NCBI GenBank assembly: GCA_027624955.1
Contig: JAQBTG010000008.1
Span: 1-64,000 of the forward strand
Source of the DNA: Pseudomonadota bacterium
GTDB lineage: Bacteria; Pseudomonadota; Alphaproteobacteria; UBA828
Direction of reading: 5' to 3'
Length of the DNA stretch: 64,000 bases
This document shows, one piece after another, positions 1 through 64,000 of the stretch. How positions within the stretch are numbered: the first letter of the stretch is position 1; every line of letters begins with the position of its first letter. The position numbers and the translations under genes are program-made. The notes beneath the pieces were generated by a model, which saw nothing but the letters and a program-made list of their open reading frames with translations, had not been told where the DNA came from and ran no database searches.

Positions 1-95
1 CCACCATCAGGCAGAAACCTTCGCAGAAATCGACGCCGTCAAATAGGGCGGGTTCCCCGGACGCTTACGATCGAAATGTCTTTGAGACCGCTCAT
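1..95 (-). other. 5' end of an unidentified leftward gene, apparently frameshifted
   Basis: On the minus strand an ATG at 95-93 follows a GGGGATA purine stretch and opens a frame beginning MSGLKDISIVSVR. That frame stops at about position 40. A second minus-strand frame, open to the window edge, begins within the same region and reads EPALFDGVDFCEGFCLMV, which looks coding. The two would join if one G were removed from the GGGG run at 58-55. This could be a real frameshift, a homopolymer sequencing error, or chance. The gene is not recognisable from so short a piece. The CRP-type promoter just upstream supports a leftward gene here. Confidence 0.35.
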
Positions 96-158
96 ACCGC
101 TATCCCCATTGTTCCAACTTGGCGTCTGTTAGGGTCGACCGCAGCGAGCCAAACCCGA

Positions 159-208
159 CAGATTTATGTTACGCAATTGTGACAAAATTTCATGTGATCG
201 AAATCACA
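159..208 (-). promoter_or_regulatory. CRP-type operator with class II promoter geometry, reading leftward
   Basis: Positions 193-208 read TGTGATCGAAATCACA, a perfect TGTGA-N6-TCACA operator. Reading leftward, a TAACAT hexamer at 171-166 could be the -10 element. A transcript start near 159 would then put the operator centre (200.5) at -41.5, the class II activation position known for E. coli CRP. The adjacent regulator gene carries the same recognition-helix core (SRETV) as E. coli CRP, so it is the likely binder. The operator is directly seen; the start site and its use are inferred. Confidence 0.6.
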
Positions 209-242
209 GGGGCGGGCGGTGGGGGCTTTCCGCCGAACCGAT

Positions 243-1016
243 CTATCGCAGCGATTCTTCGTCGCCCTCAAGGGCGTCGGTCATTTCCGTCAGCCGGTCC
301 ATTTTGAGGATATGAAGTGTCCGGCCCTTGCGCTCGACTATTCCGCTTCTTGCCAATTGACCAAGGACTCGCGCTACCGTCTCACGTGATGTGCTGGCGC
401 GGCGTGCTATATCACGCTGTGTCGGCAGCGGGCGAACAATGCACTGGTCGGATTTTTCATCCGGCTCAGAGAGGCGGATCAACTCGACATAAACTCTTTG
501 AACAGCTTTAAGCGTGCTCAAATCCATGATGCGGTCGTCCGCGGTGCGGATGATATGCGCCAAACGGCGCAGAACCTGCATGGTCGCCGGCGGGTTGTGG
601 GTAAGAATTTCGGTAAAGATGTCGGGCGGCACAACCAGGACCAGGCTGTCTTCGACGGCCACGATATTGGCGGAGCGTCGCCCGCCGTCAATCGCCGACA
701 ATTCGCCGAAATAGCCACCTTCCGGCACATGCCCGAAAGCGACCTCGCGCCCCGAAAGAGAGTAATTGATCACTTCGACGCTGCCTTTGACGACAAGAAA
801 GACATCCCGGGATTCGCTGTCGCGGTCAAGAATCTGTTCGTCGCGAGCGTATCTCCGCCAACGGCTGCGTTTCTCAAGCGATTTGATCGCCTCGCTGGTT
901 AAATCCTCCAGCAGGCGCACGCGCGAAAGGCTCTCGGTCGAATCTTGATTCACGCGACATCCATTCCCTATAACCGTAGATAGCTGGCGCGCCCCATCCA
1001 GCATACAGTCGTTCAC
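243..1016 (-). CDS. Crp/Fnr family transcriptional regulator
   Basis: A 257-residue cytoplasmic DNA-binding regulator. Residues about 45-160 form a cyclic-nucleotide-binding domain with the phosphate-binding cassette FGEL (103-106) and RRSA (113-116), so the ligand-binding Glu and Arg-Ser are kept and cAMP binding is plausible. A C-terminal winged helix (about 199-237) contains SRETVARVL at 210-218, nearly the E. coli CRP recognition helix. It lacks the N-terminal cysteine cluster expected of an Fe-S FNR. The listed start is GTG at 1016; ATG at 1004 or GTG at 953 are alternatives, and none has a strong ribosome site. A perfect operator lies just past its stop. An 11-bp palindrome CGTTATTAACG (1016-1026) overlaps the GTG start and might allow autoregulation. 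Confidence 0.9.
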   Translation of the reverse strand: MNDCMLDGARQLSTVIGNGCRVNQDSTESLSRVRLLEDLTSEAIKSLEKRSRWRRYARDEQILDRDSESRDVFLVVKGSVEVINYSLSGREVAFGHVPEGGYFGELSAIDGGRRSANIVAVEDSLVLVVPPDIFTEILTHNPPATMQVLRRLAHIIRTADDRIMDLSTLKAVQRVYVELIRLSEPDEKSDQCIVRPLPTQRDIARRASTSRETVARVLGQLARSGIVERKGRTLHILKMDRLTEMTDALEGDEESLR

Positions 1017-1197
1017 GTTATTAACGCTTCATTTTCGCGTGCCGTCAATCCGAGCCCGCAGGCTTGCGGCCAGCCGCACCGCGGAGACTAAAAATTACCG
1101 ACACAGCAGCAAAAATCGATTACTGACAAGCGCGGCTCTCTTACGATACATTTCATCGGTGGATCTAGGCTGTTGCGGCCCGTGTGGAGAAAGATGA

Positions 1198-2892
1198 ATG
1201 GAAAAATTGACGCAAAGCTATGTTCACGGCGCGAGTGCCGTGGCGTTGCTGGGCAAGACCATCGGCCAACAGTTCGACGAAACAGCAGAGCGTTATTGCG
1301 ATCGCGACGCGCTCGTCGTTTGTCACCAGAACGTGCGCTGGAGCTACGACGAGATGAAGCGGCGAGTTGATTCGCTGGCGGCGGGGCTGCTCACCTTGGG
1401 GCTCGAGCGAGGGGATCGTATTAGCATCTGGTCGCCCAACAATTCGGAATGGGCCCTGTGTCAATTCGCTTCTGCCAAGGCGGGGCTCATTCTGGTCAAC
1501 ATCAACCCAGCCTATCGCCTATCGGAACTCGAATACGCGCTGAATAAAGTGGAATGCAAGGCGCTGATATCGGCGGAGTCCTTCAAATCCAGCCGTTATC
1601 TCGATATGATTTGCGAATTGGCGCCGGAAATAGAACGGTGCGCGCCAGGCGCACTCAAGAGTGAGAAGCTGCCCCATTTGAACACCGTCATCAGGCTTGG
1701 TGAGAAGAAAAGCCCGGGGATGTTAAATTTCTCAGAACTTGCCGCGCGTGCCGGGGACAAGGAGCGGCAGCGGCTGGAAGAATTGAAAACCCAGCTTCAG
1801 TTTGATGACGCCATCAATATCCAGTTCACCAGCGGCACGACAGGCTTTCCCAAGGGTGCAACCCTCACCCATCACAACATTCTCAACAATGGCTATTACA
1901 ATGGCCAGGCCCTCGGTCTCACGGAGAACGACCGAGTGTGTATCCCGGTGCCGCTCTATCATTGTTTTGGCATGGTGATGGGCAACATGATGTGCGCGGC
2001 CTATGGCGCGGCGATGATTTATCCGAGCGAAGGATTCGATCCGCTGGAAGTGCTCCGCGCTGTGGAAGCCGAGCACTGCACCGCGCTTTATGGTGTGCCC
2101 ACCATGTTTATCGCCGAGTTGGATCATCCCGAATTTGCCAATTTCGATCTCTCTAGTCTCCGTACCGGCACGATGGCCGGCTCACCCTGTCCGATCGAAG
2201 TCATGAAACGGGTGATCAGCGATATGAATATGAAAGAAGTGACGATCGCCTATGGCATGACCGAAACCAGCCCGGTGAGCTTCCAAAGTTCGGCCGCCGA
2301 TTCTATTGAGCGGCGGGTTTCGACCGTGGGCCGCGTTCATCCGCATGTTGAAGTCAAGATCGTCGACGAGGACGGCCTTATTGTCGCTCCTGGCCTACCA
2401 GGTGAGCTGCTGACCCGCGGCTATTCGGTTATGCTGGGCTATTGGAACGACGCGAAAATAACCGCGGAAGCAATCGATGCGGCGGGCTGGATGCATACCG
2501 GCGATCAGGCGACCATTGACGAGGAGGGCTTCTGCAAAATCGTCGGGCGTATCAAGGATATGGTGATCCGTGGCGGGGAAAATGTGTATCCGCGCGAGAT
2601 CGAGGAATTTCTGTATCGCCACCCGAAGGTCCAGGATGTTCAGGTCATCGGCGTGCCGGATGAAAAGTACGGCGAGGAATTATGCGCCTGGATTTGCCTG
2701 AAAGAGGGCGTGCAATCGAATGCAGAAGAAATTCGTGCCTTTTGCACGGGTCAGATCGCCCATTACAAGATTCCGCGTTACGTCAAATTCGTCGACGAAT
2801 TTCCCATGACCGTCACCGGCAAGGTGCAAAAATTCAAAATGCGTGAGACGATGATATCCGAATTGTCCGTGAGCGCACAGGAGACGGCATAG
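1198..2892 (+). CDS. AMP-forming acyl-CoA ligase (fatty-acyl-CoA synthetase family)
   Basis: Activates a carboxylic acid to an acyl-adenylate and then transfers it to CoA. The 564-residue length suits the ANL superfamily. The P-loop-like motif [10 protein letters not shown] lies near residues 209-218, YGMTETSP near 352-359, the TGD motif near 434-436, the hinge [20 protein letters not shown] near 451-470, and the C-terminal catalytic lysine in TGKVQK near 539-544. Substrate is not readable from sequence; the overall pattern suits medium- or long-chain fatty acids. A GTGGAGAAAG stretch precedes the ATG. The upstream regulator is divergent, and the 181-bp gap (1017-1197) must hold both promoters. 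Confidence 0.92.
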
Positions 2893-2938
2893 GCAATCGT
2901 TATTTCAGGGAGCTCCAACTTTTCAGGGAATGATAACA

Positions 2939-3346
2939 ATGACGAAATTGACACATATTAATCCGGACAATATGGCGCCTTATCTGCAGTTTGGCCTGAG
3001 CCATGCGGTGGCTGTCGAGGGTGGTAAAACGGTTTTTCTTTCAGGCCAGGTGGGCTGGGACGAAAACGGAAACATTGCCGGCCCGGATCTTGCCAGCCAG
3101 CTCGCCCAAGCGCATGTCAATATCAAGAAAATTTTGGCGGCAGCCGGCGCCACGCCGGCAGACATCGTCCGCCTCAACACCTATGTCGCAAATTACGTTC
3201 CGGAAGATGGCGCTGTGGTAAACGCCGCTAATCACAAATTGTTCGCTGGCATCACGCCGCCTTCGGCCACTCTGCTCGGTGTCCAGGCTCTCTACGCGCC
3301 GGACATCCGTTGCGAGGTCGAGGCGACGGTGGTGGTCGGGGCGTAG
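2939..3346 (+). CDS. RidA family protein (YjgF/YER057c/UK114)
   Basis: A 135-residue member of the RidA family. Family members form trimers and typically hydrolyse reactive enamine or imine intermediates made by PLP enzymes. The family core is visible: VFLSGQVGWDENG near residue 35 and the C-terminal block with Arg in YAPDIRCEVEATVV, where the conserved Arg of active RidA proteins sits. ATG at 2939 is preferred because AGGGA at 2925-2929 is well spaced from it; an in-frame ATG at 2930 is too close. It follows the acyl-CoA ligase by about 45 bases, so the two may be co-transcribed. Being next to a degradative gene, it may act on a pathway intermediate rather than be the housekeeping RidA. Confidence 0.9.
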   Translation: MTKLTHINPDNMAPYLQFGLSHAVAVEGGKTVFLSGQVGWDENGNIAGPDLASQLAQAHVNIKKILAAAGATPADIVRLNTYVANYVPEDGAVVNAANHKLFAGITPPSATLLGVQALYAPDIRCEVEATVVVGA

Positions 3347-3355
3347 CGGCAGATC

Positions 3356-4543
3356 TTACCGCGCGACGCCGGGGATCGTCTCGCCGGCGTACTGCATGAG
3401 GGCGCCAACCGCTTCGTCAACCGCTTGGAATCCCGCCTCGCCGCCCTGATTGGTAACCACGAAAAGAGCGATATTCAAAACCGGCATGATCCAGGCCACC
3501 GAGTACCAGTTTAAATTGCTGCCGGCATGGGTAAGCGCGAGGCCACCGGCCAATGGACTCGCCACCACCACCCAGCCGAGAGCGTAATCCTGGCCTTCGC
3601 GCGCCCGGTGCAATGCAGCGAATGTTTCCGGCTGCAAGAACCAACCACGCCCGCGTGCGCCCAGCAAATGGGCTGACATATATCGTCCAACATCGTGGAG
3701 AGACGCGTGGATGGTACCGGCCGGACCAAGTGCCGGCGGGCTGTCTCCGCCTAATCCTGGTTCGATGGGAACGACTCGCGAGCGGCCCTCATAATGACCC
3801 CAGGGCTGGTTGAGTTCGCCGACCGTGCCTGGCGCGCCGAAGCCGCTGTTATTCATGCCGAGGGGCTCGAACAATTCGTGCAGCATGAGCTCGTCCCAAG
3901 GCTCTGCCGCCGCGCGCTCGGCCATCACACCGGCAATGACATAGCCGGCATTGCTGTAATGAAAAGCGATGCCCGGCGGCGCTTCCGGCGGCAGCGCCAA
4001 CGCTTCCGAAGCGATCTCCATGCGGAGATCAGTCTTGGATTTTGTGCTGCGCCACAGATTGCCGTTCCAAATCTCAAGCGTTGTCATGGCGCCGACCAGG
4101 CCGCTCCGGTGGGACAGCAAATCTTCCAGTGTGACATCGCGGTAAGCGGAATGCATATTTGGTATGGCATCGCCCAACGCCTTGCCGACTTGCAGATCCC
4201 AGGACAGTAGACCGCGCTCGACAAGCCGGGCCACCATGGTTGCGGTCATTGATTTGCCGATTGAGCCGAGATGCCAAAGGTCTTCGCTGCTGGCCGATTT
4301 GGTCTCGCCGGATTTGCGGTAGCCAACAGCGCCGAGTCCGGCGACGCGATCACCGTGCATCAATATGGCAGCCAGCGCCGGTACATTATGATGTAGACGG
4401 ATAGGTTCCAGAAGGTCTTCGAAATTGTCGGCCGTAAGATCGTCAGCGGCAGTGACATGCAGATGCGCGAAGACGACAAGAAAAAACGCGGCGGTGGCAA
4501 TCCACCGCCGCGCTGCAAGCCGGCTCATGGCGCTCGGCGTCAT
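3356..4543 (-). CDS. Serine hydrolase of the beta-lactamase class C / esterase family
   Basis: A 395-residue exported hydrolase. The N-terminus (MSRLAARRWIATAAFFLVVF) is a typical signal peptide, so it is probably periplasmic. The nucleophile motif S-x-x-K is in SIGKSMTA, the Tyr motif in HYSNAGY, and the KTG-equivalent in LTHAGSN. This makes it a penicillin-binding-protein-like esterase, peptidase or amide hydrolase; substrate is unknown. ATG 4543 is chosen; ATG 4528 is also possible, and ATG 4603 would overlap the amidase. It ends 10 bases from the convergent RidA gene. It lies directly downstream of the amidase, suggesting coupled expression. Confidence 0.88.
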   Translation of the reverse strand: MTPSAMSRLAARRWIATAAFFLVVFAHLHVTAADDLTADNFEDLLEPIRLHHNVPALAAILMHGDRVAGLGAVGYRKSGETKSASSEDLWHLGSIGKSMTATMVARLVERGLLSWDLQVGKALGDAIPNMHSAYRDVTLEDLLSHRSGLVGAMTTLEIWNGNLWRSTKSKTDLRMEIASEALALPPEAPPGIAFHYSNAGYVIAGVMAERAAAEPWDELMLHELFEPLGMNNSGFGAPGTVGELNQPWGHYEGRSRVVPIEPGLGGDSPPALGPAGTIHASLHDVGRYMSAHLLGARGRGWFLQPETFAALHRAREGQDYALGWVVVASPLAGGLALTHAGSNLNWYSVAWIMPVLNIALFVVTNQGGEAGFQAVDEAVGALMQYAGETIPGVAR

Positions 4544-4587
4544 ATGTCTTGCCCCGTAGGCTGCCCCATCGGCCGTCCTCGGACCAG

Positions 4588-6117
4588 CTACATTTTCTTC
4601 CAATCGCCACTCTGTTCGAAGGCGTGCGCGGCCTGAATTACACTGGCGTCGTCATAGCGCTTGCCGACCAACATCATGCCTATCGGTAGGCCGTTGTTCA
4701 TACCGCACGGCACGCTCATGGCAGGATGGCCTGAGCAGTCGAAAGGTGCGGTATTGGCCAGCATATTGAGCGCCGCATCACAATATTCCTCATACGAGCA
4801 GTCGGGCTCCGGCAGTTTGGTCGCCTGCTGCGGCAAAGTTGGCAGCGCCAAAATATCGACTTCCTCGAAAAGCGCGTCATAGGAATCACGCAGCTTGCGG
4901 CTGAGATTTTGCGCCTTGGCGTAGTAATGGCCATGGTAATTATGGTGCATATACTGACCGAGCAGCATCACCAGTTTGACCGTGACGGAAAGATCGTCGG
5001 GACGGGAGCGCCAGCCATGCGCATAGGCGTCAAGCAGCGAGGTTGAGTAATACCCCTCCCAGTTGGTGCCCATGCAGTTTCCCTTGAGCATCAGCTCGGT
5101 CGCGCCTTCGACCGCCACCGCATTCCAGATATCGATGCCGTATGAATGCATCGGCAGCGAAACCTGTTTTACTTTGGCGCCGAGTTTCTTGAAGTGCTCG
5201 GTCGCGGCTTTGACTTTTTGATCGACCATCTTTTCGCTGTTGGCGTGACTGAAGCCTTCTTTGAGGACGCCGATGGTCATGCCTTTGACGCCCTTGCCAA
5301 GCGCCTTTGTATAGTTCTGTGTCTTGGTGCCGATCTGGCGCGGGTCGTAACCGTCAGATCCGGCAATGACTTGCAGCAAAGTAGCGATGTCGGTCACATT
5401 GTTGGCCATCGGGCCAGTATGATCGAGGGTCTGTTCGATCGGGAAAACGCCAGTGTAGGGCACCAATCCGTGCGTCGGCTTGTGGCCGTAAATGCCGGAC
5501 CAACAGGCGGGAATGCGGATCGAGCCGCCCTGATCGCCGCCCATTGCCATATCGGCCTCGCCGATGGAGACCAGAACTGCACTCCCGGCCGATGAGCCGC
5601 CCGAGGAATAGCCTTTCTTGTAGGGATTTTCGACCATGCCGGTAGCTGGCGTCGCGCTGCCGCCGTCGAAACAAAGATAGGTATTTGCTGCCTTGCCGAG
5701 AATCGTGCCGCCGGCATCCAGAATTCGTGTCACCACGGTGGCGTCGATATCGGGAACATAACCTTCAAGCACCGACGCGCCGTTCATCATCGGCACACCG
5801 GCCAGGCTGATATTGTCCTTTAACACGATCCTCTTGCCGGCCAGGGGCCCGCGCGCCTTCCCTTTGACTTCGCTTTTCCAATACCACGCGTTGTAGGGAT
5901 TCTCTTCGGCGGTCGGGCGCCGGCCCGGCGTGCGCGGATATTTAACCGGCAATTTGGGTTCAACCAAATCATCGAGGCGGTGATAGGACTGGATGGTGCC
6001 GGCCATGAGGCCTTGGTAGGATTCTGCCTCCTCGACCGAAACGGACATGCCATAGGCATCGGCGATGTCGAGCACTTCTTCAATGGTCGGAGTGCGGACC
6101 GTAGGAAACTTAGCCAT
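4588..6117 (-). CDS. Amidase signature family enzyme
   Basis: A 509-residue amidase predicted to be cytoplasmic (no signal peptide). The Ser-cisSer-Lys triad is visible: Lys in IVLKDNISLAGVP, the central Ser in GGSSAGSAV, and the nucleophile Ser in the Gly-rich GGDQGGSIRIPA. Such enzymes cleave carboxamides, including indole acetamide, aryl amides or fatty amides; the substrate cannot be told here. The start is well supported by GGGAGG a few bases upstream of the ATG at 6117. The small ABM monooxygenase lies 41 bases upstream on the same strand and the serine hydrolase follows downstream, so the three probably form an operon. Confidence 0.93.
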   Translation of the reverse strand: MAKFPTVRTPTIEEVLDIADAYGMSVSVEEAESYQGLMAGTIQSYHRLDDLVEPKLPVKYPRTPGRRPTAEENPYNAWYWKSEVKGKARGPLAGKRIVLKDNISLAGVPMMNGASVLEGYVPDIDATVVTRILDAGGTILGKAANTYLCFDGGSATPATGMVENPYKKGYSSGGSSAGSAVLVSIGEADMAMGGDQGGSIRIPACWSGIYGHKPTHGLVPYTGVFPIEQTLDHTGPMANNVTDIATLLQVIAGSDGYDPRQIGTKTQNYTKALGKGVKGMTIGVLKEGFSHANSEKMVDQKVKAATEHFKKLGAKVKQVSLPMHSYGIDIWNAVAVEGATELMLKGNCMGTNWEGYYSTSLLDAYAHGWRSRPDDLSVTVKLVMLLGQYMHHNYHGHYYAKAQNLSRKLRDSYDALFEEVDILALPTLPQQATKLPEPDCSYEEYCDAALNMLANTAPFDCSGHPAMSVPCGMNNGLPIGMMLVGKRYDDASVIQAAHAFEQSGDWKKM

Positions 6118-6158
6118 GATGACCTCCCAGTCGTGTTGCTACTAAAGTTCGGTGACGA

Positions 6159-6455
6159 TTATTTACTGAAGAATTCCTCGCAGATATAGCGCGTGACGTC
6201 GCCATCGAACAGCGCGCCATGTTTTGCGCCCCATTCGACCCGGTAGGCCGATCCGTTATGAGCGTCCATCGCCTGATGGTCGACAAAGCGTTCATAGGTA
6301 TTGAATCTAAGGGGGTCCTCGCTATCGCGCCCCACATAGAAGCCGATGGTGCCGGGTTCGTTGACGCTGACATACTCGCCGATTTCCGCCAGAGCTTGCT
6401 CCAGCTTTTGCGCGCAGCCGGGCTTGGCCTTGAGAATGGCGTTGAGTGTGATCAT
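6159..6455 (-). CDS. Antibiotic biosynthesis monooxygenase (ABM) domain protein
   Basis: A 98-residue single-domain ferredoxin-like protein of the ABM/YgiN type. Visible family features are the opening ITLNAILKAKPG, the central EPGTIGFYVGRDSEDPLRF, and the aromatic block TYERFVDHQAMDAH. Members act as cofactor-free quinol monooxygenases or as small accessory dimers. Its start follows GGAGAACCGC, a good ribosome site. It is first in the leftward unit with the amidase and serine hydrolase, so it may oxidise or bind a product of that pathway; that is inference. Confidence 0.85.
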   Translation of the reverse strand: MITLNAILKAKPGCAQKLEQALAEIGEYVSVNEPGTIGFYVGRDSEDPLRFNTYERFVDHQAMDAHNGSAYRVEWGAKHGALFDGDVTRYICEEFFSK

Positions 6456-6671
6456 GCGGTTCTCCTTTGCGTCGATCTCTAAATTTTGCGCGTCTGCATG
6501 TCAATTCTGGCTGTTCGATTGTGCGTCGCACAACGAGCGGTTACAGCTAAAATATGAGCTAATCCGGAGCTTGCGGCTGGTTTAGTTGGCGCGCTATAAC
6601 CCACTTATTGCACTGCACAAATAAACCCGGATATCTCAACAAAACGCTCGCAAGCGAGAAAAGGAAGCGGA

Positions 6672-7145
6672 ATGCTCCAAACATCCAACGGTGACGGCCT
6701 GACGAGCTATGGTTTCGAGGATCTTGAAATAGGAATGCGCGGCGAATATCGCCGGCGCATCAGCCAGGCCGATGTCGAACATTTCGCCGAAGTTTCGGGC
6801 GACGTAAATCCGCTGCATCTGGACCCGGCGTTCGCCGAGCGCACCATATTCAAAGGCCCAATCGTTCATGGCATGTACACAGCCGCGATGATATCGACAG
6901 TCATCGGTACGCGGCTTCCCGGGCCGGGCTGTATTTACATGAGCCAGAACCTCCGCTTCCTGGCACCGGTGCGCGTCGGCGAAGAGGTGGTGGCGAGCGC
7001 CACGGTGATTGAATTGATACCTGAGAAACGCCGTGCCCGTCTGGAAACGCTGTGCCAGGTGGGCGAGATTGAAGTTGTCCGCGGCGAAGCTCTTATCTTG
7101 GTGCCCACCCGCGCCCAACTACAAGCTTTGACAGACGCCGGTTAA
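6672..7145 (+). CDS. MaoC-like (R)-enoyl-CoA hydratase family protein
   Basis: A 157-residue single hot-dog-fold protein. The hydratase-2 motif is intact: SGDVNPLHLD around residues 42-51 supplies the catalytic Asp44 and His49, followed by FKGPIVHGM. Proteins of this type hydrate trans-2-enoyl-CoA to (R)-3-hydroxyacyl-CoA, or act on related acyl thioesters. A strong AAGGAAGCGGA ribosome site precedes the ATG. It is divergent from the ABM gene, with about 215 bp between them for both promoters. With the acyl-CoA ligase nearby it suggests acyl-CoA metabolism. A hairpin follows the gene. Confidence 0.9.
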   Translation: MLQTSNGDGLTSYGFEDLEIGMRGEYRRRISQADVEHFAEVSGDVNPLHLDPAFAERTIFKGPIVHGMYTAAMISTVIGTRLPGPGCIYMSQNLRFLAPVRVGEEVVASATVIELIPEKRRARLETLCQVGEIEVVRGEALILVPTRAQLQALTDAG

Positions 7146-7158
7146 TGTCTGGCCAAGA

Positions 7159-7190
7159 AGCGGCCGAGCGCCTATCCTCGGCGCCGCTTT
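7159..7190 (+). terminator. Possible intrinsic terminator after the MaoC gene
   Basis: AGCGGCCGAG (7159-7168) pairs with CTCG-GC-GCCGCT (7177-7188), with a small bulge and an 8-base loop, followed by a short T run (7187-7190, then AAT). The T tract is weak, so termination may be partial. It sits between MaoC and ribF. Confidence 0.45.
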
Positions 7191-7231
7191 AATCCTCTCT
7201 AAATGGTTCAGAATCAGGAGCTGGCGCGGCC

Positions 7232-8233
7232 ATGCGCATCTATAGGCATTGGCGTGAAGTTCCCGCCGAAGGGCGAGGCGCAGTCGTCGCAATTGGTAAT
7301 TTTGATGGCGTCCATCTTGGCCATCAGGCGGTCATCTCTGATGCCCGGCGCATCGCGCAGGAAGCGGGTGCGCCGCTGGCGATTCTCACCTTCGAACCCC
7401 ATCCGCGCGAAGTCCTCGGGCAAACGGATGGACCGTTCCGGCTCACGCCCTTCCGTATCAAGTTGCGCGAGATCGCGAAACTTGGCGTCGATATTCTCTA
7501 TCTTCTCAAATTCGACCAAAACATGGCAGCGCTGACGGCCGCTGATTTTATCGACCGGCTGCTCGTAGATGGGCTCGGCGTTAGTCATGTGATTGTGGGC
7601 TATGATTTCGCGTTTGGCCGCCAGCGCGGCGGTAATTTTGCGCTGTTGCAGGAGCATGCCGTATCTGGCGGCTATCGCGTCACCCAAGTGAGCGTCGCTG
7701 GCACCGATGAGGGCAAATATTCTGCGAGTGAAGCGCGCGCCCGGCTTCGTGCAGGTGATGTCGTCGGTGCGGCGCAAATTCTCGGTCGACCGTGGGAGAT
7801 CGAAGGTCGCGTCCAACATGGCGAGCACCGTGGCCGCAAGCTTGGATTCGCCACCGCCAATCTAGCCGTTGCTGGCACACTTCATCCGGCGCATGGCGTC
7901 TATGCACTTTGGGTCGGCATCGATCGCGGTGCTGGTGACGGGCTGGTATGGTGGCCCGCCGTTGCCAATCTCGGGCGCCGCCCAACTTTTGATGAGAATG
8001 AATTGCTGCTTGAAGTGCATGTACTGGATTTCGACGGCGATCTCTACGGCCAACGCCTGCGCGCGCAGTTCGTCGCCCGCGTCCGGCCGGAGCGCCGCTT
8101 TGACGGCCTCGATGCTTTAATAGCGCAAATAGCGCGCGATACTGCTTGCGCCCGGGATTTATTGTCGGCAGACAATGGCCCGGACGGCGTTACCCCCGCA
8201 GTCAATCCCGCAACAGAATCTGCTGTCCAATAG
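7232..8233 (+). CDS. ribF: Bifunctional riboflavin kinase / FAD synthetase
   Basis: Makes FMN from riboflavin and FAD from FMN. The 333-residue protein has the N-terminal nucleotidyltransferase motif GNFDGVHLGH at residues 22-31 and GYDFAFGRQRGGN near 128. The C-terminal flavokinase domain has GRPWEIEGRV, KLGFATANL and the NLGRRPTFDE block. The last stretch after residue about 310 is poorly conserved tail. It is followed after 8 bases by ileS, the common bacterial ribF-ileS-lspA order, so the three are likely co-transcribed. Confidence 0.96.
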   Translation: MRIYRHWREVPAEGRGAVVAIGNFDGVHLGHQAVISDARRIAQEAGAPLAILTFEPHPREVLGQTDGPFRLTPFRIKLREIAKLGVDILYLLKFDQNMAALTAADFIDRLLVDGLGVSHVIVGYDFAFGRQRGGNFALLQEHAVSGGYRVTQVSVAGTDEGKYSASEARARLRAGDVVGAAQILGRPWEIEGRVQHGEHRGRKLGFATANLAVAGTLHPAHGVYALWVGIDRGAGDGLVWWPAVANLGRRPTFDENELLLEVHVLDFDGDLYGQRLRAQFVARVRPERRFDGLDALIAQIARDTACARDLLSADNGPDGVTPAVNPATESAVQ

Positions 8234-8241
8234 GCCATATC

Positions 8242-11100
8242 ATGAGCGTCGATTACCGTAAGACCGTATTCCTGCCGCGCACTGAATTTGCGATGAAGGC
8301 GAAATTGCCGGAGCGCGAGCCCGACATGCTGGAGCGCTGGCAAAAGCTTGGCATTTACGGCCGGTTGCGGGCAGCCGCGGCTGGCCGGGAAAAATTTGTT
8401 CTTCATGACGGTCCGCCCTACGCCAACGGCCATATCCACCTCGGTACGGCGTTGAACAAGATTCTCAAGGATGTCGTGGTGCGCAGTCAGCAAATGCTCG
8501 GCAAGGATTCGCTCTATGTGCCGGGATGGGATTGCCACGGCTTGCCCATCGAATGGCAGATCGAGCAGCGTTACCGCAAGGAAGGACGCGACAAGGACGC
8601 GGTGCCTCTCGTGCAGTTCCGCCAGGAATGCCGCGCTCACGCTGAACATTGGATCGACGTGCAGCGCGAAGAATTCAAGCGCCTCGGCGTAACCGGCGAT
8701 TGGGACAATCCCTATACCACCATGAGCTACGCCGCCGAGGCGCAGATCGTGCGTGAGCTCAGCAAGTTTCTACTCGACGGGAGTCTGTACCGGGGCTCAA
8801 AGCCGGTGATGTGGTCACCGGTGGAAAAAACGGCGCTGGCTGAAGCCGAAATCGAATATCACGATCATACGTCGACAACCATTTGGGTGCGCTTTCCCAT
8901 CGTTAAAAGCCGCTTGGACGAGCTCTCGGGCGCCACAGTCCTGATATGGACGACGACGCCCTGGACCATCCCCGGCAACCGCTGCATCTGTTACGGCGAA
9001 GGCATCGCCTATCATCTCGTCGAAGTTCAGGAAGTCGCGGAGGACAGCCTCGCGCAAAAAGGCGAGCGGCTCGTCGTCGCCGGCGAGTTGATGGACAACA
9101 TTGCCGCAGAGTGCGGCATCACGTCCTGGCGCAGCGTTGTGCAAGACATCAACATTGAGGATCTAGCGGCGACGATTTGCGCCCATCCCCTGAAAGAAGA
9201 CGGTTTCGATTTCGCTGTGCCGCTCATTCCGTCAAGTCATGTGACCACTGAACAAGGTTCCGGCTTCGTCCACACGGCGCCCGGCCATGGTGCTGAGGAT
9301 TTTGAAGCGGTCATGGCTTACAATTCCCGCCGTGGGCAGGACGGCGGCCCGCAGTCAGCGATCGAAGTGCCGCAGACGGTCGATGGTGACGGCACGTTTT
9401 TCAGTCATGTGCCGGTTTTTGCCGGACAGCATGTCTATAAGGCGGATGATCCAGTGGCTAGCGCATTGCAGCAGGCCGGTGGCCTGCTAGCGCGTGGAAA
9501 ATTGGTCCATTCCTATCCGCATTCCTGGCGTTCCAAAGCGCCGTTGATATTTCGCAATACGCCGCAATGGTTCATCAGCATGAGCACGCGAGGCTTGCGC
9601 GAAAAGGCGTTGGCCGCCATCGATGAAGTGCGCTGGGTGCCGGCCGGCGGCCAGCGCCGAATCGCTTCGATGATCGAAAACCGGCCCGATTGGGTAGTCT
9701 CCCGCCAGCGTATTTGGGGGGTGCCAATCACCGTATATGTGGACAAGAAAACCGGCGAGCCGCTGCGCGATACAAAGGTCCTCGAGCGCATTGCAGCAGC
9801 CGTTGAGAGTGAAGGCGCAGATGCCTGGTTCGTGAGCGAGGATTCACGCTTTCTGGCGCCTGACTATGATGCCGATGACTTTGAAAAAGTGACAGATATC
9901 CTGGACGTGTGGTTCGATTCAGGCTCTACCCACAGCTTCGTGCTGGAAGCCCGTGACGATCAGTTGTGGCCCGCGTCTCTCTATCTTGAAGGCTCCGACC
10001 AGCACCGTGGCTGGTTTCATTCCTCGTTGCTGGAATCCTGCGGCACGCGCGGGCGCGCGCCCTATGAAGCCGTGCTGACGCACGGTTTCGTGGTCGACGG
10101 TGAAGGCCGGAAAATGTCGAAATCGACCGGCAATGTCGTGGCGCCACAACAGATAATCGACCGCTATGGCGCCGACATTCTGCGCCTCTGGGTGATGGCC
10201 TCTGATTATTCGGAGGATCTCCGGATGTCAGAAGACATTCTGCGCCATCAAACGGACGCCTACCGCCGTTTGCGCAACACGCTGCGCTATCTTTTGGGCA
10301 ATCTCGCGGATTTCGGAGATGCAGAAAAACTCGAGCCGAGCGAAATGCCCGAGTTGGAACGCTGGGTGCTGCACCGCTTGTGGGAAATCGATAAGGAGAT
10401 CCGCCTGAGCTGCGAGAATTTCGATTTTCACGGCATATTCACTGCGCTGCATAATTTTTGCGCGATTGATCTTTCCGCGTTTTATTTCGATGTGCGCAAG
10501 GATTCGCTTTATTGCGATTCCGGAAGTGCGTCACGCCGGCGTGCTGCCCGCACGGTGCTTGATCATTTATTTGAATGCCTGACTGCATGGCTCGCGCCGT
10601 TTCTCTGTTTTACAGCGGATGAGGCGTGGCTGCTGCGCCATCCTAGCGATTCAGACAGTGTGCATTTGCACGATTTTCCTACGCCTCCCGATGCCTGGCG
10701 CGATGATGAGCTGGCTGACAAATGGGCTAAACTCAGGACCCTGCGTCGTGTCGTCACCGGTGCTCTGGAAATCAAACGTGCCGACAAAACGATCGGCTCT
10801 AGCCTCCAGGCAGAGGCAGTCGTTTACGCCACCAAAGCGTATCGCCGCTGCTGTGATGGGCTGAACCTGCCGGAATTGTTTATCACCTCAGACGCGCACT
10901 TCTCAGATGGCGATGCGCCGGACGGAGCCTTTGAACTTGAAGAAGTTGCCGGTGTGAAGGTCGTAATTGGTGTCGCGGACGGCGAAAAATGCGCGCGCTG
11001 CTGGCAGGTACTGCTGGAAGTCGGCAAGGGGCCGGAACATGCGGAAATTTGCGCCCGTTGCACGGACGCGGTCGAAGCGCATCAGGCGGCGGCGGAATAG
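8242..11100 (+). CDS. ileS: Isoleucyl-tRNA synthetase
   Basis: Charges tRNA-Ile. The 952-residue class I synthetase shows the HIGH-type motif HIHL at residues 64-67 in PPYANGHIHLG, the KMSKS loop near 624-628, an editing (CP1) domain in between with TTTPWTIPGN, and the C-terminal zinc-finger cysteines in EKCARCWQV and AEICARCTDA. The ATG at 8242 is used: an upstream in-frame extension to 8146 would sit inside ribF and adds no family sequence, whereas MSVDYRKTVFLPRTEF matches family starts. Confidence 0.97.
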   Translation: MSVDYRKTVFLPRTEFAMKAKLPEREPDMLERWQKLGIYGRLRAAAAGREKFVLHDGPPYANGHIHLGTALNKILKDVVVRSQQMLGKDSLYVPGWDCHGLPIEWQIEQRYRKEGRDKDAVPLVQFRQECRAHAEHWIDVQREEFKRLGVTGDWDNPYTTMSYAAEAQIVRELSKFLLDGSLYRGSKPVMWSPVEKTALAEAEIEYHDHTSTTIWVRFPIVKSRLDELSGATVLIWTTTPWTIPGNRCICYGEGIAYHLVEVQEVAEDSLAQKGERLVVAGELMDNIAAECGITSWRSVVQDINIEDLAATICAHPLKEDGFDFAVPLIPSSHVTTEQGSGFVHTAPGHGAEDFEAVMAYNSRRGQDGGPQSAIEVPQTVDGDGTFFSHVPVFAGQHVYKADDPVASALQQAGGLLARGKLVHSYPHSWRSKAPLIFRNTPQWFISMSTRGLREKALAAIDEVRWVPAGGQRRIASMIENRPDWVVSRQRIWGVPITVYVDKKTGEPLRDTKVLERIAAAVESEGADAWFVSEDSRFLAPDYDADDFEKVTDILDVWFDSGSTHSFVLEARDDQLWPASLYLEGSDQHRGWFHSSLLESCGTRGRAPYEAVLTHGFVVDGEGRKMSKSTGNVVAPQQIIDRYGADILRLWVMASDYSEDLRMSEDILRHQTDAYRRLRNTLRYLLGNLADFGDAEKLEPSEMPELERWVLHRLWEIDKEIRLSCENFDFHGIFTALHNFCAIDLSAFYFDVRKDSLYCDSGSASRRRAARTVLDHLFECLTAWLAPFLCFTADEAWLLRHPSDSDSVHLHDFPTPPDAWRDDELADKWAKLRTLRRVVTGALEIKRADKTIGSSLQAEAVVYATKAYRRCCDGLNLPELFITSDAHFSDGDAPDGAFELEEVAGVKVVIGVADGEKCARCWQVLLEVGKGPEHAEICARCTDAVEAHQAAAE

Positions 11101-11139
11101 GCGCGCCATGAGCACCGATCGGGAGTTTGGGAGGCGGGC

Positions 11140-11610
11140 ATGATCCGCCTTGGTTTGCCGGTCACGGTGCTGGCGCTCCTTCTCGATCAAATCACGAAAT
11201 TGGTCGCCCATGACAGCCTTTGGCAGCCGCCACGGCGCGTCGAACTGCTCGGATTCCTCGATCTTGTGCCGGTGGAAAACCGTGGAATCAGTTTTGGCCT
11301 GTTCCGCGGTGAAGGCAATACCGGCGTCTGGCTGATATCGGCCTTCGCGCTGATCATTTGTCTCTGCCTCGGTCTGTGGATGAGCCGGGTGTCGCGCCGC
11401 TGGCCGGCAGTCGCGCTCGGCCTCATCATCGGCGGCGCGCTCGGCAACGTAATAGACCGGCTGCGGCTCGGCTGGGTTATCGATTTTATTGATTTCCATG
11501 TTTCCACCTGGCACTGGCCGGCCTTCAATATGGCCGATGCGGCGATAACGGTTGGCGTGGCGATAATGCTGATCGACGGCTTGTTCGGAACGGCGAAAAA
11601 GCCTAAATAG
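11140..11610 (+). CDS. lspA: Lipoprotein signal peptidase II
   Basis: Inner-membrane aspartyl peptidase that cleaves prolipoprotein signal peptides after lipidation. At 156 residues it has the family length and about four transmembrane segments. Conserved blocks are PVENRGISFGLF, GGALGNVIDRLRLG (first catalytic Asp), VIDFIDFH and FNMADAAI (second catalytic Asp). A GGGAGGCGGG ribosome site precedes the ATG. The next gene, six bases on, encodes a lipoprotein that would be a substrate. Confidence 0.96.
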   Translation: MIRLGLPVTVLALLLDQITKLVAHDSLWQPPRRVELLGFLDLVPVENRGISFGLFRGEGNTGVWLISAFALIICLCLGLWMSRVSRRWPAVALGLIIGGALGNVIDRLRLGWVIDFIDFHVSTWHWPAFNMADAAITVGVAIMLIDGLFGTAKKPK

Positions 11611-11615
11611 AGAGC

Positions 11616-12212
11616 ATGCTGAAATTAACCGGCAGGGCTGCAAAATCCGCCCGGACTCTAGCGTTTCTACCGACTCTCGCGGTTATGGTTGCTGTGGGCG
11701 GTATGGCGGGATGCGGCGGCGTCGGGAAATCGCTTGGCTTCGGTAAGCAATCTCTCGACGAATTCGCGGTTGTTCGCAATGCACCCCTCACGCTGCCGCC
11801 CGACTATAGCTTGCGCCCCCCCCGTCCAGGAGCTCAGCGTCCTCAAGAAGAGAACCTCCGGACGCAGGCGGAAAACGCCGTTTTTAGCCGCGAAAACGAG
11901 ACTGACGGCGCTTCTCCCCGCTTGGAAAGTGAAGGCGAATACGCGTTGTTGCGCCGGGCCGACGCGCTGGAAACGAATCCAAATATCAAGCGCGAGATCA
12001 ATGAGGAATTCACCATCTACGCACAGGAGGGCGAGGGCTTTTTCGAATCCCTCCTCTTTTGGCAGGCCGAACAGCCGCTCGGTGTATCAATTAACGCTGA
12101 GGAAGAGGCGCAGCGCCTGAACGAAAACGCCGCGCTGGGATTACCGCCCAATACCGGTGACACGCCGGTTATTGAACGCCGGGACCAGGCGCTGTTCGAA
12201 GGAATATTCTAA
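11616..12212 (+). CDS. DUF3035 domain lipoprotein
   Basis: A 198-residue predicted outer-envelope lipoprotein of unknown function. The signal peptide ends in the lipobox MAGC with the lipidated Cys at about residue 33. The block LDEFAVVRNAPLTLPPDYSL followed by RPPRPG is the characteristic DUF3035 core, found next to lspA and M16 peptidases in many alphaproteobacteria. It begins six bases after lspA and is followed by the M16 pair, so it is likely co-expressed with them. A role in envelope biology is likely; anything more specific is speculation. Confidence 0.85.
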   Translation: MLKLTGRAAKSARTLAFLPTLAVMVAVGGMAGCGGVGKSLGFGKQSLDEFAVVRNAPLTLPPDYSLRPPRPGAQRPQEENLRTQAENAVFSRENETDGASPRLESEGEYALLRRADALETNPNIKREINEEFTIYAQEGEGFFESLLFWQAEQPLGVSINAEEEAQRLNENAALGLPPNTGDTPVIERRDQALFEGIF

Positions 12213-12216
12213 GCCG

Positions 12217-13629
12217 GTGCGGGTTGCGCCCCTGAATCGATTTACAGTTTGGCGCGCAAGATTGGGTGTCGGGCGAACTTTGGGCGTCGGGCGAACAATG
12301 TGCGTCGCGCTTGCGCTCGCGCTCTCTGCTCTCTTGCTCTTCCTTCCGCGTGCGTCAGCCGCCGGCCCATTTAATTCGGAATATTTTGAACTCGATAATG
12401 GCCTGCAGGTGGTCGTGATTCCAAATCACCGCGCGCCAATCGTCGTTCACATGATGTGGTATAGGGTTGGCTCGGCCGACGATCCGGTTGGTAAATCGGG
12501 CATCGCGCATTTTCTCGAACATCTCATGTTTAAGGGTACCGACAAACTGGCGCCGGGCGATTTTTCACGAATTGTGGCGCTCAATGGTGGCCAGGAAAAC
12601 GCATTCACCTCATGGGATTATACCGGCTATTTTCAACGCGTCGCACGTGACCGGTTAGAAATCGTTATGGAACTCGAGGCCGGGCGTGTGCGTGGTCTTG
12701 TGCTGGATGAGGAAGTCGTGCGTCCCGAGCGCGATGTCATTCTCGAGGAACGGAGCGCCCGCACCGACAACCAACCTTCCTCTCTTCTCGCTGAGCAAAT
12801 CGGCGCGGCCCAGTTTTTGCGCCACCCCTATGGCACGCCGATCATTGGTTGGCGGCATGAAATTGAGACTCTCGATCGGGCAGACGCGCTCGCCTTCTAT
12901 CGGCGCTATTACGCGCCGGACAATGCTATCTTGGTCGTTGCCGGTGATATTTCGGCGGCCGAGTTGAAACCGCTGGCAGAAAAATATTACGGCGTTATTC
13001 CGGCAGCCGGTGCCGCGCCGCGCCAGCGCCCAAAGGAGCCGCCACAGATTAGCCCGCGCCGGGTGAGCCTCAAAGACTCGCAGGTGGCCCAGCCGTCCCT
13101 CACTCGCAGTTATCTCGCACCCAACCATAGTGGGGACGATGCTGACAGTGAGGCGCTCCAAGTGTTCGCAGAAATTCTTGGCAGCAAGTCCACCAGCCGG
13201 CTCTATCAAGCGATCGTGGTCGAACGCGCCCTGGCGGCCTGGGCGGGCGCTTCCTATCAGCCGCTAGCGCTCGATACGTCGCGTTTCTATATTTACGCGA
13301 ACGCGTTGCCGGGTGTGTCGATCGAAGAAGTCGAAGTTGCGCTAGATGAAGTGATTGACGAATTGCTTCTGAACGGTCCGAGCGACGAGGAATTGGCGTC
13401 GGCAAAAAGCCGAATGCAAGATGTCGTAGCTTATGCGTTAGACAGTCCCCAGACGGTGGCCAACATATTCGGTACCGCCTTGAGCGTCGGTTTGCGGGTT
13501 GAAGATGTCGAAACTTGGCCCGAGCGCGTGGCGACGGTGACGCGCGAACGAGTTATGGCGGCGGCGCGCGCGGTTTTACGGTTGGAGCTGTCCGTGACAG
13601 GCATCCTATTGCCGAGCGACGAGGGCTAG
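12217..13629 (+). CDS. M16 family zinc metallopeptidase (catalytic member)
   Basis: A periplasmic pitrilysin-type peptidase of about 470 residues. The inverted zinc motif H-x-x-E-H is intact in HFLEHLMFKGT (residues 98-102 from this start). A signal peptide is evident in MCVALALALSALLLFLPRASAA. The start is uncertain: GTG 12217, four bases after the previous stop, fits operon spacing, while ATG 12298 leaves the signal peptide without a positive n-region. Between them lies an 18-bp in-frame tandem duplication (LGVGRT twice). The next gene is the non-catalytic partner; the two probably form a heterodimer. Confidence 0.9.
   Translation: MRVAPLNRFTVWRARLGVGRTLGVGRTMCVALALALSALLLFLPRASAAGPFNSEYFELDNGLQVVVIPNHRAPIVVHMMWYRVGSADDPVGKSGIAHFLEHLMFKGTDKLAPGDFSRIVALNGGQENAFTSWDYTGYFQRVARDRLEIVMELEAGRVRGLVLDEEVVRPERDVILEERSARTDNQPSSLLAEQIGAAQFLRHPYGTPIIGWRHEIETLDRADALAFYRRYYAPDNAILVVAGDISAAELKPLAEKYYGVIPAAGAAPRQRPKEPPQISPRRVSLKDSQVAQPSLTRSYLAPNHSGDDADSEALQVFAEILGSKSTSRLYQAIVVERALAAWAGASYQPLALDTSRFYIYANALPGVSIEEVEVALDEVIDELLLNGPSDEELASAKSRMQDVVAYALDSPQTVANIFGTALSVGLRVEDVETWPERVATVTRERVMAAARAVLRLELSVTGILLPSDEG
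12262..12297 (+). repeat. 18-bp in-frame tandem duplication
   Basis: Two copies of an 18-base unit, TTGGGYGTCGGGCGAACW, lie head to tail at 12262-12279 and 12280-12297 with two mismatches. Each copy encodes LGVGRT. They sit just before ATG 12298 of the M16 gene, so they lie in the long signal-peptide n-region or in the untranslated leader, depending on the true start. Confidence 0.8.
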
Positions 13630-13632
13630 CTG

Positions 13633-14988
13633 ATGTTTTCTTTATCTGCAGGCTTGCGCAGGATCACTCTGGGGCTCGTTCTTAGCCTTTTCGTTTGCGC
13701 CCTTCCCGCTCTGCTGGTTGCGGCACCAATCGCCAAAGTGCAGCGCATCGTGACACCGGCTGGAATAGAAATTTGGTATGTGCAGGAGCCCAATATACCG
13801 GTGATATCGATCTCCCTCGGGTTTCGCGGCGGCACAGCGATGGACCCGCCGGGAAAATTAGGCCTCGCCAATTTCGCCTTGGGCCTGCTGGATGAGGGCG
13901 CTGGAGAGTTGGATTCGTTGGCCTTTCAAAAGGCGATCATCAACCGGGCGATACATCTCAACAGCAATGCCAGTCGCGATCTTGTCAGTGTTAGCTTGCA
14001 AACACTGACGCGAAACCGTGATGAAGCCTTTCGTCTGCTTGGCCTGGCACTTGGCGATGCGCGCTTCGAGGTGGAGCCGGTCGAACGGGTGCGCCGTCAG
14101 ATTCTAAACATTTTGGCTGAGCAGGAACTCGACCCCAACACCATCGTGGCGCGCAACTGGTTTGGCGATGTGTTTCAAGATCACCCTTATGCGCAACGCG
14201 CCAACGGCACGGAAGAGGCGATTCGTGCGATCACATCTGCCGATCTGAAGGAGTGGGCGCACGGGCGCTTTGCGCGCAATAATCTCATCGTCGGCGCCTC
14301 CGGCGATGTGTCGCCCGACGAGATCGCGCGCCTTGTGGATATCGCTCTGGCCGGGCTGCCGGCTGAGGCTCATCCCGCCGCAGTGCCAGAAGTGGTGTTT
14401 CCGTCGACCGGCGCCATAAAAGTAATTCGCATGCCGCTCACGCAAAGCGTGGTGATGTTCGGCCTGCCCGGATTGAAGCGCGACGATGATGATTTCTATG
14501 CTGCTTATGTCATGAACTATATTCTCGGCGGCGGCGGCTTTACGTCGCGTCTCTACCAAGAAGTGCGCGAGAAGCACGGCTTGGCCTATTCCGTCTACAG
14601 CTATCTGGCGCCGCTCAAGCATGCCGCCCTCTATATGGGCGGTGTCGCAACGCGCAACGACGGCGTGGCGCAATCGCTCGACATCATCCGCGCCGAAATC
14701 GCCCGTCTGGCTGAAAACAGCATCAGCGCGGAGGAGCTGTCCGCAGCCAAACAATATCTCACAGGTGCCTTTCCGCTCGGCCTCGATACCGGCAGCAAAG
14801 TTGCGGGATTCCTCGCGCGAATGCAGTTTGACGCCTTGGGGATCGATTATCTCGAACGGCGCAACAGCTATATGGAGGGGGTCACGCTCGATGATATCGG
14901 CCGCGTGGCGCGACGCCTTCTTGATCCGACGCGCATGCGAATCGTCGTCGTCGGAGACCCTGAAGACCTGGCGCCGGACGGCTCTTGA
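13633..14988 (+). CDS. M16 family peptidase-like protein, zinc site lost
   Basis: A 451-residue secreted protein (signal peptide MFSLSAGLRRITLGLVLSLF, cleavage near VAA) with the two-domain M16 fold. Where catalytic members have H-x-x-E-H, this one reads LANFALGLLDEGAG, so it cannot bind zinc in the usual way. The C-terminal half keeps the M16 block GGGGFTSRLYQEVREKHGLAYSV. It starts three bases after the catalytic M16 gene. Active/inactive M16 pairs are known to form heterodimers, as in mitochondrial processing peptidase, so this is likely the regulatory or substrate-binding subunit. Confidence 0.9.
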   Translation: MFSLSAGLRRITLGLVLSLFVCALPALLVAAPIAKVQRIVTPAGIEIWYVQEPNIPVISISLGFRGGTAMDPPGKLGLANFALGLLDEGAGELDSLAFQKAIINRAIHLNSNASRDLVSVSLQTLTRNRDEAFRLLGLALGDARFEVEPVERVRRQILNILAEQELDPNTIVARNWFGDVFQDHPYAQRANGTEEAIRAITSADLKEWAHGRFARNNLIVGASGDVSPDEIARLVDIALAGLPAEAHPAAVPEVVFPSTGAIKVIRMPLTQSVVMFGLPGLKRDDDDFYAAYVMNYILGGGGFTSRLYQEVREKHGLAYSVYSYLAPLKHAALYMGGVATRNDGVAQSLDIIRAEIARLAENSISAEELSAAKQYLTGAFPLGLDTGSKVAGFLARMQFDALGIDYLERRNSYMEGVTLDDIGRVARRLLDPTRMRIVVVGDPEDLAPDGS

Positions 14989-16265
14989 GGCGCGCTGGTG
15001 CAGCCGTGCGATACGAGCATCAAATTACAAATTGCTTTGCGAACGAAATAGGCCAGTTCGGTGTCACGCCGGGAGACTATGACACCGCCTTGGCGCGAAC
15101 AGCGCCGGCTCTCGCGCAAATATCGGCATGGCACGCCGCCGGCTCACACCCGTTTCTTCTCTATCCCGACCGGAACAATGATTTGCCCATGCTCGAGCGG
15201 GTGGCAGGGCGGTTGTGCGAGCGCTTCAAAAAAATTGCCGTTATCGGGGTTGGTGGGGCGTCGCTGGGCGGCCAGGCGGTGATCGCACTTGCCGCTCCCA
15301 CAAACGCGGACGCCACGCCGATCGTCTTTCTCGACAACCCCAATAGCGCACGACTTGAGGCGGTATTGGCGGGTGAGGCGGAGACCGGTTTTATTGTCAT
15401 ATCCAAATCGGGCGCTACGGCCGAGACCCTGGCCCAAACATTGCTCGCCCTAGACCATGCGAGAGCGGATCGGTTTTTGTTCATCACCGGGCCGGGTGAC
15501 AATCCGCTTCGCCGTGTCGCCAGCGAGTTGGGCATTACGGTGTTGGATCATGACCCGGGACTGGGCGGGCGATTTTCGGTTTTTTCCCTGGTTGGCGTGC
15601 TGCCGGCCTTGATCGCCGGACTCGACGCCGGCGCATTGCGGCGGGGCGCGAGTGAAATATTGGAGACGGTACTGAGTGTGGCTGAGCCAGCCGAGGCGCC
15701 GCCCGCCGTGGGCGCGGCACTGGCCTTGGCAATGACGCAACGTCTTTCAGCCACCGTCTACATGCCCTATGACGACCGACTGCTTGCCCTGGCACATTGG
15801 CAGCGCCAGTTGTGGGCCGAATCGCTCGGCAAGGACGGACAAGGCGCAACGCCCGTGGTCGCGCGCGGGGCGGTCGATCAGCACAGCCAGCTACAACTCT
15901 ATCTCGACGGACCTGCAGATAAGTTATTTACCCTGATTACAGTCGGAGCCTCGTTCGACGGTCCGCGCATCACCGAAAAGTTGGCGGCCATGGCGGGTGC
16001 GGATTATCTCGCCGGCAAGAGCCTAGATGAATTGATGGCCGCCGAGGCATCCGCCACGCGCGATGCGCTGGGCGAAGCCGGACGTCCGGTACGCGAAATC
16101 GTCCTGCCCATTCTTGACGAAGCCGCTCTAGGCGCCTTGATGATGCATTTCATGTTGGAAACGGTAATTATTGCGTTATGTTCGAATATCGATCCGTTTA
16201 ATCAACCCTCGGTCGAAAGAGGCAAGGTATTGGCGCGCGATAATCTTCGGCATGGTCGGTTATGA
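14985..16265 (+). CDS. pgi: Glucose-6-phosphate isomerase (short form)
   Basis: Interconverts glucose-6-phosphate and fructose-6-phosphate. Family motifs occur in order: [19 protein letters not shown] (phosphate-binding), [42 protein letters not shown] with the catalytic His, and [12 protein letters not shown] with the C-terminal Lys. At 426 residues it is shorter than the E. coli type (about 550) but like the shorter bacterial type. It starts within the stop region of the M16 gene and its stop overlaps the mutL ATG, so it lies in a continuous operon. Confidence 0.93.
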
Positions 16266-18079
16266 GCATCCGCCTTCTTCCGGATGGCGTGATTAATCGC
16301 ATCGCTGCCGGAGAAGTCGTCGAGCGGCCCGCTTCCGCGGTCAAGGAATTGGTGGAAAACGCGATCGATGCCGGAGCGCGGCAAATCGAGGTGCGGGTCA
16401 GTGAAGGTGGGCGCGGGCTGATTCAAGTTTCGGATGACGGCTGCGGCATGTCGCGCGAAGAATTGCCGCTCGCCATCGCCCGCCACGCTACCTCAAAACT
16501 GCCGCGCGATGACGATCTCGGAAATATTTCAACGCTTGGTTTTCGCGGTGAGGCTTTGCCCTCCATAGCGGCGGTGAGTCGTCTCGAAATCATCAGCCGG
16601 GAAAGTGGAGCGGAAAACGCCTGGTCGCTCGCCATTGAGGGCGGCTTGGCAGGGAAGCCGGTCCCGGCGGCTCATCCGCCCGGCACCACGGTCAGCGTGC
16701 GCGATCTCTTCTATGCAACGCCGGCGCGGCTTAAGTTCCTCAAGACGGAGCGCACAGAATCGGGATATATCGCCGATACGCTCTCGCGTCTCGCTATGGC
16801 CCGCCCCGATATCGCCTTTACTCTCATTAATGGCGACAGGGAAGTATTGCGAGCGCCGGTTGCCGCGGACTTATTGGACAGCCGCCTGGCCCGCTTAGCT
16901 TTGGTGATCGGCCGAGATTTCGCCGACAATGCCTTAGCTGTGGATGCCGAGCGCGAGGGGGTGCGGCTCACCGGCTATGCCGGCCTGCCGACCTTCAATC
17001 GCGCCACCGCGCGCCAACAATATCTATTCGTCAATGGCCGTCCCGTGCGCGATAGATTGCTGGTGGGTGCGGTACGTGGCGCTTATCACGATTTTCTCGG
17101 CGGCGGGCGTCACGCGGTGTTGGCGCTCTTTCTCGAACTTTCGCCCGACGGCCTCGACGTCAATGTGCATCCGGCCAAGACGGAAGTGCGCTTCCGTGAC
17201 GCCGGCGTGGTACGCGGGTTGATCGTCGGGTCGCTCAAGCGCGCCTTGGCCGAGGCCGGACACCGTGCCGCGACGACGGTATCGCACGCCGCGCTGGGCG
17301 CAATCCGGCCGGGGGACGGCAGCTTTCAGCCTGCACTCCGAGCTCATACCGGTGGCGCCAGATATCCACTCCCCAGCGCTTATCCGAGCACAGCGGCGCC
17401 TGCGCTGCGCGGCCTCTCCGATGTCTCATCGGAATATCAGGCTCCGCTCTCGACGCCTACCGCCGATAGCTTTGACGCGGCTGAGGACGCGGGAGAGGAT
17501 TTCCCGCTTGGCGTCGCGCGTGGGCAAGTGCATGCCACCTATATCATCGCCCAGACGAGCGACGGCATCGTCATCGTTGATCAGCACGCCGCCCATGAAC
17601 GTTTGGTTTATGAACAAATGAAAGCCGGGCTAGATGCTGGCGCTGTACTCCGCCAAATTCTGCTGTTGCCGGAAGTCGTGGAATTGGAAGAGAGCGCCGC
17701 GGCGCGCCTCATCGCGCGTAGCGAGGAACTCGCCGACCTCGGCCTCATCCTCGAAGCCTTCGGCCCTGGCGCCGTCATTATTCGAGAGACACCATCGATG
17801 CTCGGCGAAGGCGACGTCAAGGGCTTGGTGCGGGATCTCGCTGAAGAGTTGGCCGAATTCGGTGAGAGTGTGGCGCTCAAGGAAAAATTGGCCGATGTCT
17901 GTTCGAGCATGGCCTGCCACGGCAGTGTGCGCGCCGGGCGGCGGCTGAAAGCCGAAGAAATGAACGCGCTCCTACGCGAAATGGAAGCGACGCCGCATTC
18001 CGGCCAGTGCAATCATGGCCGCCCCACTTATGTGGAGCTTAAGCTCGCCGATATCGAACGCCTATTCGGCCGCCGGTAA
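16262..18079 (+). CDS. mutL: DNA mismatch repair protein MutL with endonuclease motif
   Basis: A 605-residue GHKL ATPase. ATPase motifs are [19 protein letters not shown] and [10 protein letters not shown] near the N-terminus. The C-terminal domain contains [12 protein letters not shown] starting at about residue 440, matching the nicking-endonuclease motif DQHA-x2-E-x4-E of MutL proteins from bacteria without MutH. The ACHGS and CNHGRP metal-site blocks are also present. It should therefore nick DNA itself during repair. It starts by an ATGA overlap with pgi. Its last 18 bases overlap the convergent rsmD. Confidence 0.96.
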
Positions 18080-18634
18080 CGGGCGATATTGGAGAATCAC
18101 TATTTCCGCCGCGCCGTAGCGCCGGCGGTCGATTTCTTGATAGCCGTCGGGCGCCGCCAAGACTTCTTTGGCGCTTGTCTCGGCAACCACAATGGCGCCA
18201 TCAACGAGCCAGTTGCTTTTGGCTAAAGATAGAAGTGCCGGCTCTGCCTTGCCGCCGCGATAAGGTGGATCGAGAAAGGCGTAGGCGCAGGGTTCCGGCG
18301 CCGGCGGCAGGCTTGTTGCGTCGCCGTGTATCACGCGTGCCTTGCTGTGAAAATCCAGCGCCTGCACATTTTCTCTGAGACAAGCCAGTGCAACACCATC
18401 GCTCTCCACTGCTGTCAGGTGGGCTGCGCCACGCGACAATGCTTCCAGCCCCACTGCGCCGGTGCCGGCAAAGAGATCGATCACGCGCGCGCCCTTGAGC
18501 GGCGGCGCCGCAAAGTCACGGTGCCCGAGAATATTGAATAACGCCTCTCGCGCGCGCTCCGACGTTGGCCGGAGAGCGCGCCCTTCGGGTGTTTTCAGGC
18601 GCCGCCCGCGGCGGCTACCGCCGACGATGCGCAT
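18062..18634 (-). CDS. rsmD: 16S rRNA (guanine(966)-N2)-methyltransferase
   Basis: A 190-residue SAM-dependent methyltransferase. The opening [26 protein letters not shown], the SAM-binding [20 protein letters not shown], and the amino-methyltransferase catalytic motif DPPY in FLDPPYRGG identify RsmD. It methylates G966 of 16S rRNA during 30S assembly. Its 5' end overlaps the 3' end of the pseudouridine synthase gene by 20 bases, so the two rRNA-modification genes are co-transcribed. Confidence 0.95.
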
Positions 18635-19373
18635 CGTTCCCCGCCAATTGCTCGCGCACCACTTTGGGCGGAATGCGCGCGACTACGCCGCGCTTCAAGG
18701 AGCCCAGTTGGAACGGGCCATACGCGGTGCGGATCAAGCGATTGACTTGCAGTCCCAAATGCTCGAGAACGCGCCGCACCTCGCGATTTTTGCCCTCGCT
18801 GAGACCGATCGACAGCCAGGCATTACTGCCGGTTGTCGAATCGATCGTCGCTGTGATCGGGCCATAGCTCACGCCCTCCACTTTGACACCTTTGGCGAGC
18901 GTCGCCAGCCGCGCCGCATCCGGGCGTCCATAAACCCGCACTCGGTAACGGCGCAGCCAATCCGATCGCTCGAGCAGCCGCGATAGGCCGCCGTCATTAG
19001 TCAGCAGCAACAGCCCTTCCGAGGCGAGATCGAGACGCCCGACCGAAATCACGCGCCCCAATTCCGGCGGTAAGCTGCCAAATACCGTCGCCCGCCCTTG
19101 CGGATCCTCGTGGCTGGTGATGAGGCCGGGCGGCTTATGGTAGCGCCATAGCTCCGCTGGTTTGGCGGCGTCGATGGGCTTGCCGTCGACTGTGATCGCG
19201 TTCTTCGCGGTCACCAGGAATGCGGGTGTTTCCAATGTGCGGCCATCGACGGCGACGCGGCCGGCGACGATCATGCGTTCGGCTTCCCGCCGGGAACATA
19301 GTCCGGCGCGCGCCAAATGCTTGGCGATGCGCTCTCCCCCAGCGGTTTCCGGCATAGGTGAGGTTTTGCTCAT
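18615..19373 (-). CDS. rRNA pseudouridine synthase, RluB/RsuA type
   Basis: A 252-residue enzyme. The N-terminal S4 RNA-binding domain (RIAKHLARAGLCSRREAERM) is followed by the catalytic domain with the Asp motif GRLDLASEGLLLLTNDG and KNREVRRVLEHLG. RluB modifies U2605 of 23S rRNA; RluE/RluF and RsuA relatives are alternatives, but the order with rsmD favours RluB. ATG 19373 is chosen because it forms an ATGA overlap with the upstream gene; an upstream in-frame ATG would extend into that gene with unrelated sequence. Confidence 0.92.
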   Translation of the reverse strand: MSKTSPMPETAGGERIAKHLARAGLCSRREAERMIVAGRVAVDGRTLETPAFLVTAKNAITVDGKPIDAAKPAELWRYHKPPGLITSHEDPQGRATVFGSLPPELGRVISVGRLDLASEGLLLLTNDGGLSRLLERSDWLRRYRVRVYGRPDAARLATLAKGVKVEGVSYGPITATIDSTTGSNAWLSIGLSEGKNREVRRVLEHLGLQVNRLIRTAYGPFQLGSLKRGVVARIPPKVVREQLAGNDAHRRR

Positions 19374-20095
19374 CCGCGGCAGGCCGCAAGAAAGGAGTCG
19401 AAGAGGCGCACATCGCCGGCGTCGATGGCAAATTCCGGATGCCATTGCACGCCGATAAACCAGCGCCGTGCCGGGTCTTCGATGCCCTCGATCACCCCGT
19501 CGGGTGCCACTGCATTGACTTTCAATCCTGGCGCGGCGGCGTCAACCGCCTGATGGTGGGCGCTGTTGACCTGCATCTCAGCCCGTTCGGTTATCTGGTA
19601 CAGCATGGTGCCCGGCGTGAGCGCGACGGCATGTCCGGCTTCGTTTCGCGGGTTGGGCTGTTCGTGGGCAAGGGCGTCCGGGATGGCATCTGGAATATGC
19701 TGGATCAGGGTGCCGCCGAGCGCCACATTCATTAGCTGTTGGCCGCCGCAAATGCCGAGCGCCGGCATGTCGGCGGCATGCGCCGCGCGGGTAATGGCGA
19801 GTTCGAACGCGGTGCGCCGGTCCTTGGTGGAGACGCTATCATGTCGCTCCGCGGCGCCGAACAGCGCCGGGTCGACATCGAAATTTCCGCCGGTTACCAC
19901 GAGGCCATCGATCAGAGCGAGATATTCTGCGGTCTGCTCCGGCTCATGTGGCAGCGCAATGGGAAGGCCGCCGGCGCGCGCGACGGCGCTGAAATAATTT
20001 TCCCGCATGGCGTACCAGGGAAATTTGGAATAGCCGCCCGGGTCTTCGAAATCTAGCGTCAGACCAATGACGGGCTTGTTGCGGCGTGCATTCAT
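19370..20095 (-). CDS. Class I glutamine amidotransferase-like hydrolase (gamma-glutamyl-GABA hydrolase family)
   Basis: A 241-residue stand-alone class I amidotransferase domain. The nucleophile elbow is ALGICGGQQLMN, with the catalytic Cys, and the His-Glu pair is in VQWHPEF. Long opening NKPVIGLTLDFED and GLVVTGG match the PuuD/peptidase C26 group that cleaves gamma-glutamyl amides. The exact substrate is unknown. ATG 20095 is preferred over 20131, whose extra residues are not family-like. It is co-transcribed with the pseudouridine synthase and divergent from tadA, separated by about 80 bases. Confidence 0.88.
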   Translation of the reverse strand: MNARRNKPVIGLTLDFEDPGGYSKFPWYAMRENYFSAVARAGGLPIALPHEPEQTAEYLALIDGLVVTGGNFDVDPALFGAAERHDSVSTKDRRTAFELAITRAAHAADMPALGICGGQQLMNVALGGTLIQHIPDAIPDALAHEQPNPRNEAGHAVALTPGTMLYQITERAEMQVNSAHHQAVDAAAPGLKVNAVAPDGVIEGIEDPARRWFIGVQWHPEFAIDAGDVRLFDSFLAACRG

Positions 20096-20175
20096 GAGCG
20101 GGAATGTAGGGCCGGTCGCACGTCGGCGCAACGCGCGCGCTTGACGATTTCGTGCTCAGCGCCGACTTTCACGCT

Positions 20176-20634
20176 ATGAACGAAAATCGCGGAAAATTCA
20201 TGGAACGGGCGATCGGTGAAGCGGAAGCGGCGGCGGCGGCGGGTGAGGTTCCGATTGGCGCCGTGCTGGTCGACGGCCTGTCGGGCGAGGTGCTGGCTGC
20301 TGCCGGCAACCGGGTCGAGTGTGATTTCGACCCGACCGCTCATGCCGAACTCCTGGTGATTCGCGCCGCTTCCGCCAAGCGCAATTCTCCCCGCCTTGGC
20401 GATTGTGATCTCTATGTCACGCTCGAACCTTGCCCGATGTGCGCCCAGGCGATCTCCTTTGCCCGCATTCGCAGACTCTATTTTGGCGCCTCCGATGTTA
20501 AAGGCGGCGGCGTGGAAAACGGCCCTCGAATCTTCTCGCAAACCAGCTGCCATCACCGCCCAGAAGTCTACGGCGGCATCGAAGAGACGCGCGCGGCCGA
20601 ATTGCTGCGGCGGTTCTTTGCCACGCGGCGATGA
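20176..20634 (+). CDS. tadA: tRNA-specific adenosine-34 deaminase
   Basis: Converts A34 to inosine in the wobble position of tRNA-Arg(ACG). The 152-residue protein carries the zinc motif HAE in TAHAELLVIR and PCPMC in LEPCPMCAQAI, with GEVPIGAVLV and the downstream YFGASDVKGGGVENG. Upstream GTG 20152 and downstream ATG 20200 are possible starts; ATG 20176 is a compromise. Its stop is two bases from the stop of the convergent amidohydrolase gene. Confidence 0.94.
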   Translation: MNENRGKFMERAIGEAEAAAAAGEVPIGAVLVDGLSGEVLAAAGNRVECDFDPTAHAELLVIRAASAKRNSPRLGDCDLYVTLEPCPMCAQAISFARIRRLYFGASDVKGGGVENGPRIFSQTSCHHRPEVYGGIEETRAAELLRRFFATRR

Positions 20635-20636
20635 TT

Positions 20637-21530
20637 CTATAGGCGATATATTCTGGCCGCGGTGTCGTGGAAAATGGCGCGCCGCTCCGTTTCGCTCAAG
20701 TCAGTTGCGGCTTCTCGGTATGCCGCGATCATATCGGCGTAGGACACCCACAGCTTGTCGACCGGGAAGTTGGAGCCGAACATGCAGCGCTCCGCGCCGA
20801 ACATGGCGACCATCTCGCGCAACACCGGCGCCACGGACGGGGCGGTGCAGCGGTGATTGAACATGCCGAGGCCAGATATTTTCGCGACCACATTGTTTTC
20901 CGCCGCCATCAAGGCCATGCCCGTGCGCCACGCCGCCCAGCCCGCCGCCGATTCATCCGCGGGCAAGCCGCCATGCTCCAACACGATAGTGGCATGAGGA
21001 TAGTCGCGCGCGAGCTTTGCCGCTTGCGTCATTTGGCCGGGGAATATCATGAGCTCGAAAATCAGCCCGCGCTCGGCTGTTGCGGCGAAGCCGCGCAGCC
21101 AGGCTTTGTTTGTCATCGTCGCTTCATCGATGCCGGCGGCGCGGTATTGCGTATTGGCGTGCCAATTAAGCATTTGCCGTATGCCACGAAAATTGCGGGA
21201 TTCGCCGTGCGCGTCGAGCAGCCGATCGATTTCTGGATCGGCCAAATTTGCCCAGCCGATAATGGCCAGCGGTTTCTCACTCTGATCGGCAAGGGACTGT
21301 ACCCAGCGGGATTCACCGGCGGCGTTCTCTGGCGGCCAGCCGCACTGGATATAGACCGATCCGGCGACTCCCAGGGGCGCGCTCTCCTGGTGAAATTCAG
21401 CCAGTAGATAGTCGCGCCGGATCGCTTCATAGGGGCCGTAAATGCGCGGCGTCATCGGGGCCCGCAACCACGGCAGGTCCGTCATTCGCCATATATGATG
21501 GTGCGAATCGATTATTGCTTCCGCTGCCAT
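20637..21530 (-). CDS. Amidohydrolase family protein (L-fuconolactonase-like TIM barrel)
   Basis: A 297-residue metal-dependent hydrolase. The N-terminal metal motif is DSHHHIW, the mid-barrel His is in VLEHGGLP, and the C-terminal metal or substrate Asp is in FGSNFPVDKL. This pattern is COG3618, which includes lactonases such as L-fuconolactone hydrolase. Substrate is not known. ATG 21530 is chosen since it opens immediately before AEAIIDSHHHIW and is 10 bases after the purD stop, so it is translated from the purD message. No functional link to purine synthesis is known. Confidence 0.87.
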   Translation of the reverse strand: MAAEAIIDSHHHIWRMTDLPWLRAPMTPRIYGPYEAIRRDYLLAEFHQESAPLGVAGSVYIQCGWPPENAAGESRWVQSLADQSEKPLAIIGWANLADPEIDRLLDAHGESRNFRGIRQMLNWHANTQYRAAGIDEATMTNKAWLRGFAATAERGLIFELMIFPGQMTQAAKLARDYPHATIVLEHGGLPADESAAGWAAWRTGMALMAAENNVVAKISGLGMFNHRCTAPSVAPVLREMVAMFGAERCMFGSNFPVDKLWVSYADMIAAYREAATDLSETERRAIFHDTAARIYRL

Positions 21531-21540
21531 GGCGAAATTC

Positions 21541-22809
21541 CTACCGTCCGACGGCGCGCCAGCCGATATCGCGGCGGTAAAATCCGCCCGGCCAGTCAAT
21601 GCGCTCGACCGCCTGGTAGGCAATGGCCTGGGCTTTGGCAATGTCATCACCGAGCGCAGTGACGCCGAGCACCCGCCCGCCTATGGCCGTGATTTCGCCG
21701 CCCGTCAAGTTCGTGCCGGCGTGAAAGACGGTAGCGCCTGTTGCCGCTTCGGCAGCTTCGATTCCCCGGATGACGCTGCCTTTCTCATAGGCGCCGGGAT
21801 AGCCGTTGCTCGCCATTACGACGCAAAGCGCGGCCTGATCATGCCATTCGAGTTCGATGTTGCTGAGCCGTCCATCGCGCGCCGCACGCAGGGCAGTGAA
21901 CAGGTCGGATTTTAAACGCGGCAGGATCGCCTGGCACTCGGGATCGCCGAAGCGGACATTCACTTCCAACAATTTGGCCGCGCCGTCGGCTATCATCAGC
22001 CCGGCATAGAACACGCCCTTGAACGGCGCGCCGTTCGCCGCCATCGCGCGGACCAGCGGCTCGACAATTTCCGCGCGTGCCCTTTCGCAGAGTTCCGGGG
22101 TCATCACTGGTGCTGGTGAATAGGCGCCCATACCGCCGGTATTTGGGCCGCTGTCGCCTTCCCCCACCGCTTTATGGTCCTGCGCCGTTTCAAGCGGCAG
22201 TACATATTCACCATCGACCAGGGCGAGATAGCTGGCCTCCTCGCCCGGCAGGAATTCTTCAACCACCACCTCGCTGCCAGCGGCGCCGAACTGGCCGGAG
22301 AAAATGTCGCGCGCCGCCGAGACGCCCTCGGCAACAGTTTCCGCAATAATCACGCCTTTGCCGGCGGCGAGGCCATCCGCCTTGATCACCATTGGCGCAA
22401 CTTGGTTCTCGATAAAGTTCTTGGCAGCGTCGAACGATGTAAATCGTCCATAGGCGGCAGTAGGCACGTCGGCGGCGGCGCAGAGGTCCTTCATGAAGCC
22501 CTTGGAGCCTTCCAGCCTAGCGGCAGCTGCGCTTGGCCCAAAAGCGGCAATGCCTGCCGCCTCCAGCCTGTCTGCGAGGCCGCCGACCAGCGGCGCTTCG
22601 GGTCCGATGACGACGAAGCCGATGCCGCGCTCTGCGCAAAAGGCCAAGATGCCGTCAAAATCCATGACATCCAGCGCCACGCATTCCGCCTGCCCGGCGA
22701 TACCGGCATTGCCCGGTGCGCAATAGAGCCGTTCGATTTCAGGAGATGTTGCCAGGCTCCAGCACAATACATGCTCGCGCCCGCCAGAGCCTATGACGAG
22801 AACTTTCAT
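21541..22809 (-). CDS. purD: Phosphoribosylamine--glycine ligase
   Basis: Second step of purine synthesis: joins glycine to 5-phosphoribosylamine with ATP. The 422-residue ATP-grasp protein begins [17 protein letters not shown] and includes [22 protein letters not shown], the ATP-grasp loop [12 protein letters not shown] and the metal-site [20 protein letters not shown] 22809 is the family start; an in-frame ATG at 22848 is upstream. It is divergent from xseA across about 60 bases that must hold both promoters. Confidence 0.97.
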
Positions 22810-22868
22810 ATATACTGTCCTCTCCTTTGCAATAGGTTCTTGTAGCACAGCATAGAGAACGGTCGAGC

Positions 22869-24362
22869 ATGAACGAGCAGGTCGAGGAAAGCAGCGTTGG
22901 TGGCAACATCCCGGCCTATTCGGTCGGCGAATTGTCCAACGCCTTGAAGCGCGCTGTCGAGGAGAATTTCGGCTGGGTACGGGTTAGAGGCGAAATTTCC
23001 GGCTTCAAGCGCGCCGCTTCTGGTCACCTTTATTTCTCCTTGAAAGACGATAAAGCGGTCCTCGATTCGGTATGCTGGCGCGGCACTGCGGGGCGGCTCG
23101 GCATGCAACCCGAGGACGGCATGGAAGTCATCGCCAGCGGCAAGCTCACCACCTATCCTTCGCGCTCGCGCTACCAGTTGGTGGTAGAGAGTCTAGAAAT
23201 CGCCGGCGAAGGCGCGCTTCTCAAGCTTCTCGAGGATCGTAAGAAGAAGCTCGCCGCGGAGGGTCTTTTCGACGAGGTGCGCAAGCGAGCACTACCCTAT
23301 TTGCCGGTGACCATCGGCGTCGTGACCTCGCCGACAGGCGCCGTCATCCGCGATATTCTGCATCGCATCGCCGAGCGCTTCCCGCGCCATGTGCTGGTGT
23401 GGCCGGTGCTGGTGCAGGGCGAGGCCGCCGCCGCGCAGGTGGCCGCCGCCATACGTGGTTTTAACGCATTGGCGCCGGGCGGACCGACGCCCCGGCCTGA
23501 TATTCTCATCGTCGCCCGCGGCGGCGGCAGCTTGGAAGATCTCTGGGCATTCAACGAAGAAGAAGTTGTCCGGGCTGCGGCGGAAAGCGAAATTCCGCTA
23601 ATTTCCGCGATTGGCCATGAAACCGATGTCACCTTGATTGATTTGGCGGCGGATCGGCGAGCGCCCACACCGACTGCGGCGGCGGAAATGGCCGTGCCGG
23701 TGCGGGTCGAATTGATCGAGAGCCTGTTGGGCCAGGAACGCCGGTTGATATCCGCGACCGCACGCCTCCTCAACGAACGGCGCACCCATTTGGAAGGTCT
23801 GGGTCGGGGGCTTCCCGACGCGTCCTCGCTGATCGGCGCGGCAGCACAACGTCTTGACGATTGGAGTGAGCGCCTCGCCAATTCGGCGCGCAATTCGCTG
23901 CGCACCCGACACGACCATGTCGCCAAGCTGGGCTATCAATTGCCGCGCCCGCGCGAAACTCTGGCGGAAAAGCAGCGCGAGTTGGCGCGTGCCGCCGCCG
24001 GATTGCAGCCCCGCGCACTCGATATGCACATCAAGCAAAGCGTCCGACAGGTCAGCGAGTTGCGTGAGCGCATGGCACGGGCCATACGGCAGAAGCTCGC
24101 GCAGCATGAGGAGCGCAAAGAAACGCTCTATCGCCTGCTCAACAATTTCTCCTATCAGCGCGTGTTGGAACGCGGCTTTGTTTTGGTACGGGATGCCAAG
24201 GCGCGGCCGGTAACGTCCGCCGGCGCGCTCAAACCGGGCATGGATCTGGTCCTCAACTTCCATGACGGCGACGGAGCGGCAGTGGCTGCAGGCCGGCCCA
24301 AAGCCGGCAAGGAAGAACGCGGCACCGGTGAGGAGAATGGCGAACAGGGCTCCCTGCTGTGA
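22869..24362 (+). CDS. xseA: Exodeoxyribonuclease VII large subunit
   Basis: A 497-residue catalytic subunit of exonuclease VII, degrading single-stranded DNA in repair. The N-terminal OB fold includes [20 protein letters not shown], and the nuclease core shows [30 protein letters not shown] and [14 protein letters not shown] long helical C-terminal region follows (about 270-430). The small subunit xseB is not in this window. Its stop overlaps the GTG start of the M23 gene. Confidence 0.96.
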
Positions 24363-25189
24363 GGCAGAGCGTTGTCGCGGCGGCTTTCGTTTTCCTTATT
24401 TTGGCGTTTGCGATGCCGCTTCGCGCCGAAGAAATTCGCTTCGACGGCAATTTTATTCAGGGTGGCCTGGTGCGCGGTGCCGCGCCGCCGGGAACGCTGA
24501 TTGCGCTCGACGGACGCCAACTCCGATTATCGCCTGAGGGCTATTTCATGTTCGGATTCGGTCGCGATGCGCCGCCCGAGGCGGTTCTGGTTGTGTCCTA
24601 TCCAGGTGGCAAACAGGAGACGCGCAGTCTTGCCGTTGCAGCGCGCGACTATCAAATTCAGAATATCGACGGCTTGCCGGAGAAAATGGTCACACCGCCG
24701 CCCGAGATTTTAAATCGCATTCGCGAGGAGGGCGCCAAGGTACGTCAGGCGCGCGCCTTTGATACAGCGGACATGCATTTGTTTGCGCCGTTCGTCTGGC
24801 CGGCGCAGGGGCCGATATCGGGAGTCTATGGCAGCCAGCGGATTCTAAACGGTGAACCGCGCCAACCGCATTTTGGCGTCGATATCGCGGCACCTACCGG
24901 GACACTGGTGCGCGCGCCCGCCGGAGGGGAGATCCGCTTAGCGGAGCGCGATCTCTATTATTCCGGCGGCACCATCATTCTCGATCACGGCCATGGGCTA
25001 AGCTCGTCGTTTCTGCATTTGAGCCGTGTCGATGTCGCCGTCGGACAACAGGTAGCGCAGGGCGAGGTGATCGGGGCGATCGGCGCCACCGGGCGCGTCA
25101 CGGGCGCGCATCTCGATTGGCGCATGAACTGGTTCGAGCGGCGCTTGGACCCGGCTTTGCTGGTCGGGCCGCAGCAGCCGCAGGAATAG
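24359..25189 (+). CDS. M23 family (LytM-type) peptidase-like protein
   Basis: A 276-residue secreted protein with signal peptide [20 protein letters not shown]. The C-terminal LytM domain has the first zinc motif H-x3-D in PHFGVD and the DHGHGLSSSFLHLSRV block. The final H-x-H motif of active M23 peptidases reads H-L-D in GAHLDWRMNWF, so one presumed metal or catalytic His is Asp. It may be a divergent active enzyme or a non-catalytic activator of amidases. GTG 24359 starts within the xseA stop (GTGA), so the two are coupled. It ends one base from the convergent lpxL. Confidence 0.88.
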   Translation: MRQSVVAAAFVFLILAFAMPLRAEEIRFDGNFIQGGLVRGAAPPGTLIALDGRQLRLSPEGYFMFGFGRDAPPEAVLVVSYPGGKQETRSLAVAARDYQIQNIDGLPEKMVTPPPEILNRIREEGAKVRQARAFDTADMHLFAPFVWPAQGPISGVYGSQRILNGEPRQPHFGVDIAAPTGTLVRAPAGGEIRLAERDLYYSGGTIILDHGHGLSSSFLHLSRVDVAVGQQVAQGEVIGAIGATGRVTGAHLDWRMNWFERRLDPALLVGPQQPQE

Positions 25190-25190
25190 T

Positions 25191-26090
25191 TCAGGTGTCT
25201 TTAGGCCAGCGGTTGTGCAGCCACAGCCATTGGCCGGGGCGCTCGCGAATCCAGCCTTCTAGCACGGCGTTGACCAGGCGCATGGCCTCGGCAACATCAC
25301 CCGACACATCGCCCGAGCGCGGTAGGTCCAGCTTGGGGTATATTGTAACGCGAAAGCGGCACCCCTCCAGACGCTCCGTACGCACCGGCCATACCGGCAA
25401 ATCATATTTGATTGCCAGTTGCGCCAGCGCCGGCGCGGTCATGGCATCGCGCCCGAAAAAAGGCACCGCAATGCCATCATTCATTTTTTGATCGACCAAC
25501 ATGGCGGTATAGCCGCCGTCCCTTACCCGGCGCACCATTTCACGCGCGCCGGATGCGCCCTTGGCGATGGCGTTCTCGGTGATATCCCGTCCGCGGATGC
25601 GAGAAATCAGACGATCGACAAAGGGATTGTTGGGCGCCCGGTAGACGAATGCGATGGGAATGCCGTATTGGATCAGGGGCAGGCCGGAGACCTCCCAATT
25701 GCCGAGATGTCCGGTGAAAAACAAAGCGCCGCGGGCTTCTTTCTTTGCCGCTGCCAGATGTTCCACGCCCACCACTTCGATTCGCCCGTCCGGCGTATGC
25801 GCCCGAAATTTCCGGAGATGGGGATATTCGCCGACAACACGGCCAAGGTTGCGCCACATTTCGCCGAGCGCTCGTTCCACCTCGAGCGCTGGAAGCTCCG
25901 GCATTGCGCGCTGGAGATTGCGCCGGGCGCGGGCGTGGAGCGGCAGCAGCGGCCCCAGCGTACCTGCCAATGTGCCAGCAAGGCTCGAAGCGAGCGGCAG
26001 CGGCATAATACGGAACAAGGCGAACAAGGCGGCCACCATCGCGCCTTCCACAGCGTAGCGCAGATGTTTGGCAATCGGGCGCCTAGCCAT
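25191..26090 (-). CDS. Lipid A acyltransferase (LpxL/HtrB type)
   Basis: A 299-residue inner-membrane acyltransferase adding a secondary acyl chain to the lipid A precursor. One membrane anchor lies near residues 14-45. The catalytic H-x4-E motif is in FFTGHLGNWE, followed by VYRAPNNPFVDRLI and VDQKMNDGIAVPFFG. Which acyl chain is used cannot be read. It is the last gene of the lipid A block and its start overlaps lpxK by 8 bases. Confidence 0.93.
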   Translation of the reverse strand: MARRPIAKHLRYAVEGAMVAALFALFRIMPLPLASSLAGTLAGTLGPLLPLHARARRNLQRAMPELPALEVERALGEMWRNLGRVVGEYPHLRKFRAHTPDGRIEVVGVEHLAAAKKEARGALFFTGHLGNWEVSGLPLIQYGIPIAFVYRAPNNPFVDRLISRIRGRDITENAIAKGASGAREMVRRVRDGGYTAMLVDQKMNDGIAVPFFGRDAMTAPALAQLAIKYDLPVWPVRTERLEGCRFRVTIYPKLDLPRSGDVSGDVAEAMRLVNAVLEGWIRERPGQWLWLHNRWPKDT

Positions 26091-27084
26091 CAGACTCTGC
26101 GCCGCCGGTAAGGGCTGGTAAGAGCAACTCGCGCACGGCGTCCGGGTCCTGCCATTCGAGCGTCACAGCGACGAATTGCACCATCGCCTTCGCTTCCTCA
26201 GGGAGGCGCACCCAATCTTTTTCCGTGGTGACGGCAATGGCACCCTGAGCGCCGGCATACTCCACCAGTGTCATAATCTCATCGGGTGTGTAACGGCGGT
26301 GGTCGGCGAAGTGGATGCGCCGAATGATCTTGCAGCCGATGGCTTCCAGCGTGCGGAAGAATTTCGCCGGTCGTGCTATTCCGGCGAACGCGACCACGGC
26401 GCGCTCGCGTAGCTTAAGCGCCTGCAAGGCCGGTGTCAGTTCGGCGCGCAGAATTGGCGCCCTGTAGTTGCCAAGACGCGCGACAACCCCCACCTCATCG
26501 GGGCCGACGAGAACGATGGCGTCAGCTCGCGCGAGGCCTTGGGATAACGATTCGCGCAACGGGCCGGCGGGAATAAGCCGCTCGTTTCCGAATCCGAATC
26601 CGCCATCCACGACAACCAACGATACATCCTTGATAAGCGATGGATTCTGCAGGCCGTCATCCATGACAATCGCCTCGGCGCCGTCGGCGATAGCGGCGCG
26701 CGCCCCGGCGGGCCGGTTGCGCGACAGCCAAGTCGGTGCTTGGCGCGCAAGCAAGAGCGGTTCATCGCCGACGGTGCGGGAATTGTGGCGCTTGGGGTCA
26801 ACCCGCATCGGCCCGTGTGCCGTGCCGCCATAGCCGCGCGTGAGGAAATGCGGCGCAATGTCCCATTCCTGCATGAGTTTCGCCAGGGCGAGCGCTGTTG
26901 GGGTCTTACCGGCGCCGCCGGCGATCACATTGCCGACGCAAATCACCGGCACCTCGACTCGCTGAGGTGAGACGAAGGCGCGCCTGACTTGCCCGGCAAC
27001 GCTATAGCCCCATGCGAGTGGCGTCAGAAGGCTTGCATGGACGCCGCCGCTCCTGCCCGGATTCCAAAATTCAGGCGTGCGCAT
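26083..27084 (-). CDS. lpxK: Tetraacyldisaccharide 4'-kinase
   Basis: Phosphorylates the 4' position of the lipid A disaccharide. The 333-residue membrane-associated kinase begins MRTPEFWNPG and has the Walker A variant VGNVIAGGAGKTPTALAL, then TRGYGG, GDEPLLLA and IVMDDGLQNPSL. ATG 27084 is the family-like start, overlapping the waaA 3' end by 14 bases. The order waaA-lpxK-lpxL is a coherent lipid A pathway unit. Confidence 0.96.
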   Translation of the reverse strand: MRTPEFWNPGRSGGVHASLLTPLAWGYSVAGQVRRAFVSPQRVEVPVICVGNVIAGGAGKTPTALALAKLMQEWDIAPHFLTRGYGGTAHGPMRVDPKRHNSRTVGDEPLLLARQAPTWLSRNRPAGARAAIADGAEAIVMDDGLQNPSLIKDVSLVVVDGGFGFGNERLIPAGPLRESLSQGLARADAIVLVGPDEVGVVARLGNYRAPILRAELTPALQALKLRERAVVAFAGIARPAKFFRTLEAIGCKIIRRIHFADHRRYTPDEIMTLVEYAGAQGAIAVTTEKDWVRLPEEAKAMVQFVAVTLEWQDPDAVRELLLPALTGGAESDG

Positions 27085-28369
27085 GAGCGCGCCTCCGGCT
27101 GTTGTCGAGAAGGCGCATGATTTCAACCATCGCGGTGTCGCTGGCGCCGCCCAACGAGCAGGCCGCCGAATATGCTGCTTCGGCCTGTGTCCGGCACAGT
27201 TCTGGATCGCGCAGCAGCGGCTCGAGCGCACCGGCGAGGGCATCGGCCCGTTCGATCCGTTCGAGCGCGCCCACCCTTTCCAACGCCTGGCAGGCATCGT
27301 CAAAATTGCGCATGTCGGGCCCGGCGAGGAGTGCATTCTTCAGCAGTGCCGCCTCAACCGGATTGTGCCCGCCGTGCGCGGCCAATGAACCAGCAACGAA
27401 AACCGGTCCTGCCAGGCGATAGAGAAGTCCCATTTCGCCTAACGTATCGGCGACATAAATATCCGTCTCCGCCTCGATGACATCGCCGGTGCTGCGCGTG
27501 GCGACGGCATGACCCTGGGCGCGCAACACTTCCGCAAACTCGGCGGTGCGTTCCGGATGGCGCGGGGCGATCAGCGTGAGGAGGCCGGGGATCGCTCCGG
27601 CGAGCGCTATATGCGCCTCGGCGACGGCAGCTTCGTCGCCAGGATGCGTACTGGCCGCGAGCCAATGCGGCCGCTCGCCGATTTCGCGCCGGAGTTTGTT
27701 GAGCGCAGCTTCGTCCACCGGCAACGGTGCGGCATCATATTTAATATTGCCAGCGAGGGTGACCGATTTGGCACCCAGTGCCTGCAAGCGGTTACCGTCT
27801 TCTTCGCTTTGCGCAAGGCAGGCGCTGAATGCGCCAAGGAGCGGCGCGATCAAGCGCGGCATATGGCGCCAACGCCGGGCCGAGCGTTCAGACATTCGGG
27901 CGTTCACCATGACCATGGGAATGGTTCGGGCGGCGGCGGCCAGCACCAGGTTCGGCCATAATTCAGATTCAACCCAAATCGCCAAATCCGGTCGCCAGTG
28001 ATCGAGAAAGCGGCGCACCGGCGCCGGCCTGTCGACCGGCACATATTGGTGCACCATACCGTCGGGCAGGCGTTTTTCCAGAATTCGCGCTGAAGTGACG
28101 GTGCCTGACGTGATCAGCACATTCAGCCCTTCTGCTTTAAGGCGCTCGGCAAGGGGCAGAACGGCAAGCGATTCGCCAACACTGGCGGCATGCGCCCAGG
28201 CGAGACACCCGGCCGGTCGCGGCCGCCCGGGATGGCCCAAACGCTCCGCGAAGCGCGCTTTGTCTTCCTTGCCTTGGCGACGTCGGTGCGCCAGCCAGAT
28301 ATCGATGGCCGGCGCGGCGAGGCGGCTGAAGCTGTGATAGACAGCGGGTGTTGCCAAAACCCCAATCAT
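27071..28369 (-). CDS. waaA: 3-deoxy-D-manno-octulosonic acid (Kdo) transferase
   Basis: Attaches Kdo from CMP-Kdo to lipid A. The 432-residue GT-B glycosyltransferase shows the N-terminal anchor, AHAASVGESLAVLPL with the catalytic Glu, TSGTVTSARILEKRLP, WVESELWPNLV and the C-terminal nucleotide-sugar block GGHNPVEAALL. It starts by an ATGA overlap with the upstream acyltransferase gene, indicating translational coupling. Confidence 0.96.
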   Translation of the reverse strand: MIGVLATPAVYHSFSRLAAPAIDIWLAHRRRQGKEDKARFAERLGHPGRPRPAGCLAWAHAASVGESLAVLPLAERLKAEGLNVLITSGTVTSARILEKRLPDGMVHQYVPVDRPAPVRRFLDHWRPDLAIWVESELWPNLVLAAAARTIPMVMVNARMSERSARRWRHMPRLIAPLLGAFSACLAQSEEDGNRLQALGAKSVTLAGNIKYDAAPLPVDEAALNKLRREIGERPHWLAASTHPGDEAAVAEAHIALAGAIPGLLTLIAPRHPERTAEFAEVLRAQGHAVATRSTGDVIEAETDIYVADTLGEMGLLYRLAGPVFVAGSLAAHGGHNPVEAALLKNALLAGPDMRNFDDACQALERVGALERIERADALAGALEPLLRDPELCRTQAEAAYSAACSLGGASDTAMVEIMRLLDNSRRRAHAHA

Positions 28370-29073
28370 GTCGCGACGGCCTTGTCTGGCGTTACCGGGT
28401 CCACCCCGACACGCCGATCAGCGGTCGCGGTCAACTCGTTAAGAGTCGTTTCCAAACTCTGTCGGGCGGTTTCGAGCGCTTCATCGTCAGCATCGCGGGC
28501 GACATGGATCGGCGCGCCCCACAAAAAGAGGCCGCGGCTGAACGGCCACGCAATGACAAAACGGTCCCAACTCGAAGCGAGTTTGCGGCGCGAGACCGAA
28601 TATGTTGCAGGGACGATCGGCGCACCGGAAAGCCGGGCCAGCAATATGATGCCGGATTGTGCCTGCATGCGCGGCCCACGCGGCCCGTCCGGCGTTATCG
28701 CGACATTGCGGCCATTCTTGATTGCCAGCAGCAATTCCCGTAGTGCTTTCGAGCCGCCGCGCGTGGTCGAGCCGCGCACGGTGTGGATATCGAAATGATG
28801 CAGGGTGCGGGCAATCATCTCGCCGTCTCGATGTTGAGAGATCAAAGTGCTGATCGGTGCCCGGCTGCGCCAGCCGGTTGGTGCCATGAGCAATCGACCG
28901 TGCCAAAAGGCGGCGATATAAGGCCGTCCGTCGCGCATCAATTCATTTGCCGGCTCCCGCCCTTCTTCGCGCCAACGGCTGGTGATATAGACGAAGCGGA
29001 TGTAATTCGCCGCCAGCCAACCTAGCAGCGTCTGGAATGCCGAAGAGCGCGTGAGACGCTTCAGCGGGCGCAC
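28366..29073 (-). CDS. Lysophospholipid acyltransferase family protein (DUF374)
   Basis: A 235-residue LPLAT-superfamily protein. Motifs are AFWHGRLLMAP, SQHRDGEMIARTL, and TPDGPRGPRMQAQSG with LARLSGAPIVPATY. DUF374 proteins commonly sit between msbA and waaA in alphaproteobacteria and may add an unusual acyl chain to lipid A or phospholipid; the exact role is not shown here. GTG 29073 begins two bases after the msbA stop. Confidence 0.88.
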   Translation of the reverse strand: MRPLKRLTRSSAFQTLLGWLAANYIRFVYITSRWREEGREPANELMRDGRPYIAAFWHGRLLMAPTGWRSRAPISTLISQHRDGEMIARTLHHFDIHTVRGSTTRGGSKALRELLLAIKNGRNVAITPDGPRGPRMQAQSGIILLARLSGAPIVPATYSVSRRKLASSWDRFVIAWPFSRGLFLWGAPIHVARDADDEALETARQSLETTLNELTATADRRVGVDPVTPDKAVAT

Positions 29074-29075
29074 GA

Positions 29076-30881
29076 TCAGTCGTCCACGTCGTCGATGCTC
29101 GCTTTAGCCATTTGGTTCGCCGGCAGCAGCTCGAGCGAATAAAGCTTAGCGTAGGCGCCGTCCTTGGCCATCAGGGTCTGGTGCGAACCGGATTCGACGA
29201 CGCGTCCGTCCTGAATAAAGTAGATGATGTCGGCTTCCTGCACTGTCGTTAGCCGATGGGCGATCACGAGGGTGGTGCGGCCCTGCATGAGGAGGCGCAA
29301 GCTTTGCTGAATTTGTTGCTCGGTTTTTGGGTCGAGCGCAGAGGTCGCCTCGTCGAGCAGCAGGATCGGTGCATCCTTCAACATGGCGCGGGCGATAGAG
29401 AGGCGCTGGCGTTGGCCGCCGGAGAGCTTGGCGCCATGTTCGCCGATCAGCGTGTCATAACCTTCGGGCAATTTCTCAATAAAGGTGTGCGCGTCCGCGC
29501 CCTTGGCGGCGGCGACGATTTCCGCCGCGCTTGCCGCCAGGCGGCCATAAGCGATATTGGCGCGCACGCTGTCATCGAACAGCACCGTTTCCTGGCTCAC
29601 CAGGCCGATGGCGTTGCGCAGAGAGGTAAGGTCGACGCTGCGCACGTCAGTGTTGTCGATGGTTACTTGGCCCGTATCAGCGTCATAAAAGCGCGGCAAT
29701 AAATTTAGAATGGTCGATTTCCCCGCCCCCGACGGGCCGACTAGCGCCACCGTGCACCCTTCCGGTACGGTGAGCGACACGCCGTTCAACGCCGCCGTGC
29801 CGTTGTTGTAGCTAAATGAGACATCGTTGAAAGTTATCTCCCCGCCGTGCACGGACAAATCGGGTGCGCCGGGCTTCGAAAATATTCGCGGCTCGGAGTC
29901 AAGAATCCCAAATACCCTCTGCGTTGCCGCCAAGCCTTCCTGTAAATTAACGTTGAGGTTGGCCAGCGCCTTGAGCGGCTGATAGGCCATCAGCATGGCA
30001 GTGATAAAGGCGAAGAACTCGCCGGTTGTGAGCGCATTGTCGATGACCTGCGAGCCGCCATAAAACATAACCGCCGCGATAAACACACCGCCCAGTGTTT
30101 CCATAATTGGCGACGCGCCAGCGCGCGTGCGTAGCGCCTTATATATCAGACGGAAGACGTTTTCGATCTGGCGTCCGGTGCGCTCGGCCTCGAACGCTTC
30201 CATATTGTAGGCCTTAATATGACGCACACCCTGAAACGCCTCGTTGAGCCGCACTGTAAAGCGGCCAAGCTCATCCATTGCCGAAGTAGAGACCTTGCGC
30301 ATACGCCGGCCAATGCGAACGATCGGAAAAACCGCGATGGGAAAGACGACAAAGGCCAATAACGCTAGCTTCCAATCCATCCAAAACATCACCCCGACGA
30401 GGAAGACGAGCGAGAGCGAATCCTTAATCAGGCCGGTTAGCGTATTCGCCAAGGCATTGCGCATCAGATTGATGTCGTTGGTCATGCGCGAGACCAATTT
30501 GCCCGATGCGGTATCATGAAAAAAGGCGAGATCGAATTGGATCACATGACTGAACAATTTGGTCTGTAAGTCGGCGATGATGCGCTGGCCGACAAAGGCC
30601 ATTAGCACCGTTTGACCATAGGTCGCGGCACCCTTCACCAGGCTCACCACAATCACCAGGACCGTCACCAGGAGCAGCATGTCACGGTCATGTTTGTCGA
30701 ATACGTCATCAAACACCGGCTTCATAAGACGGGCCAGTGCTGCATTGCCGCCAGCGGCGATAATCATGAAGAAAATAGCCAACGACACGCGCCGCCAATA
30801 GGGGCGCATATACTCGCGCACCAGGCGCGTGAGCAGGCCACGCGTGCCCTGCGCGTGCGGTTGGGAATTATTGTCGGTCAC
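29076..30881 (-). CDS. MsbA-type ABC transporter (lipid flippase)
   Basis: A 601-residue half-transporter with six transmembrane helices in the first 330 residues and a C-terminal ATPase. Walker A GPSGAGKST is near residue 381, the signature LSGGQRQR near 486, and Walker B ILLLDEATSALD near 508. Its place at the head of waaA-lpxK-lpxL makes lipid A-core flipping the likely role. The start is GTG (MTDNNSQ). The 97 bases upstream (30882-30978) hold its promoter but no gene. Confidence 0.93.
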   Translation of the reverse strand: MTDNNSQPHAQGTRGLLTRLVREYMRPYWRRVSLAIFFMIIAAGGNAALARLMKPVFDDVFDKHDRDMLLLVTVLVIVVSLVKGAATYGQTVLMAFVGQRIIADLQTKLFSHVIQFDLAFFHDTASGKLVSRMTNDINLMRNALANTLTGLIKDSLSLVFLVGVMFWMDWKLALLAFVVFPIAVFPIVRIGRRMRKVSTSAMDELGRFTVRLNEAFQGVRHIKAYNMEAFEAERTGRQIENVFRLIYKALRTRAGASPIMETLGGVFIAAVMFYGGSQVIDNALTTGEFFAFITAMLMAYQPLKALANLNVNLQEGLAATQRVFGILDSEPRIFSKPGAPDLSVHGGEITFNDVSFSYNNGTAALNGVSLTVPEGCTVALVGPSGAGKSTILNLLPRFYDADTGQVTIDNTDVRSVDLTSLRNAIGLVSQETVLFDDSVRANIAYGRLAASAAEIVAAAKGADAHTFIEKLPEGYDTLIGEHGAKLSGGQRQRLSIARAMLKDAPILLLDEATSALDPKTEQQIQQSLRLLMQGRTTLVIAHRLTTVQEADIIYFIQDGRVVESGSHQTLMAKDGAYAKLYSLELLPANQMAKASIDDVDD

Positions 30882-30978
30882 CGGTTTCTCAGTCTTCAGC
30901 GGATTTAAATCCTAAGCGCTTGAATCTGAGAGAAATTTATATCACGGCAGGCGGAATACGAACAATCGCGGGGCCATC

Positions 30979-31785
30979 TCATTTTTCTGCCCAATCGCCT
31001 AGTTCTGCCATCAGATCATCATGGAGGTGGCCGTTGCTCGCCAGGCAGGTTGGGTGGAGGGGGCGCTCCCGATTGAAGATGAGCTGATTGCCGGCAATGC
31101 TGGTGATGCTGCCGCCTGCTTCACTCACCAGCAGGCAGCCGGCGCAGATATCCCAATCGGCTTTGGGCCAGGCGCTCGCGGCAGCATCGAAGCGCCCATC
31201 AGAAACGAGCGCGAGCTTATATGCGATGGAACTTATGGCATGGACATTTCCGGCTTGAAAGCGCTCGGTCCAGCCGGCCTCACTATGTTCGGAGCGGCTG
31301 GCGAGTATTTTCATCTGCGCCACATCGGCGCAGGCGGTTACCGAGATAATGTCGCCGTTAAGTCGCGCTCCGCCACCCTTCACGGCTTCGAAAAATTCAT
31401 CGCGCGCCGGGTTGAACACCGCACCCAGCAGCGCCGCACCGTCCTCGATCAGAGCCACCGAGACGGCGAATTCCGGCAATCCCTTGAGGTAGCTGTTGGT
31501 GCCGTCAATGGGATCGACCACCCAAATGCGGCGGCACTCTAGGCGCTGCGGATTGTCTTCCGATTCTTCCGAGAGCCAGCCATAGTCCGGTCGCGCACCC
31601 ATCAGCATTTCCTGCAAAACCGTGTTGGTTTCGATGTCGGCTTCGCACACAGGGTGGTATTTGCTTTTGCGCCAAACCCGTTGCTCTTTTTGAAAGCGTT
31701 TTAGGGCGCAGGCACCAGCCTCGCGCACAGCCCGCAAGAGCAATTCGTGATCGGCGCAGCCCGGTTCGACGGGCTCGGTGCTCAT
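30979..31785 (-). CDS. Inositol monophosphatase / CysQ family phosphatase
   Basis: A 268-residue Mg-dependent phosphatase. Metal-site motifs are WLSEESED, DPIDGTNSYLKG and the C-terminal WPKADWDICAGCLLVSEAGG. It could be 3'(2'),5'-bisphosphate nucleotidase (CysQ), inositol monophosphatase or a related sugar phosphatase; the motifs do not decide. It lies 15 bases downstream of pmbA and is likely co-transcribed with it. Confidence 0.9.
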   Translation of the reverse strand: MSTEPVEPGCADHELLLRAVREAGACALKRFQKEQRVWRKSKYHPVCEADIETNTVLQEMLMGARPDYGWLSEESEDNPQRLECRRIWVVDPIDGTNSYLKGLPEFAVSVALIEDGAALLGAVFNPARDEFFEAVKGGGARLNGDIISVTACADVAQMKILASRSEHSEAGWTERFQAGNVHAISSIAYKLALVSDGRFDAAASAWPKADWDICAGCLLVSEAGGSITSIAGNQLIFNRERPLHPTCLASNGHLHDDLMAELGDWAEK

Positions 31786-31800
31786 GTCGATGAGTTTAGC

Positions 31801-33144
31801 TTACTGTCCGGCGACGGTCATGCCGTCTATCCGTAGCGTTGGCGCGTCGATGCCATGGCGAAAAGTTAGATCGTTCGCCGGCGTGAGGTGGGCGAACATG
31901 TCGTTCAGGTTGCCGGCCACAGTCAACTCACTTACCGGCCAGGCGATCTCACCCTTGTCGATCCAATATCCGGCGGCGCCGCGGCTGTAATCCCCGGTGA
32001 CGCCATTGACCCCCATGCCGATCAGCTCGGTCACGTACATGCCGCTCTCAATATCCGCTATTAGAGCCTGCGGATTCAATTCGCCGGGCGCGAGATAGAG
32101 GTTGGACGGCGATGGCGATGGCGGCCCGCCGGTTCCGCGTGCTGCATGGCCGGTGGAGCGCATTTTCAACTGCCGCGCTGAGCGTGAGTCGAGGAGCCAG
32201 GTGGCGAGCACGCCATCTTCAACGATATGGCGGCGGGTTGTCGGTGCGCCTTCGCCGTCAAACGGGCGTGAGCGCAGGCCGCGCTTGCGGTGCGGATCGT
32301 CGATCACTTGGATTCCAGGGGCGAAAACGGATTGATGCAGCCGGTCTTTCAAAAAACTCGTGCCGCGCGCCACGGACGGGCCGGAGATGGCGCCGGCGAG
32401 ATGACGGATGAGGCCGCCGGAGACGCGCGGGTCATAGACCACCGGGACCGCCCCCGAGGCCGCCTTCCGCGGATTGAGTCTGCGGGTGGCGCGTTCGCCT
32501 GCGCGCTTGCCGACTTCTTCCGGGCTGTCGAGGTCTTCCTCAAAGCAAGCAGAAGACCAATCATAATCGCGCTCCATGCCAGTGTCGGCACCGGCAATGA
32601 CGGAGGCGCTAAACGAGAAGCGCGAGGTTTCATAACCACCAGAGAACCCGCCGCTGGTGGCAAGCGCTGCACTGCTGTGGCTCCATCCGGCGTCGCCGCC
32701 TTCGGAATTCGTCACGCCAGGAATGGCACGCGCTGCTTCTTCGGCGCGGCGCGCCCAGTCGATCAATTGTTCAGCTTGGGGCTCGCGCGTATCGGCAAGC
32801 TCCAGGTCAGGCCAGTCGCGCGCCAGCTGTTCGGGATCAATAAGTCCGCAATAAGGGTCTTCAGGCACCGCCCGCGCCATGGCGATGGCGCGTTCGACCA
32901 GCGTATCAAGGGCATCCTCGGCGAAATCCGTTGTGGAGACCATCGCCTGGCGACGGCCTAACAGCACGCGGAGGCCAAGATCGCGCCCTTCCGAGCGTTG
33001 AAGATCCTCTGACTTGCCGAGGCGATAGCTGACGCCCAACGAGATGCCGTGCATGATCACGGCGTCTGCATCGTCTGCACCGGCCTTCTTGGCTTTTTCC
33101 AACAATGCGCCGAGCAGGGAAGTGGGATCGCCAATTGCGGTCAT
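31801..33144 (-). CDS. pmbA: PmbA (TldE) family protein
   Basis: A 447-residue protein of the TldD/PmbA pair, which in E. coli processes peptide precursors such as microcin B17 and antitoxin CcdA. This member lacks the HExxxH zinc motif, as expected for PmbA/TldE, and carries SNLYLAPGELNPQAL and the C-terminal GMGVNGVTGDYSRGAAGYWI block. Its partner tldD is about 16 kb away in the window. A 15-bp tandem duplication lies in its leader. Confidence 0.93.
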   Translation of the reverse strand: MTAIGDPTSLLGALLEKAKKAGADDADAVIMHGISLGVSYRLGKSEDLQRSEGRDLGLRVLLGRRQAMVSTTDFAEDALDTLVERAIAMARAVPEDPYCGLIDPEQLARDWPDLELADTREPQAEQLIDWARRAEEAARAIPGVTNSEGGDAGWSHSSAALATSGGFSGGYETSRFSFSASVIAGADTGMERDYDWSSACFEEDLDSPEEVGKRAGERATRRLNPRKAASGAVPVVYDPRVSGGLIRHLAGAISGPSVARGTSFLKDRLHQSVFAPGIQVIDDPHRKRGLRSRPFDGEGAPTTRRHIVEDGVLATWLLDSRSARQLKMRSTGHAARGTGGPPSPSPSNLYLAPGELNPQALIADIESGMYVTELIGMGVNGVTGDYSRGAAGYWIDKGEIAWPVSELTVAGNLNDMFAHLTPANDLTFRHGIDAPTLRIDGMTVAGQ

Positions 33145-33204
33145 TCAGTCAGCCCTATCGTTCGAGGTGAGCGTAAAATCTTGGCAACGCGGCCGAAGCG
33201 CGCC

Positions 33205-33234
33205 GCCGGGTTCTTAATTGCCGGGTTCTTATAT
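33205..33234 (-). repeat. 15-bp tandem duplication in the pmbA leader
   Basis: GCCGGGTTCTTAATT at 33205-33219 is followed by GCCGGGTTCTTATAT at 33220-33234. The first 12 bases are identical. On the pmbA (minus) strand this lies 60-90 bases before the start codon, next to an A/T-rich TATATA that could be a -10 element. The repeat is plainly seen; any regulatory role is unproven. Confidence 0.65.
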
Positions 33235-33263
33235 AGTGTCGCCTGCCCATCCGCGCCAGGGCT

Positions 33264-34202
33264 CTATTTCGGATCGAGCAAGCCTTCTTCGCGCATCCAG
33301 GCGCAGAGGTCGCCGAACATGGTCCTAAGGGCGACCGGCTTGAAGTCGAGTGCACGTATCGCTTTGGAGCAATCGATAAGCTGGTTAAGAGACATCACGT
33401 TGAACAATTCAGGCGTTATTCCGGGATCGCGCTCAGAAGACGCGCGCGGCGCCTTGCCGCCGACCAGGCTGGCCACTGTTTCTCCTACTTGCGCAAAACT
33501 AGCCTGGGCGCCGGACAGGAGATATCGCTCGCCGCGCACACCTTTCTCGAATGCCGCTATATGGGCGCGCGCCACTTCTTCCACATGGCAAAATGCGGCG
33601 CCGCCGGTGCCTACTTTTTCAAGTTTTCCCTGGGCGACAGCCTGGACGAAAGGCCCCCAGATCACACGGTCGAACGGCCCCACCACATAGGCTGGATTGA
33701 CGACCACGACATCGAGGCCGCGCTCGAGACCCGCCAGCGCCGCATCCTCAGCGAGTTTTTTGGTGCGGAAATAATTGACCGGAATGTCATCGACATTCGA
33801 AAGCGAATCCTCATTTATTTCGATATTGTCCCACAGCCCCCAACTCGCGCCTGACGAGGTTTGTATGAAACGCCGCGCCTTTTTGTTGAGCGCTGTCGTG
33901 ACCATGTTGCGGGTACCGTCGATATTGTCGCTGGTTTGCGCTGCATCGCCTGCGGCATCGAAGCTAACATTGCCGGCAACGTGAAACACCGCGTCGACGC
34001 CCGCCGGCATGGCAGCGTCGAGCGCGGCGGCGTCGGTGATGTCGCCGATCACGCGGCGTGCCGCAAAGCGCGACAGATAGGCGAGATCGGAGCTCTTTCG
34101 GTGCAGCGCGGTAACTTCCCACCCCGCCAGTTCCAACTGCTTGACCAGATTGACCCCGATAAATCCCGAGGCGCCGCTGACGAAAGCGGTTTTCCTCGTC
34201 AT
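33264..34202 (-). CDS. NAD-dependent epimerase/dehydratase (extended SDR)
   Basis: A 312-residue extended short-chain dehydrogenase. The NAD(P)-binding GASGFIGVNLVKQL motif is near residue 9, and the catalytic Tyr and Lys are in NYFRTKKLAED. It resembles dihydroflavonol-4-reductase-like and sterol dehydrogenase-like SDRs; substrate is unknown. ATG overlaps the upstream sulfotransferase gene stop as ATGA, placing it third in the ubiD operon. Confidence 0.9.
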   Translation of the reverse strand: MTRKTAFVSGASGFIGVNLVKQLELAGWEVTALHRKSSDLAYLSRFAARRVIGDITDAAALDAAMPAGVDAVFHVAGNVSFDAAGDAAQTSDNIDGTRNMVTTALNKKARRFIQTSSGASWGLWDNIEINEDSLSNVDDIPVNYFRTKKLAEDAALAGLERGLDVVVVNPAYVVGPFDRVIWGPFVQAVAQGKLEKVGTGGAAFCHVEEVARAHIAAFEKGVRGERYLLSGAQASFAQVGETVASLVGGKAPRASSERDPGITPELFNVMSLNQLIDCSKAIRALDFKPVALRTMFGDLCAWMREEGLLDPK

Positions 34203-35803
34203 ATCGTTCCTCGATAACGGGCGAGCGCGGCACGAAGCGGGTCCATGTGCCTATCATAGCATTTCCAGACGCCGATTTCTTCCCTATGAAGCTCCGGCAG
34301 CGTGGCAGCGGGATCGAATCGGAGGCCGACATGCGCGGCAATTTGCGCCGCGACGGCCGCACCACCGCGCGTGAGCGATTCATATTCGAGCGTCATGAGT
34401 CGGTCTCCATAAAGGCGGCGCCAATGGGCCTGGAGCCGCGCCCTTTGCGCCATAAAGTGAGCGATGTCCTCGAAATCATAGGCGTGAGCATGGCCCTGCT
34501 CGTAGCGCTTAAAATACATCAAAAGCGCGTTGTCGAGGGGCTCGCGCAAGCATAGGACGAGGCGCGCCTCGGGTAACGCGGTGGTGATCTCCGCGAGTGA
34601 GAATATGTTGGTATCGAGGGTGCTAACGAAATATTGCGCCGTCCCCGAAAGGCGGCGCATCTCCTGGCGGTAGGCGGCGCCAAGGCGCTCTGGCGTGGCC
34701 TGATTGGACCCCTTTCTTTTCGCATCCTGCCTCAGCCGCTGCCAATTTTCGCTCTCGCCGGCGGCGAAGACATCGGCCTGGCTGGCGAGCAGCGATTCAA
34801 CCAGAGTTTTACCACTGCGTGAAAGCCCGAGAACGAAGATCGGAATCGGCGCGCTTCCGGTTTCTGCCGGAAAAACGATTTCAGGAATCTCGATATTGGC
34901 GGCAATTATCGTCTCAACTTCGTGTGCCGCCGCCGACTTGTCATAATTAGACCGTTGTCGCCGCTCGGCATTTGCATGCGCATAGAGCGTGAACGCGGTG
35001 TCATGATCGCCGAGATCGGCACTCGCCTTGGCCAGCGCGAAGGCGAGGCGGTTCTTGTTGGGTGGGCTCTGGCCTTCCCCACGGTCGAGTTGTTGGAGCT
35101 TGTTGAGTGTGGGGTCGCCCGCTTCGAAGCGGTGCAAGAGCGCGTAATTGTAATGCGCTTCCACATAGGTCTCGTCCAGTGCCATCGCACGGGAAAATTT
35201 GGCAAGTGCTTCCACCGTATCGCCCTGGCTTTCTAAGACTGTCCCAAGATTATTGTGCGCCTCCGCATGGCCGGGATCGAGTGCGATTGCCTGCTCGTAG
35301 GCTCGAATGGAAGCGTTCCTCTCACTTGCTTCCTTTAGGGCGTTGCCAAGATTGTAATGGGCTTTGGCGTAGTCGGGCGCGATGTCGATGGCGCGGCGCT
35401 GACAGGCAATGGCGTCGTTTAGGCGACCGAGTTTGCGCAACGCCACACCGAGATTGCAATGCGCCTGGGCGTAGCCGGGCTTCAGCGTGAGGGCGCGGCG
35501 GAAGCATTCGGCGGCGGGTTTTGAGTCACCGCGTAGCTGATGCACGGCGCCGAGATTGTTGAGCACTTCGGCGGAATCAGGTGCTACTGTCAGGACGCGT
35601 CCGTAGCAGCGGATGGCCTTCGTATATTGCTTTTGGGCCACGCGTGCGTTGCCCAAGAGACTCCACGCAGCAGCGTTTTCCGGAGTCTGTTTGACGACCT
35701 CTAGACAAATTCGTACCGCATCTTCAAACCGGCCATTTTTCAATAGTCGCGCGGCCGCTGGTAAGGCCCCATCCGCCCCATCTGAAGGCGCTGCGGGCGT
35801 CAC
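34199..35803 (-). CDS. TPR repeat protein fused to a sulfotransferase domain
   Basis: A 534-residue two-part protein. Residues about 15-250 form at least six tetratricopeptide repeats (for example [20 protein letters not shown] and [20 protein letters not shown]). The C-terminal half is a sulfotransferase-like fold: [19 protein letters not shown] is the presumed PAPS 5'-phosphosulfate loop and LCLREPLDN the 3'-phosphate motif. The usual PRSGTT reads SRSGKT. GTG 35803, overlapping the ubiD stop as GTGA, is the likely start. Acceptor is unknown; the TPRs suggest a protein or glycan partner. Confidence 0.85.
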
Positions 35804-37308
35804 TTCCAGATCGGCTTGCCGGAGCCTGGGAGGCCATATTCTGGCCATTTCCGGGTTACGGTTTCGATGATTTCGTCACTCATGCGAATTTTTTGACCCC
35901 ATTCGCGTTTGGTCTCGGGCGCCAGCTTGTTGGTGGCATCGAGGCCTATTTTGGAACCCAGCCCGCTCTCGGGCGAGGCGAAATCGAGATAGTCGATCGG
36001 CGTGTTTTCCACCAACGTGATATCGCGCGCAGGGTCCATGCGCGTCGATACCGCCCACATCACATCTTTCCAATCGCGCGCGTTGATGTCGGCGTCCACG
36101 ACGATGATCCACTTGGTATACATGAACTGGCGCAAATAGGACCACACGCCCATCATCACGCGCTTGGCGTGGCCGGGATAAGCCTTGTTGATTGAAACCA
36201 CGGCGATCCGGTAGCTACAGGCTTCAGGTGGCAGCCAAAAATCGACGATCTCGGGAAATTGCTGCACCAAGAGCGGCACGAAGATTTCGTTCAACGCCTG
36301 ACCGAGAATGCTTGGCTCGTCCGGCGGCCGGCCGGTGAAAGTTGAGAGATATATCGGATCGCGGCGCATGGTAATGGCGGAGATGGTGAAACGCGGAAAT
36401 TCCTCGACCGAGTTGTAATAGCCGGTGTGATCGCCAAACGGGCCTTCCGGGCCGTAATCATCCAGGCTGACATGGCCTTCGAGGACGATTTCAGCTTCCG
36501 CCGGTACGGCAAGCGGGACAGTCTTGCAATTGACCAGCTCAACCTTGCGGCCCCGCAGGAGGCCGGCGAACTGATATTCCGAGAGCGTATCGGGTACCGG
36601 CGTCACGGCGGCGAGGATGACGCCCGGATCGGCACCAATGACGACCGCGACCGGCAAGGGCTCACGCTTTTCAGCGGCCCAACGACGATGCTGCGCGGCC
36701 CCACCGCGGTGGCGCAGCCAGCGCATCAACGTGGTGTTGCGCCCCGTCACCTGCATCCGATAAATGCCGAGATTGTAATCATCCTCGCGTGCCGTCCCCG
36801 GGCCGCGGGTTACCACAAGTGGCCAGGTGATGAGCGGTCCCGGTTCGCCGGGCCAGCAGGTTTGAATCGGCAGACGATGCAGATCCACATCATCGCCCGT
36901 CCACACCACTTCTTGGCAGGCGCCGGCGCCGACAGATTTTGGTTTCATCGTCATGACTCGGCGCAGGAGCGGCAGCATCTCGAAGGCTTCGCGCCAGCCG
37001 CCCGGCGGTTCGGGCTGGCGTAAAAAGGCGAGCATCTCGCCGATGTCGCGCAAGGTTTCCGGCGTCCGCCCCATGCCCATGGCGACCCGCTCGACGCTGC
37101 CGAACAGATTGACCAGCATCGGCATGCCATAGGATTTATTTTCCGCGTCCACGACATTTTCGAACAACACGGCTGGGCCGCTCTCGGCGAGCAAGCGGGT
37201 TTGAATTTCCGTGACTTCCAGTTCAGGCGAAACCGGCGCCCGAACGCGCGCCAAGGCGCCCTCGGTTTCGAGGTGCTGCATGAAGTCGCGCAAAGAGTTG
37301 TAAGCCAT
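35800..37308 (-). CDS. UbiD family decarboxylase (prenylated-FMN dependent)
   Basis: A 502-residue carboxy-lyase of the UbiD family. It has the [19 protein letters not shown] block and [12 protein letters not shown] carrying the catalytic acidic residues. UbiD removes the carboxylate of 3-polyprenyl-4-hydroxybenzoate in ubiquinone synthesis. Presence of ubiA 1.2 kb away supports that role, but other UbiD-family enzymes decarboxylate aromatics. The UbiX prFMN maker is not in this window. ATG 37308 is used; ATG 37329 is also in frame. Confidence 0.92.
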
Positions 37309-37349
37309 TCTATTCCGGTGATGATTCACGATGCGTTGAAGCGCGAATA

Positions 37350-37364
37350 GAGAGACTATCTCTC
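37350..37364. promoter_or_regulatory. Short inverted repeat between divergent ubiD and its neighbour
   Basis: GAGAGA-CTA-TCTCTC at 37350-37364 is a perfect 6-base inverted repeat in the roughly 83-bp gap between ubiD and the divergent gene at 37392. It could be an operator for both. Simple-sequence chance is also possible. Confidence 0.25.
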
Positions 37365-37391
37365 CACTTCGATCAAGGCCATACTCTGAAC

Positions 37392-37718
37392 ATGTTGCAG
37401 CTTGCTCCCTATCGCACCCGCCTTGAACGCATCTTCAAGGAAATCACTGACGCGTCGGGCGGCGCAGATGTGCGTGCGGTTGCCAGCTTGAGCGAAGTCA
37501 ACGATCGCATCGACGAGGTTAGGGAAATTCTCGCTGCCATGCCGCTCCGCCTCTCTCAGATTGAGACTCGGATGGAATCCGATCCTGATTTTTCCAGCCT
37601 CAGCCGCAAACGGCGGCTCGAAGCGCTGGCCGACTACATCCGTTTCGCTATCGGATTGGTAGATCGTGAAATCGCCGCCAAACGCGGCCACATGATTGTC
37701 GGCGCCAACGATGACTAA
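37392..37718 (+). CDS. Uncharacterised small helical protein
   Basis: A 108-residue protein not recognised. It is rich in charged residues and predicted mainly helical, with no signal peptide or membrane segment. Residues about 35-60 ([20 protein letters not shown]) and 70-95 look amphipathic and could pair as coiled coil. It is divergent from ubiD and overlaps the next gene by eight bases, so the two are co-translated. Codon use is like the neighbours. Calling it a gene rests on length, coupling and coding-like composition. Confidence 0.6.
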
Positions 37719-38553
37719 GGCGGTGGCCGACATGGTCGCCGTTGCCCTGGATTATCCTTTCGCCCGTCCCACCCATTCATATCTATTCGTAGATGGTGAC
37801 ACCATTCCGCTGTTTGAATCCGGCGAAGACGGTGTTGACGTTTCGCTTTTACAAAGAGGCGCCGCGCCGATGCACGAGCGAACCGCCGTGCTGGCTTATG
37901 GCGCCAACGCGGCGCCGTCGAGGCTGCGGCATAAATTTGCCGCCCAGGCACCGGGGACGGTGTTCCCGGTGTTCAAAGCGCGGCTTCATGATTTCGATAT
38001 CGTTTATGCCTGTCATTTTTCCAGTTACGGGGCGATTCCGGCGACGCCCGCGCCATGTCACGGAACGGTCGTCGAAATCGCGGTCACCTATCTCGACCAC
38101 CGCCAACTATCGCGCATGCACGAAACAGAACTTTCCGGCCAAAGCTACGTCTTCGGCCGGCTTGGCGGCCTTACCCTGGAAGTCGAGGAAATCGGCACAT
38201 TAGGCTCGGTGCAAAGCTACTGGGCGCGCCATGGCTATTTCGCGCCGACCGGAAGCCCGCTTGCGCTCGCGGCCATCACAGCCGAGGGGCGGCGGTTCGC
38301 TCAGGCGGCACAAGAAACGGCACAAATTCTTGCCGGTGATCGCCTGGCGCCAGGACGGGGATTGCATGACGTTGTGGCAGAAAACGCCAGCGACCCCGCT
38401 TTGCGCCGGGAGCGCAGCTTGGCACTACGGGCCCACGCTATGCCCTTCGATCACCCGCATCGCGAAGTGCTCACTGGAGGTTCGACGTTCTCACCCGATG
38501 GCGCGTGCAACGACGATGCTGGCAAACAGCACGGCGCCAACCCAAAAATTTAG
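37711..38553 (+). CDS. Unknown protein with a gamma-glutamylcyclotransferase-like motif
   Basis: A 280-residue predicted soluble protein. LAYGANAAPSRLRHKF near residue 70 resembles the YGSNxxPxRL loop of GGCT-fold proteins, and the later LDHRQLSRMHETELSGQSY block could supply the catalytic Glu. Family assignment is tentative and substrate unknown. It starts within the previous gene (ATG 37711). Its last 63 bases overlap the convergent ubiA 3' end. The nearby glutathione-synthesis gene gshA makes a glutathione-related role worth testing. Confidence 0.65.
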   Translation: MTKAVADMVAVALDYPFARPTHSYLFVDGDTIPLFESGEDGVDVSLLQRGAAPMHERTAVLAYGANAAPSRLRHKFAAQAPGTVFPVFKARLHDFDIVYACHFSSYGAIPATPAPCHGTVVEIAVTYLDHRQLSRMHETELSGQSYVFGRLGGLTLEVEEIGTLGSVQSYWARHGYFAPTGSPLALAAITAEGRRFAQAAQETAQILAGDRLAPGRGLHDVVAENASDPALRRERSLALRAHAMPFDHPHREVLTGGSTFSPDGACNDDAGKQHGANPKI

Positions 38554-39414
38554 CTTAAATTTTGCCAGGCAATTTCCCGGGTCGTTAATTTTCAGCGCAA
38601 CCGCCTGCCAGACGAACAGCAGCGCCACGGCACCGAGGCCGGCATAAAACGGCCAAGCGATGTTCGCCAACGCGCCCGCCGCGGCGAAGCCTGCCACGGC
38701 CAATAGATAGAAAGCCCATAGCCAGGGTCTTGTCCTATCGCCAAGCGCCAGCGCAGAAGATTTTACGCCGATCAGGGCGTCATCCTCCTTGTCCTGGTGG
38801 GCGTAGATGGTGTCGTAGCCGAGCGTCCAAGCAATGCCACCGGCATAAAGCAGTCCGGCCGGCCAGGCGAGCCCGCCCTCCACCGCTGCCCATCCCAACA
38901 AGGCACCCCAGTTGAAGGTGAGGCCAAGGAAGGCTTGCGGCCAATAGGTTATGCGTTTCATGAACGGATAGGTAAAAACGAGCACGAGGGAAACAGCGCC
39001 GAGAATGGTGGCGAATGTGTTGAGCTGCAGCAGGATGACCAGGCCGAGCGCCAGCAACAGGACAAGAAATGCTGCGGCCATTTTGACGCTGATCACGCCG
39101 GAGGCAATAGGCCGGTTTCGCGTGCGCTCGACGCGGGCATCGAAATCGCGATCGACAATATCGTTATAGACGCAGCCGGCGCTGCGCATCACCAGGGCCC
39201 CGGCGGCGAATAGCGCCAGCAGCCGCACATCCGGCAACGCTGGCGCCGCGAGTGCGATGCTCCATAAGCCCGGCCATAACAAAAGCCAGGTGCCGATCGG
39301 TTTGTCGAGGCGCGCGAGCAGCGCAAACGGCCGCAAGCGGCGCGGCAGAATTGCGAGAATAAGGCTCGCGCCGGGCGGCGGCACCGATTGTTGCGGGGAG
39401 GGGCGTGCGATCAT
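38491..39414 (-). CDS. ubiA: 4-hydroxybenzoate polyprenyltransferase
   Basis: Attaches the polyprenyl tail to 4-hydroxybenzoate in ubiquinone synthesis, in the inner membrane. The 307-residue protein has about eight or nine transmembrane segments. Prenyl-diphosphate binding Asp motifs are NDIVDRDFD with the following RTRNRPI, and YDTIYAHQDKEDD. ATG 39414 (MIARPSPQ) is preferred. It is divergent from rsmE and convergent with the GGCT-like gene, overlapping it by 63 bases. Confidence 0.95.
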   Translation of the reverse strand: MIARPSPQQSVPPPGASLILAILPRRLRPFALLARLDKPIGTWLLLWPGLWSIALAAPALPDVRLLALFAAGALVMRSAGCVYNDIVDRDFDARVERTRNRPIASGVISVKMAAAFLVLLLALGLVILLQLNTFATILGAVSLVLVFTYPFMKRITYWPQAFLGLTFNWGALLGWAAVEGGLAWPAGLLYAGGIAWTLGYDTIYAHQDKEDDALIGVKSSALALGDRTRPWLWAFYLLAVAGFAAAGALANIAWPFYAGLGAVALLFVWQAVALKINDPGNCLAKFKLNFWVGAVLFASIVVARAIG

Positions 39415-39468
39415 GAGGAATGGTGATATCTTGAGCGCGCGCACGAGACAAGACAGGGCCGCGGCACA

Positions 39469-40242
39469 GTGGATAGCAATAAGCAACCAGGGAAAGGGCG
39501 CCGCGTGCGTTTATATGTCGACGCGCCCTTTGCCGCTGGCGCCAAATTGCCGGTGGAGCGTGCCCAAGCTCACTATCTCGGCAATGTGATGCGTTTCAAG
39601 TTGGGCGATACACTCGCCATTTTCAACGGGCGAGACGGTGAGTGGCGCGCCGCCATTGCCGAGATGCGCCGCGATACGTGTACGCTGGTGGCGGAAACAC
39701 AGACGCGGCCGCAACAAGCGGCGACAGGCCCCGTGCTGTTGTTTGCCCCCCTTAAGCCGGCGCGCTCGGCGATGCTGATTGAAAAGGCCTGCGAATTGGG
39801 CGTTTCGGAATTCTGGCCCATACTCTCGCACCACACCCAAAGCGGGCGTATCAAGTTGGACCGCTACCGTGCTCACGCCGTCGAGGCTGCCGAACAATGC
39901 GGCCGGATGGAGGTGCCGCCGGTGCGGCCGCTCGCGTCGCTCGAAAAGCTGTTGGGCGCTTGGCCATCTGCGCGGCGGCTGTTGTTTTGTGACGAGGCAG
40001 GTGGGCCACCGGGGCTTGAAGTCTTGAGCGCCGCGCCACCCGTATTGTGGGCCATCTTGGTGGGCCCCGAAGGCGGTTTCTCGCCGCAGGAAAGAACCCT
40101 CCTCAGGTCCTACCCGTTTTGCGTTCCGGTATCGCTCGGCCCGCGCATTTTACGCGCTGAGACCGCAGCCCTCGCGGCGCTCAGTCTTTGGCAAGCGACC
40201 GTTGGGGACTTGCGCGCCGGGAGTTCAGACCCCATTTCATAA
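39469..40242 (+). CDS. rsmE: 16S rRNA (uracil(1498)-N3)-methyltransferase
   Basis: A 257-residue SPOUT-class methyltransferase. It has the N-terminal RNA-binding region RVRLYVDAPF and AQAHYLGNVMR, then KACELGVSEFWPI, and the knotted SAM site LVGPEGGFSPQE with LGPRILRAETAAL. GTG 39469 is the listed start. It precedes gshA by about 80 bases. Confidence 0.94.
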   Translation: MDSNKQPGKGRRVRLYVDAPFAAGAKLPVERAQAHYLGNVMRFKLGDTLAIFNGRDGEWRAAIAEMRRDTCTLVAETQTRPQQAATGPVLLFAPLKPARSAMLIEKACELGVSEFWPILSHHTQSGRIKLDRYRAHAVEAAEQCGRMEVPPVRPLASLEKLLGAWPSARRLLFCDEAGGPPGLEVLSAAPPVLWAILVGPEGGFSPQERTLLRSYPFCVPVSLGPRILRAETAALAALSLWQATVGDLRAGSSDPIS

Positions 40243-40321
40243 CCTTGCGGCCTTAGCCTATTCGTCGTATCAGGAGGCGCGCAGGAAAACGCCGCAGCAA
40301 TCTTTACTGGTTTCAAACGCC

Positions 40322-41689
40322 ATGAACGATATCGCCCGTCCGCCCCACCAGGAGGCCATCGAGAAACGCGACCTCGTGGCTTATATTGAATCCGGCTGCA
40401 AACCTCGGGCCCAATGGGCGATTGGCACGGAGCACGAAAAATTCGGCTATAATTTAAAAGACCTTGGGCCGTTGCCCTATGACGGCCCGGCTGGCATTCG
40501 CGCGATGCTGGAAGGACTGCAGCGGTACAACTGGAAGCCCTATATGGAGGGCGAGAACGTCATCGCGTTGACCGCGGAAGATGGCTCTTCTGTATCATTG
40601 GAGCCTGGCGGGCAGTTCGAATTGTCGGGTGCGCCGCTGCCAAATTTGCATCGCGTCTGCGATGAAGTGCATACCCATCTTGATCAAGTAGCAAGCATCG
40701 CCAAGGATTTGGGTGTTGGGTTTTTCGGGCTCGGCTTCCAGCCAAAATGGCGGCGCGAGGATATTCCGTGGATGCCCAAGGGCCGCTACGCGATCATGCG
40801 CCGCTACATGCCGACCAAGGGCGATCTCGGGCTCGATATGATGACGCGCACTTGCACCGTGCAGGTCAATCTCGATTTCGATAGCGAGTCAGATATGGTG
40901 CGCAAGTTGCGGGTCTCGCTGGCATTGCAGCCAGCCGCCGTAGCGTTGTTCGCCAATTCGCCTTTCGTCGAGGGCAAGCCGAGCGGTTATTTGAGCTATC
41001 GCAGCCATGTTTGGACGCGCACCGATCCGGAGCGCTGCGGCCTGCTACCGTTCGCCTTCGAGGATGGGATGGGCTTCGAGCGCTATGTTGATTATGTGCT
41101 CGATGTGCCGATGTATTTTGTACTCCGCGACGGTAAATATATGGATGTATCGGGCCGCTCCTTCCGCGATTTTTTGGCCGGCAAGTTGCCCGGTTTGGAA
41201 GGCGAGCGCCCGACGATCAAGGATTGGGAAGATCATATGACGACGATTTTCCCCGAGGTGCGCATCAAAAAATACATGGAAGTGCGCGGCGCTGATGGCG
41301 GGCCGTGGGGCCGGCTTTGTGCCCTGCCGGCGCTTTGGGTGGGGCTTCTCTACGACAGCACGGCCCTGTCAGAGGCGGAGGCGCTATGCCAGGGATGGTC
41401 GCATGACGAAATTTTACGCGCGCATGTGGATGTCGCGCAGAACGGCTTTAAGACGGAGCTGGGCGGGCGCACGATCGGTGATATAGCGCGCGATGCGGTG
41501 CGCATCGCCCGCGACGGGTTGCGGCGCCGCGCGGTAGCGGGGAATCACGATTCTGATGAGCAAGGCTATCTAACGCCCCTCCAACAAATTGTTGAAACGG
41601 GTCGCACACCGGCGGAAGACCTGCTCGACGCCTATGAAACGCGTTGGAACAGGAGTGTCGATCCGCTATTTGAGGAATATGCCTACTGA
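40322..41689 (+). CDS. gshA: Glutamate--cysteine ligase (plant-type)
   Basis: First step of glutathione synthesis, joining glutamate and cysteine with ATP. The 455-residue protein has GTEHEKFGY near the N-terminus, LEPGGQFELSG, MPTKGDLGLDMMTRTCTVQVNLD and the C-terminal block around YDSTALSEAEAL, matching the alphaproteobacterial/plant GCL group rather than E. coli GshA. ATG 40322 begins MNDIARPPHQEAIEKRDL; an upstream in-frame start lies in rsmE. Glutathione from this enzyme would feed the hydroquinone reductase downstream. Confidence 0.94.
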   Translation: MNDIARPPHQEAIEKRDLVAYIESGCKPRAQWAIGTEHEKFGYNLKDLGPLPYDGPAGIRAMLEGLQRYNWKPYMEGENVIALTAEDGSSVSLEPGGQFELSGAPLPNLHRVCDEVHTHLDQVASIAKDLGVGFFGLGFQPKWRREDIPWMPKGRYAIMRRYMPTKGDLGLDMMTRTCTVQVNLDFDSESDMVRKLRVSLALQPAAVALFANSPFVEGKPSGYLSYRSHVWTRTDPERCGLLPFAFEDGMGFERYVDYVLDVPMYFVLRDGKYMDVSGRSFRDFLAGKLPGLEGERPTIKDWEDHMTTIFPEVRIKKYMEVRGADGGPWGRLCALPALWVGLLYDSTALSEAEALCQGWSHDEILRAHVDVAQNGFKTELGGRTIGDIARDAVRIARDGLRRRAVAGNHDSDEQGYLTPLQQIVETGRTPAEDLLDAYETRWNRSVDPLFEEYAY

Positions 41690-41722
41690 TAGAACGCCTG
41701 TGATTGCGGATTGGAAACGAAC

Positions 41723-42898
41723 ATGAGTTATCCCGTCAATCCACTTTTTTCCGCCGTTGCGCCGCCGCCCATTTCCGAAGCGTGGAGTTGGATTGCAGGC
41801 CGAACGTTCCCGGACGACAGGCCGCTCATTGACCTTGCCCAAGCGGAGCCGAGCTATCCGCCGGCGCCCGAGCTTTTGGAGCATCTGGCAGAAATCATCC
41901 ACCGGCCCGAATTGTCGCGCTACACGCCCATTCAGGGCACGCCAGAATTACGCGCCGCGTTCGCTGCCGATCTCGGTAAATTTTACGGCGCCAACGTCAC
42001 GGCGGCCGAGGTCAGCATCACGGCCGGCTGCAACCAGGCTTTTTGCCTCACCCTGATGGCTCTGGCCGGAGCGGGCGATGAAGTAATTTTGCCCGCGCCT
42101 TTTTATTTCAATCACCACATGTGGCTGAACATGCTGGGCGTGCACGCCGTCCCGCTAACCTTTCAGGCCACCGAGGGCGGCATTCCTGATGTCGAAGAGG
42201 CGGCGCGTAAAATTACTGCGTGGACACGCGCCATCATCCTCGTCAGCCCCAACAATCCGACCGGTGCGATCTATCCGCCCGAAGTGATTCGAAAATTTTA
42301 CGATTTGGCGCAAGATCGCGGCATCGCGCTGGTGCTGGACGAAACCTATAAGGATTTTCTCCCTACCGAAGATGCCCCGCATACGCTGCTACGAGAGCCC
42401 GGCTGGCAGTCAACATTGATCCAACTGTTCAGCTTCTCGAAGGTCTATGCCATCACCGGACACCGGGTCGGCGGGTTGGTGGCAGGGCCGGAGATCTCGG
42501 CGGAGATCGCCAAGGCAATGGACTGCGCCGCGATTTGCGCGCCGGCGATTGGCCAGGCTGCGGCGCTTTTCGGCTTGCAAAATCTGGAAGGCTGGAAGCG
42601 CGAGAAACGCCGCCTCAGCCTGGCGCGTCTCGAGGCCCTGCACCGTGCCTTTGCGCGCAATGATCTGGAGTATCAAGTTGTCAGCGCCGGCGCGTTTTTC
42701 GCCTATATGCGCCATCCCCATGAGGGCAAAGGCGCTAGTGAAGTGGCGCGCAGGCTAGCGGACAAATATAATATGCTGTGTCTCCCCGGCAATTTTTTCG
42801 GACCCGAGCAGGAATCCTATCTGCGATTTTCCTTCGCCAACGTCGAGGCCGATAGGATGGACGAAATCGCCGGCCGGCTGTTCGACAGTCAGGGATAA
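41723..42898 (+). CDS. Class I/II PLP-dependent aminotransferase
   Basis: A 391-residue fold-type I aminotransferase. Visible are SRYTPIQGTPELRAA, the cofactor loop TAGCNQAF, VSPNNPTGAIYPPEV, LDETYKDF, and the Schiff-base Lys in FSFSKVYAITGHRVGG. Substrate cannot be assigned. A GGAAAC stretch precedes ATG 41723. It follows gshA by 33 bases on the same strand. Its last ten bases overlap the convergent lysR. Confidence 0.9.
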   Translation: MSYPVNPLFSAVAPPPISEAWSWIAGRTFPDDRPLIDLAQAEPSYPPAPELLEHLAEIIHRPELSRYTPIQGTPELRAAFAADLGKFYGANVTAAEVSITAGCNQAFCLTLMALAGAGDEVILPAPFYFNHHMWLNMLGVHAVPLTFQATEGGIPDVEEAARKITAWTRAIILVSPNNPTGAIYPPEVIRKFYDLAQDRGIALVLDETYKDFLPTEDAPHTLLREPGWQSTLIQLFSFSKVYAITGHRVGGLVAGPEISAEIAKAMDCAAICAPAIGQAAALFGLQNLEGWKREKRRLSLARLEALHRAFARNDLEYQVVSAGAFFAYMRHPHEGKGASEVARRLADKYNMLCLPGNFFGPEQESYLRFSFANVEADRMDEIAGRLFDSQG

Positions 42899-43821
42899 TG
42901 TTGGGCCGAATCCGTCCAGGCGCGATCCCAATAGGGGAATTCGCCGAAGCGGCCCGCAAGAAATTCGACAAAGGCACTCACTTTGCTTGAGAGATGGCGG
43001 CTGTGCGGATACATCGCATGAATACCAGGGGGCGGCGGCTCAAACTCTGCGAGGATGCGCCGCAGCCTTCCGCTGGCCAATTCGTCGCCGCAGATGAAGC
43101 TGGGCGCCAGCGCAATGCCGATCCCCGCCAACGCGGCTTCCAGAATCACGTCCCCGTTATTGGTTTGTAATGTGCCCGAGACCGGCACGCCGAGCGGCTG
43201 CCCATCATGCTGAAAGCGCCATTCGTTGGGGCTCGGTGAATAGGTGTAGGTCAGGCAATTGTGGCTCGCCAAGGCTGCCGGGTGATACGGCGTGCCATGA
43301 CGCCTTAGATAGTCTGGGGCCGCAACGGCGAGCAGCCGATTGGGGGCAAGTCGGCGCGCGATAAGCGATGAATCGCTCAGCGCTCCGATGCGCAGCGCCA
43401 AATCGTAACCCTCCTCAATGAGATCCACTCGGCGGTCCATGAAATCGATGTCCATCCGGACTTCCGGATACATCGCCATGAATGCCGGTAATGCCGGCCC
43501 GAGATGGCGCAATCCAAAGCTCACTGGGACATTGATCCTGAGCGTGCCGCGTGGCGAATCCTGCAATCGACTGACGGCCAGCTCCGCAGCCTCGGCCGCT
43601 TCGACAATATGGCTGCAGCGTTGGTGAAATGCGCGCCCCATCTCGGTCAGGCTAAGCCGCCGCGTGGTGCGGTTGAGGAGCCGAGCGCCGAGACGGTTCT
43701 CCAAACGCGAAACGCTCTTGCTGACCGATGATTTCGACATACCAAGGCGCTCGGCGGCGCGCGTAAAACTTTGGGCGTCCGCCACGGCAGCGAATATGGC
43801 GAGGCCAGAGAGAGGATCCAT
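42889..43821 (-). CDS. LysR family transcriptional regulator
   Basis: A 310-residue LTTR. The N-terminal winged helix covers SFTRAAERLGMSKSSVSKSVSRLENRLGARLLNRTTRRLSLTE; the rest is a substrate-binding sensor domain. It is divergent from wrbA with 124 bp between start codons, the typical arrangement for a regulator controlling its neighbour. It belongs to the AaeR/DsdC-like short-chain LTTR group with F-A-A-V opening. By analogy with E. coli YhaJ, which senses quinone-like compounds, it may sense quinones; that is inference. Confidence 0.92.
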   Translation of the reverse strand: MDPLSGLAIFAAVADAQSFTRAAERLGMSKSSVSKSVSRLENRLGARLLNRTTRRLSLTEMGRAFHQRCSHIVEAAEAAELAVSRLQDSPRGTLRINVPVSFGLRHLGPALPAFMAMYPEVRMDIDFMDRRVDLIEEGYDLALRIGALSDSSLIARRLAPNRLLAVAAPDYLRRHGTPYHPAALASHNCLTYTYSPSPNEWRFQHDGQPLGVPVSGTLQTNNGDVILEAALAGIGIALAPSFICGDELASGRLRRILAEFEPPPPGIHAMYPHSRHLSSKVSAFVEFLAGRFGEFPYWDRAWTDSAQHYP

Positions 43822-43945
43822 GAGAGCTATTATAGCCATTTTGGAAACAATGATGTGAAATTAATGGGTATTTTATTGCCACAGGAGACAACCTACCTTC
43901 CATCTCACAACGATTATTAATAGTTTCAAATTCGGGAGAGGCTCG
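43822..43945. promoter_or_regulatory. Divergent promoter region between lysR and wrbA
   Basis: This 124-base, A/T-rich gap separates the two start codons and must carry both promoters and the LysR operator. A GGGAGAGG ribosome site precedes wrbA. I could not pick a convincing T-N11-A operator over the A/T background. Confidence 0.55.
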
Positions 43946-44548
43946 ATGAGTAATATTCTGGTGCTTTATTACAGCGGCTACGGCCATGTGGAGAATATGG
44001 CGCGCGCCATCGCCGAGGGCGCGGCGTCAGTTGATTCGGTGTCGGTGAGCGTTAAACGAGTTGCGGAATTGGTGCCCGATGAACAGGCGCGCGCGGGCGG
44101 CATGAAGCTCGATCAAGAGGCGCCAATTGCGGAGCCCGGCGAGCTTGGCGATTACGATGGCATCATATTTGGCACGCCGACGCGCTTCGGTAATATGGCC
44201 GCGCAAATGCGCAATTTCCTTGATCAGACGGGTGCCTTGTGGGCGAAAGGCGCATTGATCGGCAAGGTCGGCAGCGTCTTTACCTCGACCGCCACCCAAC
44301 ATGGCGGGCAGGAAAGTACAATTCTTTCATTCCACACCACCCTGTTGCATCACGGCATGGTAATTGTCGGCTTGCCCTACTCGGCGGCGGGTCAGACTCG
44401 TATCGATGAGGTCACCGGTGGATCGCCGTACGGCGCTTCAACTATTGCCGGCGGTGACGGCGCCCGCCAGCCGAGCGAAAACGAACTTTCTCTGGCCCGC
44501 TTTCAAGGTCGTCACGTCGCCGAGATAGCGGCTAAACTGGCCTCTTGA
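43946..44548 (+). CDS. wrbA: NAD(P)H:quinone oxidoreductase, WrbA type
   Basis: A 200-residue flavodoxin-like enzyme that reduces quinones by two electrons to hydroquinones, avoiding semiquinone radicals. The FMN-binding loop is [19 protein letters not shown], followed by [19 protein letters not shown] and [10 protein letters not shown]. Length and motifs fit WrbA. It heads a rightward unit with pirin and glutathionyl-hydroquinone reductase genes, which would handle its products. Confidence 0.95.
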
Positions 44549-44613
44549 TAGAGTGCTTCCAAGAGAATGCGGCAGAGCGCGGGATTGCGCGTGGGAGTAA
44601 TTGGAGTCATGCG

Positions 44614-45366
44614 ATGAATTTGCGCGGCGTGAGCAATTTGGTACCGGCTATTGCCACCAGCGATGGCGCCGGCGTGAAACTGAACCGCACCATTGGCGGG
44701 CCCGTGTTGGACAGTCTCGATCCGTTTCTACTGCTTGATGAATTTGGCTCGGAAGACGGCGCCGATTACATCGGCGGCTTTCCCGATCACCCGCATCGCG
44801 GATTTGAGACCGTCACCTACATGCTCGACGGTCTCATGCGCCATGAAGACAGCACCGGCGCTGGCGGCACGCTCACCCCTGGCGGCGTACAATGGATGAC
44901 GGCCGGGCGCGGTATCGTGCATTCGGAAATGCCGCAACAGGAAGATGGCCTGATGCGCGGCTTTCAACTCTGGGTCAATCTACCGGCGTCGGAAAAAATG
45001 TGTGTGCCGCGCTATCAGAACCTAGAGCCGGATGAAATTCCCGAGATCGACAGCGACGGTGGTGCGCGCATCCGCGTCATTGCCGGCGATGTTGGCGGCG
45101 TCTCTGGCGCGATCGAGGGCGTCGCGGTGCAGCCTATCTATCTTGATATCCGCTTGCCGGCGGAGACGGAGCATCTTCAGCCCATCCCGGATGGTCATAC
45201 AGCACTTTGTTACGTCTTCGAAGGCGCGGTCGCGGTCGTCAATTCGACAGACGGCGCCGCCGAAGCCTCCGCGGTTGACGTGCCGCATCACACGCTCGCC
45301 GTCCTTGGCGGTGGAGAGGCGGTGCGGCTGCGGGCCGGGGGCCCGAAGGCGGACAGGCGCTGCTGA
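44614..45366 (+). CDS. Pirin family protein, C-terminus frameshifted
   Basis: A cupin-type pirin; some pirins are quercetin dioxygenases. The family core is intact: [34 protein letters not shown], with metal-binding His, and [19 protein letters not shown]. The frame stops at 45366 after KADRRC, 250 residues. Another frame then continues with family-like tail [19 protein letters not shown] and ends at 45476. Adding one G to the GGGGG run at 45337-45341 joins them, giving about 287 residues. So this is a homopolymer frameshift, real or a sequence error. ATG 44614 is used; a TTG at 44545 overlapping wrbA is unlikely. Confidence 0.9.
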
Positions 45367-45476
45367 TCGCTGGCAAACCCATAGGTGAGCCCGTTGTGCG
45401 ATACGGGCCCTTCGTGATGAACACGCGCGAAGAGATTGAGCAGGCGATCAACGATTACCGCGCCGGGCGTTTCTAA
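45337..45476 (+). other. Out-of-frame C-terminal tail of the pirin gene
   Basis: From about 45345 a reading frame shifted by one base encodes [19 protein letters not shown], then [20 protein letters not shown] and RAGRF, ending at TAA 45474-45476. This is the normal pirin C-terminus (the GPFVMNT block is a family hallmark). It lies in the frame reached if the 45337-45341 G run had six Gs. Confidence 0.85.
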
Positions 45477-45490
45477 GAGAGGTCTGAACG

Positions 45491-46489
45491 ATGGGTGTGA
45501 TGATTGAAGGCGAGTGGCATGTTGAGGAGCCGGTCAGCGGTTCCGCCGAGAAGGGAAAGTACCGCCGTTCCGTCTCCACTTTTCGCAACTGGATCACGCC
45601 TGACGGCGCACCTGGACCTGATGGCGGAGAGGGTGGATTTGCCGCGGAATCGGGGCGTTATCACCTTTATGCTGCGGTCAGCTGCCCGTGGGCGCACCGC
45701 ACGATGATCGTGCGTGTCTTAAAGGGTTTGGAAAATATCATTTCTCTGGATACCGTTCTGCCCAAGCGCAGCCCCGAAGGCTGGGTGTTTGCTGCCGCAC
45801 CGCATGGCCATTGCGATTCGCTTTTCGGCAGCGCTGCACTGCACGAAATATACAGTTCCGCCGATCCAGATTTTTCCGGGCGGGTGACTGTGCCGGTGCT
45901 TTGGGACAAGAAACTTCAAACAATCGTCAACAATGAATCAGCCGAAATTATCCGCATGCTGAACAGCGCCTTTGACGATGCTGGCGCGCGTGGCCCTGAT
46001 CTTTATCCGGCGGATTTGCGGTCGGAAATTGATGCGTTGAATGAGCGCATTTACCTAAGCGTAAATAACGGCGTTTATCGGACTGGATTCGCGCGCAGCC
46101 AGGAAGCCTATGAAGAGGCTTTTGACGATCTCTTTGAAGCGTTGGACATGTTGGAGGCGCGTCTGTCCTCTCGCCGTTACTTATGCGGTGCCTATCCGTG
46201 TGAGGCGGATTGGCGTCTCTTTCCGACGCTAATGCGTTTTGATGTGGCCTATTTCGGCGCCTTCAAATGCAACCTCCGGCGGCTTCAAGATTATCCTAAC
46301 TTATGGGGATATGCGCGCGAGCTTTATCAGATGCCGGGCATCGCCCAAACATGTGATCTTGAGGCTTACAAACAGGGCTATTATTCGGCCAGCGATTTGC
46401 GCAATCCGCTGGGCATCATACCCAAGGGTCCGATTGTCGATTTTGCGACACCCCACAGCCGCGGGCGAGCGAGTGAAGAGGTCGGATAA
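45491..46489 (+). CDS. yqjG: Glutathionyl-hydroquinone reductase (Xi-class GST, YqjG-like)
   Basis: Reduces glutathionyl-hydroquinones back to hydroquinones, releasing glutathione disulfide. The 332-residue protein has the Xi-class signature S-C-P-W (catalytic Cys65) in AAVSCPWAHRTMIVR, then TVPVLWDKKLQTIVNNESAEI and an all-helical C-terminal GST domain with GFARSQEAYEEAF. It starts 14 bases after the pirin tail ends, so it belongs with wrbA and pirin. Glutathione from the nearby gshA would be its substrate source. Confidence 0.93.
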   Translation: MGVMIEGEWHVEEPVSGSAEKGKYRRSVSTFRNWITPDGAPGPDGGEGGFAAESGRYHLYAAVSCPWAHRTMIVRVLKGLENIISLDTVLPKRSPEGWVFAAAPHGHCDSLFGSAALHEIYSSADPDFSGRVTVPVLWDKKLQTIVNNESAEIIRMLNSAFDDAGARGPDLYPADLRSEIDALNERIYLSVNNGVYRTGFARSQEAYEEAFDDLFEALDMLEARLSSRRYLCGAYPCEADWRLFPTLMRFDVAYFGAFKCNLRRLQDYPNLWGYARELYQMPGIAQTCDLEAYKQGYYSASDLRNPLGIIPKGPIVDFATPHSRGRASEEVG

Positions 46490-46500
46490 AGGGCCACGGC

Positions 46501-46614
46501 GTCGTGATTTTTAAAAAGTTGTCGTGAATTTAGGAAAGTTCAAGAATTTGTGTTGCTCTTATCGTCGGGTCGATCACAATTGGCACGGTATGCAGCCGAT
46601 TGAAAGACAATCGG
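46501..46614 (+). promoter_or_regulatory. Upstream region of the EF-hand gene with an inverted repeat
   Basis: CCGATTG (46596-46602) and CAATCGG (46608-46614) form a perfect 7-base inverted repeat with a 5-base spacer, nine bases before the GGAGG ribosome site (46623-46627). In RNA it is a stable hairpin close enough to affect translation; in DNA it could be an operator. Further upstream, GTCGTGA occurs twice, at 46501 and 46521, about two helical turns apart. Confidence 0.4.
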
Positions 46615-46633
46615 AATGAATCGGAGGTCAAAA

Positions 46634-47086
46634 ATGAAACTAACCCAGTTCGCATTATTCCCGCTAGCGGCGGCGCTGATTCTCGGAACCTGGACTGTCA
46701 CGCCCAACTTAGTTCAGCCGGCCGCCGCACAACAGGCGGAAGATGACGAAGAGCGGTTTCGCGCGCGTTTCAACAGAATTGATACGAATGAAGACGGTGT
46801 GATGGCGGGTTTTGAATATACCGTTTATCGCATCTCTAGTTTCAACACGATGGACGGCGATGGCGATGGCGCACTTACATTAGAGGAATTTAGAGATCGC
46901 GGCCGTCAGCCGTCTGAGCGCCGCGCCGAACGTCGGACAAAATCTTTTGCGCGCATCGACCAAAACGCAGACAAAAGTATGGAACGCGGCGAATGGGATG
47001 GATATGCCGACCGCCGGTTCGCCAGAATGGACGCGGATAAGGATGGCGAGGTGAGCTTCCTAGAATTCGTCGACTACGTGAAATAG
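46634..47086 (+). CDS. Secreted EF-hand calcium-binding protein
   Basis: A 150-residue periplasmic or secreted protein. A signal peptide (MKLTQFALFPLAAALILGTW, cleavage near AAA-QQ) is followed by four EF-hand-like loops: DTNEDGVMAGFE, DGDGDGALTLEE, DQNADKSMERGE and DADKDGEVSFLE. Each has Asp/Asn at the metal positions and a terminal Glu, though the third is less regular. No enzyme domain is present, so it is likely a calcium sensor or buffer. GGAGG precedes ATG 46634; an in-frame ATG at 46616 lies upstream of it. Confidence 0.87.
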   Translation: MKLTQFALFPLAAALILGTWTVTPNLVQPAAAQQAEDDEERFRARFNRIDTNEDGVMAGFEYTVYRISSFNTMDGDGDGALTLEEFRDRGRQPSERRAERRTKSFARIDQNADKSMERGEWDGYADRRFARMDADKDGEVSFLEFVDYVK

Positions 47087-47098
47087 CGCGGCGTCGTC

Positions 47099-48100
47099 AT
47101 GGAATCTGTCCGCATTGGCGTCATCGGCCTGGGCTGGTTTGGCGAAATACATTGCCAGGCCATTGCCGGCATTCCGGGGCTTGAACTCTCGGCACTGTGC
47201 ACGCGAACGAAACCACGTCTCGACGAGCTCGCACAAAAATTCGGTGTGGCGAAAACTTTCACCGATTACCGTGAGATGTTGAAGGACCCGGATATCGACG
47301 CGGTGAGCATCACCACGATGTGGGATCAGCACACCGAGCCGGCCTTGGCTGCGCTCCACGCGGGAAAACATGTTTTTTTAGAAAAACCGATGGCGCACAC
47401 CGTCGAGGATTGCCGGCGTATTTGCGAAGCCGCAGCTAAGGCGCCCGGAAATCTGATGGTCGGCCACATTTGCCGCTTCAATCCCCGATATATTGCCGCC
47501 AAGCGGGAGATTGACAGCGGCAGCTTGGGCAAGATTTTGTCGCTAACAGCCCGGCGTAATATTCCGGCCGCCTGGACTTCGGAAATGCTCGATAAAATTG
47601 GCCCGATCATTGGCGATACGATTCACGATACGGATCTAATGCTGTGGCTGACCGGTGATCGTATCGTCAGCGCCTATGCGCAGACGGTCGACCTGCGCGG
47701 GCGCAAATATCCCGATGTCGGGCAGACAATGTATCGCTTCGCTTCCGGTGCCAGCGCCATCCTTGAGTCTGTCTGGTGCATGCCGGAAAAAACCCCCTTC
47801 GACATCGACGAACGAATGTCGATTATCGGTTCGGACGGGTTTATTCATATTCAGGACACCTTCCCCAATTTCGGTATCTGTAACGCCGACGGGTTCCGAA
47901 GCCCTGATACGACCTATTGGCCGGAAATGAATGGCGTCATGGGCGGCGCGCTGCGCGAGGAATTTCTTTATTTCGTGCGCTGCGTCAACGAAGGCCGGCG
48001 GCCCGACATCATCACGCCGGAAGAATCCATGGCTGCGGTGCGCACCACGTTGGCGGCCGAAGAATCGGCCGCCACGGGTAAGGTGGTGATGCTGGATTGA
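47099..48100 (+). CDS. Gfo/Idh/MocA family oxidoreductase
   Basis: A 333-residue NAD(P)-dependent oxidoreductase of the sugar/inositol dehydrogenase superfamily. The Rossmann motif GVIGLGWFGEIHCQA is at the N-terminus and the catalytic-lysine motif EKPMAHTVEDC near residue 98. Substrates in this family are sugars, inositols or related polyols; none can be assigned. It begins 12 bases after the EF-hand gene, hinting at co-transcription. It converges with tldD, nine bases away. Confidence 0.9.
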   Translation: MESVRIGVIGLGWFGEIHCQAIAGIPGLELSALCTRTKPRLDELAQKFGVAKTFTDYREMLKDPDIDAVSITTMWDQHTEPALAALHAGKHVFLEKPMAHTVEDCRRICEAAAKAPGNLMVGHICRFNPRYIAAKREIDSGSLGKILSLTARRNIPAAWTSEMLDKIGPIIGDTIHDTDLMLWLTGDRIVSAYAQTVDLRGRKYPDVGQTMYRFASGASAILESVWCMPEKTPFDIDERMSIIGSDGFIHIQDTFPNFGICNADGFRSPDTTYWPEMNGVMGGALREEFLYFVRCVNEGRRPDIITPEESMAAVRTTLAAEESAATGKVVMLD

Positions 48101-48109
48101 CGGCCTCGG

Positions 48110-49543
48110 CTAGGTCTCCGTGCCGCCGACGGTAATACCATCCACCAATATTGTAGGCAGTCCGACGCCGACGGGCACGCCTTGGCCCGCCTTTCCGCAC
48201 GTACCGATACCTGGGTCGAGGGCGAAATCATTGCCGATGGCGCTCACCCGCTTCAGTACGTCCGGGCCGCTGCCGATCAGGCTGGCGCCTTTCAGTGGCG
48301 CGGTGATTTTGCCGTCCTCGATGAGGTATGCCTCAGAGGCCGAAAAGACGAATTTTCCCGATGTGATATCAACCTGGCCGCCCCCGAAATTACGAGCGTA
48401 GATGCCGCGCTTGGTGGCGCCTATAATTTCTTCAGGGTCGCGTTCGCCGGCCAGCATAAAAGTGTTGGTCATGCGCGGTAAAGGCGCGTGGGCGAAACTT
48501 TCGCGTCTGCCGTTGCCGGTTGGCTCCATGCCCATGAGGCGAGCGTTCATGCGGTCCTGCAGGTAGCCGCGCAGAATCCCGTTCTCTATTAAAGTGGTGC
48601 TGCCGCTCGGTGTGCCTTCATCATCGATAGTTAGCGAGCCGCGCCGTTCACCGATTGTGCCATCATCGATCACTGTCACGCCTTCCGCCGCAACGCGTTC
48701 GCCCAAAAGCCCGGCGAAAGCAGATGTTTTCTTGCGGTTAAAATCGCCCTCGAGCCCGTGGCCGATGGCTTCATGCAGCAGGATACCAGGCCAGCCCGGT
48801 CCGAGAACCACGGGAAACTCTCCGGCAGGTGCCGGCACCGATTCCAGGTTTACCAATGCTTGGCGCAGAGCTTCGTCGACCTGCGCCCGCCAGTTGGCCG
48901 GCGTAATATAGCTCTCATAATTCGAGCGCCCGCCGACGCCGTGAGATCCGGTTTCCAGTCGTTCGCCATCCTTCACCATGAGCGATACATTGAGGCGTAC
49001 CAAGGGGCGGATATCCGCCGCCCTCAGCCCATCCGAGCGGATAATCTGCACCGCTTGCCATTCTCCGGTGAGCGAGATCATGACCTGATCAACACGAGGA
49101 TCCTTGCTCCGTGCATAAGCGTCGATTTCGCTGAGCAGCGCGATCTTTTCCTCGAATGGCGTTGCGGTCAGAGGATTTGATTCTGAATAAAGCGAGTGGT
49201 TGGTTGGCTGTGGCCCCTCTGCCGCAACGCCCGAATAGCCCGCGCGTACGGCTTTGACCGTTTCGGCGGCGCGCCGGATCGCTTCTTCGCTAAGCTCAGA
49301 AGCATGGGCATAGCCGGTCGCCTCGTCGGCGATCGCGCGCAGCCCAAAGCCTTGTGTGGTATCGAAGCTGGCGCTTTTGAGGCGGCCGTCGTCGAACGAC
49401 AAGCCTTCACTTTGGCGGTATTCCAAAAACAATTCGCCATCATCCATGCCGGCGAGCGCATTTTCGACGATGCTTTCGGTGCGCGTCTTGTCGAGTCCGG
49501 CGCGATTGAAAAACAAATCGTCGGTGACGTCGAATACACTCAT
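48110..49543 (-). CDS. tldD: Metalloprotease TldD
   Basis: The zinc-binding partner of PmbA. The 477-residue protein contains the HExxxH motif in LLHEAIGHGLEGD (His257, Glu258, His262) and the C-terminal block PVGVGLPTILVDG. Together TldD and PmbA degrade or process small peptides. It starts at ATG 49543 and is divergent from the cytochrome oxidase operon across 428 bases. Confidence 0.95.
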   Translation of the reverse strand: MSVFDVTDDLFFNRAGLDKTRTESIVENALAGMDDGELFLEYRQSEGLSFDDGRLKSASFDTTQGFGLRAIADEATGYAHASELSEEAIRRAAETVKAVRAGYSGVAAEGPQPTNHSLYSESNPLTATPFEEKIALLSEIDAYARSKDPRVDQVMISLTGEWQAVQIIRSDGLRAADIRPLVRLNVSLMVKDGERLETGSHGVGGRSNYESYITPANWRAQVDEALRQALVNLESVPAPAGEFPVVLGPGWPGILLHEAIGHGLEGDFNRKKTSAFAGLLGERVAAEGVTVIDDGTIGERRGSLTIDDEGTPSGSTTLIENGILRGYLQDRMNARLMGMEPTGNGRRESFAHAPLPRMTNTFMLAGERDPEEIIGATKRGIYARNFGGGQVDITSGKFVFSASEAYLIEDGKITAPLKGASLIGSGPDVLKRVSAIGNDFALDPGIGTCGKAGQGVPVGVGLPTILVDGITVGGTET

Positions 49544-49971
49544 GGCGGTGTCCTGATCATGGCTTCAATAGCCGTTCATATGGCAGTGAAATCACGGCAC
49601 GCCAAGCGCGGCGGGCTATTTTTTACTGGTTTCGCTACCGCTATGAAGCATACGCGGCGTAAAAGCGCGACAATTCGACGCAGGTGTAATTTATTGCGGC
49701 TGCATTTTGTCTCAGCTTCGCACGGTCGCTACGCCTAATAACCATTTAATATCAACCGCATAAGACTTCATCATCGCGCTACCATGAGTATTGGCGGCGC
49801 CAATTGAACAAATTTAGCCCATATCGCTAATTTAGGGCCTGTAATGGCTTACATCCAGGGCCTACTCCAATTATAGTCTGGCCGCGCCGGTCAGGGGATT
49901 CGGAATGACCTCCCTCGGCCCGACGCCAAGCAAAATGGCTGCTCACGCCATGGTTGGGGTGAAGGAAAACG
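49544..49971. promoter_or_regulatory. Intergenic region between tldD and coxB
   Basis: This 428-base gap holds no gene I can support. It must carry the leftward tldD promoter and the rightward cox operon promoter. The best candidate for the latter is CTTACA (49848-49853), 18 bases, then TATAGT (49872-49877). A second possibility is TTGAAC (49804-49809), 18 bases, TAATTT (49828-49833). AGGGCCT occurs twice, at 49834-49840 and 49857-49863, 23 bases apart, around the first -35. A GGTGAAGGAAAA ribosome site precedes coxB. Confidence 0.45.
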
Positions 49972-50817
49972 ATGATGCTTAAAACAAGACTGATCGCGTT
50001 TGCGGTCTTCTTTTCGACGACCTTGATTGGTGCCGGCGCGAGCATGGCGCAGTCGCCTAAGGACTGGCAGTTGGGGTTTCAGGACGCGCACAGCCCGACA
50101 ATGGAGCGGATCGTTAGCTTGAACGACATCATGCTTTGGATCTGTATCGTCATGTCGGCGATTGTCATGGGCCTGATGGGTTACATTTTTGTGCGCTTCA
50201 ACCGTAAGAGAAACCCAACGCCGCAAAAATTCACCCACAACTCTCTTATCGAAGTGCTCTGGACCGTTGTTCCGGTGATCGTTCTTGTGGCGATCGCGAT
50301 TCCGTCGTTCCGCTTGCTTTATTTCATGGATCGAACTTCGGAAGCGGAGATGACCATCAAGGCGATTGGCCATCAATGGTATTGGAGCTACGAATACCCC
50401 GACTTGGGCGAAGACATTACGTTCGACGCGGTCATGCTACAGGAAGATGAACTATCGGAAGGGCAGCTCAGACTGCTTGAAACCGATGAAACCGTCGTCG
50501 TCCCAATCGATACAAATATTCGCCTTCTCGTCACAGCGGATGATGTCCTCCACGCTTGGACCATCCCCTCATTCGGCATCAAGATCGACGCCGTACCGGG
50601 ACGAATTAATGAAGGCTGGTTCCGCGTTGACGCAGTGGGAACCTATTACGGCCAATGTTCGGAACTCTGTGGCCGCGACCATGGTTTCATGCCGATACGG
50701 GTCGAAGCGGTCTCGAAAGAAGATTACGCCGAGTGGTCAGCGTACGCCCAGGAAGAATATGCCGGCAATAGCGGCAATGAAGGCGTCACGGTAGCGCATC
50801 TACGGTCGACTGATTAA
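49972..50817 (+). CDS. coxB: Cytochrome c oxidase subunit II
   Basis: The CuA-bearing subunit of the aa3-type oxidase. The 281-residue protein has a signal peptide (MMLKTRLIAFAVFFSTT), two transmembrane helices (around residues 55-80 and 95-115), HQWYWSYEYPD, and the CuA site CSELCGRDHGFM near residue 229. No cytochrome c domain is fused. Subunit I follows 23 bases later. Start may be the first or second of the two ATGs. Confidence 0.96.
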   Translation: MMLKTRLIAFAVFFSTTLIGAGASMAQSPKDWQLGFQDAHSPTMERIVSLNDIMLWICIVMSAIVMGLMGYIFVRFNRKRNPTPQKFTHNSLIEVLWTVVPVIVLVAIAIPSFRLLYFMDRTSEAEMTIKAIGHQWYWSYEYPDLGEDITFDAVMLQEDELSEGQLRLLETDETVVVPIDTNIRLLVTADDVLHAWTIPSFGIKIDAVPGRINEGWFRVDAVGTYYGQCSELCGRDHGFMPIRVEAVSKEDYAEWSAYAQEEYAGNSGNEGVTVAHLRSTD

Positions 50818-50840
50818 GCGGCTAGGGAAGGAATTATTTT

Positions 50841-52457
50841 ATGTCTTATGGCAGCAAAACTGTAGACGGCGCGCACGCGGACCATCACACGCCGACGGGC
50901 ATTACCCGTTGGCTCTATTCCACCAATCATAAAGACATCGGCACGATGTACCTTGTCTTTGCCATGATAATGGGCGTGATCGGTGCGGCGCTTTCGATCA
51001 TGATGCGCATCGAACTCAGTGAACCGGGAATGCAGATTTTCGGTGACAATCCGCATTATTTTAACGTCTTTGTGACGGCGCACGGGTTGATCATGGTGTT
51101 CTTCTTTGTCATGCCCGCCTTTATCGGCGGTATGGGCAATTGGATGGTGCCGTTGATGATCGGCGCGCCTGATATGGCGTTTCCGCGCATGAACAATATT
51201 AGTTTCTGGCTGTTGGTTCCGGCCGGTGCGCTGCTTGTGGGCTCACTTTTCGTGCCGAGTACGGCGGGAGGTTCGACCGGTGTCGGCGGCGGTTGGACGA
51301 TTTATGCTCCGCTGTCGACGAGCGGACAGCCAGGGCCAGCGATGGATATGGCGATATTTGCGCTGCATCTCGCCGGTGCCTCTTCGATCCTCGGCGCTAT
51401 CAATTTTATTACCACAATTCTGAACATGCGGGCGCCAGGCATGACGCTGCACAAGATGCCGCTCTTCTCCTGGTCGATTCTGGTCACGGCATTCCTGCTG
51501 TTGCTCTCGCTGCCGGTTTTGGCGGGCGCCATCACGATGTTGCTGACCGACCGCAATGTCGGCACGACGTTCTTTGATCCGGCCGGCGGCGGTGATCCGG
51601 TCCTATTCCAGCATCTGTTCTGGTTCTTCGGCCATCCGGAAGTCTACATTCTGATCCTGCCGGGCTTCGGCATTGCCAGCCATATTGTGTCGACTTTTTC
51701 GAGAAAGCCCGTATTCGGCTATCTCGGCATGGCCTACGCGATGGTCGCGATCGGCTTTGTCGGCTTCGTGGTGTGGGCGCATCACATGTACACAGTCGGG
51801 ATGGACGTAAATACCCGGGCCTATTTCATTGCCGCAACGATGGTGATTGCGGTGCCTACAGGCATCAAGATTTTCAGCTGGCTGGCCACGATGTGGGGTG
51901 GCTCGATAGAGTTCAAGACGCCGTTGCTGTGGGTTCTGGGCTTTATCTTCTTGTTTACCGTTGGCGGCGTGACGGGCATCGTATTGTCCAACGCCGGCAT
52001 CGATGTCGCCTTACATGACACCTATTACGTGGTCGGGCATTTCCATTACACCATGTCGATCGGCGCGGCGTTCCTGATCTTCGCGGGATTCTATTATTGG
52101 TTCGGCAAGATGTCCGGTAGGCAATATCCGGAGACGCTCGGGAAGATTCACTTCTTCATCTCGTTCATCGGCGTCAACGTGACGTTTTTCCCGATGCATT
52201 TCCTTGGTGCGGCTGGCATGCCGCGCCGTGTTCCGGATTATCCCGACGCCTTTGCTGGCTGGAACATGGTTGCCTCGATCGGATCCCTGATCTCGGCGGT
52301 CGGTATCCTGTTGTTCCTCTTCATTGTGGTCTACACCCTGACCCGGGGTAAAAAATGCGAAGCCAACCCCTGGGGCGAAGGCGCAGATACTCTGGAATGG
52401 ACGGTCGAATCTCCGGCGCCTTTCCACACCCACGAAGTACTGCCGCGTGTCCGTTGA
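50841..52457 (+). CDS. coxA: Cytochrome c oxidase subunit I
   Basis: The catalytic subunit with heme a, heme a3 and CuB. The 538-residue protein has 12 transmembrane helices. Key blocks are [18 protein letters not shown] (heme a ligand His), [18 protein letters not shown] (CuB His and cross-linked Tyr), [12 protein letters not shown] (CuB His pair) and [12 protein letters not shown] (heme a and a3 ligands). It opens the membrane part of the operon after coxB and is followed by heme O synthase. Confidence 0.98.
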
Positions 52458-52487
52458 TCAAATCCGCAGTGCGGGAGGTTTGATCGG

Positions 52488-53408
52488 GTGACGGCCACAG
52501 ATTACCCAGCAGTAAGCGCTGAGTCAGAGGACTACGGCGAAGCGATCGCGCTTGGTGATTTTGTGGCGCTTCTCAAGCCACGCGTCATGTCGCTTGTTGT
52601 ATTTACCGGTGCGGTTGGCATGTTGCTGGCGCCCGGCAACCTGCACCCGGTGCTTGCCGTCGTCGCTATTCTCTGTATCGCGGTTGGCGCTGGCGCTTCC
52701 GGCGCTATCAACATGTGGTACGACCGCGATATCGACGCCTTGATGACGCGGACCCAGAACCGGCCGATACCGGCGGGCCGCATGGCACCAAACGTCGCGC
52801 TCGGATTCGGCATTACTCTGGCTGTGGCCTCTGTTTCGATTATGGCGTTGGCTGTCAACGGCATGGCGGCGGGCCTGCTTGCCTTCACCATCTTTTTTTA
52901 CATCGTCATTTACAGCATGGGGTTGAAGCGCCGCACGCCGCAAAACATCGTTATCGGTGGTGCCGCCGGTGCGTTTCCGCCGATGATCGGGTGGGCAGCC
53001 GTGAGTGGCGACGTGACGCTGGCGTCGGTAGTTCTGTTTGCAATTATCTTTCTGTGGACGCCGCCCCATTTCTGGGCTCTAGCGCTCTACAAGCGCGGCG
53101 ACTATGACAAAGCCGGTGTGCCGATGATGCCGGTGGTTGCCGGCCGCAAATCGACCGCTTGGCAAATGCTGGCCTATACCGTGGCGTTGCTGCCGGTCAC
53201 CTTGTTACCGTGTGTGATCGGTCTTTCGGGCGTGGTTTATGGCGCCGGCGCCCTGGCACTCGGATTGGTGTTTATGGGGTACGCCATCAGCGTCATTCGC
53301 GATACCGGCGAGCGTAGCGCCCGTCGCATGTTCCCTTTTTCGATCCTGTATCTCTTTTTGATCTTCGTCTTGTTGTTGGTCGATCAGAGCGTGCCGGTGG
53401 CTTTCTAG
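52488..53408 (+). CDS. ctaB: Heme O synthase (protoheme IX farnesyltransferase)
   Basis: Adds farnesyl to heme b to make heme O, the heme A precursor. The 306-residue UbiA-superfamily membrane protein has motifs [33 protein letters not shown], and [16 protein letters not shown] 52488 follows a GGGAGGTTTGAT ribosome site. The heme A synthase gene is not in the window. Confidence 0.97.
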
Positions 53409-53412
53409 ATCG

Positions 53413-53541
53413 ATGGATCAGCCCATGCCGGACAAAGAGTATTATCGCCGCCGCCGCTGGCGGAATTATGCATTGGCTGGCGTGTTACTCGGGCTGGTGG
53501 TGCTGTTTTTCTTCATCACCCTCGCCAGGATGGGAGATTGA
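53413..53541 (+). CDS. Small single-membrane-segment protein of the cox operon (CoxF-like)
   Basis: A 42-residue ORF between ctaB and ctaG: a charged, arginine-rich N-terminus (KEYYRRRRWRNYA) followed by one hydrophobic helix (LAGVLLGLVVLFFFITLA). Its stop is one base from the ctaG ATG. Small proteins of this form occur at this place in alphaproteobacterial cox operons; they are usually called CoxF or left unnamed. Function is probably in oxidase assembly; this is inferred from position. Initiation at ATG 53413 is four bases past the ctaB stop. Confidence 0.8.
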   Translation: MDQPMPDKEYYRRRRWRNYALAGVLLGLVVLFFFITLARMGD

Positions 53542-53542
53542 G

Positions 53543-54157
53543 ATGGCGCTCTCTAATAAACGCAAGCGCATGATGCTGGTCGTTCTCGGCGGCGTTGCCT
53601 GCGGCATGGTCGGGCTCTCGTTTGCGGCGGTGCCGCTATACGCAATGTTCTGCAGCGTGACCGGTTTCGGCGGTACGACGCAAATAGCGGAAGCGGCGCC
53701 CGCGTCGATCGGGGAGCGCGTCATGGCGGTGCGCTTCAACTCGGATGTGTCCAGCGATGTGCCGTGGCGTTTCAAGCCGTCCCAGCGCGAGGTTGAATTA
53801 CGTGTCGGTGAGGTTGAGCTGGCCTTTTACACGGCCACCAATGAGTCCCAGAGAACCATTTTGGGCAGCGCCGTGTTCAACGTCACGCCGCTAAAAGCTG
53901 GGATTTATTTCAGCAAGATCGATTGCTTTTGCTTCGAGGAGCAGGTGCTTCGGCCCGGCGAGAGCGCTGAGCTGCCGGTCACCTTTTTTATTGATCCAGA
54001 TATAGTTAACGATCGCGACATGGACGATGTGACGACCATTACTCTCTCTTACACCTTTTTTAATCAAGGCGAAGAAGCGTTGGAGAGTTATTTCGAAAAA
54101 CAAAAAGAAGAGCAACTGGCGAGCCGCGAAATTGGCGGCGCGACGAAACAAAACTGA
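53543..54157 (+). CDS. ctaG: Cytochrome c oxidase assembly protein CtaG/Cox11
   Basis: Delivers copper to the CuB centre of subunit I. The 204-residue protein has an N-terminal membrane anchor (VLGGVACGMVGLSFAAVPLY), the Cys in LYAMFCSVTGFGGTTQ, and the copper-binding CFCFEEQVL motif near residue 130. The ATG is used since it follows the stop of the small ORF by one base; a longer in-frame start would overlap it. Confidence 0.96.
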   Translation: MALSNKRKRMMLVVLGGVACGMVGLSFAAVPLYAMFCSVTGFGGTTQIAEAAPASIGERVMAVRFNSDVSSDVPWRFKPSQREVELRVGEVELAFYTATNESQRTILGSAVFNVTPLKAGIYFSKIDCFCFEEQVLRPGESAELPVTFFIDPDIVNDRDMDDVTTITLSYTFFNQGEEALESYFEKQKEEQLASREIGGATKQN

Positions 54158-54175
54158 AACGGAATTGGCATGATC

Positions 54176-54189
54176 CCGGCTGACGCCGG
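54176..54189 (+). promoter_or_regulatory. Short hairpin between ctaG and coxC
   Basis: CCGGC-TGAC-GCCGG forms a perfect 5-base stem with a 4-base loop, followed by AATTTG. It is too short with too few Ts for a firm terminator call; it could set mRNA stability within the operon. Confidence 0.3.
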
Positions 54190-54211
54190 AATTTGACCAT
54201 GGAGTGACGAT

Positions 54212-55012
54212 ATGAGCGACACCACACATACCAAAGGCCACGAATATCATATGGTCGAACCGAGCCCGTGGCCGGTGCTCGGAGCGCTGGCTGCCGGAAC
54301 GATGTTGGGTGGCTCCGTCCTCTATTTCCATAGCGACCAAATTTGGCTGATGGCCCTTGGGTTCGCGTTGACCATTGGCACGATGTTTTTCTGGTGGCGC
54401 GATGTGATTCGCGAGGGGCGGGATCAAGGCAGTCACACACCTGTCGTCACCCGCGGTATCCGCTTTGGCATGGTGCTGTTCATTGCTTCCGAAGTGATGT
54501 TCTTCGCGGCTTTCTTTTGGGCCTTCTTTAATGCCTCGATCATGCCGACTGAGGCGATCGAATTCACCTGGCCGCCGCCCGGTGTTGAGGCCATGCATGC
54601 CTGGGAATTGCCTTTCCTTAACACCTTGATCCTGTTGACCTCAGGCGCCACGGTGACCTGGGCGCACCACGCATTGCGGCACAACAATCAAAAACAGTTC
54701 ATCTGGGGGTTGGCGCTTACGGTCCTGCTCGGCGTTATTTTCCTCGTCATTCAGGGATACGAATATTCCATCGCCGCGTTCGGGTTCCGCGATGGAATTT
54801 ATTCGTCGACATTCTACATGGCGACCGGCTTCCACGGCTTTCATGTGACCATTGGCGCGATATTCCTCGGCATTTGCCTGTGGCGTGCAATCCGTGGTGA
54901 TTTCAAGCCCGATCAACATATCGGCTTCGAAGCGGCGGCGTGGTATTGGCATTTCGTCGATGTGGTGTGGTTGTTCCTATTCATCTGGGTTTATTGGTGG
55001 GGCGGCGCCTGA
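54212..55012 (+). CDS. coxC: Cytochrome c oxidase subunit III
   Basis: A 266-residue core oxidase subunit with seven transmembrane helices. Family blocks include HMVEPSPWPVLGAL, RFGMVLFIASEVMFFAAFFWAFF, GFHGFHVTIGAIFLG and WYWHFVDVVWLFLF with the C-terminal YWWGG. It lies 54 bases after ctaG. Strong RNA structure follows its stop. Confidence 0.97.
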   Translation: MSDTTHTKGHEYHMVEPSPWPVLGALAAGTMLGGSVLYFHSDQIWLMALGFALTIGTMFFWWRDVIREGRDQGSHTPVVTRGIRFGMVLFIASEVMFFAAFFWAFFNASIMPTEAIEFTWPPPGVEAMHAWELPFLNTLILLTSGATVTWAHHALRHNNQKQFIWGLALTVLLGVIFLVIQGYEYSIAAFGFRDGIYSSTFYMATGFHGFHVTIGAIFLGICLWRAIRGDFKPDQHIGFEAAAWYWHFVDVVWLFLFIWVYWWGGA

Positions 55013-55055
55013 GCGCGCTGCCGCTGCCCTGACCAAGGGCGGTATCAGGTTAAGA

Positions 55056-55118
55056 GACGACGCCCGGGGGCCGAATGAGGCTCGCGGGCGTTGTCCTGTT
55101 GGCATAGAATGCCAACAG
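55056..55118 (+). ncRNA. Double hairpin between coxC and the DUF983 gene
   Basis: Two adjacent stems lie in the 151-base gap. Stem one is GACGACGCCCG (55056-55066) with CGGGCGTTGTC (55085-55095), an 11-base stem with one G-T wobble. Stem two starts on the next base: CTGTTGGCAT (55096-55105), loop AGA, ATGCCAACAG (55109-55118), a perfect 10-base stem. A run of six Ts follows at 55137-55142, 18 bases beyond. It could act as a partial terminator, a processing site or a regulatory leader. No known riboswitch pattern was recognised. Confidence 0.5.
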
Positions 55119-55163
55119 CGACGCAGGGCTCCGAAATTTTTTCGTTAAGGGAAATGCCACGGC

Positions 55164-55538
55164 ATGGCTTCTTTGCCACCAATCCCGGTCTCTTTTCTTC
55201 GTGCCGGCCTGTTGTGCCGCTGCCCCAATTGCGGCAAGGGCCGGCTTTATTCGGGCTATCTAAAGGTTGTCGAGACATGCGCCAAGTGCGGGTTCGAGCT
55301 GCGCAAGCATGACGCAGGCGATGGCCCGGCGGTATTTGTCGTGCTCATTGTCGGTGCCATCATCGTCGGTTTGGCACTCTGGGTCGAAATTTCCTATCAG
55401 CCGCCCTATTGGGTGCATCTCGTGATCTGGGCTCCGGCCATTCTTGGCGGCTGCCTCGGGGCTCTTCGGCCGGCAAAAGCGATTTTGATCGCGCTACAAT
55501 TCAAACACAGGATTTCAGGTTTTGACGACGCGGGATGA
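55164..55538 (+). CDS. DUF983 family protein
   Basis: A 124-residue protein with paired zinc-ribbon cysteines CRCPNCGKG and CAKCGFEL, followed by two transmembrane helices (about residues 55-75 and 80-100). DUF983 proteins lie beside cox and surf1 genes throughout alphaproteobacteria; a role in oxidase assembly is inferred from position. Its 3' end overlaps the surf1 5' end. Confidence 0.9.
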   Translation: MASLPPIPVSFLRAGLLCRCPNCGKGRLYSGYLKVVETCAKCGFELRKHDAGDGPAVFVVLIVGAIIVGLALWVEISYQPPYWVHLVIWAPAILGGCLGALRPAKAILIALQFKHRISGFDDAG

Positions 55539-56271
55539 GACTTCTGTGCCAATGGCACGACGCTGGGTGATTTTTGTTGCCATCCCCGGCGTGTTGATTT
55601 TATTGGCGCTCGGCTCTTGGCAGGTGCAGCGCCTCATGTGGAAGAACGAGGCCAACGAATTCCGCCACATTCGCGCAAGTTCTGAGGCCGTGGCGCTACC
55701 CGAAATGGTAGCGGATGCGGCTGCCATGTTGTATCGCCCGGTATGGCTGGAAGGCCGTTTTCTGCATCAGCAGGAAATGTTTCTGGCGGCGCGCTCTTAC
55801 AACTCAAACACCGGCTACCATGTCATCACGCCGTTCGAAAGAAGCGATGGTGGCTTCGTTCTGGTTAATCGTGGCTGGGTCCCGCTAGACCGCAAGGACC
55901 CGGCAACACGCATCGCAGCTCAAATAGACGGCATGGTGCGTATTGAGGGGCTGCTAACCGGCGGCAATATTCCCGGCTGGATGACCCCTGACAACGTGCC
56001 GGAAGAGAATTTCTGGTATTGGATCGACCTGCCGTCGCTGTACGGCCATGTCGGCCTTGAGCCGCGCGACTATCTCATTGATGCCAGCGCGGCGGCCAAT
56101 CCGGGTGGCTACCCGATCGGTGGCCAGACCAGAACTGAGCTGCGCAACGAACACCTGCAATATGTTGTCATTTGGTATGCGCTTGCCGTCTGCCTTTGTG
56201 TGATCACCTTTCTGATGTTACGAAATGCGCGCCGCCGGGCGCGTCACAGCGCCGTGGAAAAAGCCTCTTGA
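55522..56271 (+). CDS. SURF1 family cytochrome oxidase assembly protein
   Basis: Helps insert heme A into subunit I. The 249-residue protein has the family topology: a transmembrane helix at each end (VIFVAIPGVLILLALGSW and YVVIWYALAVCLCVITFLML) with a periplasmic loop between. Conserved blocks are LGSWQVQRLMWK, RPVWLEGRF and VNRGWVPLDR. The start is uncertain: TTG 55522, GTG 55546 and ATG 55552 are in frame. Its stop overlaps the TTG of the carboxypeptidase gene. Confidence 0.93.
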   Translation: MTTRDETSVPMARRWVIFVAIPGVLILLALGSWQVQRLMWKNEANEFRHIRASSEAVALPEMVADAAAMLYRPVWLEGRFLHQQEMFLAARSYNSNTGYHVITPFERSDGGFVLVNRGWVPLDRKDPATRIAAQIDGMVRIEGLLTGGNIPGWMTPDNVPEENFWYWIDLPSLYGHVGLEPRDYLIDASAAANPGGYPIGGQTRTELRNEHLQYVVIWYALAVCLCVITFLMLRNARRRARHSAVEKAS

Positions 56272-57770
56272 GCGCTTACGAACAGCTTGAGCAGCGCTTC
56301 CAGCGTATGTCGAATTTGGGCGGCGCGGCGGCTGTGCTGCAATGGGATTGGGCGACGATCATGCCGGCGGGCGGTGCCGAGGCGCGCGCCGCGCAGCTTT
56401 CAGAGCTCGATGTTATCCGTCACGAATTGATGACCGATCCAAAACTAGGCGATTTGCTCGGCGCGGCGGAGTTAGCGCGCGCCGACCTGGGCCCTTGGCA
56501 GGACGCCAATCTCTCCGAAATGCGCCATCGCTGGGCCCATGCCAATGCGCTGCCGGCAGATTTGGTGGCGGCGTCCAGCACTGCGGCCTCAACTTGCGAA
56601 CTTGTGTGGCGCGAGGCCCGTGCGTCGAACGATTTCCCGGCCTTTCAGAAAGCTTTTGAGCCGCTCCTCGGCTTGATCCGGGAAAAGGCTGAGGCCAAAG
56701 CGGCGGCGCTCGGTCTTGCCCCCTACGATGCCCTGATCGACGGCTATGATCCGGGTTTCGCATGCGCGGAGATTGACGTCATTTTTGATGATCTGGCGGG
56801 TTTTTTGCCCGCCTTTCTGGCCCAGGTCTTGGACAAGCAGGCGCATGAAACAGCGCCGCTCCGTCCCACCGGCCCGTTTGCCGTTGCACAGCAACGTGCA
56901 CTCTCCCGGACTCTTATGGAGCGCATCGGATTCGATTTTGGCCATGGCAGGTTGGACGAAAGCCATCATCCCTTTTGTGGCGGCGTTGCGGAAGATGTCC
57001 GCATCACCACGCGCTATGACGAACTCGATTTTACATCTTCGCTGATGGGCGTGTTGCATGAAACCGGCCACGCGCTTTATGAGCGTGGGTTGCCGGCAGA
57101 GTGGCGGACGCAGCCGGTCGGGGAATCGCGCAGCATGAGCCTGCACGAGAGCCAATCCCTGCTAATGGAGATGCAAGTTTGCCGCGGCGGCGAGTTTATC
57201 GGTTTTGCCGCGCCGCTGATGCGCGAGGCCTTCGCTGCGAACGGGTCTGAGGCCGACCCCGCATTCGCACCCGACAATCTGCAACGAATGGCGCTCATCG
57301 TGGCGCCTGATTTTATTCGGGTCGACGCCGATGAGGTCACCTATCCGGCGCACATCATGCTGCGCTACCGCCTCGAGAAAGCAATGATAGCAGGCGATCT
57401 TCAGGCGACCGACCTGCCCGACGCCTGGCGCGAGGGCATGCGGGAATTTCTCGGTTTGACGCCGCGCAACGACGGTGAAGGCTGTCTCCAAGACATCCAT
57501 TGGGCTGGGGGTGATATCGGTTATTTTCCGAGCTATACCTTGGGTGCTTTGATCGCGGCCCAGCTTTTCGAAAGCGCCTGCCACGGTATCGCAGGCCTAC
57601 GATCAGGGCTTGCCGCGGGCGAATTTGCTGATTTGTTGACCTGGCTGCGCGGCGCCGTTCACAGTCAGGCATCGCGCTATTCCAGCCATGAACTTATAGA
57701 ACGCGCGACCGGCCGCCCGCTCAGCACCGATGCCTTTAAGGCTCATCTACAGGCGCGTTATCTTGGCTGA
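56268..57770 (+). CDS. M32 family carboxypeptidase
   Basis: A 500-residue zinc carboxypeptidase, thermostable carboxypeptidase 1 type, predicted cytoplasmic. The zinc motif HExxH appears as HETGH in GVLHETGHALYERGLP, with the downstream Glu in LHESQSLLMEMQ. Typical blocks DVRITTRYDELDF and HWAGGDIGYFPSYTLG are present. TTG 56268 is chosen because it gives a TTGA overlap with surf1 and the family-like opening SAYEQLEQRF. It is an unusual neighbour in a cox-thrC operon. Confidence 0.93.
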   Translation: MSAYEQLEQRFQRMSNLGGAAAVLQWDWATIMPAGGAEARAAQLSELDVIRHELMTDPKLGDLLGAAELARADLGPWQDANLSEMRHRWAHANALPADLVAASSTAASTCELVWREARASNDFPAFQKAFEPLLGLIREKAEAKAAALGLAPYDALIDGYDPGFACAEIDVIFDDLAGFLPAFLAQVLDKQAHETAPLRPTGPFAVAQQRALSRTLMERIGFDFGHGRLDESHHPFCGGVAEDVRITTRYDELDFTSSLMGVLHETGHALYERGLPAEWRTQPVGESRSMSLHESQSLLMEMQVCRGGEFIGFAAPLMREAFAANGSEADPAFAPDNLQRMALIVAPDFIRVDADEVTYPAHIMLRYRLEKAMIAGDLQATDLPDAWREGMREFLGLTPRNDGEGCLQDIHWAGGDIGYFPSYTLGALIAAQLFESACHGIAGLRSGLAAGEFADLLTWLRGAVHSQASRYSSHELIERATGRPLSTDAFKAHLQARYLG

Positions 57771-57845
57771 TGACTGCCGCTTGCGCTCGGCCATGTGCGG
57801 CGTACAGTCTGGCATCAATTTGATCATGCCCGTGAGATATCGCCC

Positions 57846-59282
57846 ATGCGTTATGTGAGCACGCGCGGCGAAGGCGGTGCTGGGGTGTCGTTTGAAGATG
57901 TGCTGCTCGTCGGCCTTGCGCGCGACGGCGGATTGTTTGTTCCAAAAAGCTGGCCAGCGCCATTTTCAAGCGGCGAACTTGATGAGCTCGCCGCACTCGA
58001 TTATGCCGATCTCGCGGCCCGATTGACGCGACCCTTTGTGGGAGACGCGGTGGAACCTGCGGCGCTCGAAATTATTGCTCGAGAAAGCTATGCGGCATTT
58101 GATCATCCGGCGACGGCGCCCCTTCGCCAACTCGGTAACGGCCTCTGGCTGATGGAGTTGTTCCACGGGCCGACATTGTCGTTTAAGGACTATGCTCTGC
58201 AATTTCTTGGTCGCCTGTTTGATCACGTCGTGGCGCGGCGCGGACAACGGTTGACCATTCTCGGCGCGACGTCCGGCGATACTGGGTCCGCCGCGATCGA
58301 AGCGTGTCGTGGGCGTGACTCTCTCTCCATTATTATTCTGCATCCGCATGGCCGTGTGTCGGAAGTGCAACGCCGGCAGATGACCACCGTCGATTCTCCA
58401 AACGTGCACAATGTTGCCATCGAGGGGACGTTCGACGACTGCCAGGCCCTGGTAAAAGCAATGTTCACCGATCTGCCGCTCCGCGACTCGCTCAATCTGG
58501 CCGCGATAAATTCGATCAATTGGGCACGAATCATGGCGCAAACCATTTATTACGCCTATGCCGCTCTCGCCTTGGGTTCGCCGGCGCGCCCCGTTTCGTT
58601 TGCCGTGCCAACGGGAAATTTCGGTAATGTTTATTCTGGCTACGTTGCTGCCCGGCTCGGCCTACCTATCCAAAATCTGCTCGTGGCGACAAACGCCAAT
58701 GATATTTTAGCGCGATTTTTTGCCGGCGCCGGGTATCGAAAAAGTGAGGTCATCCCGAGCATAAGCCCGAGTATGGATATCCAAGTGGCGAGCAACTTCG
58801 AGCGCCTGTTGTTTGAACTCCAGGGCCGAAACGGAACCGAGGTCCGGGCTTTGATCGAAAGCCTGGACTCGGATAGCGGCTTCGATGTGGCGCCAGAAAA
58901 ACTCCAAGACGCCCACCGCCTGTTTTCTGCCCGTCGGGTAGACGATGCGCGCGCGCTTCAATGCATGGCAGAAACTTGGCGGAATTGCGGCATGTTGATT
59001 GATCCGCACAGTGCGGCCGGCCTGGCCGCCGCAATGGATGCTGCAGAAGAGCGTGAAGGTAAAGGCGGCCAATCCGCGACGATTTGTCTTGCGACCGCAC
59101 ATCCGGCTAAATTCCCCGATGCGGTTGAGCAGGCGACTGGTGTCCGCCCGGCGTTGCCGGCGGCGTTGACCGATTTGCTCCGGCGTCCGGAGCAGGTGAC
59201 GCAACTGCCAAATGATTTGGCCGCGGTGAAAGCATATGTCCGTGCTACAGCAGCGGGCCAACATGAAGGGAACGTTGCGTGA
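57846..59282 (+). CDS. thrC: Threonine synthase
   Basis: Makes threonine from O-phosphohomoserine with PLP. The 478-residue protein shows the Schiff-base Lys in GPTLSFKDYALQFLG, GATSGDTGSAAIEA and PTGNFGNVYSGY phosphate-binding loops. It is of the long bacterial/fungal type. Homoserine kinase (thrB), the preceding step, is also in this window. It is followed by an M16 protease gene with a GTGA overlap, the usual alphaproteobacterial order. Confidence 0.96.
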   Translation: MRYVSTRGEGGAGVSFEDVLLVGLARDGGLFVPKSWPAPFSSGELDELAALDYADLAARLTRPFVGDAVEPAALEIIARESYAAFDHPATAPLRQLGNGLWLMELFHGPTLSFKDYALQFLGRLFDHVVARRGQRLTILGATSGDTGSAAIEACRGRDSLSIIILHPHGRVSEVQRRQMTTVDSPNVHNVAIEGTFDDCQALVKAMFTDLPLRDSLNLAAINSINWARIMAQTIYYAYAALALGSPARPVSFAVPTGNFGNVYSGYVAARLGLPIQNLLVATNANDILARFFAGAGYRKSEVIPSISPSMDIQVASNFERLLFELQGRNGTEVRALIESLDSDSGFDVAPEKLQDAHRLFSARRVDDARALQCMAETWRNCGMLIDPHSAAGLAAAMDAAEEREGKGGQSATICLATAHPAKFPDAVEQATGVRPALPAALTDLLRRPEQVTQLPNDLAAVKAYVRATAAGQHEGNVA

Positions 59283-60538
59283 CGACACAAATTTCAACCC
59301 TGGCAAACGGCTTGCGCGTGGTGAGTGAGGAAATGCCGCATATTGAGACGGCATCCATTGGCGTTTGGGTCGATGTCGGCGCGCGTTACGAAAGCGCTGA
59401 CATAAACGGCGTGTCTCATCTGCTGGAGCATATGGCTTTCAAAGGCACGAAGCGCCGCAGTGCTTTGGCCATTGCTGAGGAGATCGAGGCGGTTGGTGGC
59501 CACGTCAACGCCTATACCTCGCGTGAGCAGACCGCCTATTACGCCAAGGTGATGAAGGAAGATACCGCGCTCGCGGTCGATATTTTGGCCGATATTCTTC
59601 AGCACTCGACGTTTGCGGAAGACGAATTGGCGCGTGAACGCGAGGTGGTTATTCAGGAAATCGCCCAAGCCCATGATACGCCCGATGATGTCGTCTTCGA
59701 TCAATTTCAAGAAATAATTTATCCGGACCAACCGCTCGGGCGCACCATTCTCGGTCCGGCTGCGCAGGTCGAGAACTATTCGCGCGATGTCCTGGCCGAT
59801 TATATGGGCCGGCACTATAACGCTCAGCGCATGGTCGTCGTCGGCGCCGGGCGGCTCGAACATGACGTGTTGGTGGAAATGGCGGGAAACGCTTTTATCG
59901 ACCTGCCGACGGCCGGATCGACCGACGATCTCACAGCCAAATATGAAGGCGGCGATGTACGAACAAGCCGGGAATTGGAGCAGGCCCATCTGGTGCTCGG
60001 CTTCGACGGGATCGCGTATGGCGATGCGGATTATTATACGGCTCAGTTGCTCTCAACTCTGTTGGGGGGCGGCATGTCGTCGCGCCTGTTCCAAGAAATT
60101 CGCGAACGGCGCGGGTTAGCCTACTCGGTCTTCAGCTTCGCTTCGTCCTATACGGATGGTGGCGTGTTCGGCGTTTATTGCGGCACTGGCCCCGATAAAC
60201 TGGCTGAGCTCACGCCGGTAATCTCCGATGAATTGCAGAAGGTGTGCGAAAAAGTGACATCGGAAGAAATCGACCGCGCCCGCGCTCAGCTGAAATCGGG
60301 TCTTCTCATGTCGCTCGAATCCAGCTCGTCGCGCTGCGAGCGCCTGGGGCGGCAAATGCTAATTTTTAACCGCTCCGTCCCAATCGAAGAAATGGTCGCG
60401 GAAATAGACGTAATCACCGCCGAGGATGTCGTGCGGGTAGCCGTGCGAATTTTTCGTGGCAGCCGGCCGAGCCTCGCAGCGCTCGGACCGGTTTCCGGTC
60501 TTGAAAGTTATGACCGAGTCGCGGAGCGATTTGCCTAA
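59279..60538 (+). CDS. M16 family processing peptidase (mitochondrial processing peptidase-like)
   Basis: A 419-residue predicted cytoplasmic M16 peptidase. The zinc motif is intact in HLLEHMAFKGT (H-x-x-E-H). Further blocks include VGGHVNAYTSREQTAYYAKVM and GGGMSSRLFQEIRERRGLAYSV. It is the close bacterial relative of the mitochondrial processing peptidase beta subunit. GTG 59279 overlaps the thrC stop. Unlike the M16 pair at 12-15 kb it has no signal peptide. Confidence 0.94.
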   Translation: MTTQISTLANGLRVVSEEMPHIETASIGVWVDVGARYESADINGVSHLLEHMAFKGTKRRSALAIAEEIEAVGGHVNAYTSREQTAYYAKVMKEDTALAVDILADILQHSTFAEDELAREREVVIQEIAQAHDTPDDVVFDQFQEIIYPDQPLGRTILGPAAQVENYSRDVLADYMGRHYNAQRMVVVGAGRLEHDVLVEMAGNAFIDLPTAGSTDDLTAKYEGGDVRTSRELEQAHLVLGFDGIAYGDADYYTAQLLSTLLGGGMSSRLFQEIRERRGLAYSVFSFASSYTDGGVFGVYCGTGPDKLAELTPVISDELQKVCEKVTSEEIDRARAQLKSGLLMSLESSSSRCERLGRQMLIFNRSVPIEEMVAEIDVITAEDVVRVAVRIFRGSRPSLAALGPVSGLESYDRVAERFA

Positions 60539-61131
60539 TGTCGGTTCTCCGGACAGCGCGCCCGGAGCGGGACGATTCCCATCTGCTCGGCCCAAACGTG
60601 CGGGTGCGCGCGCCCGAACAGCGCGATTGGCAGGCTTGGGCAGAGCTGCGCACCGCGTCGCGAGATTTTTTGGTGCCGTGGGAGCCGGCCTGGGCCAGCG
60701 ATTCACATAGCCGCGCCGCCTTTCGCCGCCGTTTGCGCCGTCAACAGCGCGATGCCAGTGACGATGTGTGCTATTCCTATTTTCTCATTCGCCGTTCCGA
60801 CGAGGCCCTGATGGGCGGCATCACCCTAAGCAGTATCCAGCGCGGTGTCGCTCAGAGTTGCAGTGTCGGGTACTGGATTGGCGAGCCCTACGCGCGCGAC
60901 GGCTATATGACCGAAGGCCTAAAATGTGTGCTCGGCCACTGTTTCTCCAGCCTCGGACTGCACCGCATTGACGCGGCCTGCATGCCGAACAACGATGCAA
61001 GCCAGGCCTTGTTGCGGCGCTGTGGCTTTCGCCGTGAGGGGTATGCGAGAAGATATCTGAAAATAAACGGTGCTTGGCGCGACCATTTGCTGTTCGCCGT
61101 GATCGACGAAGAGTGGCGCCGTCCTTTCTGA
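60538..61131 (+). CDS. GNAT family N-acetyltransferase (RimJ/RimL type)
   Basis: A 197-residue acetyl-CoA-dependent acetyltransferase. VRAPEQRDWQAWAELR near the start and SVGYWIGEPYARDGYMTEGL in the acetyl-CoA site, then LGLHRIDAACMPNNDAS and LRRCGFRREGYARRYLKING, match RimJ. RimJ acetylates the N-terminus of ribosomal protein S5; the target here is not proven. ATG overlaps the M16 stop as TAATG. Confidence 0.92.
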   Translation: MSVLRTARPERDDSHLLGPNVRVRAPEQRDWQAWAELRTASRDFLVPWEPAWASDSHSRAAFRRRLRRQQRDASDDVCYSYFLIRRSDEALMGGITLSSIQRGVAQSCSVGYWIGEPYARDGYMTEGLKCVLGHCFSSLGLHRIDAACMPNNDASQALLRRCGFRREGYARRYLKINGAWRDHLLFAVIDEEWRRPF

Positions 61132-61153
61132 GCGCCAGCACATGAAAGACTTC

Positions 61154-61720
61154 CTAGGCATGCCCCACTTCGGCGGAAAGATTGGATATATCTACACCCA
61201 ATCGCGCGACCGCCGTTTGCCATTTCATGTCATTTTGCAGGTGAAAAACGACTTCTTCATCGGCGGGAACGGTTAACCACCCATTATTCTGGATTTCTTC
61301 GTCGAGTTGACCGGGCGCCCAGCCCGCATAGCCGAGCGCCAACAGGCTGTCGCGCGGCCCATTGCCCTCCGCTAAGGCTTTCAAAACATCGACGGTCCCC
61401 GTCAGGGCGAACTCGTCATCGACCACCATGGTGGCGTCATGAAAATAATCAGACGAGTGCAGGACGAAGCCGCGTGCGGCCTCGACCGGTCCGCCGAAAT
61501 GTACGCGAATGCGCTCGTCAACATGGGACGTCTCAATTTCCAATTGCTCCAAAAGTTCCGAAAAACTCAAAGATTCTAGAGGCTTGTTGACAACGATTCC
61601 CATCGCGCCGTCTTCTGAATGGGCACATACGTAAATAACCGACCGCTCAAATCGCGGGTCTGGCATGGTCGGCATGGCCACGAGAAGTTGGCCCTCGAAA
61701 AAAAGCGATGGCACTTTCAT
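61154..61720 (-). CDS. YqgE/AlgH family protein
   Basis: A 188-residue conserved protein. Hallmarks are FFEGQLLVAMPTMPDPRFERSVIYVCAHSEDGAMGIVVNKPL and the later GGPVEAARGFVLHSSDY and GYAGWAPGQLDEEI. Function remains unclear in bacteria; some members affect transcription of alginate genes. It is convergent with the GNAT gene, 22 bases apart, and divergent from the peroxiredoxin gene. Confidence 0.93.
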   Translation of the reverse strand: MKVPSLFFEGQLLVAMPTMPDPRFERSVIYVCAHSEDGAMGIVVNKPLESLSFSELLEQLEIETSHVDERIRVHFGGPVEAARGFVLHSSDYFHDATMVVDDEFALTGTVDVLKALAEGNGPRDSLLALGYAGWAPGQLDEEIQNNGWLTVPADEEVVFHLQNDMKWQTAVARLGVDISNLSAEVGHA

Positions 61721-61798
61721 GCCAATATTCTCCAGCCCGGACCGGCCTGATAAAGCAACATCCGTCAGTGTCTCAATTCACTATATAAGTGACAATAG

Positions 61799-61812
61799 TT
61801 TCCTCGAGGAAA
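61799..61812. promoter_or_regulatory. Perfect 14-bp palindrome upstream of the peroxiredoxin gene
   Basis: TTTCCTCGAGGAAA is a perfect 14-base palindrome in the 248-base gap between yqgE and the peroxiredoxin gene, 157 bases before the latter's ATG and 79 before the yqgE start. It looks like a binding site for a dimeric regulator, but none can be named. Nothing else in this gap is clearly a feature beyond a CAGGGAG ribosome site for the peroxiredoxin. Confidence 0.4.
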
Positions 61813-61968
61813 TGCGTGTTTTTACCTCGTGGCAGACGTCTTTTGGTAATTGCCATCCAGCGTTTCGGCCAGCATATTAACGCCCTGCCGCGCTCGGGTA
61901 CTGAGCCGGCATAGCGGAAGCCGACATATTCCATATTCATGTTGTAACGTTTTGCAGGGAGCAAGAAG

Positions 61969-62454
61969 ATGACAATTAAAATCGGTGACAAGGTGCCTTC
62001 GGTAAACTTCAAGAAAATAACCGCGGATGGTCTTGTCGACGTTCCCAGCGACGACTATTTCAAGGGCCGGAAAGTGGCATTGTTTTCGGTCCCGGGCGCT
62101 TTCACACCGACCTGCTCGGCGAAACATGTGCCGAGTTATATCGGCAATGCGGATGCGCTCAAGGCCAAAGGGGTCAGCGCGGTTGCCTGCGTTTCGGTGA
62201 ATGACGCATTTGTCATGAAGGCCTGGGGCGAAGCACAGGGTGTTGGCGACGCGGTTGAAATGCTCGCCGACGGCAATGGCGAGTTCGCACGCGCCACCGG
62301 CCTTACTTTGGACGGTAGTGGCTTTGGGCTGGGTGAACGCTTGACGCGTTTTTCCATGATTGTCGATGATGGCAAGCTCAGTCAGCTAAATGTCGAGAGC
62401 AACCCTTCTGAAATGGATGTGAGCAGCGCTGAGCACATGCTGGGCCAACTCTGA
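61969..62454 (+). CDS. Peroxiredoxin, Prx5 subfamily
   Basis: Reduces hydrogen peroxide and organic peroxides. The 161-residue thioredoxin-fold protein carries the peroxidatic Cys49 in PGAFTPTCS. Another Cys lies in VACVSVND, which could be a resolving residue; atypical-2-Cys or 1-Cys action cannot be decided. RLTRFSMIVDDGKLSQL is typical of the family. A CAGGGAGCAAGAAG ribosome site precedes the ATG. Confidence 0.94.
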   Translation: MTIKIGDKVPSVNFKKITADGLVDVPSDDYFKGRKVALFSVPGAFTPTCSAKHVPSYIGNADALKAKGVSAVACVSVNDAFVMKAWGEAQGVGDAVEMLADGNGEFARATGLTLDGSGFGLGERLTRFSMIVDDGKLSQLNVESNPSEMDVSSAEHMLGQL

Positions 62455-62475
62455 TCTGACCAAGTTGGTGGTGCG

Positions 62476-62949
62476 TTAAATTTTTGCCGGCCCGGGAATG
62501 CCACGCCGCGCGAGTTCGTCGGCGCGCTCATTTTCCGGGTCACCGGCATGCCCTTTGACCCAGTGCCACGTCATGTCATGTTCGCCGACCTGCACATCGA
62601 GTAGTCGCCACAGATCCACGTTTTTTACCGGCTTTCTGCTGGCGGTGCGCCAACCCTTGGCTTTCCATCCGATGATCCACCGGGTTATGCCGTCCATCAC
62701 GTAGCGGCTGTCGGTAAATAGATCGACGGTGCTCCGCCGTTTGAGCGCTTCAAGTGCATGGATCGCTGCTTCGAGCTCCATGCGATTGTTGGTGGTGTCA
62801 GCTTGTCCGCCGCAGATTTCTCTGCGCTGGCCATTGTAGAGGAGGACTGCGCCCCAGCCTCCTGGCCCCGGATTTCCGCTACACGCGCCGTCAGTATAAA
62901 TTCGCACGCGCGTGCCGCCCTCACCGGAAGATTTGCCGTGCACCGTCAT
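62476..62949 (-). CDS. rnhA: Ribonuclease HI
   Basis: Cleaves RNA in RNA-DNA hybrids. The 157-residue protein contains all four active-site acids: Asp in [17 protein letters not shown], Glu in [14 protein letters not shown], Asp in [12 protein letters not shown] and Asp in [12 protein letters not shown], plus [11 protein letters not shown] 62949 gives an ATGA overlap with thrB; the longer open frame upstream lies in thrB. Confidence 0.97.
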
Positions 62950-63908
62950 GTGATGCCGTAGGCGCCCGGCCCTGTGAGGCCCCGGTGAAAGCGCAGTTTC
63001 TTGACATACTCCATGGGGTCCTTGGGCTTGACCATGGCGCCATCGACTTGGTTGAGCCAGTCGTAAAGACGGGTAAGCAGAAAGCGTAAGGCGGCGCCGC
63101 GCGCCAGCAGGGGCAAGGCATCCAACTCTGCTGCGCTGCACGAACGAACTTTGCGATAGGCATTGGTCATGAGGCGGGCCTTGGTGACATTGAAGCTGGC
63201 GTCGGGTTCAAAGCACCAAGCGTTGAGGCAGACGGCCAAATCGTAGGCCAGGAAATCATTGCACGCGAAATAAAAATCGATCAAACCGGATAGCTTATCT
63301 TCGTCAAAAAATACGTTGTCCGGGAAAAGGTCAGCGTGAATGACCCCTTCCGGCAGATCACGCGGCCAGCGCGCCGCCAGTTCTTCCAGTTCCTCGGATA
63401 ATTCGGCGGAGAGGCCCGGCGCAACCTCGTCGGCGCGTGATTTCGAATGGGCGAACAGTGCACGCCAGCCGGCCACCGACAGCGCATTCTCGCGCCGCGC
63501 TGGATAATCGAGGCCGGCGACATGCATCTTTGCGAGCGCTTCTCCGAGCGGCCCGCAATGCGACGGCGCCGGCCGGAGCGGCCATACGCCTGAGAGAAAA
63601 CTAGTTATTGCTGCAGGTCGGCCACACAGCTCACGCAGTACCGCTCCGTCGCGACCATGAATTGGTGTCGGACAGGCCAGTCCTCGTCGCGCCAAATGCT
63701 CCATCAATCCGAGAAAATACGGCAGATCCTCTGGCGCTACTCGTTTCTCATAGAGCGTAAGGATGTACGGTCCCCGATCGGTCAGCAGAAAATAGTTCGA
63801 ATTCTCCACCCCTTCTGCGATCCCTTTGAATGAGACGGCCCGGCCGATATCGTAATCGGCGAGAAAGAGTGCGAGTTCCTGATCCGAAACAACGGTGTAG
63901 ACGGCCAT
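62946..63908 (-). CDS. thrB: Homoserine kinase (aminoglycoside-phosphotransferase fold)
   Basis: Phosphorylates homoserine for threonine synthesis. The 320-residue protein is of the APH-like ThrB type found in alpha- and some other proteobacteria. It has [15 protein letters not shown] near the start, the catalytic loop HADLFPDN and the Mg-binding IDFYFACND. It overlaps rnhA as ATGA. Threonine synthase lies 4 kb away on the opposite strand. Confidence 0.95.
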
Positions 63909-64000
63909 GGGTGGTTCTTAATGATTGTTTGATGTTCGCCGAACGGCATAACGCGCCGCGTGGCGTCGTGCAAGCGCCGCTATCTTAGAGTGCTTTGCAC
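63909..64000 (-). other. Region upstream of thrB; no gene supported
   Basis: The final 92 bases precede the thrB start and run to the window edge. They contain TTTGATG/AATGATT-like A/T-rich sequence suitable for a promoter or short gap. In many alphaproteobacteria ispH lies upstream of thrB, but nothing here shows it. Confidence 0.3.

Follow-up and report, generated by a model that had tools for sequence, protein, structure and literature searches.

The spacer between coxC and DUF983 holds two abutting hairpins that probably fold as RNA within the sense (+) transcript of the cox genes. There they would delimit the core message coxB-coxA-ctaB-ctaG-coxC at its 3' end and give the core an excess over the products encoded downstream. 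Judging from the sequence, our reading is that a boundary recurs at the 3' end of the core cox message and that the element is a tail-less form of it, specific to the genus, which acts as an mRNA-stabilising or processing block or as a leaky terminator. The reading draws on the predicted fold, the place of the element, its single copy, the partial conservation of its pairing in the genus and the enrichment of hairpins at this junction elsewhere.

The window, by which we mean the whole 64,000-nucleotide stretch of DNA that was analysed, carries a cox gene cluster on its + strand, identified from open reading frames and Pfam: coxB (COX2), coxA (COX1), ctaB (UbiA family), ctaG/cox11 and coxC (COX3). 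Downstream of coxC, DUF983, SURF1, an M32 carboxypeptidase and threonine synthase follow on the same strand. The features around the element are these:

54212..55012, + strand: coxC, cytochrome c oxidase subunit III, the upstream gene (open reading frame; Pfam COX3, E 3.2e-99)
55010-55012, + strand: coxC stop codon (sequence)
55013..55163, + strand: coxC-DUF983 spacer, 151 nt (sequence)
55023..55043, + strand: possible stem 0, 8 pairs, GCTGCCCT/AGGGCGGT (fold of the spacer alone; absent in a 271-nt context)
55056..55095, + strand: stem-loop I, 11 outer and 5 inner pairs (sequence, fold and relatives)
55096..55118, + strand: stem-loop II, 10 perfect pairs, loop AGA (sequence, fold and relatives)
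55132..55144, + strand: weak A-U hairpin containing the T6 run at 55137-55142 (fold; run absent in four relatives)
55164..55538, + strand: DUF983 gene, downstream, ATG at 55164 (Pfam DUF983, E 7.9e-34)
55552..56271, + strand: SURF1, oxidase biogenesis factor, downstream, start codon assumed (Pfam SURF1, E 3.7e-48)

An earlier, sequence-only reading had described an 11-base wobble stem abutting a perfect 10-base stem, and both the sequence and the folds confirm these coordinates. The outer arms of stem I (GACGACGCCCG, 55056-55066, and CGGGCGTTGTC, 55085-55095) form 11 pairs, one of them G-U. That reading had the outer pairs right and left unmentioned 5 further inner pairs, one G-U, which follow a G-G mismatch (GGGCC, 55068-55072, with GGCTC, 55079-55083) and bring stem I to 16 pairs with loop GAATGA. 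In stem II, CTGTTGGCAT (55096-55105) pairs with ATGCCAACAG (55109-55118), and no base separates the two stems. The tails directly behind them are CTGTTGG for stem I and CGACGCAGGG for stem II. The six Ts placed 18 bases 3' of stem II, and a gap of 151 bases, are both found on the sequence. Open reading frames that overlap the hairpins (98 and 73 aa on the + strand, 77 aa on the - strand) were set aside as mechanical.

The element is predicted to fold with extreme stability. Positions 55030-55190 (161 nt) reach -72.5 kcal/mol (z = -4.44), and none of 200 shuffles was as low. No other 70-nt stretch of the 64-kb window has so low an energy: of 12,786 stretches (step 5), the element's own is the one that reaches -48.8. 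After correction for GC content its residual was again the best (-26.2, compared with -15.9 at the next independent place). Perfect 10-pair stems are found at 3 places in the window and at 0-3 in each of 10 shuffled windows; such a stem is rare without being unique, and hence what is exceptional is the pair of stems jointly. The extreme folding, together with pairing that is partly kept in the genus, fits the earlier suggestion that the two stems are more than chance. When folded in a 271-nt context, stem I loses its three outermost pairs (p ~0.06) and keeps the remaining 13 (p at least 0.86), and stem II has pair probabilities of 0.75-1.0. Stem 0 is replaced in this context and is therefore retained merely as a possibility.

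Searching the genome that contains the window (G000; 84 contigs, 3.58 Mb) at the DNA level matched the element once. The names of its close relatives (MarineAlpha10_Bin2, two Rhodospirillaceae MAGs and one uncultured Alphaproteobacteria MAG) suggest a marine origin. G000 also encodes a second, diverged DUF983 homologue (C18:10930-11247; 35% identity). The locus was found in five genomes of the genus; the element lies at the same place in four of them (G000, G002, G004 and G005) and is partly decayed in the fifth (G003). We built a covariance model from these four genomes, which it matches by construction (E 1e-13 to 3e-10 in a search of 21 family genomes). Nothing else in the family fell below E 0.067, the value of a match (L090) in G001, where no coxC or DUF983 match was found. 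Besides the element itself, the model's matches in G000 had E values of only 0.53 and 0.86 (150 of 2059 candidates scored). Across 289 genomes of the class, two of them from the genus, we found no strong match outside the genus with strict filters and 17 candidates scored per genome; the 8 weak matches outside it (E 0.008-0.042) compare with about 14 expected by chance at E 0.05. A dispersed repeat of the REP or MITE type, which should have several genomic copies, was rejected, as neither the DNA search nor the covariance model found a second one.

Judged by coxC, G003 is among the window's two nearest relatives and is as near to it in this gene as G004 (89% each), yet its spacer is shortened to 113 nt. 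Both stems are partly decayed there, with parts missing, and the spacer folds no better than shuffles (z = +0.59) and holds a different 9-pair hairpin. Because of this decay, G003 was omitted from the covariance model and the pair counts; it is included in the genus alignment and the spacer-fold survey. Two segments, CTCGCGGG and TTGGCnTA, do not vary among the five genus sequences; within stem I, the 3' arm is more invariant than the 5' arm. Only the window's genome has the T6 run, and the other four lack it. DUF983 is preceded by a spacer of -4 to 55 nt in other genera of the family. G009, with no DUF983 match, has 276 nt from coxC to SURF1 and no strong folding (z = -0.80).

Pairing across the genus is partly retained. 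In a four-sequence alignment of 27 pairs, 85.8% of cells are paired, compared with 33-48% when the partners are slid, and 4 pairs are changed on both sides, compared with 0-2. The observed percentage was reached by 65 of 500 shuffles and the number of double changes by 14 of 500. With four informative sequences, the covariation is modest. Relative to the window, 14 of 28 changed pairs stay standard where 7.4 would be expected at random (P = 0.003); by genome, the pairs kept are 4/5 in G004, 1/7 in G002, where most of stem II is lost, and 9/16 in G005. Conserved pairing in relatives, one of the two points on which the sequence-only reading had staked its idea, is thus partly present, better in stem I than in stem II, and is decayed in G003. 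We conclude that the element is real, unusually strong and moderately conserved in its genus.

We also asked which strand the pairing belongs to. Read on the - strand, changed pairs are kept in 9 of 26 cases. G-U cells outnumber C-A cells by 15 to 5. The + strand of the element folds better than the - strand in all four genomes, with a near tie in G002, and that of the whole spacer in just 3 of the 5 genus genomes. The excess of G-U over C-A, the fewer pairs kept on the - strand and the better folding of the + strand all favour a sense RNA over a DNA palindrome, so that on balance the structure would seem to lie in the sense transcript. A DNA palindrome for a transcription factor at TTGGCATAGAATGCC was rejected, since its right half changes to G-U partners in G004 and G005, where RNA pairing is kept and DNA symmetry is lost. 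Sigma-54 sites have a GG-to-GC distance of 10; at TTGGCATAGAATGCC the distance in the window is 8, and such a site was likewise rejected.

We then compared the same spacer across alphaproteobacteria. Of 192 genomes sampled, 152 have coxC; we used 30 loci (3 already in the set) and 60 further stretches, taken in order of E value and passing over any already in the set, which biases the sample towards closer coxC sequences. From 195 loci, 26 were left out (L001, L049, L050 and L086-L108), and among the 169 examined 12 without coxC and 22 duplicates were dropped, leaving 135 distinct coxC loci. L049 and L050 (G000:C70:3221-4397) are two more weak subunit III-like matches, one with an internal TAG, and perhaps belong to another heme-copper oxidase cluster. 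Gap lengths assume that each DUF983, SURF1 and coxC start matches that of the window. The next gene, DUF983 or SURF1, begins less than 50 nt behind coxC in 93 of the 135 loci. The spacer is 50-400 nt long in 38, of which 5 are from the window's genus, and neither gene was found behind coxC in 4, one of which (L152) is cut by a contig end. As a control we took the ctaG-coxC spacer, genus members included: 14 loci had no usable ctaG, 62 had less than 50 nt and 59 were used.

Spacers behind coxC are strongly folded far more often than the control. At 50-400 nt, z is -2 or lower in 19 of 33 coxC 3' spacers outside the genus, compared with 6 of 59 ctaG-coxC spacers (Fisher P = 3e-6, an optimistic value that ignores kinship), and the median z is -2.38 (n = 33) compared with -0.37 (n = 59). 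Because the spacers are unequal in length (median 113 compared with 65), we compared them in matched length classes. Strong folding by the same threshold was found in 6/15 coxC 3' spacers compared with 3/49 controls at 50-99 nt, 11/19 compared with 4/37 at 60-129 nt, 16/21 compared with 4/17 at 80-199 nt, and 11/14 compared with 3/10 at 100-199 nt (P = 0.04, again optimistic in ignoring kinship). Other controls were rarely strongly folded: 1/11 for DUF983-SURF1 spacers and 9/96 for stretches of coxC coding sequence of equal length. Three ctaG-coxC control spacers stand out as strongly folded (L179, L068 and L182; z = -5.8, -5.3 and -3.5). Stems of at least 9 pairs occur in 15 of 33 coxC 3' spacers outside the genus and in 6 of 59 controls. 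This enrichment points to the coxC 3' spacer as a preferred site of hairpins or terminator-like structures when there is room, of which the window's element is an instance, and it fits the earlier proposal that the stems could cap the cox message.

By eye, and evident near relatives aside, the hairpins of different lineages appear unrelated in sequence. In L024 (G055), a 17-pair hairpin (GCGATGCCGGCCCGTTCG...) without a U tail fills much of a 67-nt coxC-DUF983 spacer (z ~ -7). L065, L077, L121 and L153 have intrinsic-terminator-like hairpins with T-rich tails behind coxC and before a co-directional DUF983 or SURF1. A T-rich tail follows 11 of the 15 stems outside the genus, none of the 6 control stems and 1 of 3 stems within the genus; as the window's stems lack the tail that is common in these comparable stems, the comparison may join unlike things.

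If the cluster is transcribed as one unit, as we infer, the two GC-rich hairpins would most likely provide the message with a stable 3' end just after coxC. The downstream RNA covering DUF983-SURF1 would be cut or degraded and 3'-to-5' exonucleases would halt at the hairpins, and/or part of the polymerases would stop there. The cell would then produce more of the core subunits than of the downstream gene products. SURF1 participates in oxidase biogenesis (PMC4013037) and is presumably needed in smaller amount than the oxidase subunits. The same source describes DUF983 proteins as carrying signatures of the oxidase subunit COX4 (PMC4013037); if so, DUF983 would be no helper, and the idea of a boundary between subunits and helpers would be weaker.

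Known systems offer partial parallels for such a boundary. The intercistronic hairpins of Rhodobacter puf, at the pufBA/pufLMX boundary, can block 3' exonucleases without a U tail. Like them, the element is structured RNA within the genes for a membrane complex of an alphaproteobacterium, here a stable hairpin between co-directional genes of one cluster that presumably form one operon. They differ in that an effect on mRNA stability is reported for puf, whereas the element is known here from its sequence and predicted fold, and in that it sits behind an oxidase subunit gene. REP-type palindromes stabilise upstream mRNA and likewise form hairpins between genes, downstream of one for which high expression is expected; the window's element, in contrast, is found once in its genome. 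Protein ratios in the pufBALMX operon are described as being set by structural RNA-stabilising elements (PMC11354728, PMC8625941). In a literature search we recognised no paper on a hairpin or terminator between coxC and DUF983 or SURF1, which is weak evidence of absence.

The alternative that survives best, though we consider it rather unlikely, is a plain intrinsic terminator that ends the cox message, with DUF983-SURF1 expressed from its own promoter or by read-through. The element shares with intrinsic (Rho-independent) terminators a GC-rich stem-loop behind a stop codon, and hairpins in this spacer of other alphaproteobacteria often carry T tails, as noted above for 11 of 15 clear stems. 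Within the genus, this loose criterion yields a single tailed stem, namely stem I of G004 (tail TTCCGTTG). However, neither stem of the window has a U-rich tract directly behind it or was listed as a terminator-like site in a terminator scan, the T6 run lies 18 nt away and is absent in four relatives, and co-directional genes continue downstream. On the + strand, a consensus scan of 50000-60000 listed no site resembling a promoter; a sigma-70 promoter around TAGAAT was rejected on the same result. As the U tract is lacking, we prefer a block that acts through processing or stability to an intrinsic terminator. Of the transcript ends mapped in Zymomonas mobilis, also an alphaproteobacterium, about a third are reported at predicted intrinsic terminators (PMC7566282), indicating that other types of end are common.

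A protein-bound or switching role fares less well. The invariance of CTCGCGGG and TTGGCnTA in the five genus sequences would suit a cis-regulatory leader of DUF983-SURF1, an attenuator or a ligand- or protein-bound element, that switches downstream expression, but we regard this as improbable. The core of the stems has no competing fold: stem II and 13 of the 16 stem I pairs dominate the predicted ensemble, and in place of mutually exclusive folds there is displacement of just stem 0 and the outermost 3 pairs of stem I. An Rfam search over 54900-55300 returned no family at its gathering score (best RsmW, 24.9 bits where 52 are required), in agreement with the earlier remark that the element matches no riboswitch, and intact stems are missing in G003. 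The suggestion of a switching attenuator is thus unsupported, as is that of a small RNA. The latter, cut from the 3' end of coxC, is slightly more doubtful still: the structure is strong and stable, and small RNAs derived from 3' UTRs are documented in Rhodobacter sphaeroides (PMC8625941), but there is no terminator directly behind the stems, no promoter-like site in the region scanned and no conservation of the T run. Least probable of all is a palindromic spacer that has no function and slowly decays, as G003 and stem II of G002 might suggest, in view of the fold strength, the kept pairs in G004 and G005 and the enrichment of structure at the coxC-DUF983/SURF1 junction outside the genus.

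We thus return to a 3' boundary of the core cox message as the preferred explanation. A bolder version, which we put forward as speculative and unlikely, if less so than a leader or a small RNA, is that the double hairpin is a genus-specific RNA platform. A protein or ribonuclease would recognise it through the invariant segments and actively tune the amount of DUF983 and SURF1 per oxidase core, and unrelated hairpins would have arisen repeatedly at this junction across alphaproteobacteria for the same purpose. Taken by itself, the single element in the window is best read as an ordinary sort of operon punctuation. If the preferred explanation is right, an RNA boundary has evolved repeatedly at the coxC-DUF983/SURF1 junction of oxidase operons in alphaproteobacteria. 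By this simple means one message would yield much enzyme and little downstream product, as in the puf operon, giving a testable rule for oxidase biogenesis.
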